Shown here: positions 1-64,000 of the stretch, one piece after another | Position numbering within the stretch: the first letter of the stretch is position 1 | Layout of the letters: the number at the start of each line of letters is the position of its first letter | Source of the DNA: Opitutales bacterium | GTDB taxonomy: Bacteria; Verrucomicrobiota; Verrucomicrobiia; Opitutales; UBA953 | Reading direction: 5' to 3' | NCBI GenBank assembly: GCA_024697185.1 | Contig: JAILGB010000013.1 | Location: 62,001 to 126,000 of the forward strand | DNA: 64,000 bases | Made by a program: the position numbers and the translations under genes | The notes under the pieces: generated by a model | Told to the model about the DNA's origin: nothing | Seen by the model: the letters and a program-made list of their open reading frames with translations, nothing else | Databases searched by the model: none

Positions 1-128
1 TTCATATAAAAAACACGGTTGGTCGCAATAGAAAAGCGGACCGTCGCCATATCAAGCGCCGGCAACTTACGGTAATCTGGATCCCGAGTAAGATTTCCGA
101 GCAAAATAACGCGATTAAAGGAAGCCAT
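1..128 (-). CDS. ssb: Single-stranded DNA-binding protein, N-terminal part (runs off window edge)
   Basis: Own translation from ATG at 128: [42 protein letters not shown]..., the classic SSB N-terminus (NxVxLxGNLTRDPxxR). Not in ORF track because it is truncated. Lies next to rpsF. Confidence 0.9.
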
Positions 129-155
129 TTTCGATCTGTCGAGAAACGGATTTGA

Positions 156-434
156 TTAGAGCGCCTGAACCATAATGCGCTTGATCGTGCGATCAAGACG
201 AAGTTTCTCTCTAAACGAAACCGCGATTGTTTCCGGAGCCGTCACATCAAATTGCACATAATGCGCGCTTGGCATACGGCGATCGGTGATGCGGACGAAA
301 TCCTTGACACCCAAATCGTGAGTTTCATCGAGGGTTGCGCCCAAGGCGGCAAACAGTTTCGTCGCTTTTTCGATTTGAGTAGCGATCGCTGTATTGCGCA
401 CGTCAAAAATAACGTTAAAACGATACTTTTTCAT
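156..434 (-). CDS. rpsF: 30S ribosomal protein S6
   Basis: Translation MKKYRFNVIFDVR...HYVQFDVTAPETI...; size and ssb neighbour fit S6. Confidence 0.88.
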   Translation of the reverse strand: MKKYRFNVIFDVRNTAIATQIEKATKLFAALGATLDETHDLGVKDFVRITDRRMPSAHYVQFDVTAPETIAVSFREKLRLDRTIKRIMVQAL

Positions 435-1015
435 TTTGTTGATTTTCTATTGATTAAATTTTGTGTTGCGCAAAAACCATTTTTGATAATTTGGTCTATG
501 CATTCGATAATTTCTATAACTTTTGTTTCGAAGATTTTTTGTTCTTCATCTGTCAATTTTCCGAGAACATAATCGGCAAGCGGCATTTCGCGCACCGGTT
601 TTTGTCCGATCCCGACGCGGACGCGCATAAACGCGTTCCCGCAGTGCAAGATGACATTTTCCACGCCGTTGTGTCCGCCGGAACTGCCGCCGAGCGACAA
701 TTTAATCTGCGCAAACGGCAAATTTATATCGTCGTGAACGACAATCGCATCAGCGATATTCAAACGATAAAAACGCTGATGGGCTTGAACACATTCGCCA
801 CTGAGATTCATGAATGTCTGCGGTTTCCCGAGCCAAAGCGTTCCCGTCGGGATCGACACTTTGGCGAACTCACCTTTGAAAGCCGACTGCGAAAAACTTG
901 CAGCCATTTTTTTCGCGAGGGCATCGACTACTCTAAATCCCACATTGTGGCGGGTATTTTCGTATTCTTTGCCGGGATTGCCCAGACCATAAATTGCAGT
1001 GACGGGCATTTTCAA
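431..1015 (-). CDS. pth: Peptidyl-tRNA hydrolase
   Basis: YGLGNPGKEYENTRHNVGFRVVD, KPQTFMNLSGE, VHDDINLP, GGSSGGHNG motifs. Confidence 0.95.
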   Translation of the reverse strand: MKMPVTAIYGLGNPGKEYENTRHNVGFRVVDALAKKMAASFSQSAFKGEFAKVSIPTGTLWLGKPQTFMNLSGECVQAHQRFYRLNIADAIVVHDDINLPFAQIKLSLGGSSGGHNGVENVILHCGNAFMRVRVGIGQKPVREMPLADYVLGKLTDEEQKIFETKVIEIIECIDQIIKNGFCATQNLINRKSTK

Positions 1016-1068
1016 AATTTAAAAGAACAATTGCACTTAAAAAGTGCCTTCAAAACAGCGGAGCCGGA

Positions 1069-1677
1069 CTATTTTTTTGCCGCATCAGCCGCAGGAGCCG
1101 CCGCGTCGTCCGCAACAGCGTCTTCATCCTCAGCCAAGCATGATGCCACGACCGTATTTTGGTTTTTCGGGAACGTTACACCGGGGATTTCCGGGAGATT
1201 TGTAACGTGAATCGTCTGGCCGGCGTGCAAGTTGCTCACATCGACAACAACAGCTTCCGGAAGATCCTTCGGCAAGCAGCGGATCTTGATTTCACGAACA
1301 ACTTCGAGAACGCCGTTTTCCGCCAAAACGCCGACACAGTCGCCCACAGAGCGAACCGGGATCGAAATCGTCATCATTTCATTCGGATCCACTTCGAGAA
1401 TATCGACGTGAACGATTTTTTGGGAAACCGCATTGCGCTGGTAGTCTTTGACAAGCGACAAGATCTTTTTGTTTTCATCGATCGTCACTTCGACGAGAGC
1501 TGCGTTGTCTCCCTTGGCGCGCATCATTGTGCGGAATTCGACCGCATCAATAATAATCGGCTTCGAGTTGTTCTTTGCATAAATCACGCCGGGGATCGCC
1601 CCTTCGGCGCGAATGCGACGGGACGGTCCACGACCGATGCCGTCACGCGATTTTACATTGAGTTTATATAGTTTCAT
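1069..1677 (-). CDS. rplY: 50S ribosomal protein L25/general stress protein Ctc
   Basis: L25/Ctc N-domain (RDGIGRGPSRRIRAEGAIPGVIY) plus TL5-type C domain and acidic/Ala tail. Confidence 0.92.
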   Translation of the reverse strand: MKLYKLNVKSRDGIGRGPSRRIRAEGAIPGVIYAKNNSKPIIIDAVEFRTMMRAKGDNAALVEVTIDENKKILSLVKDYQRNAVSQKIVHVDILEVDPNEMMTISIPVRSVGDCVGVLAENGVLEVVREIKIRCLPKDLPEAVVVDVSNLHAGQTIHVTNLPEIPGVTFPKNQNTVVASCLAEDEDAVADDAAAPAADAAKK

Positions 1678-2121
1678 TTTGATAAGGTGCCGTTAAGTCG
1701 CGGGCCCGCGTCATTGCGGCCGCTCCCCGACCGGCACAAGTCGAGATTTGAAGATTAATTATGTCATTTTTTTTAAGTTGTTGTCAATTTAAAAGAGAAT
1801 AGGGAAACGGACGGCAAAAGAATCTGAGTTTTTCACCCCATTGTCCGATTGCTTCGCGGGAACGAAAAATAACGATAAAAATGATCAAATCGGCATATCC
1901 TTATAAATCCGGCTCAATCGTTTAAAATTCATTCCCGAGGCTAAACGGGATCATCTTCGGGAACACCCGCAAGCCGTTCAAAAAAATCCATAAAAATCCC
2001 CGAATTTTCCGGAGATTTGATCCTATATTCGCGCCTCGTCTTCTTTCCCGATTCTGTTCCCCCAAAAACTTAGCGCAAGATTTTTGACGGATTCCGCTAA
2101 AAAATCCCGTTCCCGCACAAT

Positions 2122-2156
2122 AAAAAACTCCGTTACGGGAACGGAGTTTTTGTTTT
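2122..2156 (-). terminator. Rho-independent-type hairpin after map, 3' arm contains the GGGAACG motif
   Basis: aaaaaactccgttacgggaacggagttttt inverted repeat followed by T-run. Confidence 0.75.
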
Positions 2157-2916
2157 AAAGTTTTGTTAGGATTTCGGGATCGCCGTCGGTGACAAGAACC
2201 GTGTGTTCCCAATGGGCGGCAGGTTTCCCGTCGGCTGTTTTTACCGTCCATGTGTCCGCCGCGTGTTTTATCCGATGGCTTCCGAGACAAATCATCGGCT
2301 CGATTGCCAATGTCAGGCCGGCTTTCAGTTTTTCTCCCTTGTGCGGTTTGCCGTAGTTGGGGATCGGCGGTTCCTCGTGCATTGTGCGCCCGACGCCATG
2401 GCCGTTGTATTCGCGAACGATCCCGTAGCCGTAGGGTTTGATGTAGCTTTCGATCGCGTAGGAAATATCGCCGACCCGGTTGCCGACACGAGCCGCCGCG
2501 ATGCCGGCATAGAGCGCCTCCTCTGTAATTTTACTAAGTTGGCGAACCGGCTCGGGAACGGGTTCGATTAGAACGGTCCGCGTATTGTCGCCCACCATTC
2601 CCTTATATTTTGTCACGACATCCAAGGAAACAATATCCCCCGGCTTGATTGTCGTCTTCATATCGCCGATCCCGTGAATCACGACATCGTTGACGGAAAT
2701 GCAAATCCATCCCGGGAACGCGCATTCTCCGTTAAAACAACCGTGCGCCGTGCTTTCACAATGGAGGTCCTCCATCGCCCGCTTAGCAACCATATCGATG
2801 TCATAGGTTGTCATTCCCACCTCAACAGCCTTTGCCGTGCGGTCGAGCACCATCGCTGCGACCTTGCATGCCTCGCGCATTCTCGCGAGCTCGTCAGGAC
2901 TGAGAGGTTTTAACAT
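2155..2916 (-). CDS. map: Type I methionine aminopeptidase (ORF-track start at 3045 is too long; ATG at 2916 avoids secY overlap)
   Basis: MLKPLSPDELARMREACKVAAMVL..., HGIGD, LDVVTKYKGMVGDNTRT, NGHGVGRTMHEEP, EPM motifs. Confidence 0.93.
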   Translation of the reverse strand: MLKPLSPDELARMREACKVAAMVLDRTAKAVEVGMTTYDIDMVAKRAMEDLHCESTAHGCFNGECAFPGWICISVNDVVIHGIGDMKTTIKPGDIVSLDVVTKYKGMVGDNTRTVLIEPVPEPVRQLSKITEEALYAGIAAARVGNRVGDISYAIESYIKPYGYGIVREYNGHGVGRTMHEEPPIPNYGKPHKGEKLKAGLTLAIEPMICLGSHRIKHAADTWTVKTADGKPAAHWEHTVLVTDGDPEILTKL

Positions 2917-2923
2917 AAACGTA

Positions 2924-4465
2924 TTAGAGGGATGAAACCAAAACCATAATCCACTTGTAAAGCGCGACAGCCAAGCCCAATGCAAAAACGCCCAGGAGAA
3001 TATAGGTCGTCTTGCCAAGACCTTGTGCGGCATCAACATCCGCAATCCGGCGCGGATTCATCGAAGGCATCGCAATGCCGCCGATACGGCTCTTTTTCAA
3101 AAATCCATCATAATGGCGCTGCAAAAGCAAAGACTCCACTTGGCGCATCGTATCGAGCACGACACCGACAACGATCAAACCCGAAGTCCCGCCAATGACG
3201 CGGGCGAGACGAGGATAAAGATCAAACTCGTAAATAAAGAAGTCCGGCAACAACGCAATGACAACGAGGAAAACACCGCCGGCAAAAGTCAAACGATTCA
3301 TCACAAATTCGAGATAATTCGCCGTATGCTGACCCGGACGCACGCCGGGAATATAACCGTTGTTCTTTTTCAGCTCATCAGCCACCTGGATCGGTTTAAA
3401 CATCACCGACACCCAAAAATAACTGAATGTGAAAACAAAAAGCGCCATCAAACAATAATAGACATTATGTCCAGGAGCGATTGCCGCACCCCACGGGACC
3501 AAGAAATCCAACGCGGGAACGGTCGTTCCCAGCCATGTGAACGGCAAGGACAAAAACGACAATATCGCACCGGCAAAAATCACCGGCATAACTCCGGCAT
3601 AATTGACCTTCATCGGCAAAAAATTCGACTGCCCGCCATACATTTTTCTGCCGACCATCCGCTTGGCATATTGCACGGGGATTTTTCGCACCGCCTGAGT
3701 AATTTCAACCAGAGCCGCGCAGCCCGCGACAAAGAGAAGGAGCATCCCGAGGAAACTGCCGAGACCGTGCTGGGAAGCGCCGGTGCCGTCAATAATCTGC
3801 TCGCCGAACAATCCCGAAACGAACGGAGAAATCGCATTGGGAAGATCGGCGACAATACCGAGCACGATAAGAATCGATGCGCCGTTGCCGATCCCACGCT
3901 GTGTGATCTGCTCTCCGATCCACGTCATGATAAGCGCACCCGCCGTAAGAATCAAGGTGCCTAAGCAAATAAACAAGGTCTTGTCGCAAACCAAGATGTT
4001 TTCCGAAAAGTTTTGCAAGCCCAACGCATGACCGACCGTAGAGGGATTCGAAAGCATCTGGGTCACCATCAATCCCTGCACAAAACCGATCGCGATCGTC
4101 ATATAGCGCGTATATTGCGCAATCTTTTGCTGTCCGTTTTCTTCTTGTCGCAAGCGTGCCAACTCGGGCCAGACGGCTCCCAAAAGCTGCATGATAATCG
4201 ACGCGGAAATATACGGCATGATGCCCAAGGCAAAAATCGCGCCCTTGAGCATCGCTCCGCCCGTGAACGCATTGTATAAACCGACCGCTCCCGTCGCACC
4301 TGTTCCTTCGAGGATTTGTTCGACAAATCCGGCAAGGACCGTCGGGTCAATTCCCGGCAACGGCACGTTCGCTCCGATACGCGAAATAAAAATCAGTCCG
4401 AGCGTAACGATAATACGATTGCGCAATTCCGGGACCTTCCAACTGTTGATAAACGCACTAAACAT
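2924..4465 (-). CDS. secY: Preprotein translocase subunit SecY
   Basis: NSWKVPELRNRIIVTLGLIFISRIGANVPLPGID, multiple TMs, VNRLTFAGGVFL. Confidence 0.95.
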   Translation of the reverse strand: MFSAFINSWKVPELRNRIIVTLGLIFISRIGANVPLPGIDPTVLAGFVEQILEGTGATGAVGLYNAFTGGAMLKGAIFALGIMPYISASIIMQLLGAVWPELARLRQEENGQQKIAQYTRYMTIAIGFVQGLMVTQMLSNPSTVGHALGLQNFSENILVCDKTLFICLGTLILTAGALIMTWIGEQITQRGIGNGASILIVLGIVADLPNAISPFVSGLFGEQIIDGTGASQHGLGSFLGMLLLFVAGCAALVEITQAVRKIPVQYAKRMVGRKMYGGQSNFLPMKVNYAGVMPVIFAGAILSFLSLPFTWLGTTVPALDFLVPWGAAIAPGHNVYYCLMALFVFTFSYFWVSVMFKPIQVADELKKNNGYIPGVRPGQHTANYLEFVMNRLTFAGGVFLVVIALLPDFFIYEFDLYPRLARVIGGTSGLIVVGVVLDTMRQVESLLLQRHYDGFLKKSRIGGIAMPSMNPRRIADVDAAQGLGKTTYILLGVFALGLAVALYKWIMVLVSSL

Positions 4466-4488
4466 CGTGATAAGTAAAATAAATACGA

Positions 4489-6855
4489 CTATTTTTTGGC
4501 GGAAGAGTCGGCGCCTTTAATGTAATAGCGGCCGTAACTCTTATAGTTGCCATTATAGGTGTAGTGGTGGGCTGTTCTCATTTTCATCTGATTGAGCACC
4601 GCACCGAAAACGGGAACGCGCGCATCCATCAGACGGCTAAGATTCGATTTCAACATCATTCGATGGATCGCATCAAATTTGATCGTAAGAATCAGTCCGT
4701 CACAAAGCGGCAGAACATTCAAAATGTCCGAGACTGCGGCGATCGGAGGCGTATCCACGATAATACGGTCGTATTTTTCACGCACTGTCGAAATCAGTTC
4801 CGCAAACTTTTTGGAATTGAGGACGCGCGTCGGGCTCTTTGCCACCTTATCGACACCGAGAACATCAACGCCGGGAACGACATCGTGAATAATCGCATCT
4901 TCAAGCGAGATTTCGCCGTCAAACCACGGAAGAATTCCTTTGCCTTCGATGTCGAGCTCAAGCGTGTTGGCGACATTCGGCAAACGCAAGTCCGAGTCAA
5001 TCAGCAAAACGCGCTCATCGTGCAAAGCGTAAACCTGGGCCAAGTTTTCCGAAACGAAAGTCTTGCCCTCCGAAGGGGTTGTCGATGTCACCGCGATCAC
5101 TTTTGCCGTCGCAGAAATATCGCCCAATTTCAATGCGGAATACATCGCGATAAAGGACTCCTTCACTTCGCGAGAAACAATCTTCGAAACCGCCAAAGCC
5201 TTATCGATTTTGGACGCCTTCAATTTGGGGATTGCCGACAAAAGAGGAAGATTCAAGGAGTTTTCAACATCCTTTGCGGATTTAACTTTGTCATCAAAAA
5301 ACGACAGCAACAACACGACGCCGACACCGATAACCAAACCGCCGACCGCACCGAACAAGGAATTCATGAAGAAGTTTTTGTTGGCGGGGAAAACGGGCGA
5401 ACTCGCGCTGTCGAGCGGCTGGACAATGGAGGTGGATGTTGTTGTGAGCTGCAGGCTTTGGTCTTCCAAATTGATGCGCAAGCGCTGCAACAGTTCCGAG
5501 TCGTTTTTCAACTGGGCGTCAAGCGATTCCAGTTCTGTGCTGGCTTCGCGCAAACGGGCGATTTGATCCGCCTTCTCTTTGGCGCGGCGTTTGGCGCTCT
5601 CAAGACGGCGTTGGGCGGCCGTATAATTGTTGTTAAACTCTTCAACCGCCTTGTCAACAGCCTTGCCCAATTCCCTGTTGGAAGCCTCGAGTTCCTGACG
5701 AGCCTGCTTCAGCTGCGGATGGTTTTCGCCATACTTTGTGCTCATCGCCTCAACATTGGTTCTCAGCTCCGTTGTCTTGGAGATCAACTGCGAAACCAAG
5801 CCGTTTTGGGAAATGTAGGAATTATAATAAAGTGGCACATCGTCCTGCTTCATTTTTTCAAGTTCGACGCGAGCCGCCGTCATGTCATCAAACGCTTTTT
5901 GCTCTTGATCGCGAGTGCTGTTGGCGGCGGTCAATTCCGCGCCGACCGTCCCCATGTCGATATTGAGCAAATCGTTACGCTTGATAATGTCAATACGCTG
6001 ATGGCGCTCGGTATCGATCTGCTTTTCAAGATGGGCGATTTTCACTCGTGTGCTCTCGATGATCGGAGCCACACGGCTTTGACGGATCTCCATATTGTAT
6101 TTGCAGATTTCGTCGATAAAATAATCCGCCATTTTTTTGGCGACTTCCTTCGTGCGATGGGTGTAGCCGATTGTGACGATCATCGTCCCCTTGTCCGGCT
6201 TGACCAAACTGTGGGATGCGATAACCTCTGTGGGCGTCATCGGTCCCGTGAAAATATTGCCGTCGCGATAAGGATCGACGACTTCGGAAAGTTCCTCCTG
6301 GGTCAGACGATTTTGAACACGCTCGACAATCTTCGTTGACATCATGATTTCAACCTGGGTCATCAAGTCGTCCATTCCCGTAACCATCGAGTCCGAAGAG
6401 CGCGTCGTTCCCGTGGACAAATTGATCGCCTGGCGCAAAAGTTGCACCCGGCCTGCCGCCGTATATTCGGGAACGACATTGTAAGTATAAACCAATGCCG
6501 CCGTCACGACGATAAACATCGACAAAATCAAATACCAGACATGCTCACGAAAGATTGTGACATAGTCCGCAAAAGTGCGATTTTGAAACGCATCGACAAC
6601 AACAGAAACTCCGTCTGCCATCGCGTTCCCGTAACCGCTCGTATAACCGTAGTTACGCCGATAAGCATAACCGTTCCCGTAGCCGTAGCCGTTGCCGTAA
6701 CCGTAGCCGCCATAGCCATAACCGTTATCGACAGCATCTTCACGGGCGGAGCTCTCTGCTTTGAAGGCTTTTTCTTGAGCCTGTGCGCTATTTTCAGACG
6801 CACTCTTCATTTCTGCAGAGGACGGATCTTCAAAATAATCTTTTTCTTCACTCAT
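4489..6855 (-). CDS. Polysaccharide co-polymerase / BY-kinase (Wzz-Wzc type tyrosine autokinase) with Tyr/Gly-rich N-terminus
   Basis: Wzz-like TM domain, coiled-coil, Walker A TSTTPSEGKTFVSENLA, Walker A' VLLIDSDLRLPN, C-terminal Tyr cluster YTYNGNYKSYGRYY. Confidence 0.92.
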   Translation of the reverse strand: MSEEKDYFEDPSSAEMKSASENSAQAQEKAFKAESSAREDAVDNGYGYGGYGYGNGYGYGNGYAYRRNYGYTSGYGNAMADGVSVVVDAFQNRTFADYVTIFREHVWYLILSMFIVVTAALVYTYNVVPEYTAAGRVQLLRQAINLSTGTTRSSDSMVTGMDDLMTQVEIMMSTKIVERVQNRLTQEELSEVVDPYRDGNIFTGPMTPTEVIASHSLVKPDKGTMIVTIGYTHRTKEVAKKMADYFIDEICKYNMEIRQSRVAPIIESTRVKIAHLEKQIDTERHQRIDIIKRNDLLNIDMGTVGAELTAANSTRDQEQKAFDDMTAARVELEKMKQDDVPLYYNSYISQNGLVSQLISKTTELRTNVEAMSTKYGENHPQLKQARQELEASNRELGKAVDKAVEEFNNNYTAAQRRLESAKRRAKEKADQIARLREASTELESLDAQLKNDSELLQRLRINLEDQSLQLTTTSTSIVQPLDSASSPVFPANKNFFMNSLFGAVGGLVIGVGVVLLLSFFDDKVKSAKDVENSLNLPLLSAIPKLKASKIDKALAVSKIVSREVKESFIAMYSALKLGDISATAKVIAVTSTTPSEGKTFVSENLAQVYALHDERVLLIDSDLRLPNVANTLELDIEGKGILPWFDGEISLEDAIIHDVVPGVDVLGVDKVAKSPTRVLNSKKFAELISTVREKYDRIIVDTPPIAAVSDILNVLPLCDGLILTIKFDAIHRMMLKSNLSRLMDARVPVFGAVLNQMKMRTAHHYTYNGNYKSYGRYYIKGADSSAKK
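6635..6728. repeat. Tandem short repeat encoding YG/YGN repeats in the BY-kinase N-terminus
   Basis: ccgtagccgtagccgttgccgtaaccgtagccgccatagccataaccg; encodes NGYGYGGYGYGNGYGYGNGYAYRRNYGYTSGYG. Confidence 0.85.
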
Positions 6856-6931
6856 AATTTAATGTGACAATTTTACCAAAAAAAAATTTGTGCTACGAGA
6901 ATTTTTTTACTTTAAAAATTTTAAAACACCG

Positions 6932-7477
6932 CTAAACTAAAATATTTTTCACGGTTTCGACTATTGTCTCGACGCTTGCGAGACAACCCTTTCCTTCGGT
7001 GCCGCAAGCGAGGCGGCCGTTGGCGGGTTCCACAATTTTGTTCCCTCGGGAACGCAAAATTTCTAAATTTGCCTGAGTTGCGGGATGTTCCAACATATTG
7101 CAATTCATCGCCGGCGCGATCAAAGCCGGGGCCCGTGTCGCCAAATATGTTGCGGAAACGATGTCGGGAGCCAATCCGACGGCGAAACAGGCGATAATGT
7201 TCGCCGTCGCGGGAGCGACCAAAAAAAGATCCGCCCATGTTGCAATCTCGATATGTTCCGGCTGCCATTTTTCCGGCAACGCCCACATGTCTTGAGCGAC
7301 GGGATTCCGAGACAGGGTCTGCAGCGTCAAAGGCGCGATGAACGCCTTTGCCTCAGGTGTCATCAAAACACGAACTTCGGCGCCGGACTTTGTCAATGCC
7401 GAACAAATATCCGCCGCCTTGTAGGCTGCAATCGAACCCGTAACCGCCAACGCTATTTTTTTTCCTTCAAGATTCAT
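6932..7477 (-). CDS. coaC: Phosphopantothenoylcysteine decarboxylase (CoaC-type flavoprotein, no CoaB domain)
   Basis: KIALAVTGSIAAYKAADICSALTKSGAEVRVLMT, APAMNCNMLEHPATQ, ACGTEGKGCLA; start ATG at 7477. Confidence 0.85.
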   Translation of the reverse strand: MNLEGKKIALAVTGSIAAYKAADICSALTKSGAEVRVLMTPEAKAFIAPLTLQTLSRNPVAQDMWALPEKWQPEHIEIATWADLFLVAPATANIIACFAVGLAPDIVSATYLATRAPALIAPAMNCNMLEHPATQANLEILRSRGNKIVEPANGRLACGTEGKGCLASVETIVETVKNILV

Positions 7478-7494
7478 AACAAACTTTAATGTTT

Positions 7495-8136
7495 TTAAGG
7501 TGCCAGGCGCGCAATTTTCCAAGTCCCGTCCTCACGGGAACGCTCATACGCAAAACGGTCGTGAAGCCGGGAGGGACGCCCCTGCCAAAACTCGATTCTC
7601 TCCGGGACAAGCCGATAGCCGCCCCAAAAATCCGGCAACGGGACTTTGCCCTCTGAAAACTTTCGCTTCATCTCGTCAAATTTTTTCAACAAAACGGATC
7701 GCGAAGAAATCACCTGAGACTGATGCGAAACCCACGCCCCCAACTGACTTCCCCAAGGACGACTCAAAAAATAGCGCAACGACTCCGCTGTCGAAATTTT
7801 CTCCACGCGGCCCTCGACGCTGACCTGTCTTTCGAGTCCCAACCACGGGAACAAGAGCGCCGCTTTTGGATTTTGGGCGATTTGTTCGGCTTTTCGACTG
7901 CTGTAATTTGTAAAAAACACAAAGCCGCGTTCGTCATAAGCCTTCAGTAAAACCGTTCGCACCGACGGCGTTCCCGCCGCATCCGCGGTACAAAGGCTCA
8001 TCGCGTTGGGCTCGATCAATTTGGCTTCGCAAGCCTGGTCAAACCATTTGCGAAACTGCGCGAACGGATTCGCATCAAGATCCGGCAAATCCAAACCTGC
8101 GCGCGTATATTCGTTGCGATACTCAAAAAGATCCAT
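7495..8136 (-). CDS. pdxH: Pyridoxamine 5'-phosphate oxidase
   Basis: [46 protein letters not shown]-terminal [18 protein letters not shown]. Confidence 0.95.
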
Positions 8137-8891
8137 CAGTTTTTTGCTCCGGTAAAAATCGGGTGTCCCGCCGGGATGCGCGAATCCGTTTTCCCCTGCG
8201 AAAGCTCCGAGCTGTCATTTTGGCGTTCCCGAGATAAAATTTCCTGCCGCGCCGATTCCACGCGCGCCTCAAATTCGCCCATCCCGGAAATCACACTGTC
8301 CACAAACATTTGAACTGAAATCAAGATCAGCAGGATCCCGACCAGACGCTCCAAAGCCAAGCCGCCGCGCGCACCCAACAGCCGCAATATTTTTTGAGAG
8401 CAAAAAAGCAATATCACGCTCACCAGCCACGCCAAAACCAACGCCACCAAAAACAAATATGTCTGTTCCGGATGCGTTGTAAATTTCGCGCCATGAATCA
8501 TCACGATGGAAAGCCCGCTCGGACCCGCATACATCGGAATTGCGATAGGGACGATAAACGGCTCGAGCGGAGCATCCTCATGTCTGCCGGGGCGTGTTGC
8601 GGCCGTCACCATCGAAATCATGGGGAAAACCATTCCCAATGCGATCAAAAACAAAACCAAGGATCCGGAAATCCCCAAAGTCGCCCGGTCGATTTGCAAC
8701 CATGAAATAATCGATTCGCCGATAAAGAAGAAAAGCAGGAGCGCCAGCAATGCGAACAGCATTTCCCGCAAAATCACGCGGGAACGATTTTTTTCGGGGA
8801 CATTTTTTAACAATGTCGGCAAGAGCAACGCCAAGCCAATCGGATCTAAGACGATCAATAAAATTAAAGTGTAAGAAATTAAAATTTCCAT
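8136..8891 (-). CDS. MarC family integral membrane protein
   Basis: Multi-TM protein; [36 protein letters not shown]; MarC/UPF0056 pattern. Confidence 0.85.
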
Positions 8892-8930
8892 CCCTCTTCA
8901 AATTATAGGGCAATCCTGCGCTTTTTTCCG

Positions 8931-10829
8931 CTACTTTTTCTTGGGAGCCTTGATTTTTTTGTCATAAGCGACCGCGCGACTGCCGTCCCAGGCGATCGCA
9001 TCAACCCGCGTCGAACCTTCCGGATAGCGCACAATCGTTTTAGAGCCGTCCTTTGAACCAAGACCGAAATTGGAGGCGCTGACCAGACGGTCTCCGGCAA
9101 AAGCTTCAAACGCGACAACATTTTTCCACTTGTCAGAGCTGAACGAAAGCTCCCGCTTCGACGGATCGTATTCCACACCGCGGTTTTTCGCGACTTTCAT
9201 CGCCGCACGGTTTTTAAAAATATCGGCATTGTAGGCGCAAAGATAATAAAGCACCGTCGTCGGCATTTCGGGATATTTCTTGCCCGCTTTTTTCAAAAGC
9301 TCACAATCTTTTTCCGTAATCGTCAGGTGTCCCTTCGAATAATCCTCCAACTCCTTGTCAATCGGCTTCAGCATCCCCACTTTTTCAAAAAACGGCATCA
9401 GGTTTTGATTCATAACCTTACAGGCGTTGAGCATAAATTCGAGTTGGATTTTGCCGTTGTCGTCCTTGCCCTCCTTTGTCTTCGGCACATCGGCAAGTCT
9501 CGCCAACTCAAACATCTGCGGCCAAAAATCCTTCGGTCCGAGTTCTGCGACTTTTGTATAGAGTGTCAACTGCCACAACGGGATCAGTTTCACAAACGGA
9601 TCCCCGCTACCGTCCTCATAATCGGAATGCTTGTCCGGACCGGACTGGCAAAGCCAAACCTCCCCGTTGACAATCGCGGATTGCAAAAAATCGCTATAGC
9701 GGCCGCCGACAATCTGCCCGTGATAATCCCGGCACGACTCGCGCTCCAGTCGCATATCGTCCCGATTAAAACGCCAATTCGCCCATGCCGAAAAAATATT
9801 ATTGGTCACCTCCGTTGTGGAAACCCACTTCAGATTGGGCCGCGTTTGATTGACATGCCCGAACTCGTGCGCGATGCCCCACGACTGCTTGACCGCCTTG
9901 TGCGGATCGCCGACGCCCTCCATCGTGCTGTCGTTAAACGCCGCACCGATGCCGTCCGCATGCATATAGCCGCTCCACATTGTCCGTCCGTGCATGTGGT
10001 TGTTGCGGCGCCGCTTAAACTGCGTCAGCCCCAAAAAATCCTCCACCTGCTGACGGATAATTTCGTCGTAGATCCGGATCAGGCTGTTCCCTGCCGTCGG
10101 GCAAGTCTTTTGCATCGTCTTCGCGCAAAAAAGCAACTGAACATTTTTCCCGACGATGTCAAAACAGTCGCCCTTCACATTGTTGATCAATTTGACCCAT
10201 GCCTCCTTGCCGTCGCCGACACGATAAACTCCGTTTGCCGTTCCCGTGGCGACATTCAATTCCAAGGGCGGCGCCTTATCGTAATCTTTCGTGTAATAAT
10301 TGACATAGAGCAAGCCGTTGTGCGGAGCCTGAAAGACATTCACGCCGGGTTCCAACCGCCATTTTTTTTCGCTCCCGCAACCTTCCTTGTCCCAACAATA
10401 CAATTTCAAGTCGATCTCATAATCCTTTGCCGCTTTTCCTGCAAAAGCGACGATGTTTTCTCCGCGCGTAAAATAAATGCCCGTCGGATTTTCAAAACGC
10501 GACCATGTCGAAGTTTTCAGTTCCCGCGCCAAATCTTCATAGGGATAATAGGCTTCGTATTTTCGGGAACGCACTTCCGGGCGATAGGTTTTACGGAGCA
10601 TTTCCATCGCCATTTGTTTTAAGACCGGCGACTTCATTTTTTTAATCCGGTCGTCACTGACGCTTTTTTTCAAAGAACTGCACAAGGCATCTTCAAAAAT
10701 CTCCGCACGTTCCCCCTTCGATTTTTTCAGATCCGCCGCCAATTTTTCCGGAGATTCCGCCAAAATCCACGGGAACGCCAAAAACAGGAACGCGAAAACG
10801 CTTAGCAAATATTTTAAAACACGAATCAT
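8931..10829 (-). CDS. Secreted M60-like (enhancin/mucinase-type) metallopeptidase
   Basis: Signal peptide (LLSVFAFLFLAFPWILAES) and HEFGH zinc motif in GIAHEFGHVNQTRPNLKW. Confidence 0.8.
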   Translation of the reverse strand: MIRVLKYLLSVFAFLFLAFPWILAESPEKLAADLKKSKGERAEIFEDALCSSLKKSVSDDRIKKMKSPVLKQMAMEMLRKTYRPEVRSRKYEAYYPYEDLARELKTSTWSRFENPTGIYFTRGENIVAFAGKAAKDYEIDLKLYCWDKEGCGSEKKWRLEPGVNVFQAPHNGLLYVNYYTKDYDKAPPLELNVATGTANGVYRVGDGKEAWVKLINNVKGDCFDIVGKNVQLLFCAKTMQKTCPTAGNSLIRIYDEIIRQQVEDFLGLTQFKRRRNNHMHGRTMWSGYMHADGIGAAFNDSTMEGVGDPHKAVKQSWGIAHEFGHVNQTRPNLKWVSTTEVTNNIFSAWANWRFNRDDMRLERESCRDYHGQIVGGRYSDFLQSAIVNGEVWLCQSGPDKHSDYEDGSGDPFVKLIPLWQLTLYTKVAELGPKDFWPQMFELARLADVPKTKEGKDDNGKIQLEFMLNACKVMNQNLMPFFEKVGMLKPIDKELEDYSKGHLTITEKDCELLKKAGKKYPEMPTTVLYYLCAYNADIFKNRAAMKVAKNRGVEYDPSKRELSFSSDKWKNVVAFEAFAGDRLVSASNFGLGSKDGSKTIVRYPEGSTRVDAIAWDGSRAVAYDKKIKAPKKK

Positions 10830-11716
10830 TGTTCAAGAATCTCCTGCATTATATTAACTATTTTTTCCGCGGGAACGCTTCGCCAAACCGTTTGCGCCAA
10901 CGCGCCCTGCCAAGCGAGCATCGAGCGTCCGTCACTCGCGGGAACGCCTTTTTCTCGCGACAATTTTACCAACGCGGGAACATGTTTGCCATAAGTGATA
11001 TCGTAAACAGCCCGCGGCTTCAAAATCTCAAAATCTTCCGGCGAGAACGGCGATTCGTCTGCCGCGCCCAAACCCAACGCCGTCGCATTGACCAAAAGCG
11101 CGTTCGCGGGAAGATTTTTTTTATCACAAAAAACCTGAAGCGACGGGAACGCGATTTTCAAGTCGTCCGCCAAATCCCGGGCTTTTTCCGTCGTGCGGTT
11201 GCAAATCCACAAAACCCGGCAGCCATGATTTGCCGCGGCGAAGGCAATCGCCCGCGCCGCACCGCCTGCGCCGAGCAAAACGAGCGGCAGCTCTGCGAAT
11301 GTTCCCGCCTGCGGGAACGCCGACGACACCGCCCGGCAAAAACCTTCCCCGTCCGTATTCGTTCCCGAAAAAGCCGTCGCGCCAGGCAAACGGTAAAGCG
11401 TATTCGCCGCGCCGATTTGAGAAGCCGCAAAATCCAACGACTGCAAAAAAGGCAACGCCAAAATCTTATGCGGCAATGTCAAATTCAAGCCCGCAAAGCC
11501 TTTTTCAAAAAACAATGCCAGCGCCTCCTGCAGCTTTTCCGGAGGAACCTCAAATTTGAAATAACGCAATTGCCGTTCCCGCGAATGCTCAAACACGGCA
11601 TTGTGCATACGCGGCGAAAGCGAGTGCGAAACCGGATAGCCGAGAACGGCAAAATCCGTTCCCGACGACTGCCGCCAGCCCGACAAATCACCAAGCGTAT
11701 ATGTCTTCTCCGTCAT
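10826..11716 (-). CDS. aroE: Shikimate dehydrogenase
   Basis: VLGYPVSHSLSPRMHNAVFEH, GLNLTLPHK, GTNTDGEGF, LGAGGAARAI. Confidence 0.95.
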   Translation of the reverse strand: MTEKTYTLGDLSGWRQSSGTDFAVLGYPVSHSLSPRMHNAVFEHSRERQLRYFKFEVPPEKLQEALALFFEKGFAGLNLTLPHKILALPFLQSLDFAASQIGAANTLYRLPGATAFSGTNTDGEGFCRAVSSAFPQAGTFAELPLVLLGAGGAARAIAFAAANHGCRVLWICNRTTEKARDLADDLKIAFPSLQVFCDKKNLPANALLVNATALGLGAADESPFSPEDFEILKPRAVYDITYGKHVPALVKLSREKGVPASDGRSMLAWQGALAQTVWRSVPAEKIVNIMQEILEQ

Positions 11717-11766
11717 AATTTAAAAGCGTCGCCGGATAGATTTTCCGCTTTGCGTTCCCGCAAAAA

Positions 11767-12765
11767 CTACTCTCCGAGATGCTTGTCCGGCAACAAATAA
11801 TTGAGAACGTAGTCGCTCACTGACTCTTCCAAAGGCACTAAATATTGCGCGCCGCCGAGCCGTTCCAGTTTGCTGATTTTCGCCTCTGTGAAATATTGAT
11901 ACTGCCGCTTGATGTGCTCGGGCATTTCGACAAATTCGATTTTTTCGGGAACGCCCATCGCCTTGAAAATAGGCCGCACCAAGTCAAGCCAGGTGCGGGC
12001 TTTCCCGGAACCGACATTCACGAGCCCGTTGGCTTCAAGATTTTGCGCCAGATGAACCGTTATCGCCGCCGCTTCTTTCGCACCGAGAAAATCGCGCTTT
12101 TGCTCACCGTCCTTGTATTCCGGCTTGTAGCTTTTGAACAGTTTTACGCCGCCCGTCTCCTTAATTTGATTAAAGGCGCGAAAAACCATGCTGACCATGC
12201 TGTCCTTGTGATTTTCGTTGGGACCGAAAACATTAAAATATTTAACACCGCAAATCTTGTCGGCGTAGCCGTTGCGCAAAGCGTGCAAATCAAAAAGATG
12301 TTTTGAATAGCCGTACATGTTGAGCGGCTTGAGGCCCGCAATCGGACCTTCGTCGTCCATACCGTTGGAACCGTCGCCGTATGTCGCCGCTGAAGACGCA
12401 TAAACAAAGCGCGCGCCCTGCCCCAAAGCGAACGCCGCCATCTTTTTCGTGTATTCGTAATTGTTGTGAACCAAATACGTGCAGTCCTTTTCAGTCGTCG
12501 ATGAACACGCACCAAGATGAAAAATCGTTCGAATGTCCGAAAATTGTCCGGGATCTTTTTCAAGCGCCCTGTCAAAATCCTCATATTCCATATACTCCGC
12601 AAAATGAAGCGGAACAAGGTTTTTGTAACGAAAATCCGTCCCCAGCTTGTCCGTTACCAGAATATTCTCGTAACCCAACGCATTTAAGCGGGCGATAATC
12701 GCGCTGCCGATCAGGCCGGAGCCGCCGGTCACCAAAATTTTACCTTGAGAGAGATCGTGTTTCAT
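11767..12765 (-). CDS. hldD: ADP-L-glycero-D-manno-heptose 6-epimerase
   Basis: ILVTGGSGLIGSAIIARLNALGYENILVTD, GACSSTTEKD, YGYSKHLFD, KYFNVFGPNE. Confidence 0.93.
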   Translation of the reverse strand: MKHDLSQGKILVTGGSGLIGSAIIARLNALGYENILVTDKLGTDFRYKNLVPLHFAEYMEYEDFDRALEKDPGQFSDIRTIFHLGACSSTTEKDCTYLVHNNYEYTKKMAAFALGQGARFVYASSAATYGDGSNGMDDEGPIAGLKPLNMYGYSKHLFDLHALRNGYADKICGVKYFNVFGPNENHKDSMVSMVFRAFNQIKETGGVKLFKSYKPEYKDGEQKRDFLGAKEAAAITVHLAQNLEANGLVNVGSGKARTWLDLVRPIFKAMGVPEKIEFVEMPEHIKRQYQYFTEAKISKLERLGGAQYLVPLEESVSDYVLNYLLPDKHLGE

Positions 12766-12795
12766 AGTGACATTATAAACAATCGATCAAGCTTT

Positions 12796-13494
12796 TTAAA
12801 TAAAAAGCCGCCGCGCCTTTTCCAGTTCCCCGATTGTCCCCAAATCCTGCCAGGATCCGCCATCGTCAACAAGGGCGGCGATCCCGCGGGAACGCGCAAT
12901 TGTCCGCAAAAACGCCTCGACAACCGACTCGGTTTTCCCGGGAACGAGCTCTTTAAAAAACGCCCGCCGCACACAATAAATTCCCGTAAAACGACAACGG
13001 CGAGTTCCCGCAACCCCCAAACGGTCCCGCATATCACAAACACGGGAGGAACAATCGTCAAAATTGACGTTCCCGCAAGAATCCGTCCGCAAAAGCAATG
13101 TCGCCAAAGCATCGTTCCCGCGATGGAAGGCGAACAATCTTTTTAAATCCAAATTTGCCAAAATATCACCATTGTAAATCGCAATCGACTCATCTTCGTC
13201 AGACAAAAGCGGCTCAATGTTTTTTAAACCGCCGCCCGTATCAAGCAAAACCGTTTCATGAACAAAGGTAATCGGAACGCCATGATATTCACTCTTCGGG
13301 AACGCCGTTTTATAACAATCCGCCGCATGATGCGTGTTGACGATAAAACGCCCGATACCGGCGGCAATCAAAGCGTCAAACGCCCGACAAATAATAGGCT
13401 TGCCGCCGACTTCAATCAACGGCTTCGGACAATGCTCCGTCAGTGGGCGAAGTCGAGTCCCCAATCCTGCTCCTAAAATAAATGCTGTTTTCAT
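12796..13494 (-). CDS. Sugar-1-phosphate nucleotidyltransferase (MurU/ManC-like)
   Basis: MKTAFILGAGLGTRLRPLTEHCPKPLIEVGGKPI; start ATG at 13494. Confidence 0.87.
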   Translation of the reverse strand: MKTAFILGAGLGTRLRPLTEHCPKPLIEVGGKPIICRAFDALIAAGIGRFIVNTHHAADCYKTAFPKSEYHGVPITFVHETVLLDTGGGLKNIEPLLSDEDESIAIYNGDILANLDLKRLFAFHRGNDALATLLLRTDSCGNVNFDDCSSRVCDMRDRLGVAGTRRCRFTGIYCVRRAFFKELVPGKTESVVEAFLRTIARSRGIAALVDDGGSWQDLGTIGELEKARRLFI

Positions 13495-13558
13495 CGAAAA
13501 AAGAAAACTCGTGAAATCAATCAAGAAATCACGAGTTTTTCACTTTAAAGAACGCTGA

Positions 13559-14800
13559 TTAAACTTTCTTAAAGACCAACGCGGCATTATGACCGCCGAA
13601 GCCGAGATTGTCGCTGACAGCAATCTTGATGTCCGCCTTGCGCGCCACATTTGGCACGTAGTCGAGATCGCATTCCGGATCGGGGGTGTGCAGATTGATC
13701 GTCGGAGGAATAATACCCTCCTCGAGTGCCAAGCAACAGGCCGCCGCTTCAACACCGCCGGCAGCGCCGAGCAGGTGACCCGTCATCGACTTGGTCGAAG
13801 AAATCGCCAATTTGCGGGCGTGATCACCAAAAACCTCTTTGATCGCCATCGTCTCAAACTTGTCGTTCAAGTGAGTCGAAGTGCCGTGAGCATTGATATA
13901 ATCGACCTCTTCCGGCGCAACACCCGCATCCTTCAACGCACAACGGAAACACTCCGCCATCCCGGAACCGTCCGGAGCCGGAGAAGTGATGTGATAAGCG
14001 TCGCAAGTGGCGAAATAACCCACCATCTCCGCATAAATATGCGCACCGCGAGCCTTGGCGTGTTCATATTCCTCAAGCACCAGAATGCCGGCGCCCTCAC
14101 CCATGATAAAACCGTTGCGTTCGGCATCAAACGGACGGCAGGCCTTCATCGGATCTTCCGTCGTCGAAAGTGCCTTCATGTTGCAAAAACCGGCAATTCC
14201 CAACTGCGTGATTGCAGCTTCCGCACCGCCGGCGACCATTACGTCGGCATCGCCGTCGCGAACATGACGATAAGCCTCGCCCAAAGCGTGGGTTCCCGAA
14301 GCGCAAGCGGAAACGACGCCGTAGTTGACAGCCTGAGCCTTCAAGTCAATCGCCACTACGCCTGACGCCATATTTGAAATAAGCATCGGGATCATGAACG
14401 GGGAAATGCGCCGCGGTCCCTTTTCAAGCAAAACGCGCGATTGGACCTCAATCGTTTCCATACCACCGATACCGGAGCCGATAATCACGCCGAGACGCGG
14501 TCCCGGGATTTGTCCAATCTCAAGTTTGGCGTCCTGCATCGCCATTTTGGAGGCCGCCACCGCATATTGCGTATAACGGTCATTGCGCTTTTGCTCCTTC
14601 GGATCCATGTAAGGATCCATATTGAAGTCCTTGAGCTCCGCATCAACCGTGCAGCTGAGGCCGGTAGCGTCAAAGCGGGCGATTTTTTGAATACCGCACT
14701 TACCCGCCTTCAAACTTTCCCAAAATGTTGCCTTGTCATTGCCGACCGGAGACAAAATGCCGATTCCGGTAACAACAACGCGTTTGCGTTCTGCTTGCAT
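13559..14800 (-). CDS. fabF: 3-oxoacyl-[ACP] synthase II
   Basis: [59 protein letters not shown]. Confidence 0.96.
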
Positions 14801-14832
14801 AAAAAATAAAAATTAAAAGTTAAAATATATAC

Positions 14833-14871
14833 AAAAAAACGGCGGACACCAAGGGCGCCGCCGTCTTTTCA
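14833..14871 (-). terminator. Hairpin terminator between acpP and fabF
   Basis: acggcggacaccaagggcgccgccgt inverted repeat; on the minus strand the 3' arm runs into gttttttt. Confidence 0.8.
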
Positions 14872-14899
14872 AAATAATCAAAGAGGAGCGGCCCGGCTC

Positions 14900-15163
14900 T
14901 TATTGAGCACCAGCCTTGCCTTTGATGTAGGCGATCACATCACCCACGCTCTTCATCTTCTGCGAATCCTCTTCAGGGATCTCAGCACCATTCAGATCAT
15001 CCTTGAACTCCTCTTCGAAAGCCATAATAAGCTCAACGAGGTCGAGAGAGTCGGCGCCCAAATCTCCAAGGAACGTCGCCTCGGGAGTAATTTTATCTTC
15101 GCTAACATTGAGTTGTTGAACGATGATGTCTTTTACACGTTGCTCGATAGTTTTGTCTGACAT
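14900..15163 (-). CDS. acpP: Acyl carrier protein
   Basis: [23 protein letters not shown] phosphopantetheine site. Confidence 0.97.
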
Positions 15164-15233
15164 ATGAGTTTTTATTAGTTGTTAAAATTTGTAATTATTT
15201 TGCTAACGACCTGCCGCTAACACTTATATTATC

Positions 15234-15980
15234 CTACATCGCCATGCCCCCGTCAACAGAAAAACATTGACCGGTAATATAGCCCGCATTTTCAGAACAC
15301 AAAAAATTCACCGTAGCGGCAATGTCTTCTGGTGTCCCGAAACGCGCCAACGGGATTGCGCCTTTAATCTTCGTCTGGACTTCTTCCGGCAAGACCGCCG
15401 TCATATCCGTCGTAATAAAACCGGGAGCAACCGCATTGACCGTAATCGAACGCGTCGAAAACTCGCGCGCCATTGATTTGGTCATCCCGATAAGCCCCGC
15501 CTTCGCCGCCGAATAATTCGCCTGACCGGCATTTCCTTGAATCCCGACAACGGAAGAAATGTTTACAATCCGCCCCCAACGCTTTTTTGTCATCGGACGC
15601 AAAAGCCCTTTTACCCAGTAGAACGCGCTCGACAAATTGGTCTGCAAAACCGTATTCCAGTCATCATCACCCATGCGCATTACAAGTCCGTCGCGGGTAA
15701 TGCCGGCGTTGTTGACCAAAATATCAACGCCGCCGTAATCCTTGATAATCTCTTCACAGGCCGCCGCCACTGCCGAGGCGTCCGAAACGTCAACCGCCTT
15801 GGCCACAGCCTTGCCGCCTTGGGCGACAATCGCCTCGGCGACAGCGCCGCAGGAACTCGGATTTTTTGAAACACAAATAAGCAAATGGCCGTCCGCCGCC
15901 AAATTCTCGGCAATCGCCTTGCCAATGCCACGACCGGCGCCCGTCACAAGCGCCACCTTTGATGTATGTGTAAGATTCAT
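15234..15980 (-). CDS. fabG: 3-oxoacyl-[ACP] reductase
   Basis: VALVTGAGRGIGKAIAENLA, LVNNAGITRDGLVMRM, YSAAKAG; start ATG at 15980 rather than 16055. Confidence 0.95.
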   Translation of the reverse strand: MNLTHTSKVALVTGAGRGIGKAIAENLAADGHLLICVSKNPSSCGAVAEAIVAQGGKAVAKAVDVSDASAVAAACEEIIKDYGGVDILVNNAGITRDGLVMRMGDDDWNTVLQTNLSSAFYWVKGLLRPMTKKRWGRIVNISSVVGIQGNAGQANYSAAKAGLIGMTKSMAREFSTRSITVNAVAPGFITTDMTAVLPEEVQTKIKGAIPLARFGTPEDIAATVNFLCSENAGYITGQCFSVDGGMAM

Positions 15981-16077
15981 AACAAATTGCAGTATAACGG
16001 AAGAAAAATAAATAATAAAGAATAAAGAACACAAAAACGACAATCGCCGGGGCAATGCGTCGCAATTTTCAATTTTG

Positions 16078-16118
16078 ACAAAAAAAGCCCGTTCCCTCGC
16101 GGGAACGGGCCGGAAAAC
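16078..16118 (-). terminator. Hairpin after HU gene containing the GGGAACG motif
   Basis: gcccgttccctcgcgggaacgggc preceded by aaaaaaa on + strand (T-run on minus). Confidence 0.75.
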
Positions 16119-16131
16119 TTAAAAGTTAAGC

Positions 16132-16425
16132 TTATTTCTTCTTGCCTTTGTTGACAGAAGCTTTAACAGTCGTCGAAGCTTTGAACTTGACCGAGGTGGA
16201 AGCCGGGATACGGATCTTCGCGCCGGTCAAAGGATTCTTGCCGTCACGGGCAGCGCGTTTCACTGTCTTGAACGTGCCGAAGCCGATGAGTTGGACGGTT
16301 CCGTCCTTTTTGATGCCGGCAGCAATACCGTCGAGAACGGCTGCGACCGCCTTGGTTGCGCAAGCCTTGGTTGCTTCCGCACCGAGAGCTTTTTGAACTG
16401 CGTCAATGAGTTGACCTTTATTCAT
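16132..16425 (-). CDS. HU/IHF family DNA-binding protein
   Basis: MNKGQLIDAVQKALG...GFGTFKTVKRAARDGKNPLTGAKIRIPAS. Confidence 0.95.
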   Translation of the reverse strand: MNKGQLIDAVQKALGAEATKACATKAVAAVLDGIAAGIKKDGTVQLIGFGTFKTVKRAARDGKNPLTGAKIRIPASTSVKFKASTTVKASVNKGKKK

Positions 16426-16670
16426 AATTGAATGATTGATTAGTTGTTGATGATAAGAAAACGTTAACTCCGTTTGGGGTTAACACAAATTAATTTAAAA
16501 TTCTTTAATCGATAAGTCAATAGTTTTTTATTACTTTTTTTATAAAAAAATCCCTTATTCTATCGTGTTTTGCGCTTGAACACCCTCCGCAAAAGTGCTT
16601 ATTTGCTAAAAAAAACAGTCCTACACAATCTCAAATCGCGATATTATCAACGATTAAAGAGGCCTGAAAA

Positions 16671-17453
16671 TTATTTTTTTCTAAGAACCCAAAATCGCGT
16701 ATCGTCAGAAAAATTTTTCACATTGTCCGGTTCTTCACAGATTTCCGAGCGCAATGCCGTATAGCAGATTTCAAACCCTGCTTTTTCAAGAGCGATACGC
16801 ATTTCCGCCGGATCCGCAGCATGAATGAACATCTCGCCTTTTTCCGTAAAATGGTGGTAGTCCCCAAAATCATCGAGTGTTTTTTGCCGGAGTTCGCAAT
16901 CCCACAATTTCCGTTCCCGCTCCCAATACTCCCGCCTCTCAGGATTCAAGCGGTCGTGGCCGGTAAAAATCAGAATTCCCTGCGATTTCAAAACGCGGGC
17001 GATTTCCTTCAAGGCTTGCTCGCGGCACTCCCGTCGTGGGATCATTTGCAATCCGTTAAAAGCGAAAATCGCCGCATCATAAACTTCGTTCCCGCAACTG
17101 AGCGCCGTCGCGTCTTCAACTGCAAAGCAAACTTGCGTTCCCGCGGGAACGTCCGCCAATACGCCACGAGCGAAATCAATCATCAGTTCTGAAAAATCGC
17201 TCACGGTCAAATCTTTATAGCCGAGCAATGCCAAGCCACGGGACACCCGCCCCGCTCCGGCGCCCAACTCCAAAATTTTAGCTGCTTTGGGAATATAGCG
17301 TTCGATCAGCATACGCTCACTCCGCCACAATCCGACATTGACCGCCGCGCGCGCATAATCGAGCACGACATCGGGATTTGAAAAAAACCGGCGGTTAATC
17401 TGGGGATCCACCTTTTTAAAAATCGCGAGATTCGCGCCAATTGTTGCGCGCAA
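16671..17453 (-). CDS. SAM-dependent class I methyltransferase
   Basis: ILELGAGAGRVSRGLALLGYKDLTVSDFSELMI, post-motif YDAAIFAFNGLQMI. Confidence 0.83.
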   Translation of the reverse strand: MRATIGANLAIFKKVDPQINRRFFSNPDVVLDYARAAVNVGLWRSERMLIERYIPKAAKILELGAGAGRVSRGLALLGYKDLTVSDFSELMIDFARGVLADVPAGTQVCFAVEDATALSCGNEVYDAAIFAFNGLQMIPRRECREQALKEIARVLKSQGILIFTGHDRLNPERREYWERERKLWDCELRQKTLDDFGDYHHFTEKGEMFIHAADPAEMRIALEKAGFEICYTALRSEICEEPDNVKNFSDDTRFWVLRKK

Positions 17454-19182
17454 GAGGCGCCACTAATTTTTTTAATGCGTTCGCGCGAACGGGCGGAAGT
17501 CCGCTGCCTGTCGAGAGCCACATGGCCACCTCCTGCCAAATCGCAGGATTAGGACGGCGCATTTGCGTCAAAACCTGAATTTCTTTTTCGAGTGCCGTCC
17601 GCGTCGCGCTTCCTTCAATCATTCCCAGTTTAATGCGCACGGAAATCATATCCGCCCGCAATTGGGAATGCCACGGGAACAGGGACAAGGCGGCACTTGC
17701 GACCTGATAAGCCGTCTCCTCCTCCCCAACACGACGCAACAAGGCGATAACAGAAACGAACTCGTCGGGCGTATGGTCCGGCATCGCCAAATATTGTGAC
17801 AAAAGCAATTGCGAGTGTTCCCGCAAGCGTTTTTCATCCTTTTTGTTTTGTGTCGCCGCACGAGCGTATGCCGCCGCCAAAATCGCCTTTGTCGCAGCCT
17901 CGTAATCGTCAAACAAATCCGGTTTCGCCTGTGTGATCGCCGCGTAATCGCGAATAGCCTTGTCCGCATCTCCGGCAGTCAATGTCGCTTCAATTTCCGC
18001 CGCAACAAACATCGCCGGCGCGATATTGCGTTCAATCGCACAGCGAAGACAACGTTCCGCGACATCCGGCTTCCCTGTTTCCGCCGCTAAATTGGCAAGC
18101 GACAAAAGCGCCGTTTGGCTTGAGGCGAAATTTTCAAAAATCGCTTCCAATTCTTCACGGGAACGTTTTTCGTTGCCCATCTTATTAAAAAGATAGAGCC
18201 GTTGCAAATAAGGAGTTGCAGAGTCCGGATTTTCAGCGATACGGCGTTCCGCAACTTTTAACGCGCCTTCCAAATCTCCCATCCGTTGGCGATAGTGCGA
18301 GAGTTGCGATAAAATCACGTCGCGTTTTTCCGGCGGGAACGATGTCAGACCGTCCTCTAAAATTTTAATCGCGACACTTGTTTCTCCCAATTCAAAAAAG
18401 CATCGCGATTTCAAAATCATCCCCTGCTGCGACTTGTCGATCGCCTCGTCTTCGAGGATTTGCAACGCGTGTTCATAATCGCCGATCCAAAAGGATGAAA
18501 TCGCAGCATGGTTGGCAATCACCAAATGAACCTCTTCCGGAAGTTTTTCTTTCAACAATGCGACAGCCTGTTTTGCCGCAAGCCGGTCTTGCTGCAGATC
18601 CGACAGCGCATCAAAGTAGCGGTTGAAATACACCGGCGCCAGCTCGCTTCGCATATCCAAATATTTGATGCCGAAATGCAAGGTCTGCAACGCCTGCTTG
18701 GGCTCTATCAACGACGCGAACAGCAAACGCGCCTTAATGTTCGCGGGATCGCATTTCAAAGCGATCTGCACAGCCGCCAGCGCGTCTTCCAAACGCTTGC
18801 CGTCGCGAGCGACAAAAGCCATCTCTGTAAAATATTCGCCCAAATCGTGAATGTGGTCGGCGCGGATTTTTTCCCAATCTCCGGGATTTTTAACAATTCG
18901 CGCCAAAGAAAACATCGTCTTGCGCCGCAATGTCGGATCCGAAATTTTAACAGCCTCGTTATCCATCAAACGCTGTGCGCAGGCGGAAATGTCTTTTTCA
19001 TCCTTGTAAAGGGTCAGCTCCGACAAAAACAACGTATTCAAAAACGAACCCAATTCGGCATTCTCCGGCGTTCCCGCCGTGACGGGACTCTGTTGTTCGG
19101 GCAACGACTGCCCGTGACTTTTTGGACTCGGGAAAAGAAACGGGATCATGGCGATCGAAATCAATAGAGGGAATTTGTGCAC
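17416..19182 (-). CDS. Exported tetratricopeptide-repeat protein
   Basis: N-terminal signal peptide, repeated helical TPR-like segments (GDLEGALKVAERRIAENPDSATPYLQRLYLFNKMGN). Confidence 0.75.
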   Translation of the reverse strand: MHKFPLLISIAMIPFLFPSPKSHGQSLPEQQSPVTAGTPENAELGSFLNTLFLSELTLYKDEKDISACAQRLMDNEAVKISDPTLRRKTMFSLARIVKNPGDWEKIRADHIHDLGEYFTEMAFVARDGKRLEDALAAVQIALKCDPANIKARLLFASLIEPKQALQTLHFGIKYLDMRSELAPVYFNRYFDALSDLQQDRLAAKQAVALLKEKLPEEVHLVIANHAAISSFWIGDYEHALQILEDEAIDKSQQGMILKSRCFFELGETSVAIKILEDGLTSFPPEKRDVILSQLSHYRQRMGDLEGALKVAERRIAENPDSATPYLQRLYLFNKMGNEKRSREELEAIFENFASSQTALLSLANLAAETGKPDVAERCLRCAIERNIAPAMFVAAEIEATLTAGDADKAIRDYAAITQAKPDLFDDYEAATKAILAAAYARAATQNKKDEKRLREHSQLLLSQYLAMPDHTPDEFVSVIALLRRVGEEETAYQVASAALSLFPWHSQLRADMISVRIKLGMIEGSATRTALEKEIQVLTQMRRPNPAIWQEVAMWLSTGSGLPPVRANALKKLVAPLARNNWRESRDF

Positions 19183-19194
19183 GTTAAAAAGTTT

Positions 19195-19965
19195 TTAGGA
19201 TTTTCTAAGCCTGACATCATCGCGCCACGCGGCGATTGCCGCCGTCGCCCGGCTGCCGAGGTTGTCGTAAATTTTTGCAAACGAGGGTTTTTGCGGCGAA
19301 AGTCCGAGAATATCGTGCATCACCAAAATTTGCCCGTCCGTTGCCGTTCCCGCACCGATACCGACGGTCGGGATCGACACCGCCTCCGTGATCGATTTCG
19401 CCAAGTCTTCCGGGATCATTTCCAAAAGCAACGCAAATGATCCCGCCTTCTCGTGCGCCTTGGCGGCGTCAAAAATACTTTTTGCCTCCAATTCGCTCTT
19501 CCCGTACTTGCGATATCCGCCTTCCGCCATCACGCGCTGCGCCTGCAAGCCGATGTGGGCCCAAACGGGAACGCCGGCTGCGACCAGACGCTCGATTGTC
19601 GGAGCCATCGCGACGCCCCCTTCGATTTTTACCGCCTCCGCACCGCATTCCTGCATCAGACGCATACAAATTTTCAACAACTCCGAAAAATCTCCATGGG
19701 CGACTCCGAAGGGAATATCGACGGCAATCAGCGCATCCGGCTTGGCGCGCGCCACCGCCGCACAATGATGACACATCATATCGACGGTCACGGGAACGGT
19801 GTTTTCAAAGCCCAAAACGACGTTCCCGACGCTGTCTCCGACCAAAAGGACGTCCACATCCGCCGCCGTCGCCAAGCGCGCTGTAACCGCATCGTAAGCC
19901 GTAATGCAAACAAGCGGCGTTCCCGCCGTCTTTGCCCGAGCCAAAGTCTTTATTGTTCGCTTCAT
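19195..19965 (-). CDS. panB: 3-methyl-2-oxobutanoate hydroxymethyltransferase
   Basis: ITAYDAVTARLATAADVDVLLVGDSVGNVVLG, EGGYRKYGKS, TVGIGAGTATDGQILVMHDILGL. Confidence 0.96.
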   Translation of the reverse strand: MKRTIKTLARAKTAGTPLVCITAYDAVTARLATAADVDVLLVGDSVGNVVLGFENTVPVTVDMMCHHCAAVARAKPDALIAVDIPFGVAHGDFSELLKICMRLMQECGAEAVKIEGGVAMAPTIERLVAAGVPVWAHIGLQAQRVMAEGGYRKYGKSELEAKSIFDAAKAHEKAGSFALLLEMIPEDLAKSITEAVSIPTVGIGAGTATDGQILVMHDILGLSPQKPSFAKIYDNLGSRATAAIAAWRDDVRLRKS

Positions 19966-19985
19966 GACATCAAAAATTCAAATAT

Positions 19986-21086
19986 CTACCGCTTTAAAAT
20001 TTCACCCAATGCCGCCAGCAAACGCTCGTTCTGTTTTGGTGTTCCCACCGTAATCCGCAAATGTTCCGGCATATCATAACCGCCCATCGGTCGGACGATC
20101 AGACCGCGTCTTTGAAGTTCGACAAAAACCTCCTTGGCGTCGGGACCGATGTGTACCAAAATAAAATTGGCGTAAGTCGGAACATAATCGAGTTTCAATT
20201 TTTTAAATCCGGCGCAAAGTTTTTTGATGCCTTTTTTCGTTCCCGCGAGCGTTTTCTTCACAAACGCGACGTCATCGATGGCGGCAAGTCCCGCCGTCTG
20301 CGCCAGGAGATTGGAATTGAAGGGCTGGCGCACGCGATTCATCAGAGCGATGATTTCTTTGTTGCCGAACATATAACCGCAGCGGAAACCCGCCAGACCG
20401 TAAAGTTTTGAAAAAGTGCGCGCCACAACAATTTTTTTGCCCGCCGCAATCAGCGGACGCATATCCGGAGTCTTGCCGTCGGCAAACTCGGCATAGGCTT
20501 CGTCCAAAACCAAAATCACGTGATCCGGCAAACGCTCCGCAAACGCGAGCAATTCCTGAGGATCGCAGATCGTCCCTTGGGGATTGTTGGGGTTCGTGAT
20601 AAAAATAATGCGCGTTTTTGCCGTAATCGCAGCCTCGATCGCCTTAAGGTCTGTTGAAAAATCAGGCATCGGCACTGTCACGGATTTCGCTCCCGCGAGT
20701 GTCGTCGCGATTTTATAGACGATGAACGATTTGTCGCCGTAAATAACTTCGCTGTCTCTGTTGAGGATTGTCTGAGCCAAAATCATCAGCGCCTCATTCG
20801 AGCCGTTCCCGATAAAAAACTGTTCCGGGCTGAGATCCCAAAACTTTGCCAGGCGTTCCCGCAAGGCGATTGCCGCGCCGTCGGGATACATGTTCGTTCC
20901 CGCGAGAGCCGCCTTAACCGCCTTGATTGCCTTTGGCGAAGCCCCGAACGGATTTTCATTGGAGGCCATTTTTTCGATCGTCGAAGGATCGATCCCGAAT
21001 TCCCGGGCGACATACTCGACCGGCTTGCCGGGAACGTATTCGGGCAAGTTTTCAATAACTTTATTTGCCAAATCTTTATAATTCAT
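19986..21086 (-). CDS. hisC: Histidinol-phosphate aminotransferase
   Basis: KMASNENPFGASPKAIKAV, TNPNNPQGTI, VLDEAYAEFAD, ARTFSKLYGLAGFRCGYM. Confidence 0.95.
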   Translation of the reverse strand: MNYKDLANKVIENLPEYVPGKPVEYVAREFGIDPSTIEKMASNENPFGASPKAIKAVKAALAGTNMYPDGAAIALRERLAKFWDLSPEQFFIGNGSNEALMILAQTILNRDSEVIYGDKSFIVYKIATTLAGAKSVTVPMPDFSTDLKAIEAAITAKTRIIFITNPNNPQGTICDPQELLAFAERLPDHVILVLDEAYAEFADGKTPDMRPLIAAGKKIVVARTFSKLYGLAGFRCGYMFGNKEIIALMNRVRQPFNSNLLAQTAGLAAIDDVAFVKKTLAGTKKGIKKLCAGFKKLKLDYVPTYANFILVHIGPDAKEVFVELQRRGLIVRPMGGYDMPEHLRITVGTPKQNERLLAALGEILKR

Positions 21087-21092
21087 AAAAAC

Positions 21093-21551
21093 TCAATTGT
21101 TGTGGTCGCCGCAATCACAGCCCGGGCCATGGTGGTGCATTTGATGCAGGGCCTCGAAAGCGTCTGCGCTCCCGAGATCGGCGGCTTGGTGCATCAAACG
21201 CAAGCCCTCTTTCGTATCGGCGGGAACGCCCGTTCCCGTCAACAGCGCCTGCGCCACCTTGTAAAGCGCATCGACGTTCCCGAGATCGGCAGCCCGCTTG
21301 AAATAGCTGTAAGCCAAAACCTTATCGCAATGCCCAAGCTCCTCTTCATCATAGGCGATCGCCAACGCCAACATCGCATCCGCGTTGTTGAGATCCGCAG
21401 CCCGCTCCAACCATTTTTCCGCCTTGGAAAAATCCGGCTCGACCACACCTTCGCCAAAAATATAATAGATGCCGACGGTCAGCATTGCCCGATCGTCGCC
21501 AGACTCCGCCTCCGCGAGCCATTGCTCAAATCCTTTTTCTTCCGCGCCCAT
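21093..21551 (-). CDS. Sel1-like repeat protein with His/Cys-rich C-terminus
   Basis: Sel1 units (AEKWLERAADLNNADAMLALAIAY..., SYFKRAADLGNVDALYKVAQALLTGTGV); tail HQMHHHGPGCDCGDHNN; start ATG at 21551. Confidence 0.8.
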   Translation of the reverse strand: MGAEEKGFEQWLAEAESGDDRAMLTVGIYYIFGEGVVEPDFSKAEKWLERAADLNNADAMLALAIAYDEEELGHCDKVLAYSYFKRAADLGNVDALYKVAQALLTGTGVPADTKEGLRLMHQAADLGSADAFEALHQMHHHGPGCDCGDHNN

Positions 21552-21556
21552 CTGCT

Positions 21557-22192
21557 TTATTTTTTCGCTTTTGATTTTTTTGCGGGAACGGCCTTCACGC
21601 AGTCCGGCTCGACGATTCCGTCCGCCAGCCCGTATTTTATAGCCTCTTCCGCCGAGAGCCAAAAATCGCGATCCGTGTCTTCTGTAATTTTTTCGAGCGG
21701 CTGTCCGGAAGCCTCCGCCAAAATCCGGTTCAATTCCTCCCTCAAGGTCTCCATTTCGGCAGCCTCAATCTGAATATTTGTCGCCGGACCTTCAAAAAAT
21801 CCGCTGATCAACGGCTGATGGATAAGAACTCGGGCATGCGGATAAAGCAAGCGGCGCCCTTTTTGAGGCGCGCTCAACAAAATAGACCCCATCGATGCCG
21901 CCAGCCCCGTCACAATTACCGTTACCGGAGAGGAAATCAATTTGATCGTATCATAAATCGCCATTCCCGCCGTAATCGAACCGCCGGGCGTGTTGATATA
22001 AAAAGTAATCGGCTCGCCGGGGCCCGTTTGTTCGAGATAAAGCAATTTCTCCGTCACATCGCGGGCGGTCGCATCCTCAACAGCTCCCCAAAGAAAAATT
22101 TTGCGCTGTTTCAAAAATTCTTTTTGAATTTGCAAATTCGGCGTTCCCGCCTCGTTTTTTTCTTCGTCACAAGCATTTTTTTTCATTTCCAT
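21557..22192 (-). CDS. clpP: ATP-dependent Clp protease proteolytic subunit
   Basis: YINTPGGSITAGMAIYDTIK, GLAASMGSILL (Ser), HARVLIHQPL (His), DRDFWLSAEEAIKYGLAD. Confidence 0.93.
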   Translation of the reverse strand: MEMKKNACDEEKNEAGTPNLQIQKEFLKQRKIFLWGAVEDATARDVTEKLLYLEQTGPGEPITFYINTPGGSITAGMAIYDTIKLISSPVTVIVTGLAASMGSILLSAPQKGRRLLYPHARVLIHQPLISGFFEGPATNIQIEAAEMETLREELNRILAEASGQPLEKITEDTDRDFWLSAEEAIKYGLADGIVEPDCVKAVPAKKSKAKK

Positions 22193-22231
22193 ACGACCTA
22201 ATTATACGATTTTAAAATATCTTTCCGCAAA

Positions 22232-23401
22232 TTACTTTTTCTGCGCTTCCTTCAGGCTTTTTTCCAAATTCACGCGTCGGCGGATATAGGTCGGCACTTC
22301 AAGATCCTCACCCTCGTAAAGCAGTCTCGGCACGCCTTCAAAAATGCCGCGATCGTCAATCGGCAGTCCGCCTTCTCCCGTATAGTCGAGCGCGAACGAT
22401 CCCGAATCCTGCATCGCGTTGGTGACATCTGTCGGCGTTAAATATTTTTTCCGGCGATTTTCCGCCGCTTTAATATCTATAGCGCCGATAACGCAAAGTT
22501 TTATCTTGTCCCCCATGCCGGGAACGATGTCGTAGCACAAGCGAACCCGTTTTGTCGCGCCCATTTTTTTTGCGACGCCGCTTGCGATGAGATTCGCCTG
22601 TTCTCCGGTCGGGAACGCCGCAATACTGACGATGACAACCGCCGTGTCGCTTTTGTCTTGCGGCTCGATGAGCGGACAGGCGCTCAGGCTGTCCAATGCC
22701 GAGCGAATCGCGTCCGCCCCGTCTCCCTCGCCGATCGAAAACAATGTCGGCGCTCCCGCGACGGGGAAAAAGCTATGGAACTCGACAAAATCCATGCGCA
22801 AATTTTCATCGGAGGAAAACAACAATGAAAAAATCTTTTGCACGCTGCAGTCGATCCATTCGCGAGGTTTTTCATACATTTCGACAATGCTGCCTTGCGA
22901 CTCGAAGAAAGAAAGTCTGTCACAATCGATTCTCAACAAAAAATGGCATTCCCGACTCAACAGACTATAAGCTTCTCGAGCCGCGGCGACGGGAACGTCC
23001 CCGTCATAGCTGAACGGCATCGTCACAAATGCCGCGACAAATTTTTGCTGTTCCCGCAATATTCTGGCGATTACCGGCGTTGCGCCGCTTCCGGTCCCGT
23101 GGCCGAACGCCGACACGAGAATGACCATTTTCGTATCGGCAAAAAGCTCTACGATCCTTTCGGAATTGTCCCGGGCGGCAACAGCCCCTTTTTGCGGATC
23201 CCATCCCGTCCCCAAACCTGCCGGCCCCGAAAGCATCAGTTTCTCGACATCACCCAATTTCCCCAAATCGCGAGCGTCCGTATCAATATAAATTTTTTTG
23301 ACCGGATAAGCGTCCGTTTTTATTTTTGAAACGTATCCGCAACCGCTTTCTCCGATTCCGACAAGCGCCACTTTCAAATCGTTTTGCATCAAATGTCCCA
23401 T
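22232..23401 (-). CDS. ftsZ: Divergent FtsZ (tubulin-like GTPase)
   Basis: Directly downstream of ftsQ-ftsA; degenerate tubulin signature FGHGTGSGATPV, IDTDARDL, VTMPFSYDG; C-terminal peptide EDLEVPTYIRRR resembles the FtsZ tail (LDIPAFLRKQ). Confidence 0.83.
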   Translation of the reverse strand: MGHLMQNDLKVALVGIGESGCGYVSKIKTDAYPVKKIYIDTDARDLGKLGDVEKLMLSGPAGLGTGWDPQKGAVAARDNSERIVELFADTKMVILVSAFGHGTGSGATPVIARILREQQKFVAAFVTMPFSYDGDVPVAAAREAYSLLSRECHFLLRIDCDRLSFFESQGSIVEMYEKPREWIDCSVQKIFSLLFSSDENLRMDFVEFHSFFPVAGAPTLFSIGEGDGADAIRSALDSLSACPLIEPQDKSDTAVVIVSIAAFPTGEQANLIASGVAKKMGATKRVRLCYDIVPGMGDKIKLCVIGAIDIKAAENRRKKYLTPTDVTNAMQDSGSFALDYTGEGGLPIDDRGIFEGVPRLLYEGEDLEVPTYIRRRVNLEKSLKEAQKK

Positions 23402-23408
23402 TTTTGAC

Positions 23409-24599
23409 TTAAATAAAAAGTTCCTTTAATTGTTGCCAGACACTTTTCCTGTCCGTTCTTTTAAGTCGCTCTTTATATTGTTTTTCAAACAATGACGCCA
23501 AGCCGACAACCGTGCTAAAAGAAGGATCGTCAAGATTTTCCGCAAATTCCAATTTCGGCTCGCTGACCGTAACAGTCGCCCCCTTAAAGACGTTGCCGGC
23601 GGCAACGGCAATATCATCTAATTTTGCCGTTCCTCCGGTAAGAACAAGAGAGGAAACTTTCGCCTCCGGCGGGAGCGCTCTCCTGACGAGATCAAAAAGC
23701 TCGCCGACGCGCTCGCTGACGATCGTGTTCAAAATATAACGGCTGTAACGTTCCCCGCTGGGCAAACCGCAATCTTTTTTGGCATCTTCACTGCTCAGTA
23801 TGGCGGACGAATACGATGTTTTCAGCTTCTCCGCATTTTCATTTTCCGCGTGCATTCCGACAGTAATGTCGCGATTGATATTCATTCCGCCGACAGGGAT
23901 GACACCTGTTCCCCGCAAGATGCCCTCTTCGTCATAATAGGCAAAATCCGTCGTTCCTGCGCCGATGTCCACGACAAGACGATTTTTGCTTCCGTCACCA
24001 GTCTCCGTCGCCCTTGCGGAAGCGAGCGACGCGGCAAAAAGTTCACTGACATGAAGATCGTATGCATTGGCGATTTGGACCATTTCCGTCAAATAATCCT
24101 TTTTGCCCTCCACCATCCAAAGGTAATATTTCAGTTCGCTCGACACCTTGCCTTGGGGGGTTTTGGTAAACTCCGCCGCCTTTCCGTTTGGTGTGATGCT
24201 GTAACATTGCCCGACACGATGAACGATACAATAGCCTTCTTGCGGCAAATGCGCATAGGCGTCCGCCTTCGCCGTTCGCATATCTTCAGCAGAAACACAT
24301 TTTGCCTTTGTCGAGGTCACGCCTGAAATCGGACGTCCGGCGACTTGCCGGTATCCGCTGATCGACATGACCGCACGATGAACGTTCCCGGCAGCGAGCT
24401 GCGCTTTGTTTTCCGCTTCATTGATCGCGCCGTGAACGCATTCGTTCAAAGCCTGCATATTTAAAATCTCCCCGCGGATCATCCCCTGCGTCGGTCTTTT
24501 GGCAGAACTCAAAATCTTCAAGTCGGGATTCACCTCAACGATCAAAACTTTTGTGAACGCTGTCCCGACATCAACAATGGCGTATAAAGCGGCTTGCAT
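23409..24599 (-). CDS. ftsA: Cell division protein FtsA
   Basis: Actin-like ATPase: AIVDVGTAFTKVLI, VDIGAGTTDFAYYDEEG, VLTGGTAKLDD; C-terminal amphipathic VWQQLKELFI. Confidence 0.88.
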   Translation of the reverse strand: MQAALYAIVDVGTAFTKVLIVEVNPDLKILSSAKRPTQGMIRGEILNMQALNECVHGAINEAENKAQLAAGNVHRAVMSISGYRQVAGRPISGVTSTKAKCVSAEDMRTAKADAYAHLPQEGYCIVHRVGQCYSITPNGKAAEFTKTPQGKVSSELKYYLWMVEGKKDYLTEMVQIANAYDLHVSELFAASLASARATETGDGSKNRLVVDIGAGTTDFAYYDEEGILRGTGVIPVGGMNINRDITVGMHAENENAEKLKTSYSSAILSSEDAKKDCGLPSGERYSRYILNTIVSERVGELFDLVRRALPPEAKVSSLVLTGGTAKLDDIAVAAGNVFKGATVTVSEPKLEFAENLDDPSFSTVVGLASLFEKQYKERLKRTDRKSVWQQLKELFI

Positions 24600-24601
24600 A
24601 A

Positions 24602-25804
24602 CTAACGGTTCCTATATCTCGGATTAACCTCATTGGGTGGAGTGTTCGGCCTGTTGCGGGGCCGTTGAGGCTGTGAATTTTGTCTCTGTTCCGGCTGACG
24701 GGGATTTTGCGTGTTCAACGGCCGGACCAAACTCGGCGGACGCGGACGAGCGTGCGACGGCGTTCCCGTGGCGCCGGCCTCGTTCCCGTGGCGCGCATCC
24801 GTCGTTCCCGCGGCGGGAATCGAAGCCAACGGGATAATGCGCAACTCGATAAATTTGTTGTTGCCTTTTGTACTAAGCATGAAAACAACTTTCCATGGCA
24901 CCAGAAAACAAGCGCTGTTCCTGTCAAAATAATCCTTCAACTGTTTTTGAGTATCCTCCGATATCCACAAAGCCAGCTCGTCCTGATAACGCTGTGCCGA
25001 AAAAGCGAGCGTCTTAATCGGAGGCAAACCCGCATCCATCCGTCCTTCTTTCGGAGAGACCACAAAATACGCCCAAGACTGATCGTAACGCAGCGGGAGC
25101 AGTTTCTCGGGAATGCGCTTTAATGAAACGCTCTCCCATTCACACAGCAAATTCGCGCTCGTCAAACGGACTGCCTCCAAAAAATCGCGCAAACTTTCAT
25201 GCTTCAACAAGACCTTGAAACCGTTCTCGTTTTCCCGCAATTCATAATCCGTCACAAACGGAAACGCCTCATCCGCCATCGCATTAAAATACGTCTCCGG
25301 GAACAAAACACCATCCGACGCCACCATATTGACGCTTCCATCCGCCAACTTTACGCGCGCAAAAGCCCGCCTCTCCTGCACGCGAACGGTCAACAAATGA
25401 TTCTTTTCATCCCGTTCAACTTCGGCGCGCAAAATCTGCGGATAGTCCAAAAGCTGTTTTTGGACATCATAAACACTTCGAGTCATTACCATACTCGAAT
25501 AAAAACCCGTATATTTCAAAAACCAGTCTTTGTCCAGCGCTCCGTCCGAATGAAAGACAACATCATTGATATGATAAGCTTTATTAACCTCATCCGACGA
25601 AGCGATCTTTACAAACAAATTGGTAAAAATAAAAACCAAAAATGCCGCACTCAAGGCAATCGCGACCCCCTTGAGCCTCAAAACCCACCGCTTGATACGC
25701 GCAGCCCGGCTGACCAACGACGATTTGGCCTTCTGATCAATTTCAGAATGCCAATCTTTAGCCTTTTTCGCAATCGAGGTTGTTTTTTTTGAAAATAAGG
25801 ACAC
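24602..25804 (-). CDS. ftsQ: FtsQ/DivIB-like cell division protein (POTRA domain) with Pro/Arg/Asn-rich C-terminal tail
   Basis: One TM, POTRA-like segment, immediately upstream of ftsA; tail PRPPSLVRPLNTQNPRQPEQRQNSQPQRPRNRPNTPPNEVNPRYRNR. Confidence 0.75.
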   Translation of the reverse strand: MSLFSKKTTSIAKKAKDWHSEIDQKAKSSLVSRAARIKRWVLRLKGVAIALSAAFLVFIFTNLFVKIASSDEVNKAYHINDVVFHSDGALDKDWFLKYTGFYSSMVMTRSVYDVQKQLLDYPQILRAEVERDEKNHLLTVRVQERRAFARVKLADGSVNMVASDGVLFPETYFNAMADEAFPFVTDYELRENENGFKVLLKHESLRDFLEAVRLTSANLLCEWESVSLKRIPEKLLPLRYDQSWAYFVVSPKEGRMDAGLPPIKTLAFSAQRYQDELALWISEDTQKQLKDYFDRNSACFLVPWKVVFMLSTKGNNKFIELRIIPLASIPAAGTTDARHGNEAGATGTPSHARPRPPSLVRPLNTQNPRQPEQRQNSQPQRPRNRPNTPPNEVNPRYRNR

Positions 25805-25928
25805 AGCGACTCTCTCTTCCCCAAGTCTAACAACTTAGGATTGACACGACAAATTTTATTTGGATTTACAGCCGCGCTGCAATTCTTCCTCGAATTTCGC
25901 CTTTTTTTATGTTAAAATAGACGCGCGA

Positions 25929-27275
25929 ATGATCGAAAGTCGTCCCCAAAAAATCAATCCGTTCTTTTCCGCATTGGGAAAGGCGTTTGATTTTTGCGCC
26001 CAAATGGACAAGATCACTCCGATCGCCATTATCATTCTTTGTGTTTTTGGTGTTTTGGGCATTTATTCTTCCGGCTCTTTTCGCGGGAGCGACGAATGGA
26101 TCAAGCAAATTGTTTTTATCGCCTTGGGCGTTGGCGCCTACATCGGGATTATGGTGACCCCGCCTCAGTTTTTTAAAAACAATGCCATTCTCATTTATAT
26201 TTTCGGAACGGTTTTGCTTGTTCCCATCGCCATTTCCGCTCTGACCCATATCAATTTCGGCAATTTCATTCACGATGTCAACGGTTCCCGCCGCTGGTAT
26301 TTTTTAGGATCTTTCGGCCTGCAGCCTTCCGAATTCGCGAAAATCACCGCTTTGATTTTCCTCGCCAAAACCCTTTCATTTTCCCCGCTGACGAGTTTTA
26401 GACGATCCTATGCTTCTGTCGTCAAAACTGCCGCAATCGTCGGCGTTCCCGCCGGGCTGATCGTTGTGGAGCCCGATCTCGGCTCCACCTTGATCTATCC
26501 GCCGCTGGCGCTTGCGCTGCTCTGGATGGCGGGGCTCAAGTCCAGATTTTTTATCGTCGTTTTCGCTATCGGCGCGATTTTGGGCGGCATCATCGCCACC
26601 GACATTTATTTCTATCGGGAACGCATCGTTGACTATTACGAGGCCAATGACCACCCGCGCGATCCCGCAAGAGATATTCGGGGGCAATATCAGGCAGTCT
26701 CGTGGGTGCCGCTCAAGGACTATCAGCGGGAACGCCTGCTTTCTTTTATCGATCCCGAAACCATTGATCCGCGGGGAACGGGATCGTCGTGGAATGTACG
26801 ACAGTCGCTTATTTGCGTCGGCAAAGGCGGACTGACGGGCGCCGGATTTTCAAACGGCATGCAGGCAAAACTCGGATATCTGCCGGAACTCGCCGCACAC
26901 AACGACTTTCTTTTTTCCGTCATCGCTGAAGAATACGGCTTCGCCGGCTGCGGGACGATTTTGGGCATCTACCTCCTGATGCTCATTCGCATTATCCAGA
27001 TCGCCTACAAAATAAACGATCCTTTTTGCTCTTTAATCGCGACCGGGATCGCCGTCATTCTATTTATTCACATTTTTATCAATATCGGCATGAATATCGG
27101 TCTGATGCCCGTTACGGGACTTTCGCTCCCGTTTATGAGCTACGGCGGATCCTTTGTGCTCAGCTGTTTCATCCTCTTGGGACTCTTGCAAAGCGTCTAT
27201 GCTCACCGCAAATCGAATCCCCAACCCAAAATTATCAGCCAACCGGAAATCCAAAAAACTTTATATCAGCTTTAA
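25929..27275 (+). CDS. rodA: RodA (SEDS-family) peptidoglycan glycosyltransferase
   Basis: Multi-TM; GSRRWYFLGSFGLQPSEFAKITALIFLAK, AAHNDFLFSVIAEEYGFAG, GLSLPFMSYGGS; ATG at 25929. Confidence 0.9.
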   Translation: MIESRPQKINPFFSALGKAFDFCAQMDKITPIAIIILCVFGVLGIYSSGSFRGSDEWIKQIVFIALGVGAYIGIMVTPPQFFKNNAILIYIFGTVLLVPIAISALTHINFGNFIHDVNGSRRWYFLGSFGLQPSEFAKITALIFLAKTLSFSPLTSFRRSYASVVKTAAIVGVPAGLIVVEPDLGSTLIYPPLALALLWMAGLKSRFFIVVFAIGAILGGIIATDIYFYRERIVDYYEANDHPRDPARDIRGQYQAVSWVPLKDYQRERLLSFIDPETIDPRGTGSSWNVRQSLICVGKGGLTGAGFSNGMQAKLGYLPELAAHNDFLFSVIAEEYGFAGCGTILGIYLLMLIRIIQIAYKINDPFCSLIATGIAVILFIHIFINIGMNIGLMPVTGLSLPFMSYGGSFVLSCFILLGLLQSVYAHRKSNPQPKIISQPEIQKTLYQL

Positions 27276-27444
27276 ATCCAATTTCACGCTGCCAATCCCA
27301 TCACGTGGCGCAGCAGAGTATTCGGTTCAGGTGCAAAAAACGACTCGCACCCGGTGCATCACCCGAGGGAAATGCCGAACCCGTTTACGCTCACGCACGA
27401 AAAGATCGGACCCGGCGGCACTAACACAAAACCAATAAATAATC

Positions 27445-29178
27445 ATGCCAGACATCCCAGACAAAGACGATTATCCTCGTGACGAACATGACGATCTTCG
27501 CACTCCCCCCAAAAAACAAGAGGCCAGACCCGTCGAGATCGAAAAGATCAAAAACGATGCCGCCTCCCGTGCAAAAAAACTCCCGCTCGTCCAACGCGTT
27601 GTCAAGTTCTTCTCAAAAGACAAGGACACCTTCCGCGAGCTCATCATCAACAGCGAACCGCTCGAACGCAGAACCGCACTTCTCACCAACGGCGTTCTCG
27701 AAAAATACGATCTTGAACGAACCGATGAAAAGCGTGTGGTCGGCGCCATCTACAAAGGAAAAATTCAAAACCTCGAAAAAGGTCTGAAGGCCGCCTTCGT
27801 CGATGTCGGCGAACAAAAAAACGCCTTCCTGCACTATTGGGACATGCTCCCGGCAGCCAACGACTCCTCCGTAGAGTTTATACGCGACAACGAATCCGCC
27901 GAACAAAAATCACGGCGGCACTACGAACCCAAAGACGTTCCCGAGCTCTTCCCTATCGGCAGCGAAATCGTCGTCCAGGTCACCAAAGGGCAAATCGGCA
28001 CCAAGGGACCGAGAACAACGACAAATATCGCAATCCCCGGACGTTTCCTGGTCTTGATGCCGTTCTCCGGACAATGCGGAATCTCGCGAAAAATTGAAAA
28101 CGGCGCCGAAAGGGATCGCCTTAAACAGCTCCTGCGAAAACTCACAATTCCAGAAGGAATGGGCATTATTATCCGCACTGCCGGCGAAGGCAAAAAGCTT
28201 CGTTACTTTGTGCGGGACCTCCACATGCTGCTCAAAAAATGGACGGCGATCTGCAATGTCATCAATACAACCCAGCAGCCGTGCATGCTCTACCAGGAAC
28301 CCAACATTATCGAACGCACCGTTCGCGATTTCCTGACAGAAGATATCGACAGAATCCTCGTTGACAACGAAAAAGATTACAACACCGTTCTCGAACTCGT
28401 CGAGGAGATCTCGCCGCGCAGCCGCTCAAAAGTCGCACTCTACAAAGACAACATCCCGATTTTTGAACGCTACAACATCGAACGCCAAATCGAGCAGACT
28501 TACGCCCGACGCGTTCCTCTCAAATCCGGCGGAGAAATCGTCATCGACGAAACCGAAGCCCTCACCGCCATCGATGTCAACACCAGCGGTCACAAAGGCG
28601 AAGGAGACGCCAAAAACTTCATCGTTCAGGCAAATATCGAAGCCGTCCGCGAAGCCGCGAGACAGATTCGACTCCGCAACTTGGGCGGGCTGATCATTAT
28701 CGACACCGTCGATATGAAAAACCCCAAAGACCGCAAAACCGTCTATAACGCCCTCCGCGACGCAATGGAAGAAGACAAGGCGAAACACCAAATCTTGCCG
28801 ATCTCCCAACTCGGCATCATCCAAATGTCGCGCCAACGCCAGCAGGAAAGCAACACGACCTCACTCTACATGGTTTGCCCCTACTGCCAGGGACGAGGCA
28901 TCGTCAAAAATGCCAGAGCCATCAGTGTCGAAATCCAGCGCCGCGTCGTCAGCGTCACACGAAAAATCCGCAGCGACGAAGCCAACATCGGCAAACAACT
29001 GAGTTTCCGAATCTTCCTGCACCCGCTCAACCTCGAACGCTTGCGCACTATCGACCGAAATTCACTGATCGACCTCGAAAGCGCCTACAATATTCAATTG
29101 AGCTTCCGCGCCGACCCCAACTACCATGTCGAAAACTTCAAAGTCATCAACATGGAAACCGGCAACGAAGTGCGGTAA
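27445..29178 (+). CDS. Ribonuclease E/G
   Basis: S1-like domain, [25 protein letters not shown], Zn-link CPYCQGRG. Confidence 0.93.
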
Positions 29179-29194
29179 AAATTAACGACAAAAC

Positions 29195-29234
29195 AAAATC
29201 CGTTCCCGCGAAATTACGGGAACGGATTTTCTAT
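29195..29234 (+). terminator. Hairpin after RNase E/G gene built from an inverted pair of the motif
   Basis: aaatccgttcccgcgaaattacgggaacggatttt then ctattttt. Confidence 0.85.
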
Positions 29235-29253
29235 TTTTAAATCGGTAAAACAA

Positions 29254-29367
29254 TTAATTGCACAATTTCTGCCACTGGTAAAAACCACCTTTAGGACAGC
29301 GCGTCACCATCGGGCGGGCATTTGACTGTACAACCGTTCCACACTTAGAACATTGCCATGTTGCCAT
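29254..29367 (-). CDS. 37-aa zinc-ribbon-like small protein
   Basis: Own translation: MATWQCSKCGTVVQSNARPMVTRCPKGGFYQWQKLCN*, CxxC plus two more Cys; possible SD aaagg 6-7 nt upstream. Below ORF-track size cutoff. Confidence 0.7.
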   Translation of the reverse strand: MATWQCSKCGTVVQSNARPMVTRCPKGGFYQWQKLCN

Positions 29368-29512
29368 AGTAAACCTTTCATTATACTGTTTTGCAAGAAA
29401 ATTGTCCTGCGCAAGACGGATAAGTTTCATCCGCTGACAAAATTCTAAAACAGAAAAAAAAACGCAAGTTTTATTATGAGAACTTCGTTCCCGTAAAAAT
29501 CGCGGGAACGCC

Positions 29513-29953
29513 CTAAATGGTATGCCGCTCGATAACGTCTTTGGGGATACGAATGGCGCGCTGCGTTTTCAAATCAATCAACGCATAAGTCGCTGTTCCG
29601 TCCACGCAAATTCTATTATCCGCTTTTCTGACAATCCGATAAGAAAGGTCGATTGTACAAATACCGAATTTTAAAATGCCGGTCTCCACAAAAAACTCAT
29701 CGCCCATCAGCAAGGCGCTTTTAAAATTCATCGTAATCGACGTCTGATACCACCCCATATTGCGTTCAAGATATTCCGACATCGGCATCTTGTAACAGCG
29801 CTCCATCTGGTCAAAACGCGCCGCCAGCAGATAGTCCATATAACGCGAACTGTGCACGTGTTGAAAAAGATCGATATCGTCCGGGCGCACTTTCATCTCC
29901 GTCACAAAACGCGCGTAAACCTTCCCTTGTTTCTCTTCGTTTGAATCACTCAT
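29513..29953 (-). CDS. Acyl-CoA thioesterase (YbgC/4HBT hotdog family)
   Basis: VRPDDIDLFQHVHSSRYMDYLLAARFDQM hotdog motif. Confidence 0.85.
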   Translation of the reverse strand: MSDSNEEKQGKVYARFVTEMKVRPDDIDLFQHVHSSRYMDYLLAARFDQMERCYKMPMSEYLERNMGWYQTSITMNFKSALLMGDEFFVETGILKFGICTIDLSYRIVRKADNRICVDGTATYALIDLKTQRAIRIPKDVIERHTI

Positions 29954-30021
29954 AAAACAAGTCTAAACCAAAGCCGACATACGGGCAATTTTTTCAAAAA
30001 GAACAATTTGTCCCGTTCCCG

Positions 30022-30065
30022 TAAAAAAAACGTTCCCGCAGATTTTCCGCGGGAACGCCTTTTTG
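30022..30065 (-). terminator. Motif-paired hairpin after ADP-forming acetyl-CoA synthetase
   Basis: aaaaaaaacgttcccgcagattttccgcgggaacgccttttt. Confidence 0.8.
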
Positions 30066-30079
30066 ATTGGAAGCGTCAA

Positions 30080-32161
30080 TTATTTGAGCAGCATTTTAAA
30101 ATCGACCACAACGGCGCGGTCAGCTGTCACGAGCACGGGGTTGCCGTCAATCGCTGTGATTTCGGGAACTTCGAGCACGAGCTGCTGCACCTTTTTGAGG
30201 GTTTCCGCGAGCGGACCGACTGCCTTGGGAGCTTCTCCGCGAACGCCGTTAAGGATCTTGCCAACCTTGGTTTCCTTGATCATCTGATCAAAGTCTTCCG
30301 ACGGCAAAATACGCATCGTCGTGTCGCGCATCACTTCGGTGTAAATACCGCCTGTACCGAAAACCATCACGCGACCGAAATTCTTGTCGCTGTTGACGCC
30401 AATGATCGTTTCCGTCGCCTTGACAATCATTTCCTGAATCAAAACGGACGCACCCTTGAGCTGGAATTTTTCAATCGAGCCCCACAGACCGCCCCAGGCT
30501 TCCTCAAAGCTTTTTTCATCGGCAATGTTCAAGTAAATACCCTTCATTTCCGTCTTGTGCAAAGCATCCGGAGCCGAGAGTTTCAAAACGACCGGCTTCG
30601 GGAAAATCGCCTTGCAAAATTCGAGGGCTTTTGCCTTGTCCGTGAAGTTGCCGCATTTGGGATAGTCAATCCCATAGTGATCCATCAGCATATTGACGGT
30701 TTCTTGCGGGAGCGACGCGAGTCCTGCCGATTTCGCCTCTGCAATCTTCGCCTTGATATCCGCGGGGACTTCGCCGACATTGACTGTCGCGAGTTTTTTG
30801 CCGCGATAAACCATTTGCGCCTTGAGCAAGCCGAGCAGACGGACAACATCGACAGGATACTCATAATTGAGAATCTTGTGTTCACTGAGCACCTTGAGAC
30901 CTTCCGCGACTCGGGCGCCGCCGACAAACGCGCAGAAAATATTGACATTCTTGAATTGCGGCGCGATCTTGACGACAGCCTGTGCCGTGCCGACAGGATC
31001 GGTCACGCGCTGCGGCGTCAAAAGCACAAGGATGTTCTTGTATTCGCCGCTCTCGCAAAGCACACGCAAAGCATTTTCGTAACGATCCGCCTTAGCGTCG
31101 CCCACAACGTCAATCGGATTGCCGACAGAAGCCTCCGGTGTCAAAACAGCACGCAATTTTTCAATCGTCGCATCACTCGGGCGAGCCAAATCGAGCTTGG
31201 CGTCTTCACAAAGGTCTGATGTCAAAACGCCGACGCCGCCGGCATTGGTGAGCACCGCGAGCTTTCCGTCGTATTCGTTGTGGTTGGAATACTGCAAAAT
31301 CTCAAGCAGGCCGAACAATTCGCGGTCGTTGTAAGCTTGAATCGCTCCGGCACCCTGCAAGGCGATTTCGAGAACGCGATAGTTGGGAGCAAGCGAACCC
31401 GTATGCGACAAAGACGCAGCCTGGGCCTTGGAACTCTTGCCCGGCTCCATGATCACGCAAGGCTTCGTGTCGGAAACCTCTTTGAGGACCTTAAGAAACG
31501 CCTTGCCGTTTTTCAAAGATTCCAAATAGAACACGAACGCCTTTGTATCCGGGTCGTCCTTAAGAGCTGCGAGCAGCGAATCTTCGCCCAAAGCGGCTTT
31601 GTTGCCGATCGAAATAAAATGAGAGAAACCGATGCCCTTGCCGGCCGCCCAGTCCATAATCGCCGAGCAATAGGCACCCGATTGTGAAATGAACGCGACA
31701 TTTCCGCGTGCGGGGAAACCATCCGCGAACGAAGCGTTAAGATTGTTGAATGTCGCAATATGACCCAAGCAGTTCGGCCCGAGAAGGTTGATGCCGTTGT
31801 CCATGCACTTTTGGGCAATGCGCTTTTCCAGTTCTTTTTCACCAACCTCGGCAAAACCCGCTGTAATAATCGAAATATTCTTCGTCTTGTTCACAATGCA
31901 CGCATCAATGACCGGCTCCGTAAAGCGTGCGGGAACGAGAATCACAACAAGATCCATCGCCTCTGGCAACTTGTCAACACTGGCATAACATTTCTTGCCA
32001 TAAACTTCCTGACCGTCAAGTTTGGGATTGACGCCATAAAGCGTGCCCTTAAAATCGGCGGAAATAATATTGTTGAAAACAACCGCACCGAGTTTGGAAG
32101 GATCGCCGGAAACGCCGACAACCGCAATACTCTTCGGGTTGAAGAATGATTCGAGAGACAT
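30080..32161 (-). CDS. Acetyl/acyl-CoA synthetase (NDP-forming), fused subunits
   Basis: CoA-binding N-domain (PKSIAVVGVSGDPSKLGAVVFNNI), GPNCLGH, SQSGAYCSAIMDWA, C-terminal ATP-grasp domain. Confidence 0.92.
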   Translation of the reverse strand: MSLESFFNPKSIAVVGVSGDPSKLGAVVFNNIISADFKGTLYGVNPKLDGQEVYGKKCYASVDKLPEAMDLVVILVPARFTEPVIDACIVNKTKNISIITAGFAEVGEKELEKRIAQKCMDNGINLLGPNCLGHIATFNNLNASFADGFPARGNVAFISQSGAYCSAIMDWAAGKGIGFSHFISIGNKAALGEDSLLAALKDDPDTKAFVFYLESLKNGKAFLKVLKEVSDTKPCVIMEPGKSSKAQAASLSHTGSLAPNYRVLEIALQGAGAIQAYNDRELFGLLEILQYSNHNEYDGKLAVLTNAGGVGVLTSDLCEDAKLDLARPSDATIEKLRAVLTPEASVGNPIDVVGDAKADRYENALRVLCESGEYKNILVLLTPQRVTDPVGTAQAVVKIAPQFKNVNIFCAFVGGARVAEGLKVLSEHKILNYEYPVDVVRLLGLLKAQMVYRGKKLATVNVGEVPADIKAKIAEAKSAGLASLPQETVNMLMDHYGIDYPKCGNFTDKAKALEFCKAIFPKPVVLKLSAPDALHKTEMKGIYLNIADEKSFEEAWGGLWGSIEKFQLKGASVLIQEMIVKATETIIGVNSDKNFGRVMVFGTGGIYTEVMRDTTMRILPSEDFDQMIKETKVGKILNGVRGEAPKAVGPLAETLKKVQQLVLEVPEITAIDGNPVLVTADRAVVVDFKMLLK

Positions 32162-32288
32162 AATTTTATTAATTTTTGAGGTTTAAAACAATTTTTCAAA
32201 TCGCGAACATCGCAATCTTCTCTTAAATTATAAACCTCGTTCCCGCAAAAATCAAAAAAAAGTTCCCACGCAAAGCCGCACATTCCCG

Positions 32289-33188
32289 TCAATGCGTCTT
32301 TTTCACATCGAGATGAATCGTCGCATCGACACCCAATTCGTCATAAATCAAATCTTCGATTTTGTCCGCAATCATGTGCGCCTCCACAAGTTTAATATCC
32401 CCCGGAAACCGCAAATGGAACGTTATCTCAATATGCGTCCCGTAATCATGATAATGCAATTGGTGAAAGCCCAAATCCTCGCCGTAGATCCTTCGGCAAA
32501 TCTGCAAAATCTGCCGCTCCAAGTCCGCCGGGATCTTGCCGCCGAGCAAACGCGAACCCGTCTCAAACAAAACTTTTTTTGCCAGGCGCAACAACAAAAT
32601 ACCCACAACACACGACAACGCGCCATCCATCCACCAAAGATCGATCCCAAACTTTGCCCCGACAAACGCAAACAGCATCCCCAAAAGCAAAATCGCCGAA
32701 CTCAACGTATCGCTCCGATGATGAAACGCATCCGCCTTCAACGATGTCATCTTTGTCTTGCGGGCAGCCCAAAGCGCATATTGGGCCAAACCTTCCTTGA
32801 AGACAATCGTCACCACCATCGCAAAAATCGCCCAAAATCCATAATCCACACGATCGCCCGAATAAATCTTCAACACTCCGTCCTTTATAAAAGAAAATCC
32901 GACAACCGCCAATAAAATCGCAATGGCGATACTCGCAATCATTTCCGCACGGCCGTGCCCATAGGGATGCCCGTCGTCCGCCGGCATTTTTGAAATTTTT
33001 AAGCCAATAAGCAAAACAATGCTCGAAAAACAGTCCGACAGCGTCTCAAAAGCGTCCGCCATCACCGCCAGCGATCCCGTGACAAACGCGACACACAACT
33101 TGAAAATCCCCAAACAAATATTCACCGCCATCGAGAGAATCCCCTCCCTCTTGGCAATTTTGTTCGCTTGTTCCGCCGAAATCATCAA
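32289..33188 (-). CDS. Cation diffusion facilitator (CDF) metal transporter
   Basis: VMADAFETLSDCFSS, DDGHPYGHGRAEMIAS, ADAFHHRSDTLSS. Confidence 0.92.
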   Translation of the reverse strand: MMISAEQANKIAKREGILSMAVNICLGIFKLCVAFVTGSLAVMADAFETLSDCFSSIVLLIGLKISKMPADDGHPYGHGRAEMIASIAIAILLAVVGFSFIKDGVLKIYSGDRVDYGFWAIFAMVVTIVFKEGLAQYALWAARKTKMTSLKADAFHHRSDTLSSAILLLGMLFAFVGAKFGIDLWWMDGALSCVVGILLLRLAKKVLFETGSRLLGGKIPADLERQILQICRRIYGEDLGFHQLHYHDYGTHIEITFHLRFPGDIKLVEAHMIADKIEDLIYDELGVDATIHLDVKKTH

Positions 33189-33257
33189 TACAAGATTAGA
33201 GACGTTCCCGCAAAAAGTCGATCTATTTCCCTCTCAAAACCCGTTCCCGCCACAAAA

Positions 33258-33596
33258 TCAAAACGGAGAGAAATAGACAGAAAAATCCTCTCCGCCGTCA
33301 ACAAAACAAACGCTCCAATCTTCACTCGTCTCAACAAACGCCCAATTGCCGGGAGATGGCGGAGTGCCGTCATTCACAAGGCGGACACGGAGGTCTGCAG
33401 ATCCGTATCCGTCCACGACGCGAACACGAAAGTCGCTATTGCTGGATGAAGAAACGACCCTGATTCTCCCGCAACACATGCCAGCCTTCTCCTCGCGCGT
33501 CGCGTTGGCGGGAATTTGTCTGCGGGCGGAAATGCCGCCAACAAGGACAATCGAAACGGCAAAAAAGGCAAGAAACGCAAAAACAAACTTTTTCAT
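33258..33596 (-). CDS. Small secreted protein, related to the C-terminus of the adjacent 33640-34395 protein
   Basis: Signal peptide; EEKAGMCCGRIRVVSSSSNSDFRVRVVDG... matches EEKAAICRGQIRIVGGGNADFHVALVGDG... next door. Confidence 0.65.
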   Translation of the reverse strand: MKKFVFAFLAFFAVSIVLVGGISARRQIPANATREEKAGMCCGRIRVVSSSSNSDFRVRVVDGYGSADLRVRLVNDGTPPSPGNWAFVETSEDWSVCFVDGGEDFSVYFSPF

Positions 33597-33639
33597 ACAA
33601 AATTTTAATGAAAAAAATAAGGACTAAAAAACTGCCCCG

Positions 33640-34395
33640 TCACCAACGAGAGCGGAGATCGATCGTAAAATCCGGGCTGTCACGATAATCGACGATCTTG
33701 ACACGCCAAACATCAAAACAGTCATTTGATTGATTTATAATCCAATCAGTCCCGAGATAATGGACGGCATCAGCGCGATCTTTAACAAAATAAAAATTAC
33801 CGTCACCGACAAGCGCCACATGAAAATCCGCGTTCCCGCCACCAACAATTCTAATTTGCCCGCGACATATCGCCGCTTTTTCCTCAGCGGACAATCCCGC
33901 GCATCTTTCCCGAATAGTTTTGTATTCGCCCGCAACAATCGCATCCAAACGCGCGCGCCGCACTTCCGGAGACAATTTCGAACGGAATAAGTTAACAATC
34001 GCATCCGAACGCGCGATAAACGCTTCCGGAGACAATTTCGAACGGGATAAGTTAAGAATCGCATTGTAGCGTGCTCTCTGCTCTTCGTCAGTCAAATCCC
34101 GTTCCCTCTCGCGCACATCGGAAAGAATCGCATTGTAGCGTGCTCTCCGCTCTTCGTCAGTCAACGGGTGTTCTTTTGTAAGTTCATCGATTGTCTTTTT
34201 ATAAACGGCAATTCGCTCTTTTATCGACAATCGCGGATTTTCTTTGACAATCGAAAAATAAAGCTCGATCCGCTCATCCGGCGACAATTCTCTTTTCTCC
34301 ATGACAACAACTTCGCGATTCGCCTTCGACGATTTTCCAGCCAAGACAAACCCTGCCGAGCAAAATAAAACAACCGCAACAAAGAGAAACCTCAT
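33640..34395 (-). CDS. Secreted protein with tandem 'LTDEERRARYNAIL' repeats and a C-terminal beta-repeat domain
   Basis: Signal peptide; repeated RARYNAIL/ARSDAIV/RARLDAIV units. Confidence 0.7.
   Translation of the reverse strand: MRFLFVAVVLFCSAGFVLAGKSSKANREVVVMEKRELSPDERIELYFSIVKENPRLSIKERIAVYKKTIDELTKEHPLTDEERRARYNAILSDVRERERDLTDEEQRARYNAILNLSRSKLSPEAFIARSDAIVNLFRSKLSPEVRRARLDAIVAGEYKTIRERCAGLSAEEKAAICRGQIRIVGGGNADFHVALVGDGNFYFVKDRADAVHYLGTDWIINQSNDCFDVWRVKIVDYRDSPDFTIDLRSRW
33961..34164. repeat. Imperfect coding tandem repeats (60-bp and 69-bp offsets)
   Basis: cttccggagacaatttcgaacgg(a/g)ataagttaa at 33963 and 34023; aagaatcgcattgtagcgtgctct(c)(t/c)gctcttcgtcagtcaa at 34054 and 34123. 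Confidence 0.85.
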
Positions 34396-34502
34396 AGAAA
34401 AATAAAATAAAACGCTACCGCACCGACCGCAAGTTTTTAGTTCTGCACATCCGTCCGTTTTCCTTCTTTATCTGTTCCGCCAACAAATATAAAATCAAAT
34501 CT

Positions 34503-35423
34503 ATGGCCGGTCCTCAAATCTCCCGTCTCATCAAAACGATTCGCGAACGTCTCGAAAAAGCGTCCGCCGAGCTTGTCTTTTATCCCGATGACCATCGCTA
34601 CGAATTTCGCGGGAACGAACTCGTCTCCGTCTCTCAAGTCTGCCGGCAGTTCGCACCGCAATTTGACTCACACGGGAACGCCAAACGGATTTCCGAACAA
34701 ACAGGAAAACCGGTCGAAGAAATCCTAAAGAGCTGGGAACTCAATTCCAAACGTTCTTGCGACACCGGCACCCGGACTCACAATTACGCCGAAGAAAAAT
34801 TTTATAAAAAAACTCAATTCCCCGTTCCCGCAGACTTCGTTCCCGACAGCGATCCCGCGACTGTACCCCACAAAAAAGCCGTCGACGCTTTTTGGGATTT
34901 TTTGAACAACGACTTCAAATCCATAAAATACATTCCCGTCGCGGCAGAAAACAAAGTTATGAATTTGTCACTTGGCTATGCGGGCACATTTGACCTGCTC
35001 GCACTCGAGGTCAAAAACGGTCAGCCCAACGGTCTCGTCATCTTCGATTACAAAACAAACAGCAATCTCTTCAATGTTTTTAAAACAGAGACCATGCTCG
35101 AGCCGATAACGGATCTTTACAACTGCAACGCCGCCCATTATTCCTGCCAGCTCGCGCTTTATCAGCTCGCCCTCGAAAATATTTTCCCCGAACTGCCTGT
35201 CGTCCGACGCGTTTTGCTCTGGCTCGACAACGAAGGTGCAAGCCTCATCGACGAAAACTCGCGGGAACGATTTAACGATGCCGGCAAAAAATGGAAATTC
35301 CTGTCACCGGAGACAATTGAAAATTTAAAAAATAAATTTCGATTCCGACACCAAAAAGATTTCGCGACGCTCGCCCTGCCCGACATCGCCCAAACACTCG
35401 AAACCTTTTTGAATCAAAAATAA
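34503..35423 (+). CDS. PD-(D/E)XK (RecB/Cas4-like) nuclease, standalone
   Basis: GTRTHNYAEEKFY, GYAGTFDLLAL, LVIFDYKTNS, SCQLALYQLAL match the RecB-family H...GxxD...DxK...QxxxY arrangement. Confidence 0.75.
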   Translation: MAGPQISRLIKTIRERLEKASAELVFYPDDHRYEFRGNELVSVSQVCRQFAPQFDSHGNAKRISEQTGKPVEEILKSWELNSKRSCDTGTRTHNYAEEKFYKKTQFPVPADFVPDSDPATVPHKKAVDAFWDFLNNDFKSIKYIPVAAENKVMNLSLGYAGTFDLLALEVKNGQPNGLVIFDYKTNSNLFNVFKTETMLEPITDLYNCNAAHYSCQLALYQLALENIFPELPVVRRVLLWLDNEGASLIDENSRERFNDAGKKWKFLSPETIENLKNKFRFRHQKDFATLALPDIAQTLETFLNQK

Positions 35424-35480
35424 ATTTCCGACCGCCAAAAAATTGACAGTCGGAAAAATCGGCGTTCCCGCGACAAAAAA

Positions 35481-36833
35481 TTAATTTTCGCGAAGATTAA
35501 AGGCGATTTCCTCTTCGCTGACCTTAAAGTTTTGCAAATCGCCGTGCAAATAGGCCTCGTAAGCCGTCATGTCGATCAAGCCGTGTCCGGACAGATTGAA
35601 AAGAATCACTTTCTCCTCGCCCGACTCCTTGCATTTTTGAGCCTCACGAATCACCTCCGCGATCGCGTGACCGCTTTCCGGCGCCGGGATTATGCCTTCT
35701 GTTCTCGCGAACAAAATACTCGCCTCAAACGATTCCAACTGAGGAATATCGACCGCCGTCACAAAACCGTCCCGCACCAGCTCGGCGACAATCGCTCCCG
35801 AACCGTGATAACGCAAACCGCCCGCGTGAATATTCGCCGGCTTAAATTTATGGCCGATCGACAACATCGGGATCAGCGGCGTATAACCCGCCTCGTCGCC
35901 AAAATCCAAACCGAACTTGCCGCGCGTCAACTTGGGACAGCTTTCAGGTTCCGCAGCGATGAACTGCGTCTTTTTGCCATCCAAAAAATTGTGCCGCAAA
36001 AACGGCATTGAGATGCCGCCAAAATTGGAGCCGCCGCCAAAACAACCGATCACAATATCCGGATACTCTCCCGCAAGCGCCATTTGTTTTTCAGCCTCCA
36101 GACCGATAATCGTCTGATGAAGCGTCACGTGATTGAGCACCGAGCCCAAGGTGTATTTGCAATGCGATGTCGAAGTCGCCAATTCGATCGCTTCCGAAAT
36201 CGCCGTCCCCAACGAACCGGGATGCAACGGATTTTCCGTCAAAATCCGGCGTCCCGCCTTGGTGGACATCGACGGGGAACCCTCCACCACAGCGCCGAAT
36301 GTCCGCATAATACTGCTGCGGTAAGGCTTTTGCTGCATGGAAATCTTCACTTGGAAAACAGCGGCTTCGAGCCCAAAAAGTTTTGCGGCATAACTCAGCG
36401 CCGCACCCCATTGCCCCGCTCCCGTCTCCGTCGTCACATTTGTCGTTCCCTCCTGTTTGCAATAATAACATTGCGGGAGCGCCGAATTGATTTTGTGGGA
36501 ACCGAGCGGATTGACGCTCTCGTTTTTAAAATAAATATGAGCCGGCGTTCCCAAAGCTTTTTCAAGCGCATACGCGCGAACAAGCGGTGTGCAGCGATAA
36601 CTTTTATACATTTCGCGCACTTCCGCCGGGATCTCGATCCACGGATGTTCCTGATCGAGTTCTTGAACACAGCACTCCCGGGCAAAAACATGCGACAAAT
36701 CATCGACTGTCATCTCTTTTTTCGTGACAGGATTCACCATCTTACCGGGCTTGTTCGGCATATCGGCCTGAACATTATACCAATGTGTCGGCAAATCATC
36801 TTCTGTTAAAAAATAACGCTTCTGTTTACTCAT
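35481..36833 (-). CDS. Tryptophan synthase beta chain-like, TrpB2 type
   Basis: NESVNPLGSHKINSA PLP-Lys motif, TTETGAGQWGAAL, IGCFGGGSNFGG; long TrpB2-like N-terminus; ATG at 36833. Confidence 0.9.
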   Translation of the reverse strand: MSKQKRYFLTEDDLPTHWYNVQADMPNKPGKMVNPVTKKEMTVDDLSHVFARECCVQELDQEHPWIEIPAEVREMYKSYRCTPLVRAYALEKALGTPAHIYFKNESVNPLGSHKINSALPQCYYCKQEGTTNVTTETGAGQWGAALSYAAKLFGLEAAVFQVKISMQQKPYRSSIMRTFGAVVEGSPSMSTKAGRRILTENPLHPGSLGTAISEAIELATSTSHCKYTLGSVLNHVTLHQTIIGLEAEKQMALAGEYPDIVIGCFGGGSNFGGISMPFLRHNFLDGKKTQFIAAEPESCPKLTRGKFGLDFGDEAGYTPLIPMLSIGHKFKPANIHAGGLRYHGSGAIVAELVRDGFVTAVDIPQLESFEASILFARTEGIIPAPESGHAIAEVIREAQKCKESGEEKVILFNLSGHGLIDMTAYEAYLHGDLQNFKVSEEEIAFNLREN

Positions 36834-36881
36834 GATTAACAAACAATTTAAAACATTCCCCGGCGGGAGCGCAATTTTAAA

Positions 36882-36927
36882 CAAAAATCCGTTCCCGCGA
36901 ACAATTCTCGGGAACGGACTTTTTTTA
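36882..36927 (-). terminator. Motif-paired hairpin after groEL
   Basis: aaaaatccgttcccgcgaacaattctcgggaacggacttttttt. Confidence 0.85.
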
Positions 36928-36937
36928 ACGGGAACGA

Positions 36938-38572
36938 TTAATACATTCCGCCCATGCCTGCATCGGCGCCCGGAGCTGCCGGTTTCGGCTCTTCGGGAAT
37001 ATCGGTGATCAGGCACTCTGTCGTGAGCAACATCGAAGCGACGGATGTTGCCGACGTAATCGCCGTGCGCGTGACCTTTGCGGGATCGACAACACCTGCG
37101 GCGACAAGGTCTTCGTAGGTGTCCGTTGCAACGTTGTAGCCAAAATTGCCCTTGCCTGCGAGCACTTCTTTAACGATGAGGGAGCCTTCAACGCCGGCAT
37201 TTTCGCAGAGAGTGCGCAACGGCTCCTCGATCGCGCGACGGACGATTTTTGCACCGAGGCGCTCATCTCCGTCGAGTTTTTTGATCAAAGCGTCCAAAGC
37301 TTTTGCCGTGCGGAGCAATGCGACACCGCCGCCAGGAACGATACCTTCTTCGACAGCCGCGCGTGTCGCATGCAAGGCGTCATCAACGCGGTCTTTTTTC
37401 TCCTTGAGTTCCGCTTCCGAAGCGGCGCCCACCTTGACGACAGCGACACCGCCGGCGAGTTTCGCCAAACGTTCTTGAAGTTTTTCGCGATCATAATCGG
37501 AAGTCGTATCTGCGATTTGACGACGAATCAATTTGACACGTCCTTGAATATCGGCAGAGCTGCCGGCGCCTTCGATAATCGTCGTGTTGTCTTTGTCAAC
37601 AACGACGCGTTTTGCGGTGCCGAGATCGGCGATCGTGAGGGATTCGAGCTTGATGCCAAGGTCTTCCGTCACAAACTTGCCGCCTGTCAGAATGGCGATA
37701 TCTTCCATCATGGCTTTGCGACGGTCGCCGAAGCCGGGAGCCTTGACTGCGCAAACATTGATAGTGCCACGAATCTTGTTGACCACGAGCGTTGCGAGCG
37801 CTTCGCCGTCGATATCTTCCGCGATGATCACCAAAGGCTTACCCGCCTTAGCAACGCCTTGCAAGATCGGCAAGAGGTCCTTCATCGAGGAAATCTTTTT
37901 CTCGAACAGCAAAATATAGGGGTTGTCGAGCACACATTCGAGCGTTTCCGCGTTGGTGCAAAAATACGGCGAGAGGTAGCCTTTGTCAAACTGCATACCT
38001 TCGACGACATCGAGTGTCGTTTCGATTGTTTTTGCCTCTTCGACGGTAATGGTTCCGTCTTTGCCGACTTTGTCCATCGCCTCAGCGATAATGGAGCCGA
38101 TATCCGAATCCCAATTGGCGGAAACGGTCGCGACCTGCTTGATTTCATCGCTGCTCTCAATTTTTTTGGCGATAGCGGCGATTTCTTTTGTAATAGTTTC
38201 ACCGGCGGCATCGATACCGCGTTTGACAAAAATCGGATTGGCTCCGGACGAAACACTCTTCAAGCCTTCACGATAAATGGCTTCGGCGAGCACGGTAGCC
38301 GTCGTTGTGCCGTCGCCGGCCTTGTCTGCGGTCTTGGAAGCGACTTCGCGCACCATGCTGGCGCCCATATTTTCAAACGGATCCGCCAACTCGACTTCTT
38401 TGGCGACGGTCACGCCGTCCTTTGTCACCTTGGGAGCGCCGTATTTGCGATCGATCATCACATTGCGCCCTTTAGGACCGAGCGTCGTTTTTACAGCCTT
38501 CGCCAACATTGAAACGCCGGCGAGGATTTTGCGGCGACCCGCTTCATCAAACAAAATTTGTTTTTTTGCCAT
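36938..38572 (-). CDS. groEL: 60 kDa chaperonin GroEL
   Basis: [62 protein letters not shown] tail. Confidence 0.98.
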
Positions 38573-38598
38573 AATATTTTACCTTTCAATTTTTAAAG

Positions 38599-38895
38599 TT
38601 ATGCGATAACGGCGAGAATTTCGTCTTCATTGACGAGCAGATAAGTCTCATCGCCGAATTTGACTTCCGTTCCCGAATAGCGGCCGAGCACGACCTTGTC
38701 ACCGACGGAGACGTTGAAGTCCTGCTTTTTTCCGTCAACGATTTTACCTGTGCCGAGCGCGACGACTTCCGCGTCCATCGGTTTTTCCTTAGCGCTATCG
38801 GGAATAATGATACCGCCCTTGATTTCTTCTGCCACTTCGCAACGTTTCACGAGAACGCGTCCGCCAAGCGGTTTGATTTTGATTGTATTTGCCAT
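38599..38895 (-). CDS. groES: 10 kDa co-chaperonin GroES
   Basis: [39 protein letters not shown]. Confidence 0.97.
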
Positions 38896-39063
38896 AATAT
38901 TTTTTGTTAGTAAAAGCTTATTTTGCGGGAACAATAAATCGTTTCGCGTTCCCGCAATTCATTTGTAGCATTTTCCGTGCCAATCTTCTCATCCCGCGCC
39001 AAAAAAACGCGTTCCCGCAAAGCAACCGCCTCACGGGAACGGGATGTTTGGTCTGTGACAGCC

Positions 39064-40611
39064 TTAGTGGCGGAAATGACGGTGACCGGTAAAGATCATA
39101 GCCATGCCGCGTTCATTGGCGGCGTCGATGACTTCCTGGTCGCGCACCGAGCCTCCCGGCTGAATCGCGGCTGTCGCACCCGCATCCGCTGCAGCGAGCA
39201 GACCGTCTGCAAACGGGAAAAATGCGTCCGATGCGATTACTGAGCCTTTGAGAGAAAGTCCCGCTTCTCCCGCCTTCCAGACGGCAATACGCGAAGAATC
39301 GACGCGCGACATTTGACCGGCCCCGATTCCGAGCGTGCGTTCGCAACCGGCATAAACGATTGCGTTTGACTTGACATGCTTGACGACTTTCCAGCCGAAA
39401 ATCATCGCTTTCATTTCCTCCGGAGTCGGCTGGCGTTTTGTCACAACACGATAGGCCGCGGGATCGATTGGCTTCAAGTCGCGTTCCTGGACGAGCGCGC
39501 CGCCGATCGCATAACGGATATCATACATTTTGTCCGCCGAAACGGGCTTCAACTGTTCCATCAAACGCAGATTTTTCTTTTTGGCAAAAATCTCGCGGGC
39601 TTCCGCCGAGAACGCCGGAGCAATGATGACTTCTGAAAAAATATGCGCGATGCGCTCCGCCAGTTCGCGATCGACTTCACGATTGGTCACGATGATGCCG
39701 CCGAACGGAGCCTGTTTATCCGTCTCAAAGGCCTGATCCCAAGCTTCGGCGAGTGTCGCCGCCGTAGCGATTCCGCAGGGATTGGTGTGTTTCAAGATTC
39801 CAACGGTCGTATCACTAAATTCCGCAATCAAATTTGCCGCGCCCGTGATATCGATAATGTTGTTAAAGCTGAGTTCTTTACCTTGCAATTGTTTGAAATA
39901 GCTATGGAAATCGCCATAAAGCTTGGCGCCCTGATGCGGATTTTCGCCATAACGCAGTTCCTGGGCGGATTTCAAATTCAAATTAAACTGTCTCGGGAAC
40001 GCCGGCGCGCATTTGTCGCAAGGACTTTGCTTTTCCAAATAATTGGCAATCGCGGCATCATACGCGGCTGTCCGTGAAAAAACCTTGAGGGCGAGTTCGC
40101 GACGAAACGCCGGCAAGTCGGCGGGATCACCCTCCATCGCCGCCAAAACACGCGAATAGTCGGCGGGATCGGTCACGACAAAAACGCTCTGGTGATTTTT
40201 TGCCGCACTTCTCAACATTGAAGGACCGCCAATATCGATATTTTCGATCGCGTCTTCAAACGGGCAGTCCGGTTTTGCGACAGTCGCTTCAAACGGATAG
40301 AGATTGACCACGACCATATCGATCATCGGAATGTCGAGTTGCGCAGCCTGTTCCATATGCGCCGGAAGATCGCGACGGCAAAGCAGACCCCCGTGCACGC
40401 GCGGGTGAAGTGTCTTGACACGTCCGTCCATGATTTCCGGAAAACCCGTGTGTTCGCTCACGTCGGTCACCGGCAAACCGCCCGCACGGAGCATTTTTGC
40501 CGTCCCACCCGTCGAAAGCAACTTATAATCGTATTTTTCAACCAGGACTTTTGCAAAATCAAGCAATCCTGTTTTGTCACTGACGGACAACAATGCAATT
40601 TTCTGTGCCAT
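39064..40611 (-). CDS. purH: Bifunctional AICAR transformylase/IMP cyclohydrolase
   Basis: ALLSVSDKTGLLDFAK, LSTGGTAK, MDGRVKTLHPRVHGGLL, LRYGENPHQ, KHTNPCG. Confidence 0.96.
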   Translation of the reverse strand: MAQKIALLSVSDKTGLLDFAKVLVEKYDYKLLSTGGTAKMLRAGGLPVTDVSEHTGFPEIMDGRVKTLHPRVHGGLLCRRDLPAHMEQAAQLDIPMIDMVVVNLYPFEATVAKPDCPFEDAIENIDIGGPSMLRSAAKNHQSVFVVTDPADYSRVLAAMEGDPADLPAFRRELALKVFSRTAAYDAAIANYLEKQSPCDKCAPAFPRQFNLNLKSAQELRYGENPHQGAKLYGDFHSYFKQLQGKELSFNNIIDITGAANLIAEFSDTTVGILKHTNPCGIATAATLAEAWDQAFETDKQAPFGGIIVTNREVDRELAERIAHIFSEVIIAPAFSAEAREIFAKKKNLRLMEQLKPVSADKMYDIRYAIGGALVQERDLKPIDPAAYRVVTKRQPTPEEMKAMIFGWKVVKHVKSNAIVYAGCERTLGIGAGQMSRVDSSRIAVWKAGEAGLSLKGSVIASDAFFPFADGLLAAADAGATAAIQPGGSVRDQEVIDAANERGMAMIFTGHRHFRH

Positions 40612-40628
40612 TTTTTACTGATTGGGAG

Positions 40629-41822
40629 TTATTTTTTTAAAGTGGAGCAAAAACGAGCCAGGCGTTCAGCACCTTTTTTGATGACTTCATCCGAAGTCGC
40701 GTAGCTCAAACGAATATAGCCTTCCGCGCCGAATGCCGATCCGGGAACGACTGCCACGAGCTCTTTTTCAAGCAACTGCGCCGCAAAGTCCACGGAACTG
40801 AGCCCGAACGAACTGATGTTCGGGAACAAATAAAATGCGCCGCGGGAACAATGGCAGCTGACGCCCGGGATCGCGTTGAGGGCGTCGCAAAGCGTTTTGC
40901 GGCGACGATCAAACGTCGTGCGCATAACTTCAATCGCCGCTTTCGCCTTTTCGGGCTGTTCGTAAACCGCCAACGCGCCATATTGCGCAAATGTCGTGCA
41001 ATTGGACGACATCTGTCCCTGCAAACGCGCAATTGCCGCCGCAATCGGCTTGGGCGCGACCGTAATTCCCAAACGCCAGCCCGTCATGGCATAAGCCTTG
41101 GCAAAACCGGAGCAAGTGATCACGTGAGCCGCCGCTTCATCCGAAAATGTCGCCGGAGAAGAGGCTGTCGCACCGTCATAAACGAGAACTTCATAAATCT
41201 CGTCACTCAAAATATAAATGCCCGCCTCAAGCGCCACTTCGACGATTGCCGCCAACTCTTCGCGTGTATAAACCACGCCCGTCGGATTGGACGGCGATGT
41301 GAGAATCAACATTTTTGTCTTGGGCGTAATCGCAGATTTCAACTGCTCGGGCGTGATCTTAAAACCCTCCTTGTCAGAGGCGAAAATGGATTTGGGGATG
41401 CCGCCCGCCAATTTGACCATTTCAGGATAGCTCACCCAATACGGCGCGGGGATAATCACCTCTTCGCCGGGGCTGACCATTGACAAAATCGTCAAATAGC
41501 AGGACATTTTGCCGCCGGGGCTGACCACAACGCAACTTTCGTCAATATTGCGAAAACCTTTTGAAAGATAATCGTTGGCGATAGCTTTGCGAAGCGCGGG
41601 AAGTCCCGCCGCAGGAACATAACGCGTTTTCCCCGCGTCAAGCGCTTTTTTGCAAGCCTCACGAATAAATTCCGGCGTGTCAAAATCCGGCTCGCCGGCA
41701 CCGAAACCGCAAACATCCGCGCCGGCAGCCTTCAAGGCCTTTGCTTTTGCGTCAACCGCAAGCGTTGGAGAGGGCGAAACATTGAGCGCCCAGGTCGAAA
41801 GAGGAGAATTGTTCGTATGCAT
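40629..41822 (-). CDS. Class I pyridoxal-phosphate aminotransferase (aspartate aminotransferase-like)
   Basis: [43 protein letters not shown]. Confidence 0.93.
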
Positions 41823-41967
41823 TGTTTTTTTAATTTTCTCAGACTACGATTATAAACTTTCGTTCCCGCAAGGTAAAACCATTTCTGCCCGACAATCGCA
41901 ACGTTCCCGAACAAAAAACGTTCCCACGAAAAAATTCCACGGGAACGCAAATCCGATCCTGCCGGTC

Positions 41968-43536
41968 TTAAAAAGTCACGGCAAAAGCGTCGATGGCTTT
42001 GACAAGGGTCATTACCGCCGAGACTTCCGCGCCCGAAACCGGTTTGTTGGTTTTGATAACAGCCAATGTTTCCGAAATCGAGTGATCGATCGGTGCAGAA
42101 ATATTTTCAATATTGATTTCCGCATCGGCGAGCACCTTTGTAACATGCGCCAAGACTCCCGGCCTGTCCGTATATCGCACAAAAAGCAGATTTCCGGTCA
42201 AATCAAAATAAAGTCCCTTAAATCCATTGATGGTGGAGACAATCGGAGCGTTTTCGGCAACGATTCCGCGGACGGTGCTCGTCAGAGTCGAGCCGTCGCG
42301 TTCGGAAACGACTTCCACGACGATGGAATCTTCTTCGACATTGCCGACAAGCGGCTCTTTTGCCCGATAGATAACGCCGTGTTCCCGCAAAGAATCTTCC
42401 GCTGCCGCCCAGTTTAAATTCTTTTCAGCCTCCGGCAAAACGCCTTCCAGGATTCGCGGCGTAAACCATTTTCTAAACTGTCTCAACGACCCGCCGAGGG
42501 TGCAATCGACACGGCGAATCGCACCGTTCCCGCCGACCAGGCGTCCCAAAGTCGCCAACATTTTTGCCAGCTGCAATTGGAGCGGATCGAGCCCGACAGG
42601 TCCTTGGGCGTTAACGACGCAAGAAGTGTCACCGCGTTCGAAATAGGCGATAACTTGTTCTGCCGCGCGCTTGGCGGCGTTGCGATTCGCTTCTTCCGTG
42701 TTGGCGCCGAGATGCGGCAAAACAAGATCCGCGACGGCGGAAGAAGGTTTTTCGCCAGCGGCGTCTTTGGGGTGCACGTCTGTCGCGTAAATGATTTTTT
42801 TGCCTTCGGCGACAACTTGCGCCAACGCTTCCTCATCAACGACTCCGTAGCGGGAACAATTGATGAGCATCGCCCCGTCCTTCATTTTTCTCAACAAATC
42901 AAAACTGACCATTTTTTGCGTCGCGGGACCGCCGGGAACATGCAGGGAAATAATGTCGGAACGCTCAAAAAGCGTATCGAGTTCGACCGGGGTCACGCCG
43001 ATGTTGATGGCGCGCTGTTTTGCCAAAAAATGATCATAGCCGATAAGCACGGGTTCAAATCCTTGCAATCGTTTGGCAAGCAGACGTCCGATGTTCCCGA
43101 GTCCGACGATTCCTATTGTCTTTTTGGTAATTTCGCGACCCATATATTTTTTCTTTTCCCACAAACCGGCGCGAGTCGTCGTATCCGCGGGAACGATATG
43201 ACGATAACAGGCGAGGATCATGGCGACAACCTCTTCGGCGACGCCATTGGCGTTCGCGCCCGGTGTATTCATAACATCGATTCCTTTTTTGCGGGCGTAT
43301 TGGCAGTCGATATTGTCATATCCCGCTCCCGCGCGAACAATCAGTTTCAATGACGGGAGCGCGTCGATGATCGCCGATGTTATTTTTTCGGAACGGACAA
43401 TCATTATTACCGTATCCGGATTGGCGGCGACGAGCGTTTCCAAGTCGGTCTCCGCATCCTGAACAACCGGCAGGCCTTGCCCCGCCAGGAGATTTGCGGC
43501 GACTTTGTTCAATTTTGTAGGGATGAGAACTTTCAT
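41968..43536 (-). CDS. serA: D-3-phosphoglycerate dehydrogenase
   Basis: RAGAGYDNIDCQYARKKGIDVMNTPGANANGVAEE, TIGIVGLGNIGRLLAKR, C-terminal ACT domain; ATG at 43536. Confidence 0.94.
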   Translation of the reverse strand: MKVLIPTKLNKVAANLLAGQGLPVVQDAETDLETLVAANPDTVIMIVRSEKITSAIIDALPSLKLIVRAGAGYDNIDCQYARKKGIDVMNTPGANANGVAEEVVAMILACYRHIVPADTTTRAGLWEKKKYMGREITKKTIGIVGLGNIGRLLAKRLQGFEPVLIGYDHFLAKQRAINIGVTPVELDTLFERSDIISLHVPGGPATQKMVSFDLLRKMKDGAMLINCSRYGVVDEEALAQVVAEGKKIIYATDVHPKDAAGEKPSSAVADLVLPHLGANTEEANRNAAKRAAEQVIAYFERGDTSCVVNAQGPVGLDPLQLQLAKMLATLGRLVGGNGAIRRVDCTLGGSLRQFRKWFTPRILEGVLPEAEKNLNWAAAEDSLREHGVIYRAKEPLVGNVEEDSIVVEVVSERDGSTLTSTVRGIVAENAPIVSTINGFKGLYFDLTGNLLFVRYTDRPGVLAHVTKVLADAEINIENISAPIDHSISETLAVIKTNKPVSGAEVSAVMTLVKAIDAFAVTF

Positions 43537-43567
43537 TTTAAAAAAAAGAAAAAATTTATGAAAAAAG

Positions 43568-43605
43568 AAAAAGACTCTGCCTTTCAAAAGACAGAGCCTT
43601 TTTAT
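43568..43605 (-). terminator. Hairpin after fructose-bisphosphate aldolase gene (motif-free)
   Basis: aaaagactctgcctttcaaaagacagagccttttt. Confidence 0.75.
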
Positions 43606-43628
43606 ACAAATAGTAGTAGCCCTGAGAA

Positions 43629-44624
43629 CTACGCCTGCCCTGCGGAGCCGAGAACGTCAACGCATTTGTGCATATAGAGCTTTTTGAGCTCGTCGCGAGC
43701 GGGGCCGAGGTATTTGCGCGGGTCAAATTCAGCCGGTTTTGTTGCAAACACACGGCGAACAGCTGCTGTCATCGCCAAACGGCCGTCCGAGTCGATATTG
43801 ATCTTGTCAACACCAAGCTTCGAAGCCTGACGGAGCTGATCTTCGGGGATGCCGACCGAGTCGTCGAGTTTGCCGCCGTTTTCGTTGATAATCTTGACAT
43901 ATTCTTGCGGAACCGAAGAAGATCCGTGCAAGACGATCGGGAAGCCAGGAATACGTTTTTCGACTTCTTCGAGAATGTCGAAGCGCAGAGGCGGCGGGAC
44001 CAAAATGCCTTCCTCATTGCGGGTGCATTGGGCGGCCTTAAATTTGTAAGCACCGTGGGAAGTGCCGATCGAAATTGCGAGCGAATCGACGCCTGTCGCT
44101 TTCACAAACTCTTCAACTTCCTCCGGACGGGTATAATTGGATGTTTCGTGGGAGACTTCGTCTTCGATACCGGCGAGAACGCCAAGTTCGCCTTCAACCG
44201 TCACGTCGTGCGCGTGAGCATATTCCACGACTTTTTTGGCGAGCGCGATATTTTCTTCAAACGGAAGCGCCGAGCCGTCGATCATCACAGACGAGAAACC
44301 CGAGTCAATGCAAGATTTGCAAAGTTCAAAAGAATCGCCGTGGTCCAAGTGGAGGACGATCGGGATTTCCTTGCCGAGCTCCTTGGCGTAAGCGCAAGCG
44401 CCTTGAGCCATATAGCGCAACAGGGTCGCATTCGCATATTTGCGGGCGCCGCTCGAAACTTGAAGAATAACCGGAGAGCTGACCTCAACGCAAGCCTGGA
44501 TGATCGCCTGCATCTGTTCCATGTTATTGAAGTTGAACGCAGGAATCGCATAATGGCCCGCGTGAGCCTTCTTAAACAATTCCTTCGTGTTGACGAGACC
44601 GAGTTCTTTATATGATACTGCCAT
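43629..44624 (-). CDS. fba: Class II fructose-bisphosphate aldolase
   Basis: PAFNFNNMEQMQAI, LHLDHGDS, VMIDGSALPFEENI, VLHGSSSVP, KINIDSDGR. Confidence 0.93.
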   Translation of the reverse strand: MAVSYKELGLVNTKELFKKAHAGHYAIPAFNFNNMEQMQAIIQACVEVSSPVILQVSSGARKYANATLLRYMAQGACAYAKELGKEIPIVLHLDHGDSFELCKSCIDSGFSSVMIDGSALPFEENIALAKKVVEYAHAHDVTVEGELGVLAGIEDEVSHETSNYTRPEEVEEFVKATGVDSLAISIGTSHGAYKFKAAQCTRNEEGILVPPPLRFDILEEVEKRIPGFPIVLHGSSSVPQEYVKIINENGGKLDDSVGIPEDQLRQASKLGVDKINIDSDGRLAMTAAVRRVFATKPAEFDPRKYLGPARDELKKLYMHKCVDVLGSAGQA

Positions 44625-44684
44625 GTTTTTTTAATTGGTTAGTTTTCAAATTTTAAAATATTATTTCAGGCAACGCAAACAAAT

Positions 44685-45593
44685 TCAAATCTCTCCGAGT
44701 CCCCACTCTTCGCAATTATCCTCGACGATTTTGCCGGCTTCGGCGGGAACGGATTTTTCCGGCGCGACCTCCGCGGGAACACTCTCTTCCTTCGGGGCGA
44801 CTTGCACTCCCTCCCAGGACTTTTCCGGCGTTCCCGCCGCCAACGGTTCCACCGGCGCCCGTCCCCAGGAACTGTCCATAAAAATTCCCAGCGGTGCCAA
44901 ACGCTCCATAAATGCGACAAAGTCCGGATTTTTCAAAACATCCTCCAAACGCTGGTTTTCAAACGAAATACGGACAAAAACCTGTTCCTGCCGCTGATTG
45001 AATCCCAGGCGCTTGAAATCCTCAATACGTTTGGGCAGTCTGAAAAGCACACCCGCCCAACCGTCGCGCCAGCCGTCGCGATGGTCGGCATACGCATGCG
45101 GAGCCCCGTTGAGCAAATGCCAAAAAAACACCGGAATCGCATTGCCCGACTTTTCATAAACGCCATATTCAAACGGACGTAAACGATGTTGCCCGACATA
45201 GCAGTCCGCAATCGAATATTCGCGGACCGTCCGCAACCAGCCGAAATTAACCCAGCAAGAGTCCGGATTGTGTCCGCCCGCATCGACCGGGGAACGCGTT
45301 CCCGGCTTCCAATACGCGACATAAACGGTTATCTCCAACGAGCCCTTGCGATAGATTCGAGAGACATAATCGTCAAACTTAAGCGTTTTCTTCACATGTT
45401 CGATCATGCCTTTGCTTTCGCCCAATGGGACTTCCGTCACCTGCCATCCCTCCAATTTGCCTGGCAAGAGCTGGTCGAGCCGCACCTTAAAATTGGGCTG
45501 CGAGACCATAAAAAAATTCGTATAGCAGACAATCCCGCCGACCGACAACAGGACAACGGCGACAAACGACCAAAAAATCAGTTTCAATTTCAT
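44685..45593 (-). CDS. EpsI family / exosortase C-terminal-domain-associated protein (DUF3485-like)
   Basis: LEGWQVTEVPL, DDYVSRIYRKGSLEITVYVAYWKPG, GGHNPDSCWVNFGW (H-P-C-GW signature); single N-terminal TM. Confidence 0.8.
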   Translation of the reverse strand: MKLKLIFWSFVAVVLLSVGGIVCYTNFFMVSQPNFKVRLDQLLPGKLEGWQVTEVPLGESKGMIEHVKKTLKFDDYVSRIYRKGSLEITVYVAYWKPGTRSPVDAGGHNPDSCWVNFGWLRTVREYSIADCYVGQHRLRPFEYGVYEKSGNAIPVFFWHLLNGAPHAYADHRDGWRDGWAGVLFRLPKRIEDFKRLGFNQRQEQVFVRISFENQRLEDVLKNPDFVAFMERLAPLGIFMDSSWGRAPVEPLAAGTPEKSWEGVQVAPKEESVPAEVAPEKSVPAEAGKIVEDNCEEWGLGEI

Positions 45594-46015
45594 CTTGCCA
45601 AAACTACAAACGCTCCCGCGAATCCGTGACTGTGCGACAACGACAACAAAACTCGTGACGCGCCCAAACGCTCCATTTGCCGCGTTCCCGCCGCCGACAA
45701 TTTCGCGTGCGGGCAACCGTTCCCGTCGGATTCGACAATAAAGTCCCTAAAAGAAATTTCCGCGCCGATCCCCGTTCCCGCCGCCTTCGCAAAAGCCTCT
45801 TTCGCCGCCCAACGCGCCGCAAAACTTTGCCAACAAGCGTTCCCGCGGGAACGGCATTCCTCAATTTCCCCGGGATCAAAAACACGTTCCAAAAACGCCT
45901 CACCGCTCCGTTCGATCGCAATCCGGACACGCTCGACGCTCTCCAAGTCAAAACCGACGGCAAGCGCCGTTCCCGCCGGCAGTTGCGGAAGCAAAAATTC
46001 GGGAGCCGGCAACAT
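45590..46015 (-). CDS. acpS: Holo-[acyl-carrier-protein] synthase
   Basis: VGFDLESVERV, AARWAAKEAFAKAAGTGIG, LSLSHSHGFA. Confidence 0.92.
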   Translation of the reverse strand: MLPAPEFLLPQLPAGTALAVGFDLESVERVRIAIERSGEAFLERVFDPGEIEECRSRGNACWQSFAARWAAKEAFAKAAGTGIGAEISFRDFIVESDGNGCPHAKLSAAGTRQMERLGASRVLLSLSHSHGFAGAFVVLAR

Positions 46016-46025
46016 AAAAAACCTC

Positions 46026-46778
46026 CTATACTCCCATCCGCGCCTTCATTTCGCGAACGGCTTCGCCGATACCAAAAAGAATCGAACGGCAAAGAATCGA
46101 ATGCCCGATATTGAGTTCGTGCAGATGAGGAATTTTTTTGATCTGCGCAATATTGATGTAATTGATGCCGTGACCGGCGTTGACCGACATTCCCGCGGAA
46201 TGGGCGAGCCGGGCGGCTTCACAGAGGCGGGCGTATTCGCGTTCCCGCGCGGGAACATCGTAAAAAGCGTTGGCGTAAGCTCCGGTGTGCATTTCGATAC
46301 ACGGAGCGCCAATCTTAATCGCAGCCTCGATCTGTTTCGGCTCCGGATCGATAAAAAGGCTTGTCACAATGCCTGCCGCCGTAAAAGCCGCAGTCGTCGC
46401 CTTCAAATCCTCAATCCGCGCCGCGACATCGAGACCGCCCTCCGTGGAAACCTCCTCGCGGCGTTCGGGAACAAGGCAGACGGAGTCCGGGCGGATTTGC
46501 AATGCGAAACGGATCATTTCCTCCGTCGGTGCCATTTCCATATTCAAGCGTGTTTGAATCGCCTCGCGCAGGCGCAGCAAATCCCGATCCTGCATGTGGC
46601 GCCGGTCTTCGCGCAAATGCGCCGTGATGCCGTCCGCTCCTGCCTGCTCTGCCGCCAAAGCGACGGCGACGGGATCCGGTTCGATCATCTTGCCGCAACA
46701 GGCTTCATAATCGCGATAGCGCGACTGGCGCAAGGTTGCCGCGTGATCAATGTTAACACCGAGTAAAATTGTATCCAT
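46026..46778 (-). CDS. pdxJ: Pyridoxine 5'-phosphate synthase
   Basis: LLGVNIDHAATLRQSR, GADGITAHLREDRRHM, NAGHGINY, ELNIGHSI. Confidence 0.97.
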   Translation of the reverse strand: MDTILLGVNIDHAATLRQSRYRDYEACCGKMIEPDPVAVALAAEQAGADGITAHLREDRRHMQDRDLLRLREAIQTRLNMEMAPTEEMIRFALQIRPDSVCLVPERREEVSTEGGLDVAARIEDLKATTAAFTAAGIVTSLFIDPEPKQIEAAIKIGAPCIEMHTGAYANAFYDVPAREREYARLCEAARLAHSAGMSVNAGHGINYINIAQIKKIPHLHELNIGHSILCRSILFGIGEAVREMKARMGV

Positions 46779-46839
46779 ATTTTAAAAAGCGCTCGTTCCC
46801 GCGGGAATTTTTCGTTCCCGCGGGAAAACTTGCGATGGT

Positions 46840-49800
46840 TTATTGTTTGCGCGTCAGGCGCATTTCCGTCCAAACACCGGTGTCGGCGGGATCGCCGCCC
46901 TGGTCTGCCACGAAGACGAGTTTGATTTCCTGAACGCCACTTATGTCGAGATCGATCAGCTGTTTGACGGATGTCGGGCTCATGCCGCGACGGTTGAAGA
47001 CTTGTTTGCCGTCGGCGTAAATGTCAAAGGTGACTTCGCCCTTTCCGCCGGCTTCGCGACCAACAAATCCGAGCAGTTTTTCCCATTCGCCGTTCAAGCA
47101 GTAGGTAATCGTCGTTCCCGCACGCACTGCGATGCCGTTGGCGACAGGATTGCCGTCCACGACGAGTGTTTCCGCCGACAAGCTGCGATTGAAAGCCGCT
47201 TCGCCTTCGACGGACTTCGGCGGGAACGCCTCACCGTCGCCCATCAGGATTTCTTCATCGGGCAAGGCTTCGGCGTTCAAATCTTGCAGAACGTCAAATT
47301 CTCCCGCGGAGGCGAAACTGTCGCCGTTGCGTGAAGAAGTCGCGACCAGACGCACATAGCGCGCCCATGCTGTCGGGAACTCCGTCCGTTGGGTCTGCGC
47401 GGTTTTTCTTGTTTCGTCCGCAAAAGCGTGTTGCCATTCGCCCTCGGCGACTTTTTGGAACTGACGGTCTTTGCCGGCGATCCAGATTTCATAACCTTTA
47501 ATGGTGCCGTTGCCGAGATCTTGGCGCGGCGCATAGGCAAATCCGTTGACGGCGACAACTTTGCCCAAATCAATATCGACCGTGTAGGGATACTGGTAGG
47601 CGGGATCGCCCTCGTTGTGTTTTCCGTATTTGGAGTGCCAGATCGTATTGGGATCGCCGTCGAACGCCACCTTGATTTCTGCGCCGGGCTGTGCCGAAGA
47701 GGCGGAAACGGCAAACTCCGACTTGTCCAACTCTCCGGTCACCGGAGGCAACGGATAAGGCTCGAAGGCAGCCAAGGCGAGACCTTCCGGGCAGTCCACG
47801 ACGACGGAAAGCGGCTCGAAGATCGATTGTTTTTTAGTTTTGATATGGACGATGCCCTTGCGGTCCGCGGGATCGTAATACCAGCCAGCCTGGGAATTTT
47901 CGAAAGCGGCGGCTCCGGAATATTTATAAATCTCCTCGCCGTTGACGAGCACGCGGACGGGTTCAAATTCGTAATGCACTTCGAACGCATAGGAACGCTC
48001 TTTATACATTTTTTCGAAATGGCCGGTGACGGGATCGACTTCGATTGCGATATCGGCAGACTTGTCCGTTCCCGCGGCAACGCTCACGCGCTGTTTGGTG
48101 TAGGCGCCGTCGCGATAAGCGCGCGTCGTGCCGTCATCCTCATACATTTCAAACGAGGATTTGCCCCAGGGGTAAATATCAAAAGTAATCTGATCTTTCG
48201 GTTTTTGCGTCCCGTAAAGCATTTCCGGATACATAGGGATGATCGCTCCCGCGCGGACAAAAATCGGCAATTTTTCCAGCGTGATCGGATAAGCGTCGAT
48301 TGTATAGTTGCCGGGAACGCGTCTGCCGTCCCAGTAGTCGACCCACTGTCCTTCGGGCAGGTAGATATCCTCTTTGCGCCAGCCCTTATTGAGGAGCATC
48401 GATGTAAAGACCGGTGCGACAAGCAGGTCTTCGCCGACCATAAATTCGTATTGGGTTGTCGCATCCCAGGTTTTGCGGTCCTGCGGATAGTTCCAAATCA
48501 ATCCGCGCACGATCGGCGCTCCCGTCAAGGCGGCGTCATGGGCGTATTTATACATGTAGGGCAACATTCTCCCCTTGAGTTTCAAATATTTGCGATTGAT
48601 CGAACGATACGGTTCGTCAAACCACCACGGGCTTTTCTTTGGAACGCCCGAAATCGCCTCGCCGTCGCTCCAGCCGTTCATCACATAAATCGCCGGAGTA
48701 AAACATTTCCATTGCAAATCGCGCGTATAGGTTTCCGGCGACCCGCCAAAAATGCCGTCCACATCCGTTGTCGCATAAGCCTGTCCGGACATGCCGCTCG
48801 TGATAAGTGTCGGGATATGGTAACGGATCAAATCCCAGTTGCCCGACTGGTCGCCCGACCAGCAAACGGCGTAGCGCTGCGTTCCCGCCCAGCCGAGAAC
48901 CGTCCAGGTCAGCGGACGCGAATCCGAGTTGTTGGCGATTCCGTCCCATGCCATTTTGTTACATTCGAGCGTGTGTTGGACCGGAGAAAGTTTTTTGGCG
49001 CGGGTCGTCTTGTTGACATCCGAGCTCCAGGCCACGTCGAGCTTTTGGACTCGCGTTCCCGCAACGCCCACTTCGCGCGCCATGCGGATGAGGGCGCCTT
49101 CCGTCCAAAGTCCGGTCTGGAATCCTAATTCGCCCAAACTTTTGACAACATAAGGCAGTTGCGTGTAATTGCAGCCGTAGCCGTCATTGACGAGCATCCA
49201 GCCGCCCGGCATATCGTGTTCCCGGTATTTTTCCGCCACGCGTTCGAGCGAATACGGCGTCAGTTCGACAAATCTGCCGTCCTCGCCGAGCAGCGGCTCT
49301 TTTGTTTTTTTGTCACGCGTCATATACGCGTCGGCATCTCCGAGTTCAAATCCCCAAATCGGGATAAAATTGGGACGTCCCGTGCAGCGTGTATAAAGAT
49401 CCAAAAGGCGCGGGAACGTGTCGCCGACAAAATAAATCGCGTCAAACCGCGATTCATTGTGGCGGGTCGTAATCACATTGTCGTCTCTAAAATCATATTC
49501 GCCCGTGGCAAATGTATGGCGCAAAACCGCATAGCCGCGATTACTCATGTAAAACGGCGCGGGATTGGCTGCCTGATTTTCCGTCCAGCCCGTCGCCGCG
49601 ATCACACGCTTCGCGCCTTTGTGGGAAAAATGCCCTTGCTGCTGACCGCAACCGTAATAAAACTCATCCGGATGGGACTTCAAATGCTGAGTCGTCGTTT
49701 TTTTACTGATCGACAACGGCTGCGTCTCAGACCAGATTTCGTTCCCGTTGTTGCCGTAGAGTGAAAAAGTCCCGCGTTTGGAATCGAGCATCAAAGTCGC

Positions 49801-50253
49801 CGCTCCCGTCTTCCAAAACACGCGATTGTTCAAAAATTCGCAAGTCACGCGTTCCCGCAAAACCGGCATATCGTCCACCAGGATCTGCGCCGCCGTCGGA
49901 TCGTTGAGCGGATCCTCAAACTCGCCGTTGCGCGCCGCCTGAATGCGCACGATGTCGCTCGCGTAAAACTCGACTCTAAAAACAACATTGCCCGTCGTAT
50001 AGATCAAATAGGCTGCGGGGCTGAAATCGACGGGAACGACACGCGTCACTTCACCGATCGTCCATTCCTCCGGTGCCGGAGCGGGAGGGGTCGCCTCCGC
50101 GGGAGTCTGAGCCACCCGTTCCGTCGCGGGAACGGCAGACGGCGTCGTCGCGGGAACGGCATTTTCGACCGAAGGCGCTTCACCGGCAACATTTTCACTG
50201 CAAGCCGCCAACAACGCAACAAACGGCAAGGCATAACAAATTTTTGTCTTCAT
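46840..50253 (-). CDS. GH31-family glycosidase lipoprotein with F5/8 C (discoidin)-like and NPCBM-like C-terminal domains
   Basis: Lipobox LLAAC; GH31-type core (WGFELGDADAYM, RVQKLDVAWSSD, CWSGDQSGNWDLIRYHIP, GSPETYTRDLQWKCFTPAIYVMNGW); C-terminal WHSKYGK... and ITYCLNGEWEKLLGFVGRE... Confidence 0.87.
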   Translation of the reverse strand: MKTKICYALPFVALLAACSENVAGEAPSVENAVPATTPSAVPATERVAQTPAEATPPAPAPEEWTIGEVTRVVPVDFSPAAYLIYTTGNVVFRVEFYASDIVRIQAARNGEFEDPLNDPTAAQILVDDMPVLRERVTCEFLNNRVFWKTGAATLMLDSKRGTFSLYGNNGNEIWSETQPLSISKKTTTQHLKSHPDEFYYGCGQQQGHFSHKGAKRVIAATGWTENQAANPAPFYMSNRGYAVLRHTFATGEYDFRDDNVITTRHNESRFDAIYFVGDTFPRLLDLYTRCTGRPNFIPIWGFELGDADAYMTRDKKTKEPLLGEDGRFVELTPYSLERVAEKYREHDMPGGWMLVNDGYGCNYTQLPYVVKSLGELGFQTGLWTEGALIRMAREVGVAGTRVQKLDVAWSSDVNKTTRAKKLSPVQHTLECNKMAWDGIANNSDSRPLTWTVLGWAGTQRYAVCWSGDQSGNWDLIRYHIPTLITSGMSGQAYATTDVDGIFGGSPETYTRDLQWKCFTPAIYVMNGWSDGEAISGVPKKSPWWFDEPYRSINRKYLKLKGRMLPYMYKYAHDAALTGAPIVRGLIWNYPQDRKTWDATTQYEFMVGEDLLVAPVFTSMLLNKGWRKEDIYLPEGQWVDYWDGRRVPGNYTIDAYPITLEKLPIFVRAGAIIPMYPEMLYGTQKPKDQITFDIYPWGKSSFEMYEDDGTTRAYRDGAYTKQRVSVAAGTDKSADIAIEVDPVTGHFEKMYKERSYAFEVHYEFEPVRVLVNGEEIYKYSGAAAFENSQAGWYYDPADRKGIVHIKTKKQSIFEPLSVVVDCPEGLALAAFEPYPLPPVTGELDKSEFAVSASSAQPGAEIKVAFDGDPNTIWHSKYGKHNEGDPAYQYPYTVDIDLGKVVAVNGFAYAPRQDLGNGTIKGYEIWIAGKDRQFQKVAEGEWQHAFADETRKTAQTQRTEFPTAWARYVRLVATSSRNGDSFASAGEFDVLQDLNAEALPDEEILMGDGEAFPPKSVEGEAAFNRSLSAETLVVDGNPVANGIAVRAGTTITYCLNGEWEKLLGFVGREAGGKGEVTFDIYADGKQVFNRRGMSPTSVKQLIDLDISGVQEIKLVFVADQGGDPADTGVWTEMRLTRKQ

Positions 50254-50395
50254 AGGACTAAGATAAAATATTTTGCGGTATTTTTCGAGCAAAAACCTTT
50301 TTTCTCTATAAGTGGCGCGCGCGAACATAGAAGAACAAACTCCCCTCAACGCGGGAACGTTTATTTTTAAATCACGGGAACTAAAAAAATTACCC

Positions 50396-51169
50396 TTAAA
50401 GTCTCACGCAAATTCCGGCGTCTCTCATCGCCTCTTTCGCCTGACGGATCGTATAAGTGCCAAAATGGAAAATCGATGCCGCCAAAACAGCCGACGCCTT
50501 TGCTTCCTTGACAACATCGACCATATGCTTGAGGTTGCCGCAACCGCCGCTGGCGATCACGGGAACGCCGACAGCTTCGCTCACCCGACGCGTCAATTCG
50601 ATGTCATAACCGTTTTTGACACCGTCACAATCCATACTCGTCAGCAAAATTTCCCCGGCGCCGAGCGACACGACTTTTTTTGCCCATTCGATAACTTCGA
50701 TCCCGCAAGGTGTCCGCCCGCCGTGCGAATAAACCTGCCAGGTCTGATCCGTTCCCACGGGAACGGAATCCCGTCGCGCGTCAATTGCAACCACGATGCA
50801 TTGACTGCCGAATTTTCGAGCCGCCTCAAAAACCAATTCCGGCGTTTTGATCGCAGAGGTGTTCAGCGAAACCTTGTCCGCGCCCGCATTGAGCATTGCG
50901 CGAATATCTTCGACAGACCGCAAACCGCCGCCGACCGTCAACGGCATAAAAACCTGATCGGCGGTGCGCTCAACCACCCCGCGCATTATCGCGCGCCCGT
51001 CACTCGATGCCGTAATATCCAAAAAAACCAGCTCGTCCGCACCCTGCATCTCATACGCTCGCGCACAATCCACGGGATCGCCCGCGTCGCGTAGTCCCTC
51101 AAACTGCACGCCCTTGACGACGCGCCCGGCTTTAACATCCAAACAGGGAATGATTCTTGTGGACAACAT
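50396..51169 (-). CDS. hisF: Imidazole glycerol phosphate synthase subunit HisF
   Basis: [63 protein letters not shown]. Confidence 0.96.
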
Positions 51170-51261
51170 AAAGTCAATTATACCCCAAAAAGCGCGTTCC
51201 CGCGAGAGTCTTGCCAAAAATTTTATTGACTCTTCAAATAAAAAATACAGAATATTTTACA

Positions 51262-51855
51262 ATGAATGTTCTTAAAATTTATTTTCCTCAAATCTTAGCG
51301 TTTTCTGTATTCGCCGCCATTGTCCTCTCCGGGATAAATCCGCCGGCGGGAACGGCGGTATGGCGGGTGGAAATCGTCTGGTGCGTCGTCTATTTTGTTT
51401 CGCTGGCGTTGGCGTTCCCGCGCTTCCGTTTTTCAAATCTCGCCTACTTTTTTGCCGCAATCTGGTGCATTTTACAGACAATCGGCGCCCATTACAGTTT
51501 TGAAAACGTGCCGTTTTTTGAAACCCTCTCAGAGCTCGGACGCAATCATTTTGACCGGCTCGCACACTTTACCGTCGGGCTCAACGCATTGCTTATTTGT
51601 GAATTTGTCTTTAGAAAAAAACTGACAAACGGCGTCAATGTCGCCTGTATTTTCGGATTTGTCGCTATCGTCGCCCTCGCCGGCGTTTGGGAAATCATCG
51701 AGTGGATTTATGCCGAAATCGACGGAGGCGAAACCGGCGCCGCCTTTTTGGGTTCCCAAGGCGACATTTGGGACGCGCAAAAAGATATTCTTTGCGACAC
51801 TTTCGGCGGGCTTGTCGCCGCGATTATTTTCAGGCTTAGAACACGGGAATCCTAA
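51262..51855 (+). CDS. DUF2238 (YjdF-like) membrane protein
   Basis: RNHFDRLAHFTVGLNALL, VWEIIEWIYAE, FLGSQGDIWDAQKDILCDTFG. Confidence 0.8.
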   Translation: MNVLKIYFPQILAFSVFAAIVLSGINPPAGTAVWRVEIVWCVVYFVSLALAFPRFRFSNLAYFFAAIWCILQTIGAHYSFENVPFFETLSELGRNHFDRLAHFTVGLNALLICEFVFRKKLTNGVNVACIFGFVAIVALAGVWEIIEWIYAEIDGGETGAAFLGSQGDIWDAQKDILCDTFGGLVAAIIFRLRTRES

Positions 51856-51873
51856 AAATCGCCGTTCCCGCGA

Positions 51874-51922
51874 CAAAAAAACGCGTTCCCGAAACATCAC
51901 GGGAACGCGTCTTTCTTTTTTT
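51874..51922. terminator. Bidirectional motif-paired hairpin between convergent DUF2238 and adk-like genes
   Basis: aaaaaaacgcgttcccgaaacatcacgggaacgcgtctttcttttttt. Confidence 0.85.
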
Positions 51923-51932
51923 GCCGAAAGGC

Positions 51933-52643
51933 TTATTTCACATTCGCGAGCACTTTGCGGATTTCCGCGCCCGTCTCTTCGATACTGCCCAAGGAATTGA
52001 TTTTGTAATACGGGAACACGCCGTCGAGCGTTTCAATCGGGCCGAGTGTTTTATCCGCAAATTCCTTGTAGCGCACCAAGGTTTTTTCGGGATCGAGATC
52101 TGTCGAACGCACGGGAAGACCTGCCGCCTGCATTTCGCGACCGCGTTTCAGCTGGCGCTCGACGGATTCTTTTTCGCCGACATAGAGCATCACCAAGCCG
52201 AACTTGGGAGCCTTTGCCTGTGTCTCCGCCAATTTTTTGGCAAAAAGTTTCAGACAGGCGACCTGACCGGCGGAACGCGGGAAGCCGTCAACGATGACGC
52301 CGCCCTTGTATTCCGGCTTGAGCAGGGCGCGCAACAAAAGCCCGAAAACGGTTTCGTCGTCGATCAATTTGCCTGTCGCCATAATCGCCTTCATTTCCGG
52401 TGTCTTGAACAAATCGCTCATCACGAGCGGCTGGGCGCTAAGTCCGAGCATTTCGAGAATCACGGGCGTCTGGGTGCCCTTGCCTGCGCCGGGAGCGCCA
52501 TTGAGCCAATAGATTGCCGGCGGGAAAAGCAGTTTGTCTGCGCCCAATTCCGCTTCGAGGGAAGCCCAGGCGTTATTAAAAAGCTTTACAGCCACCGGAT
52601 TTGTTTCTTCTGTTTCAGGATATTGATTTGCCATATGGTTCAA
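51933..52643 (-). CDS. Adenylate kinase-like nucleoside monophosphate kinase with N-terminal extension
   Basis: P-loop NGAPGAGKGTQ, VDGFPRSAGQ. Confidence 0.88.
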   Translation of the reverse strand: MNHMANQYPETEETNPVAVKLFNNAWASLEAELGADKLLFPPAIYWLNGAPGAGKGTQTPVILEMLGLSAQPLVMSDLFKTPEMKAIMATGKLIDDETVFGLLLRALLKPEYKGGVIVDGFPRSAGQVACLKLFAKKLAETQAKAPKFGLVMLYVGEKESVERQLKRGREMQAAGLPVRSTDLDPEKTLVRYKEFADKTLGPIETLDGVFPYYKINSLGSIEETGAEIRKVLANVK

Positions 52644-52753
52644 TTATAAATAGCAACGAGGCGGATTGACAATTGAGAATTTTCGCGGGAACGGAATCGA
52701 CGGGAACGGGCAAATTTGCGGGAACGCCGGCGGAATAGTAAAATGATTGTGTT

Positions 52754-54184
52754 ATGGAAGCGAAAAAATCTAAGAAAAGTTCTATCACCGGCGTTTACAA
52801 ACGCGAGGACGCCGTCAACAAATTGTCGGCGGAAGAAACAGCGGAACTCAACAAATACATCGAAACCTATTTGCGCTATTTGGCCTATGCCAAGACAGAA
52901 CGGCGCGCCTACACCGAAGCGGTCCGCCTGCTTGAGGAAAAAGGTTTCAAGCCGCTCGAAAATTTTAAAAATCTGAAAGCGGGCGACAAAGTTTATCGCG
53001 GCTATCACGGCAAAACGCTTTTTGCCGCCGTTATCGGCAAAGATGCCGTCGCCTCCGGCGTCAATGTCGTCGGCGGACACACCGATGCCCCGCGCATCGA
53101 CTGCAAACCCGTTCCCCTGACGGAAAAATCCGGCATCGCCTATTTTGACACCCACTACTACGGCGGGATCAAAAAATTCCAATGGGTCGTCCGTCCCCTC
53201 GCGCTTTACGGCACTTGCGTCAAAGCCGACGGCAGCAAAGTCAATATCTGCATCGGAGACAATCCCGGCGATCCCGTCTTCATGATTTCCGACATCCTGC
53301 CTCACCTCGGACAGGCTCAAAGCGCGCTCAAACTCGGCGAGGCTTTTTCCGGCGAACGCCTTGATGTCATCGTCGGCTCGACTCCGGTTCCGGCGGCAAA
53401 AGACGACGACTCGGTCAAAGAAAAAGTGAAATTGCACGTTTTGCAAATCCTCAAAGAAGAATATGACCTCACCGAACAGGATCTGCTCAGCGCCGAACTC
53501 GAATTCGTGCCCCAGGGAATGCCGCGCGAAATGGGATTTGACCGCTCCCTCATCACCGGATACGGACACGACGACCGCATTTGCGCTTTTGCCGGACTCC
53601 AAGCGATGATGGATCTCAAGAAAACGCCACAAAAAACCGCGGTTGTCCTGCTCTGCGACAAAGAGGAAATCGGCTCAGTCGGTGCGACGGGTATGGATTC
53701 CACATTTTTTGAAAACTCCATCGCGGAACTCTGCGTCCGCCAGGAAAAAAATTATTCGGACATCCTCGTCCGCCGTGCGCTCGAAGCTTCATCAATGCTC
53801 TCCGCCGACGTTTGCGCCGCTGCCGACCCGATGTTCCCGGAATGCTCCTCTCCCAACAATATGCCGATCCTCAACGCCGGCGCCTGCATGATCAAATACA
53901 CGGGCGCGCGCGGCAAAAGCGGTTGCAACGACGCTTCCGCCGAGTTTGTCGGTCGCCTGCGTCAGATCTTTGACAAAGCCGGAGTCGTCTGGCAAGTCGG
54001 AGAACTCGGCGCGGTCGATGTCGGCGGAGGAGGCACAATCGCCCTCTTCATGTCGCGTTACGGCATGAATGTCATCGATATGGGAACGCCGCTGCTCAAT
54101 ATGCACGCACCGAGCGAAGTCGCCTCCAAACTCGACACCTACATGACCTACAAAGCCTACAAGGCGTTTTTCGAAAACGCCTAA
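52754..54184 (+). CDS. M18-family aminopeptidase
   Basis: GGHTDAPRIDCKP, CDKEEIGSVGATGMDS, MHAPSEVASKLDTYMTYKAYKAF. Confidence 0.92.
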   Translation: MEAKKSKKSSITGVYKREDAVNKLSAEETAELNKYIETYLRYLAYAKTERRAYTEAVRLLEEKGFKPLENFKNLKAGDKVYRGYHGKTLFAAVIGKDAVASGVNVVGGHTDAPRIDCKPVPLTEKSGIAYFDTHYYGGIKKFQWVVRPLALYGTCVKADGSKVNICIGDNPGDPVFMISDILPHLGQAQSALKLGEAFSGERLDVIVGSTPVPAAKDDDSVKEKVKLHVLQILKEEYDLTEQDLLSAELEFVPQGMPREMGFDRSLITGYGHDDRICAFAGLQAMMDLKKTPQKTAVVLLCDKEEIGSVGATGMDSTFFENSIAELCVRQEKNYSDILVRRALEASSMLSADVCAAADPMFPECSSPNNMPILNAGACMIKYTGARGKSGCNDASAEFVGRLRQIFDKAGVVWQVGELGAVDVGGGGTIALFMSRYGMNVIDMGTPLLNMHAPSEVASKLDTYMTYKAYKAFFENA

Positions 54185-54205
54185 AAGGTTTTTCCGTCTT
54201 CCCCC

Positions 54206-54254
54206 AAAAAAAACGCGTTCCCGCCACAATTTTTACGGGAACGCGCTTTTTTTA
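54206..54254. terminator. Bidirectional motif-paired hairpin after M18 aminopeptidase
   Basis: aaaaaaaacgcgttcccgccacaatttttacgggaacgcgctttttttatt. Confidence 0.88.
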
Positions 54255-54265
54255 TTTCTGGTCCG

Positions 54266-54372
54266 AATTTTGCGGGAACGAAATTTATTTTCGCGGGAAC
54301 GAAAGAATTCGCGTTCCCGCAAAGGCCAAAAAAAATTCCGCGGGAATTTGTCGTTCCCGCGGAAATTTTATT
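54266..54372. repeat. Intergenic cluster of GCGGGAACG/CGTTCCCGC motif copies
   Basis: tgcgggaacg...cgcgggaacg...gcgttcccgc...ccgcgggaatttgtcgttcccgcgg within about 105 bp. Confidence 0.85.
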
Positions 54373-54381
54373 TCGATCCGA

Positions 54382-55380
54382 TTAGAGTTGGATGCCGAGA
54401 GCGTCGGACGCCGTTGCGCGCTCTTCCTTGAGCTCTGCGATGGAGGCGTCAATCTTGGCGCGGGCAAAATCGTTGATCGGCAAACCTTTGACGATCTCGT
54501 GGCTGCCGTCAGCGAGGGTGCGCACCGGGAAACCGGTGATAATGCCGGGCTCGGTGCCGTATTCGCCGTTGGACATCATCGCCACGGAGAACCAGTCGCC
54601 TTCCGGAGTCGGGGTGACGAGCTTGCGCACGGTCGCGAGAGCCGCGTTGGCAGCCGAAGCCGCCGAAGAAGCGCCGCGAGCCTTAATCACAGCGCCGCCG
54701 CGCTTTTGCACCAGGGGGATAAATTCATTTTCAAGCCATGCTTTGTCGGTGATGACATCCGTTGCCGGCTTGCCGCCGATTGTCGCGTTGGTAAAGTCCG
54801 GGAACTGTGTTGAGGAGTGGTTGCCCCAAATTGTCATATTCTTGACTTCGTTCACGTGAACGCCGGCTTTTTCCGCGAGGAAGGCTTTGGCACGATTTTC
54901 ATCGAGATGTGTCATCGCATAAAAACGATTTTCGGGAACGCCGGCGGCATTGCGGCAGGCGATCAGGCAGTTGGTGTTGCACGGATTGCCGACGACAAAA
55001 ACGCTGACATCCTTGGCGGCGACAGCGGCAATCGCCTTGCCTTGGCCGACAAAAATTTTACCGTTGATGCCGAGGAGGTCTTTGCGCTCCATGCCGTCCT
55101 TGCGCGGGACCGAGCCCACGAGCATACACCAGTTGCAGTCCTTAAAGCCTTCCATCGGATCCGACGCCACTTTGATGTCCGCCACGAGCGGGAACGCGCA
55201 GTCGTTGAGTTCCATTACGACAGCATTAACCTTGCCGAGCATCGGCTCGATATCGACGAGGTTGAGGGCAACCGGCTGATCCGGGCCGAAAACATCACCT
55301 GCCGCAAGACGGAAAATGAGAGAATAAGCGATATTGCCGGCCGCACCGGTCACCGCAACACGAATTGGAGTCTTTGCCAT
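54382..55380 (-). CDS. mdh: Malate dehydrogenase
   Basis: VAVTGAAGNIAYSLIFRLAAGDVFG, VGNPCNTNCLIA, TIWGNHSSTQFPDF. Confidence 0.96.
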   Translation of the reverse strand: MAKTPIRVAVTGAAGNIAYSLIFRLAAGDVFGPDQPVALNLVDIEPMLGKVNAVVMELNDCAFPLVADIKVASDPMEGFKDCNWCMLVGSVPRKDGMERKDLLGINGKIFVGQGKAIAAVAAKDVSVFVVGNPCNTNCLIACRNAAGVPENRFYAMTHLDENRAKAFLAEKAGVHVNEVKNMTIWGNHSSTQFPDFTNATIGGKPATDVITDKAWLENEFIPLVQKRGGAVIKARGASSAASAANAALATVRKLVTPTPEGDWFSVAMMSNGEYGTEPGIITGFPVRTLADGSHEIVKGLPINDFARAKIDASIAELKEERATASDALGIQL

Positions 55381-55475
55381 AATTTTATATAGATTTTGGG
55401 TTAAATTTGTTTAGATTTAGTATGCGCGTTCCCGCGAAAATAGTAAAGAGGGAATTTTACGGGAACGACAAAAAA

Positions 55476-56225
55476 TTATTCTTTTTCCGATTCCGCCGCA
55501 CGAATTTTTGCAAGAACATCCATTTTGACAGCCTTGCCTTTTTCATACGCCACAGGATCTTCCTTTGCGATGCGTTTCAAATATTTTTCGTAACAGTCGG
55601 AAAGTTTGCCGAAACCGATTTTTTGTTCGAGTCCGGTGCTTTCGTAAAGTTCCAATGCCGTTCCCGAGTCGCATTCTTCGACCAGAAATGCCAAAAACCG
55701 TTCCACCGCCATGCTGTGGATAAATTTTCGATACGAAACTTGGCGCTGGCACTCAAAATCGATAATCAGCTCTTCCCGCAAACGATCGAGATTTTCTTCA
55801 TCCGCGGGAACGGTCTCCTTGGAAAGGTTTTGATTGCACCTGTCGAGTTCCTGTTGCAAATGTTCCAAAACTTCATCGCCGAGATAAGCCGCCACAACAT
55901 CCGCCACGATTTCCGCAGCCTCAACGGGCTTGTTGTGGTATCTGCGCAAGAGTTGCGCCTTTGCCGCACCCTCGAGGCCCCAAAACGCATCTTCGTTTAC
56001 AACATATTTGCGATGGAGGATCAAAAAATCGACAAACTCGTCCCCGTCCAATTCGTTGCCGACCAAAGCGTTTTTCTGCTCCTCCAAAGAAAGCGCCTTG
56101 AATGCCGGCGAACTGACATCCGGAAAACTCTCCGGGACAAAACGGACATCCTGCGCCGACACATTGCAGATATTCATCAAAAAAAGCGACAGCACACAGA
56201 TTTTCGCAGGATCAAAAAATTTCAT
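55476..56225 (-). CDS. Hypothetical exported protein
   Basis: 249 aa with signal peptide MKFFDPAKICVLSLFLMNICNVSAQD; no recognised domain. Confidence 0.6.
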   Translation of the reverse strand: MKFFDPAKICVLSLFLMNICNVSAQDVRFVPESFPDVSSPAFKALSLEEQKNALVGNELDGDEFVDFLILHRKYVVNEDAFWGLEGAAKAQLLRRYHNKPVEAAEIVADVVAAYLGDEVLEHLQQELDRCNQNLSKETVPADEENLDRLREELIIDFECQRQVSYRKFIHSMAVERFLAFLVEECDSGTALELYESTGLEQKIGFGKLSDCYEKYLKRIAKEDPVAYEKGKAVKMDVLAKIRAAESEKE

Positions 56226-56368
56226 TTCCTACCCATTTAAGCAAAAGTCCGATGTTCCCGCAATCTGAAAGTCCTCCCTTGAAAAATCGGGAACGCCGAA
56301 TCCGCGGGAACGGCATTTTGATTTTAAACTTTGCGAAACGAGCCGCGACACCGTTAAGATAAATACGT

Positions 56369-57895
56369 ATGAACATTTTCCCGTTCCTGACAGCATGTCT
56401 TCCGATCCTTTGGCTGATTTTGGCCTTGGGCGTTTTCAAAATGGCGGCACATCGCGCTTGTCTGATCGCCCTGGCGGGAACGGTCCTGCTTGCCGCCTGT
56501 CGCGGGCAAAATTCCCTGGAAATCCTTACAGCTTCGACAGAAGGCTTCGCCACGGCGCTCTGGCCGATCGGGATCGTGATTATCGCGGCGCTGTTTTGTT
56601 ATAATCTTTGCGTCGAGACGAGAGCGATGGAAAAAATCAAGGCTCAACTCGGCACGATTTCAACCGATCAAAGCGTTCTCATTTTGCTCATCGCCTGGGG
56701 CTTCGGCAACTTTATGGAGGGAATGGCCGGTTTCGGGACCGCCGTTGCGATTCCCGCCTCCATGCTTGTCGCCCTCGGGATAAAGCCGATGCGCGCCGTC
56801 CTCGTCTGCCTCATCGGCAATTCGATGCCAACGTCCTTTGGCGCCGTCGGCGTCTCCACCGAAACGCTCAGCGCCGTTACCGGCCTGGATGTTCTGCAAC
56901 TTTCCAAAAGCTTGATCTGCCTTCAAGTTTTTCAAACCCTTCTCCTGCCGTTTTTGATGCTCGCCGTCGGAGCCGGACGACAGGCGCTTAAAGATTCCTG
57001 GCAGGTGACGGCAATTGCGGCGGCGAGCTTTACTTTGCCTTGGGCGGCAACCGCCTGGTTTGTCGGTCCCGAACTCCCCAACATCGTCGGAGCCGCGTGC
57101 ACAATGCTCGCCATCATCGCCTTCGTCAAAATCCAAAAAAAGGAAAATCCCGTTCCCGCGGACAATGCGTTCCCGCAAAAAAATATTGCTTGCACCGAAA
57201 TCTGCCGCGCCTGGTCGCCGTTTATTTTTGTCACCGCTTTTTTGGCGATCGCATCGAGACTTTGCCCGGTCGTTTTTTCATTTTTGAGAACTTTTTCCTC
57301 CAATCTCCAAATCTATAGCGGAGACAATCCGAACACTTTGACTTTCTACTGGATCAGCACTCCGGGCGTTTTGATTTTGCTGGCGACATTTTGCGGCGGA
57401 CTTTGCCAACAGGCAAGTTTTAAGACGATTGCGATGACACTTTCAAAAACCGTTCGCCAATATTTTAAAACGATTCTCACGATCTGTTGCGTCATGGCGA
57501 CGGCAAAATTGATGAGTTATAGCGGAATGATCGGCAATATCGCCGAAACGCTCGTCGGCATCACGGGAACGACGTTCCCGGTTATCTCGCCATGGATCGG
57601 TGCCGTCGGCGCATTTTTGACGGGATCGGGAACCTCGACGGGAGTGCTTTTCGGCGAAGTCCAAATGCGCGCCGCGCTCAGTTTGGGTCTCGATCCCTTT
57701 TGGACAGTCGCCGCCAATCTTTTTGGTGCCGGAATCGGCAAAATGATTTGTCCGCAAAGCATCGTCATCGGCGCGGGCGCAATCGGGCTCGGCGGTTCAG
57801 AATCCGCCATTTGGCGTTCGGTCATCCCGTTTTTCACCCTCTATGTTTTGCTCGCGGGAACGATGTCCGCCATCGCCTGTTGGCTTTTTGCCTGA
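56369..57895 (+). CDS. lldP: L-lactate permease family transporter
   Basis: GFGNFMEGMAGFGTAVAIPASMLVALG, GAVGAFLTGSGTSTGVLFGEVQ. Confidence 0.92.
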   Translation: MNIFPFLTACLPILWLILALGVFKMAAHRACLIALAGTVLLAACRGQNSLEILTASTEGFATALWPIGIVIIAALFCYNLCVETRAMEKIKAQLGTISTDQSVLILLIAWGFGNFMEGMAGFGTAVAIPASMLVALGIKPMRAVLVCLIGNSMPTSFGAVGVSTETLSAVTGLDVLQLSKSLICLQVFQTLLLPFLMLAVGAGRQALKDSWQVTAIAAASFTLPWAATAWFVGPELPNIVGAACTMLAIIAFVKIQKKENPVPADNAFPQKNIACTEICRAWSPFIFVTAFLAIASRLCPVVFSFLRTFSSNLQIYSGDNPNTLTFYWISTPGVLILLATFCGGLCQQASFKTIAMTLSKTVRQYFKTILTICCVMATAKLMSYSGMIGNIAETLVGITGTTFPVISPWIGAVGAFLTGSGTSTGVLFGEVQMRAALSLGLDPFWTVAANLFGAGIGKMICPQSIVIGAGAIGLGGSESAIWRSVIPFFTLYVLLAGTMSAIACWLFA

Positions 57896-57993
57896 ACTGT
57901 TTTCCGTTCCCGCAATCGCGCGTTCCCGTCAAATTTTCATTTGAACCTCGTTCTTCAAAATTATAAAATAGTTAGAAAATAACACTTATAAAT

Positions 57994-59781
57994 ATGCTTC
58001 GCACACACAATTGCAACAGTTTAACCATTGAAGACAACGGAAAGACTGTCACTCTCATCGGCTGGGTTGACACAGTCCGCGACTTGGGCGGCGTGCGCTT
58101 TGTCGATCTGCGCGACCGCGAGGGAGTCACTCAAATCGTCTGCCACCCGGATTATGCCGAAGTGCACGAAATTGCCAAGGGACTCAAAGACGAATCCGTC
58201 ATCCAAGTGACCGGCCGGGTGACGCTCCGCGAACCCGAGACCATCAACGAAAAACTGAAAACCGGCAAAATCGAAGTCGTCGCCGAATCCATCGTCGTCG
58301 AAAATATTTGCGCGCCGCTGCCCTTCCCGATGGACGATGACAAGGCGGACAAAGTCAATGAAGACCTGCGCGGCGAATTCCGCTTCTTGGATTTGCGCCG
58401 TCCGCGCAACATCAATCTCCTGCGTATGCGGGCAAAGGCGGGACATGCCATTCGCAACTATCTCGATTCGCAAGACTTTGTTGAAGTAGAAACTCCGACA
58501 CTTTTTAAATCAACCCCGGAAGGCGCGCGAGAATTTCTCGTGCCGAGCCGCCTCAATCCCGGACAATTTTATGCGCTGACACAATCGCCGCAGCAATACA
58601 AGCAAATGCTGATGGTCGCCGGCATCGAACGCTATTACCAAATGGCGCGCTGCTACCGCGACGAGGACTTGCGCGCCGACCGCCAGCCGGAATTCACCCA
58701 AGTGGATATCGAAATGTCCTTCATCGAACGCGAAGACATTTATGCGCTCATCGAAGGCATGCTCAAAAAAGTCTGGAAGGAAGTCCTCGACATCGACATT
58801 CCGACACCGTTCCCGCGGATGCCCTACAAGGAAGCGATGGACCGCTTTGGCGTCGATAAGCCCGATACGCGTTTCGGGATCGAAATCACAGATTTTACGG
58901 AGCTTTTCAAAACCTCCTCCTTCAAAGTCTTTAACAATGTCGCCAACAGCGAAAACGGCGTTGTCCGCGCCATCAACGCCAAAGGGCTCGAAGATATCAC
59001 CCAAGGCGAATTGACGCATCTCGAAACGATCGCCAAGACTCTTGGCGCCAAGGGACTCGCCTTCATTAAGGCTGCCAACGGCGAATGGAAATCTCCGATT
59101 TTGAAATTTTTCTCAGATGCGGAAAAAGCCGCGCTCAAAGAAAAGCTCAACATTGAAGACGGCGACATTGTTTTCTTCGCCGCAGCCCCGTGGGAACAGG
59201 CTTCCGCCATTCTCGGGCGAATCCGTCTTGAAGCGGCGAAATTGCTCCAAGCCCGCGGAAAATTGATCATTCCCAAAGACAAATTCAACTTCCTCTGGGT
59301 TATCGAATTTCCGCTGATGCTTTGGGACGAAGAGCAAAACCGCTATGTCTCCGCGCACCATCCGTTTACATCGCCGGTCAAGGAAGACATGTCCCTCTTG
59401 GATACGGATCCCAAAAAAGTTCGCGGCCAACACTATGACATTGTGCTCAACGGTGTCGAACTTGGCGGCGGCTCAATCCGTATTCACAATCCGCTTTTGC
59501 AAAAGAAAGTCTTTGAAGATGTTTTGCAAATCCCGAAAGATGTCGTCGAATCGCGTTTCGGCTATATGCTCAAAGCTTTCAGCTACGGAGCACCGCCCCA
59601 CGGAGGCATCGCGCTCGGCTTTGACCGCCTGGTCACAATGCTCGCCGGTCGCAGTTCCATTCGCGACTTGCTCGCGTTCCCCAAGACACAGCGCGGACAA
59701 GACCTTATGGCCAACTGCCCGTCACCGGTGACCGAACGCCAACTCAAAGACGTTCATATTCAAGTTCGAGGCGACGAATAA
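57994..59781 (+). CDS. aspS: Aspartyl-tRNA synthetase
   Basis: GWVDTVRDLGGVRFVDLRDREG, FRFLDLRR, ALTQSPQQYKQMLMVAGIERYYQMARCYRDEDLRADRQPEFTQVDIEMSF, GIALGFDRLVTMLAG. Confidence 0.97.
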   Translation: MLRTHNCNSLTIEDNGKTVTLIGWVDTVRDLGGVRFVDLRDREGVTQIVCHPDYAEVHEIAKGLKDESVIQVTGRVTLREPETINEKLKTGKIEVVAESIVVENICAPLPFPMDDDKADKVNEDLRGEFRFLDLRRPRNINLLRMRAKAGHAIRNYLDSQDFVEVETPTLFKSTPEGAREFLVPSRLNPGQFYALTQSPQQYKQMLMVAGIERYYQMARCYRDEDLRADRQPEFTQVDIEMSFIEREDIYALIEGMLKKVWKEVLDIDIPTPFPRMPYKEAMDRFGVDKPDTRFGIEITDFTELFKTSSFKVFNNVANSENGVVRAINAKGLEDITQGELTHLETIAKTLGAKGLAFIKAANGEWKSPILKFFSDAEKAALKEKLNIEDGDIVFFAAAPWEQASAILGRIRLEAAKLLQARGKLIIPKDKFNFLWVIEFPLMLWDEEQNRYVSAHHPFTSPVKEDMSLLDTDPKKVRGQHYDIVLNGVELGGGSIRIHNPLLQKKVFEDVLQIPKDVVESRFGYMLKAFSYGAPPHGGIALGFDRLVTMLAGRSSIRDLLAFPKTQRGQDLMANCPSPVTERQLKDVHIQVRGDE

Positions 59782-59796
59782 GTTTTGACGGTCATA

Positions 59797-59840
59797 TAAA
59801 AAATCCGTTCCCGCAAATTTTTACGGGAACGGATTTTTTT
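59797..59840 (+). terminator. Motif-paired hairpin after aspS
   Basis: aaaaaatccgttcccgcaaatttttacgggaacggatttttttgt. Confidence 0.9.
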
Positions 59841-59872
59841 GTAGCGGGAACGGCAAATCTCGGGAAGGCACT

Positions 59873-60430
59873 TTATTTGGCGTTCCCGTGTTGTTTTTTC
59901 CAATCGGACATTTTTTTATAAAGTTGATCAAAGCGCGGGTCCGGCTTTTTTGCCTGCATTGCCGCCGAAGCTCCGGACATACGATGGAGCACGCTCCCGT
60001 CGGGAGCCAGCACCACCAGGCCGGGAAGTCCGTCCGAAAGGCTGGTCTTTGTCTTGCTGCCGAGCGGCACCGCCAGCCATTTCATTTTATATTTCTTACA
60101 ATAATCGACCATCGCCGCCTCCGAGTTGTCGGAAGAAACGAAAACGACTTCAAACTCGTCCGCGTGCTTTTTTCTGAAATCGACCAATTGGGGGGTAAAA
60201 TAATGGCAATAGCCGCACCAGGCAGCGGAAGAATAGATGCCGACAAATTTACCTTTGAGCACCTCCAACTGTTTCTTGTTCGCCGAAGAAGAGCGCTTCC
60301 CCGCTTTCATCACGCCCTTTGGGAACTCCGTCTCATACCAGGCGGCGGGAACGGCATCCTCCGCTCCGGAGACAAATGTCGCCGACAAAATGCAAAGCGC
60401 GGGAACGAGAAAAGCAAATAAATTTTTCAT
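59873..60430 (-). CDS. Secreted thioredoxin-like protein
   Basis: Signal peptide; GIYSSAAWCGYCHYFTPQLVDFRKKH (WCGYC redox motif); ATG at 60430. Confidence 0.85.
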   Translation of the reverse strand: MKNLFAFLVPALCILSATFVSGAEDAVPAAWYETEFPKGVMKAGKRSSSANKKQLEVLKGKFVGIYSSAAWCGYCHYFTPQLVDFRKKHADEFEVVFVSSDNSEAAMVDYCKKYKMKWLAVPLGSKTKTSLSDGLPGLVVLAPDGSVLHRMSGASAAMQAKKPDPRFDQLYKKMSDWKKQHGNAK

Positions 60431-60495
60431 ATTTTTCAAAACAACGGGTCTTATTTCAAAAATACTCAAAATGCCGAGCTCCCGCAAGTCGTTTT

Positions 60496-61863
60496 CTAAT
60501 CGGCGTTCCCGCAAAAGTCTGCGGATTCTAACGCTTCAGGGATCTGTTTTTCCTCTTTCCAGCAGCGACGCAACAACACGCGTTTGAGAGATCCGGCGGG
60601 CGTTTCGAGCGGGATGATTTCATAATCGCCGATCATAATTTTTTCGCCGCGCTTGGGCAATCGGTGGCAATGCTCGTGTTTGATCCATTCGGCGACCGTC
60701 TGTGTCGAATTGCCCTCCCATTCGAGCACCCATCCGGTCTCCGCCTCGAGTTCGTGCATCGAAAGCGTTCCCGCGACTACGATCGTGTCCGGAGTTTGTT
60801 CAAAAATTTCTTTGTTGTCCGTATCAAACTCGTCTCGAATATCTCCGACGATTTCTTCAAGCAAATCTTCAAAACTTACCAAACCGAGTGTTCTGCCTTC
60901 GCTGTTGACGACAAGGGCGAGATGGTTTTGCGAGAGTCGCAGACGCTCAAGGACAGTGACGACGGGCATTTCCGGCGGGAACGTCAACATTTCCCTCAAA
61001 AGCGGCTGAATCGGAGTTTCGCTGCCAAGCAGTTGCATCTGCCAAAGCCATTCCCGCATCATCAAAATTCCGACGGGTTTGTCCAAATCCCCGTCAAAAA
61101 CCGGATAGCGGGAATGCCCTGTTTTTTGGGAAATCCTCAAATTTTCCTCCGACTTTGCATGAAGCCACAGACAGTTGATTTCATCGCGCGGCAACATAAT
61201 TTCTGAAACCCGCGTGTCGCGCATTCTCAAAGAGCGCAGCATAATTTTGTTGACGACCTCATCCGCCAAATGCGAATGGCGGGAATGCGAGAGGACATAT
61301 TCCATTTCCTCCGGCGAAAAACCATGGGCATTTTCGCTCGCCGGATGAATCCCGGCTCGGCGCAAAAAGAAATTTGCGGTCCCGTTGAGCGCCCAAATAA
61401 ACGGATAGAGCATTTTATAAAAAAGCATCAACGGGAACGAGACCATCGTAGATGCTCTCATCGGATATTGTATCGCAATTGACTTGGGAGCGAGCTCGCC
61501 GAAGACAATGTGCATAAAAGTAATCACGGCGAACGCGATCAGACCGGCGACAAGGTGCGGATCGTTGATATGCAGCCAATTTAACAACGGCGCAAAACGC
61601 GCGGCGACAAAGGGCTCGCCCACCCATCCGAGCGCCAGCGAAGAAAGTGTAATTCCCAACTGCGTCGAAGAAAGCACCGCATCCAAATGTTCCGTCGCCT
61701 TAATCGCCGAACGGACACCGAGACCGCCGTCTTTTTGCAAAGGGTAAAGCTGGCTCGAACGAACCTTGACCAAAGAAAATTCCGCTGCGACAAAAAAGCC
61801 GTTTGCCGCGACTAATGAAAGCACAACGACAATTTCAAAAACAAACTCAAGCGCCTCTAACAT
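60496..61863 (-). CDS. CNNM/CorC-HlyC family transporter with CBS pair
   Basis: DUF21-like TM domain, VSEIMLPRDEI, SFEDLLEEIVGDIRDEFD, CorC_HlyC C-domain. Confidence 0.93.
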   Translation of the reverse strand: MLEALEFVFEIVVVLSLVAANGFFVAAEFSLVKVRSSQLYPLQKDGGLGVRSAIKATEHLDAVLSSTQLGITLSSLALGWVGEPFVAARFAPLLNWLHINDPHLVAGLIAFAVITFMHIVFGELAPKSIAIQYPMRASTMVSFPLMLFYKMLYPFIWALNGTANFFLRRAGIHPASENAHGFSPEEMEYVLSHSRHSHLADEVVNKIMLRSLRMRDTRVSEIMLPRDEINCLWLHAKSEENLRISQKTGHSRYPVFDGDLDKPVGILMMREWLWQMQLLGSETPIQPLLREMLTFPPEMPVVTVLERLRLSQNHLALVVNSEGRTLGLVSFEDLLEEIVGDIRDEFDTDNKEIFEQTPDTIVVAGTLSMHELEAETGWVLEWEGNSTQTVAEWIKHEHCHRLPKRGEKIMIGDYEIIPLETPAGSLKRVLLRRCWKEEKQIPEALESADFCGNAD

Positions 61864-61907
61864 ATATCTTATTTAATTCTAACAAAACCCTATTGAAAAA
61901 CACATAT

Positions 61908-61946
61908 AAAAAAACGTCCCCGCAAACGAATCTGCGGGGACGCGCG
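61908..61946 (-). terminator. Hairpin after feo genes; arms are a one-base variant of the motif (CGTCCCCGC)
   Basis: aaaaaaacgtccccgcaaacgaatctgcggggacg. Confidence 0.8.
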
Positions 61947-61963
61947 TATAACGAACACTAACC

Positions 61964-62116
61964 CTATTTTTTATTAGGAAAATCTTTTAAATGTTTATGA
62001 CAGCCACAGCCGCACCCGCATCCGCCACTTTTGGAATGGAACTTCCGATAAACCGCGAAAACTATGTAAAAGCACGCGGCCAGCAACAAGATGCTAATGA
62101 TGATTTTTTCTGCCAT
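61964..62116 (-). CDS. FeoB-associated Cys-rich membrane protein (50 aa)
   Basis: Own translation: MAEKIIISILLLAACFYIVFAVYRKFHSKSGGCGCGCGCHKHLKDFPNKK; immediately downstream of feoB; below ORF-track cutoff. Confidence 0.85.
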   Translation of the reverse strand: MAEKIIISILLLAACFYIVFAVYRKFHSKSGGCGCGCGCHKHLKDFPNKK

Positions 62117-62119
62117 AAT

Positions 62120-64000
62120 TTAGAACAGCGAACCGATTTGATAAATAAGAACGGCTGCAATCCAGGCAAGCAAAGTCATTTGCGTCCAGGCAATAATCGC
62201 CCATTTCCAAGAAGACTCGCGCGCAATAACGACGATTTCCGCGAGGCATTGGCCGCAAAGGGCAAAGAAAACCATAATTCCGATAAGAACAGAGATCGTG
62301 AAAACAGGCGTCCCTTCGCGAGGCGTTCCCGGTTCCCAGACCGTGTTCATCATCTTGTCTTTAAGAGAATCACTCTCCTCATCCTCTTCATTGCCGAGCG
62401 AGAAAATCGTACCGAGTGTCGCGACTATGCCTTCGCGAGCCGGGAACGACGCGAGAACGCCGATGGTAATGCGCCAATCAAAGCCGCAAGGATCGACAAC
62501 CGGCTGACAAAAACGACCGAAACGACCGAGATAGGATTGCACAAGGCATTCTTCCGCAATACGATTTTCGACTTCCGCGACCAAATCTTCTCGATTGACA
62601 ACTGCCGCGATAAGATCCTCGGAGACATTGAGTGCTTTGGCGTTGAGCGCAACATACGATTCGCGAATCGCTTCGCAACGCTTTTCATATTCCTCCGCAA
62701 GTGCTTCCACTGCGTCATCATCGAGCGTGATTTCAGCCTCCTCGTCTTCTTCAAGCACCGCAACAATCATTTCTGCGGGCACTTGGAGTTCTTCAGCTTT
62801 ATCCGCGACAAATTTTTCCGTATCGTTACCGATAAGATCTGCGACAGCGTCATTAAAAGCATTCACATCGATTCTGGCATCGCTTGCCAACAATACTGCG
62901 CCCTCGGTTTCCGCACTGTCAACAATTATAGCATAGTCATCAGCCGAAATCTTCAGTTCGCTCGCATTTTGCGCGATAAACTTTTCTTTGACACCGTCCT
63001 TAAAGGCTTCATCTTCACTATACGGGAAGAACAAAAGCGCCCAAACAATGACGTTCACTGCAAAAATAATCGTTCCCGCACGTTTTGTATATGCCACACC
63101 GCTCTGCCAAACGCGAAGTGCGACATCACGCAAACGCGGCAATTGGTAACGCGGCATTTCGAGCACAAACGGCGCCGCCTTCGATTTCATCACCAAGTGT
63201 GTATAAATCCAAGCCACGGGAACGGCGACGACAATGCCGACGAGATACATGCAAACGAAGACCGTTGCTGCCGTCGCGGGATTTGTCAACCGCTCAAGGA
63301 TGGCACACATCAAAACATAGACCGGCATGCGCGCACCGCAACTCATGAAAGGAACGGCAAGAATTGTCGCCAAACGAGCCTTCGGGTCTTCAATCGTGCG
63401 AGCGCCCATAATACCGGGAATGCCGCAGGCGAAACCGGAGAGCATCGGCACAAAACTTTTACCGTTCAGACCGCACCAGCCGAGAAGCTTGTCCATCAAA
63501 AATGCCGCACGAGCCATATAACCCGTCGATTCAAGCAAGCCCAAGAAGAAGAACAAGATCAAAATTTGCGGCAAGAAGACAAGAACGCTGCCGACTCCGG
63601 CAATGACACCGTCAACAATGAGCGAACGGACAATCGGCATATCCTCCAAAGAAGATAAAGAGCCAAGCCATTCGCCGAGCGCGCCAAATTGCCCTTCAAT
63701 CCAATCCATCGGGATTCCCGAAAGCGTATAAAGGCAATAGAACACGGCATACATAATGGCGACAAAAATCACAAAACCGAAAACACGGTTCAATAAAATT
63801 TTGTCCAAAATAGACGTGAACGATTTGCGGTTTTTGGTCTGCCGCGTCACTCCGCTGAGCATCCCCCTGATAAACGCATAACGCTGAATCGCTTCCGTCG
63901 AATGCGGATTGTCCCCGACAGCGCGGATGCAGGCACGAGCCTTTTTCAAAGCCGAACCGACGCGCTCGAGATCCTGTTTTTCAAGCAAGCGGTCCGCAAG
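62120..64000 (-). CDS. feoB: Ferrous iron transport protein B, C-terminal part (N-terminal GTPase domain outside window)
   Basis: QILILFFFLGLLESTGYMARAAFLMD, FVPMLSGFACGIPGIMGARTIED, YLGRFGRFCQPVVDPCGFDWRITIGVLASFPARE; reading frame continues past 64000. Confidence 0.95.
   Translation of the reverse strand, partial: LADRLLEKQDLERVGSALKKARACIRAVGDNPHSTEAIQRYAFIRGMLSGVTRQTKNRKSFTSILDKILLNRVFGFVIFVAIMYAVFYCLYTLSGIPMDWIEGQFGALGEWLGSLSSLEDMPIVRSLIVDGVIAGVGSVLVFLPQILILFFFLGLLESTGYMARAAFLMDKLLGWCGLNGKSFVPMLSGFACGIPGIMGARTIEDPKARLATILAVPFMSCGARMPVYVLMCAILERLTNPATAATVFVCMYLVGIVVAVPVAWIYTHLVMKSKAAPFVLEMPRYQLPRLRDVALRVWQSGVAYTKRAGTIIFAVNVIVWALLFFPYSEDEAFKDGVKEKFIAQNASELKISADDYAIIVDSAETEGAVLLASDARIDVNAFNDAVADLIGNDTEKFVADKAEELQVPAEMIVAVLEEDEEAEITLDDDAVEALAEEYEKRCEAIRESYVALNAKALNVSEDLIAAVVNREDLVAEVENRIAEECLVQSYLGRFGRFCQPVVDPCGFDWRITIGVLASFPAREGIVATLGTIFSLGNEEDEESDSLKDKMMNTVWEPGTPREGTPVFTISVLIGIMVFFALCGQCLAEIVVIARESSWKWAIIAWTQMTLLAWIAAVLIYQIGSLF

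Follow-up and report, generated by a model that had tools for sequence, protein, structure and literature searches.

The window, that is, the whole analysed stretch of 64,000 nucleotides, carries a genuine ftsZ ortholog, whose product is the sole FtsZ of its genome as far as the assembly allows. We consider it likely (roughly 0.75) that this divergent protein is a working, vertically inherited, GTP-dependent Z-ring protein, which would hydrolyze GTP by means of D209, possibly together with a regained glutamate at position 212. The gene lies on the minus strand at positions 22232–23401, with an ATG start codon and an intact frame of 389 aa; translation of the same interval from the plus strand was rejected, minus being the coding strand.

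As the initial annotation had proposed, ftsZ is located after ftsQ and ftsA. A ftsQ-like gene (24602–25804), ftsA (23409–24599) and ftsZ are found in this order, all on the minus strand, and the arrangement is that of the genus relatives. The ftsA product exceeded the cut-off of TIGR01174 (180.5 bits), while that of the ftsQ-like gene had no Pfam or NCBIfam match, though its syntenic homologs in congeners are clear and were present in all genus loci examined. The genome (1.59 Mb, 97.4% complete) also encodes two FtsW/RodA-type proteins, one of them at positions 25860–27275 of the window, and two penicillin-binding transpeptidases. No RNA families were found within the window, and anti-phage defence models gave no match.

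The T7 loop in the species, the order and the phylum

Residue numbers are those of E. coli FtsZ, as obtained by alignment to this protein and relatives. The T7 catalytic loop and the start of helix H8 read RMDFVEF (22778–22798, minus strand), exactly where the initial annotation had located them. In the alignment, NVDFADV is replaced by R207-M-D209-F-V-E212, so that N207R and D212E are real and D209 is kept (D209 and E212 being D204 and E207 of the window protein). All genus members have R or K at 207, preceded by a one-residue insertion common to the genus.

The view of D212E as damage had to be abandoned, given that the change is a gain relative to the lineage and that Glu is the catalytic residue of alpha-tubulin at the same site. 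Among 110 Opitutales sequences, Asp at 209 was paired at 212 with Thr in 63, Ala in 36, Ser in 7 and Val in 2; the remaining two pairs were D/E, which is the window protein, and E/H. The other sampled Opitutales showed T, A, S, V, G or H at 212, the glutamate of the window being the only acid. The branch of the window protein is nested within the Opitutales FtsZ tree (support 0.958) and measures 1.14 substitutions per site (FastTree). Judging from these alignments, the acid at 212 had already been lost in Opitutales, and the window species is the one sampled member that regained it. The E212 codon is GAG, one base away from codons of Ala or Val, which are the residues of the congeners; therefore, its acquisition by chance would be easy. 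In alpha-tubulin the equivalent residues are N249-x-D251-x-x-E254, with the same spacing as the D-x-x-E of the window; E254 is the catalytic glutamate (PMC8764682), and its replacement by Asp makes hydrolysis about fourfold slower (PMC7018511). It must be noted that alpha-tubulin is not a close relative and that the likeness is a convergence of one residue only.

The odd T7 loop is one case of a phylum-wide erosion in which most lineages appear to have lost one acid, relative to a baseline outside the phylum made up of a few aligned PDB sequences and the literature. In about 94 genus-states, both acids were present in 27, only that at 209 in 49, only that at 212 in 17 and neither in one; when the most divergent genomes were added, these classes held 28, 58, 20 and 4 genera, respectively. 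Opitutales are mirrored by the other orders of the class that were sampled, in which position 212 keeps Asp or Glu and position 209 is occupied by Gly, Thr or Ala. In a loss-biased parsimony reconstruction on the FastTree phylogeny, the acid disappeared about 10 times at 209 and 13 times at 212, was gained once, in the window species, and in one lineage vanished from both positions; these counts are rough because the deep nodes are poorly supported. The losses at both positions were negatively associated (Fisher p 1.2e-5, by genus and not phylogeny-corrected; crude branch-length binomial p 0.002). We rejected a strict rule by which every FtsZ would retain one T7 acid or more: of the 94 genus-states first compiled, 93 agree with it, but in the most divergent families there are several genera in which both acids are missing or T7 can no longer be recognised. 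Retention of a single acid is therefore a tendency. We found no description of this T7 pattern for Verrucomicrobiota FtsZ in the literature searched; key older papers lay outside the search, and an earlier report is possible.

The GTPase activity of FtsZ is considered to require both T7 aspartates (PMC11897509; PMC8142252). In E. coli, FtsZ D212A keeps 7% of the GTPase (cited in PMC8142252) and D212G complements only in the presence of suppressors (PMC5405962); therefore, most Opitutales FtsZ proteins are expected to be slow or compensated, and inspection of the site table revealed no convincing residue compensating for the loss of D212. The order-wide loss of D212 and the low activity of D212A would fit a (nearly) hydrolysis-dead scaffold, with stable filaments turned over by partners and E212 as neutral drift. 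The phylum lineages that lost both acids or the entire loop, the long branch of the window protein and the fact that the MinC C-terminal domain was not found in its genome point in the same direction. Nevertheless, we regard this explanation as rather unlikely: losses at 209 and 212 seldom coincide, as would be the case if one of the two acids were indispensable, position 209 is Asp in 109 of the 110 order sequences and Glu in the other, and G105 and G107 of the T4 loop are invariant in the order set.

In the reading that we prefer, that of a working FtsZ, the protein would bind GTP and polymerise head to tail, with D209, and possibly E212, catalysing hydrolysis. The Opitutales ancestor would have lost the second T7 acid, D212, and hydrolysis would then have relied on D209. 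Later, on a fast-evolving branch, the window species would have regained a tubulin-like Glu, which may restore or tune the hydrolysis rate. This rate is probably lower than that of E. coli FtsZ, and unusual polymerization dynamics, as suggested in the initial annotation, are possible. In view of N165C, G20E, the other T1 and T3 changes and the long branch, E212 could therefore also be drift.

Taken by itself, the window gene is no more than a modest variant; of greater interest is the pattern across the phylum, which lends itself to direct testing. Tentatively, one T7 acid may be enough for FtsZ to work in Verrucomicrobiota; of the D209/D212 pair, one order would have retained the first residue and its sister orders the second, and the window species would have returned to two acids after the ancestral loss by acquiring a tubulin-like Glu. 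The phylum would then offer natural variants with tuned GTPase rates. A sole FtsZ without one T7 acid in most genera provides natural proteins with which the need of the Z-ring for GTP hydrolysis can be tested, and the repeated losses, the reciprocal split between sister orders and the single regain are a basis for their comparison. Additionally, Planctomycetes and Chlamydiae, relatives within the PVC group, are FtsZ-less, and the FtsZ proteins of this phylum offer intermediates towards that condition.

Nucleotide-binding loops and C-terminal tail

The initial annotation also pointed out altered GTP-binding loops; we located all of them on the minus strand. The change of GGGGGNA to GIGESGC is real and belongs to the T1 loop GIGESGCG (23336–23359), where the canonical VGGGGGNA aligns with IGESGCGY and G20E is private to the species. 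The same holds for the change of GGGTGTG to FGHGTGSG in the T4 tubulin signature, AFGHGTGSGA (23081–23110). In its alignment with GMGGGTGTGA, the replacement of G106 by His is the sole unusual change; G105 (the ftsZ84 residue), G107, T108, G109 and G111 are kept, and Ser at 110, instead of the Thr of the signature, is common within the phylum. Position 106 is R or H throughout the genus, and Arg recurs there elsewhere in the phylum. Separately, in four loci of family f37 (L235, L238, L240 and L242) T4 reads CCGGGT with a deletion, a strong departure from the tubulin signature.

Three further unusual sites were absent from the initial list. These are R142P, A72W in the T3 loop GLGTGWD (23198–23218) and the replacement of the conserved N165 by Cys in the T6 loop IDCDRL (22913–22930). 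The last two, among other changes, are private to the species, and N165 is Asn in 51 of the 51 order sequences from other genera in the alignment. The claim that positions critical for GTPase activity are altered thus stands in part: the substitutions in T1, T4 and T7 are real, but D209 and most T4 residues are kept. By sequence comparison, most of the divergence of the window FtsZ is a trait of its genus, order or phylum.

The FtsZ-like tail was well recognized, since the conserved C-terminal peptide GEDLEVPTYIRRR (22274–22312, minus strand) is of the FtsA-binding type and its segment DLEVPTYIRRR aligns with YLDIPAFLRKQ of E. coli. Through this peptide FtsA would be recruited to form the division ring. 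After the peptide there is a charged extension, VNLEKSLKEAQKK (22235–22273, minus strand), which is predicted to be helical and is a genus trait. Within the genus, such extensions are lysine-rich (e.g., NLDKTLAKKKKEFG); they are absent from other Opitutales, whose FtsZ has at most a few residues beyond the peptide.

Orthology, copy number and predicted fold

The description of the gene as a strongly divergent FtsZ was upheld by profiles, fold, synteny, tail and phylogeny. Its product matched PF00091 with an E-value of 4.6e-20 (73 bits; cut-off, 33) and TIGR00065 with 1.4e-36 (126.5 bits), the latter below a cut-off of 295.2, which is a curated equivalog annotation threshold and not a biological feature. 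Only 19 of 194 phylum genomes exceeded this threshold; it is non-discriminating in the phylum because the other 175 also lacked a match above it. PF12327, the C-terminal FtsZ domain, had no sequence match in the window protein and was matched in 52 of 58 aligned homologs. With these 58 homologs, AlphaFold predicted a structure with a mean pLDDT of 84; in most of the core the pLDDT exceeded 90, and low confidence was restricted to the linker and the first 6 residues. The top Foldseek matches of this structure were all FtsZ (E ~1e-27, target TM-score ~0.85), with about 305 residues aligned; therefore, the C-terminal domain is predicted to be present despite the PF12327 miss.

A pseudogene, relaxed selection or an assembly error in a single MAG might account for the unusually long branch and the private changes at conserved sites, which are known from one assembled genome. 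This is very improbable, given the intact 389-codon frame, the confident predicted fold, the conserved tail and the purifying selection on congeners (dN/dS 0.07–0.16 in three pairs).

Regarding copy number, no further canonical FtsZ was found when the genome, which is 97.4% complete, was searched. The ftsZ product was the only PF00091 match, Tubulin_2 was not found, and the gene is the sole one of the tubulin superfamily found there; therefore, as far as the assembly shows, it is not a redundant paralog. Each of the 8 sampled genus genomes likewise has one ftsZ copy. In sequence and PDB searches FtsZ was best, a TubZ-type match (RepX) had an E-value of only 7e-5, and TubZ and tubulin scored far below FtsZ. 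Better matches to BtubA/B, CetZ or TubZ/PhuZ were also considered and rejected, all top sequence and fold matches being FtsZ. That the gene is a paralog or encodes some other member of the tubulin family (CetZ, TubZ/PhuZ or bacterial tubulin), as the low TIGR00065 score and the lack of a PF12327 match could suggest, is hardly credible for a sole copy with ftsQ-ftsA synteny, an FtsZ C-terminal peptide, FtsZ as best match and a vertically inherited position nested in Opitutales FtsZ.

Other departures from the usual division genes were observed in the order and phylum. In G042 (0.9 Mb), G054 (4.1 Mb) and G197 (1.3 Mb, 98% complete), all of the same order, several models found no FtsZ and no convincing FtsA; either these Opitutales have no FtsZ, or the linked ftsQAZ genes fall in an assembly gap in all three. 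In family f46, the FtsZ ORFs have only about 250–300 aa (L246, at G137 C1:2954169–2954696, L247, L248, L251 and L252). What is left of the protein is its N-terminal half together with the C-terminal peptide (NLDVPTFQRRG), T7 and the entire C-terminal domain being apparently deleted in frame in five genera. The short gene is immediately preceded by a full-length ftsA in G206, G209, G240 and G137, the last being a one-contig genome. The family has a second conserved tubulin-superfamily protein of about 340 aa (IGIGGAGSKIAAKL...GGGTGNG...; L254–L258, at G137 C1:2097873, G206 C4:64797, G209 C47:17331, G221 C97:76392 and G234 C16:66282), whose sole Pfam match, to PF00091, is weak (E 2.6e-6). This may be an FtsZ-like protein, so far uncharacterised, that is paired with the half-FtsZ.

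Relatives and comparison with known FtsZ proteins

The genus comprises 8 genomes according to kinship tables. A search with the genus alignment matched Opitutales MAGs from the gut of buffalo, sheep, goat and water deer, as well as Candidatus Spyradosoma merdigallinarum, and these MAGs were at zero tree distance from genus members found separately. Placement through these relatives points to an uncultured, gut-type member of Opitutales of the same genus as Candidatus Spyradosoma as the source of the window. Within the genus, identity to the window protein is about 28–33% for FtsZ vs. 38–40% for FtsA; therefore, of these two neighbours, FtsZ is the faster-evolving protein.

The FtsZ proteins of Opitutales/Opitutaceae (MAG loci L033–L038, with Ca. 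Spyradosoma as L035) resemble that of the window in synteny, single copy, T4 and T7 anatomy and C-terminal peptide, and those of the genus also in R/K207, R/H106 and the charged extension after the peptide. They differ from it in having no acid at 212, whereas the window protein has Glu and the private changes G20E, A72W and N165C. Canonical FtsZ proteins (E. coli, B. subtilis and M. jannaschii) share with it the tubulin-superfamily fold, D209, most of T4 and the C-terminal peptide; the window protein departs from them in N207R, D212E, G106H and N165C, with an identity of about 22–27% in structural alignments.

Verrucomicrobial FtsZ proteins are reported to be among the most divergent of bacteria (PMC9871819). 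In Verrucomicrobium spinosum, FtsZ has been described as canonical (PMC1845146), ftsZ is essential and division occurs by binary fission (PMC12283558). The Akkermansia/Verrucomicrobium-type proteins, group names being inferred from kinship, are like that of the window in being divergent, single and devoid of one canonical T7 acid; unlike it, they have lost the acid at 209 (Gly, Thr or Ala) and have kept that at 212.
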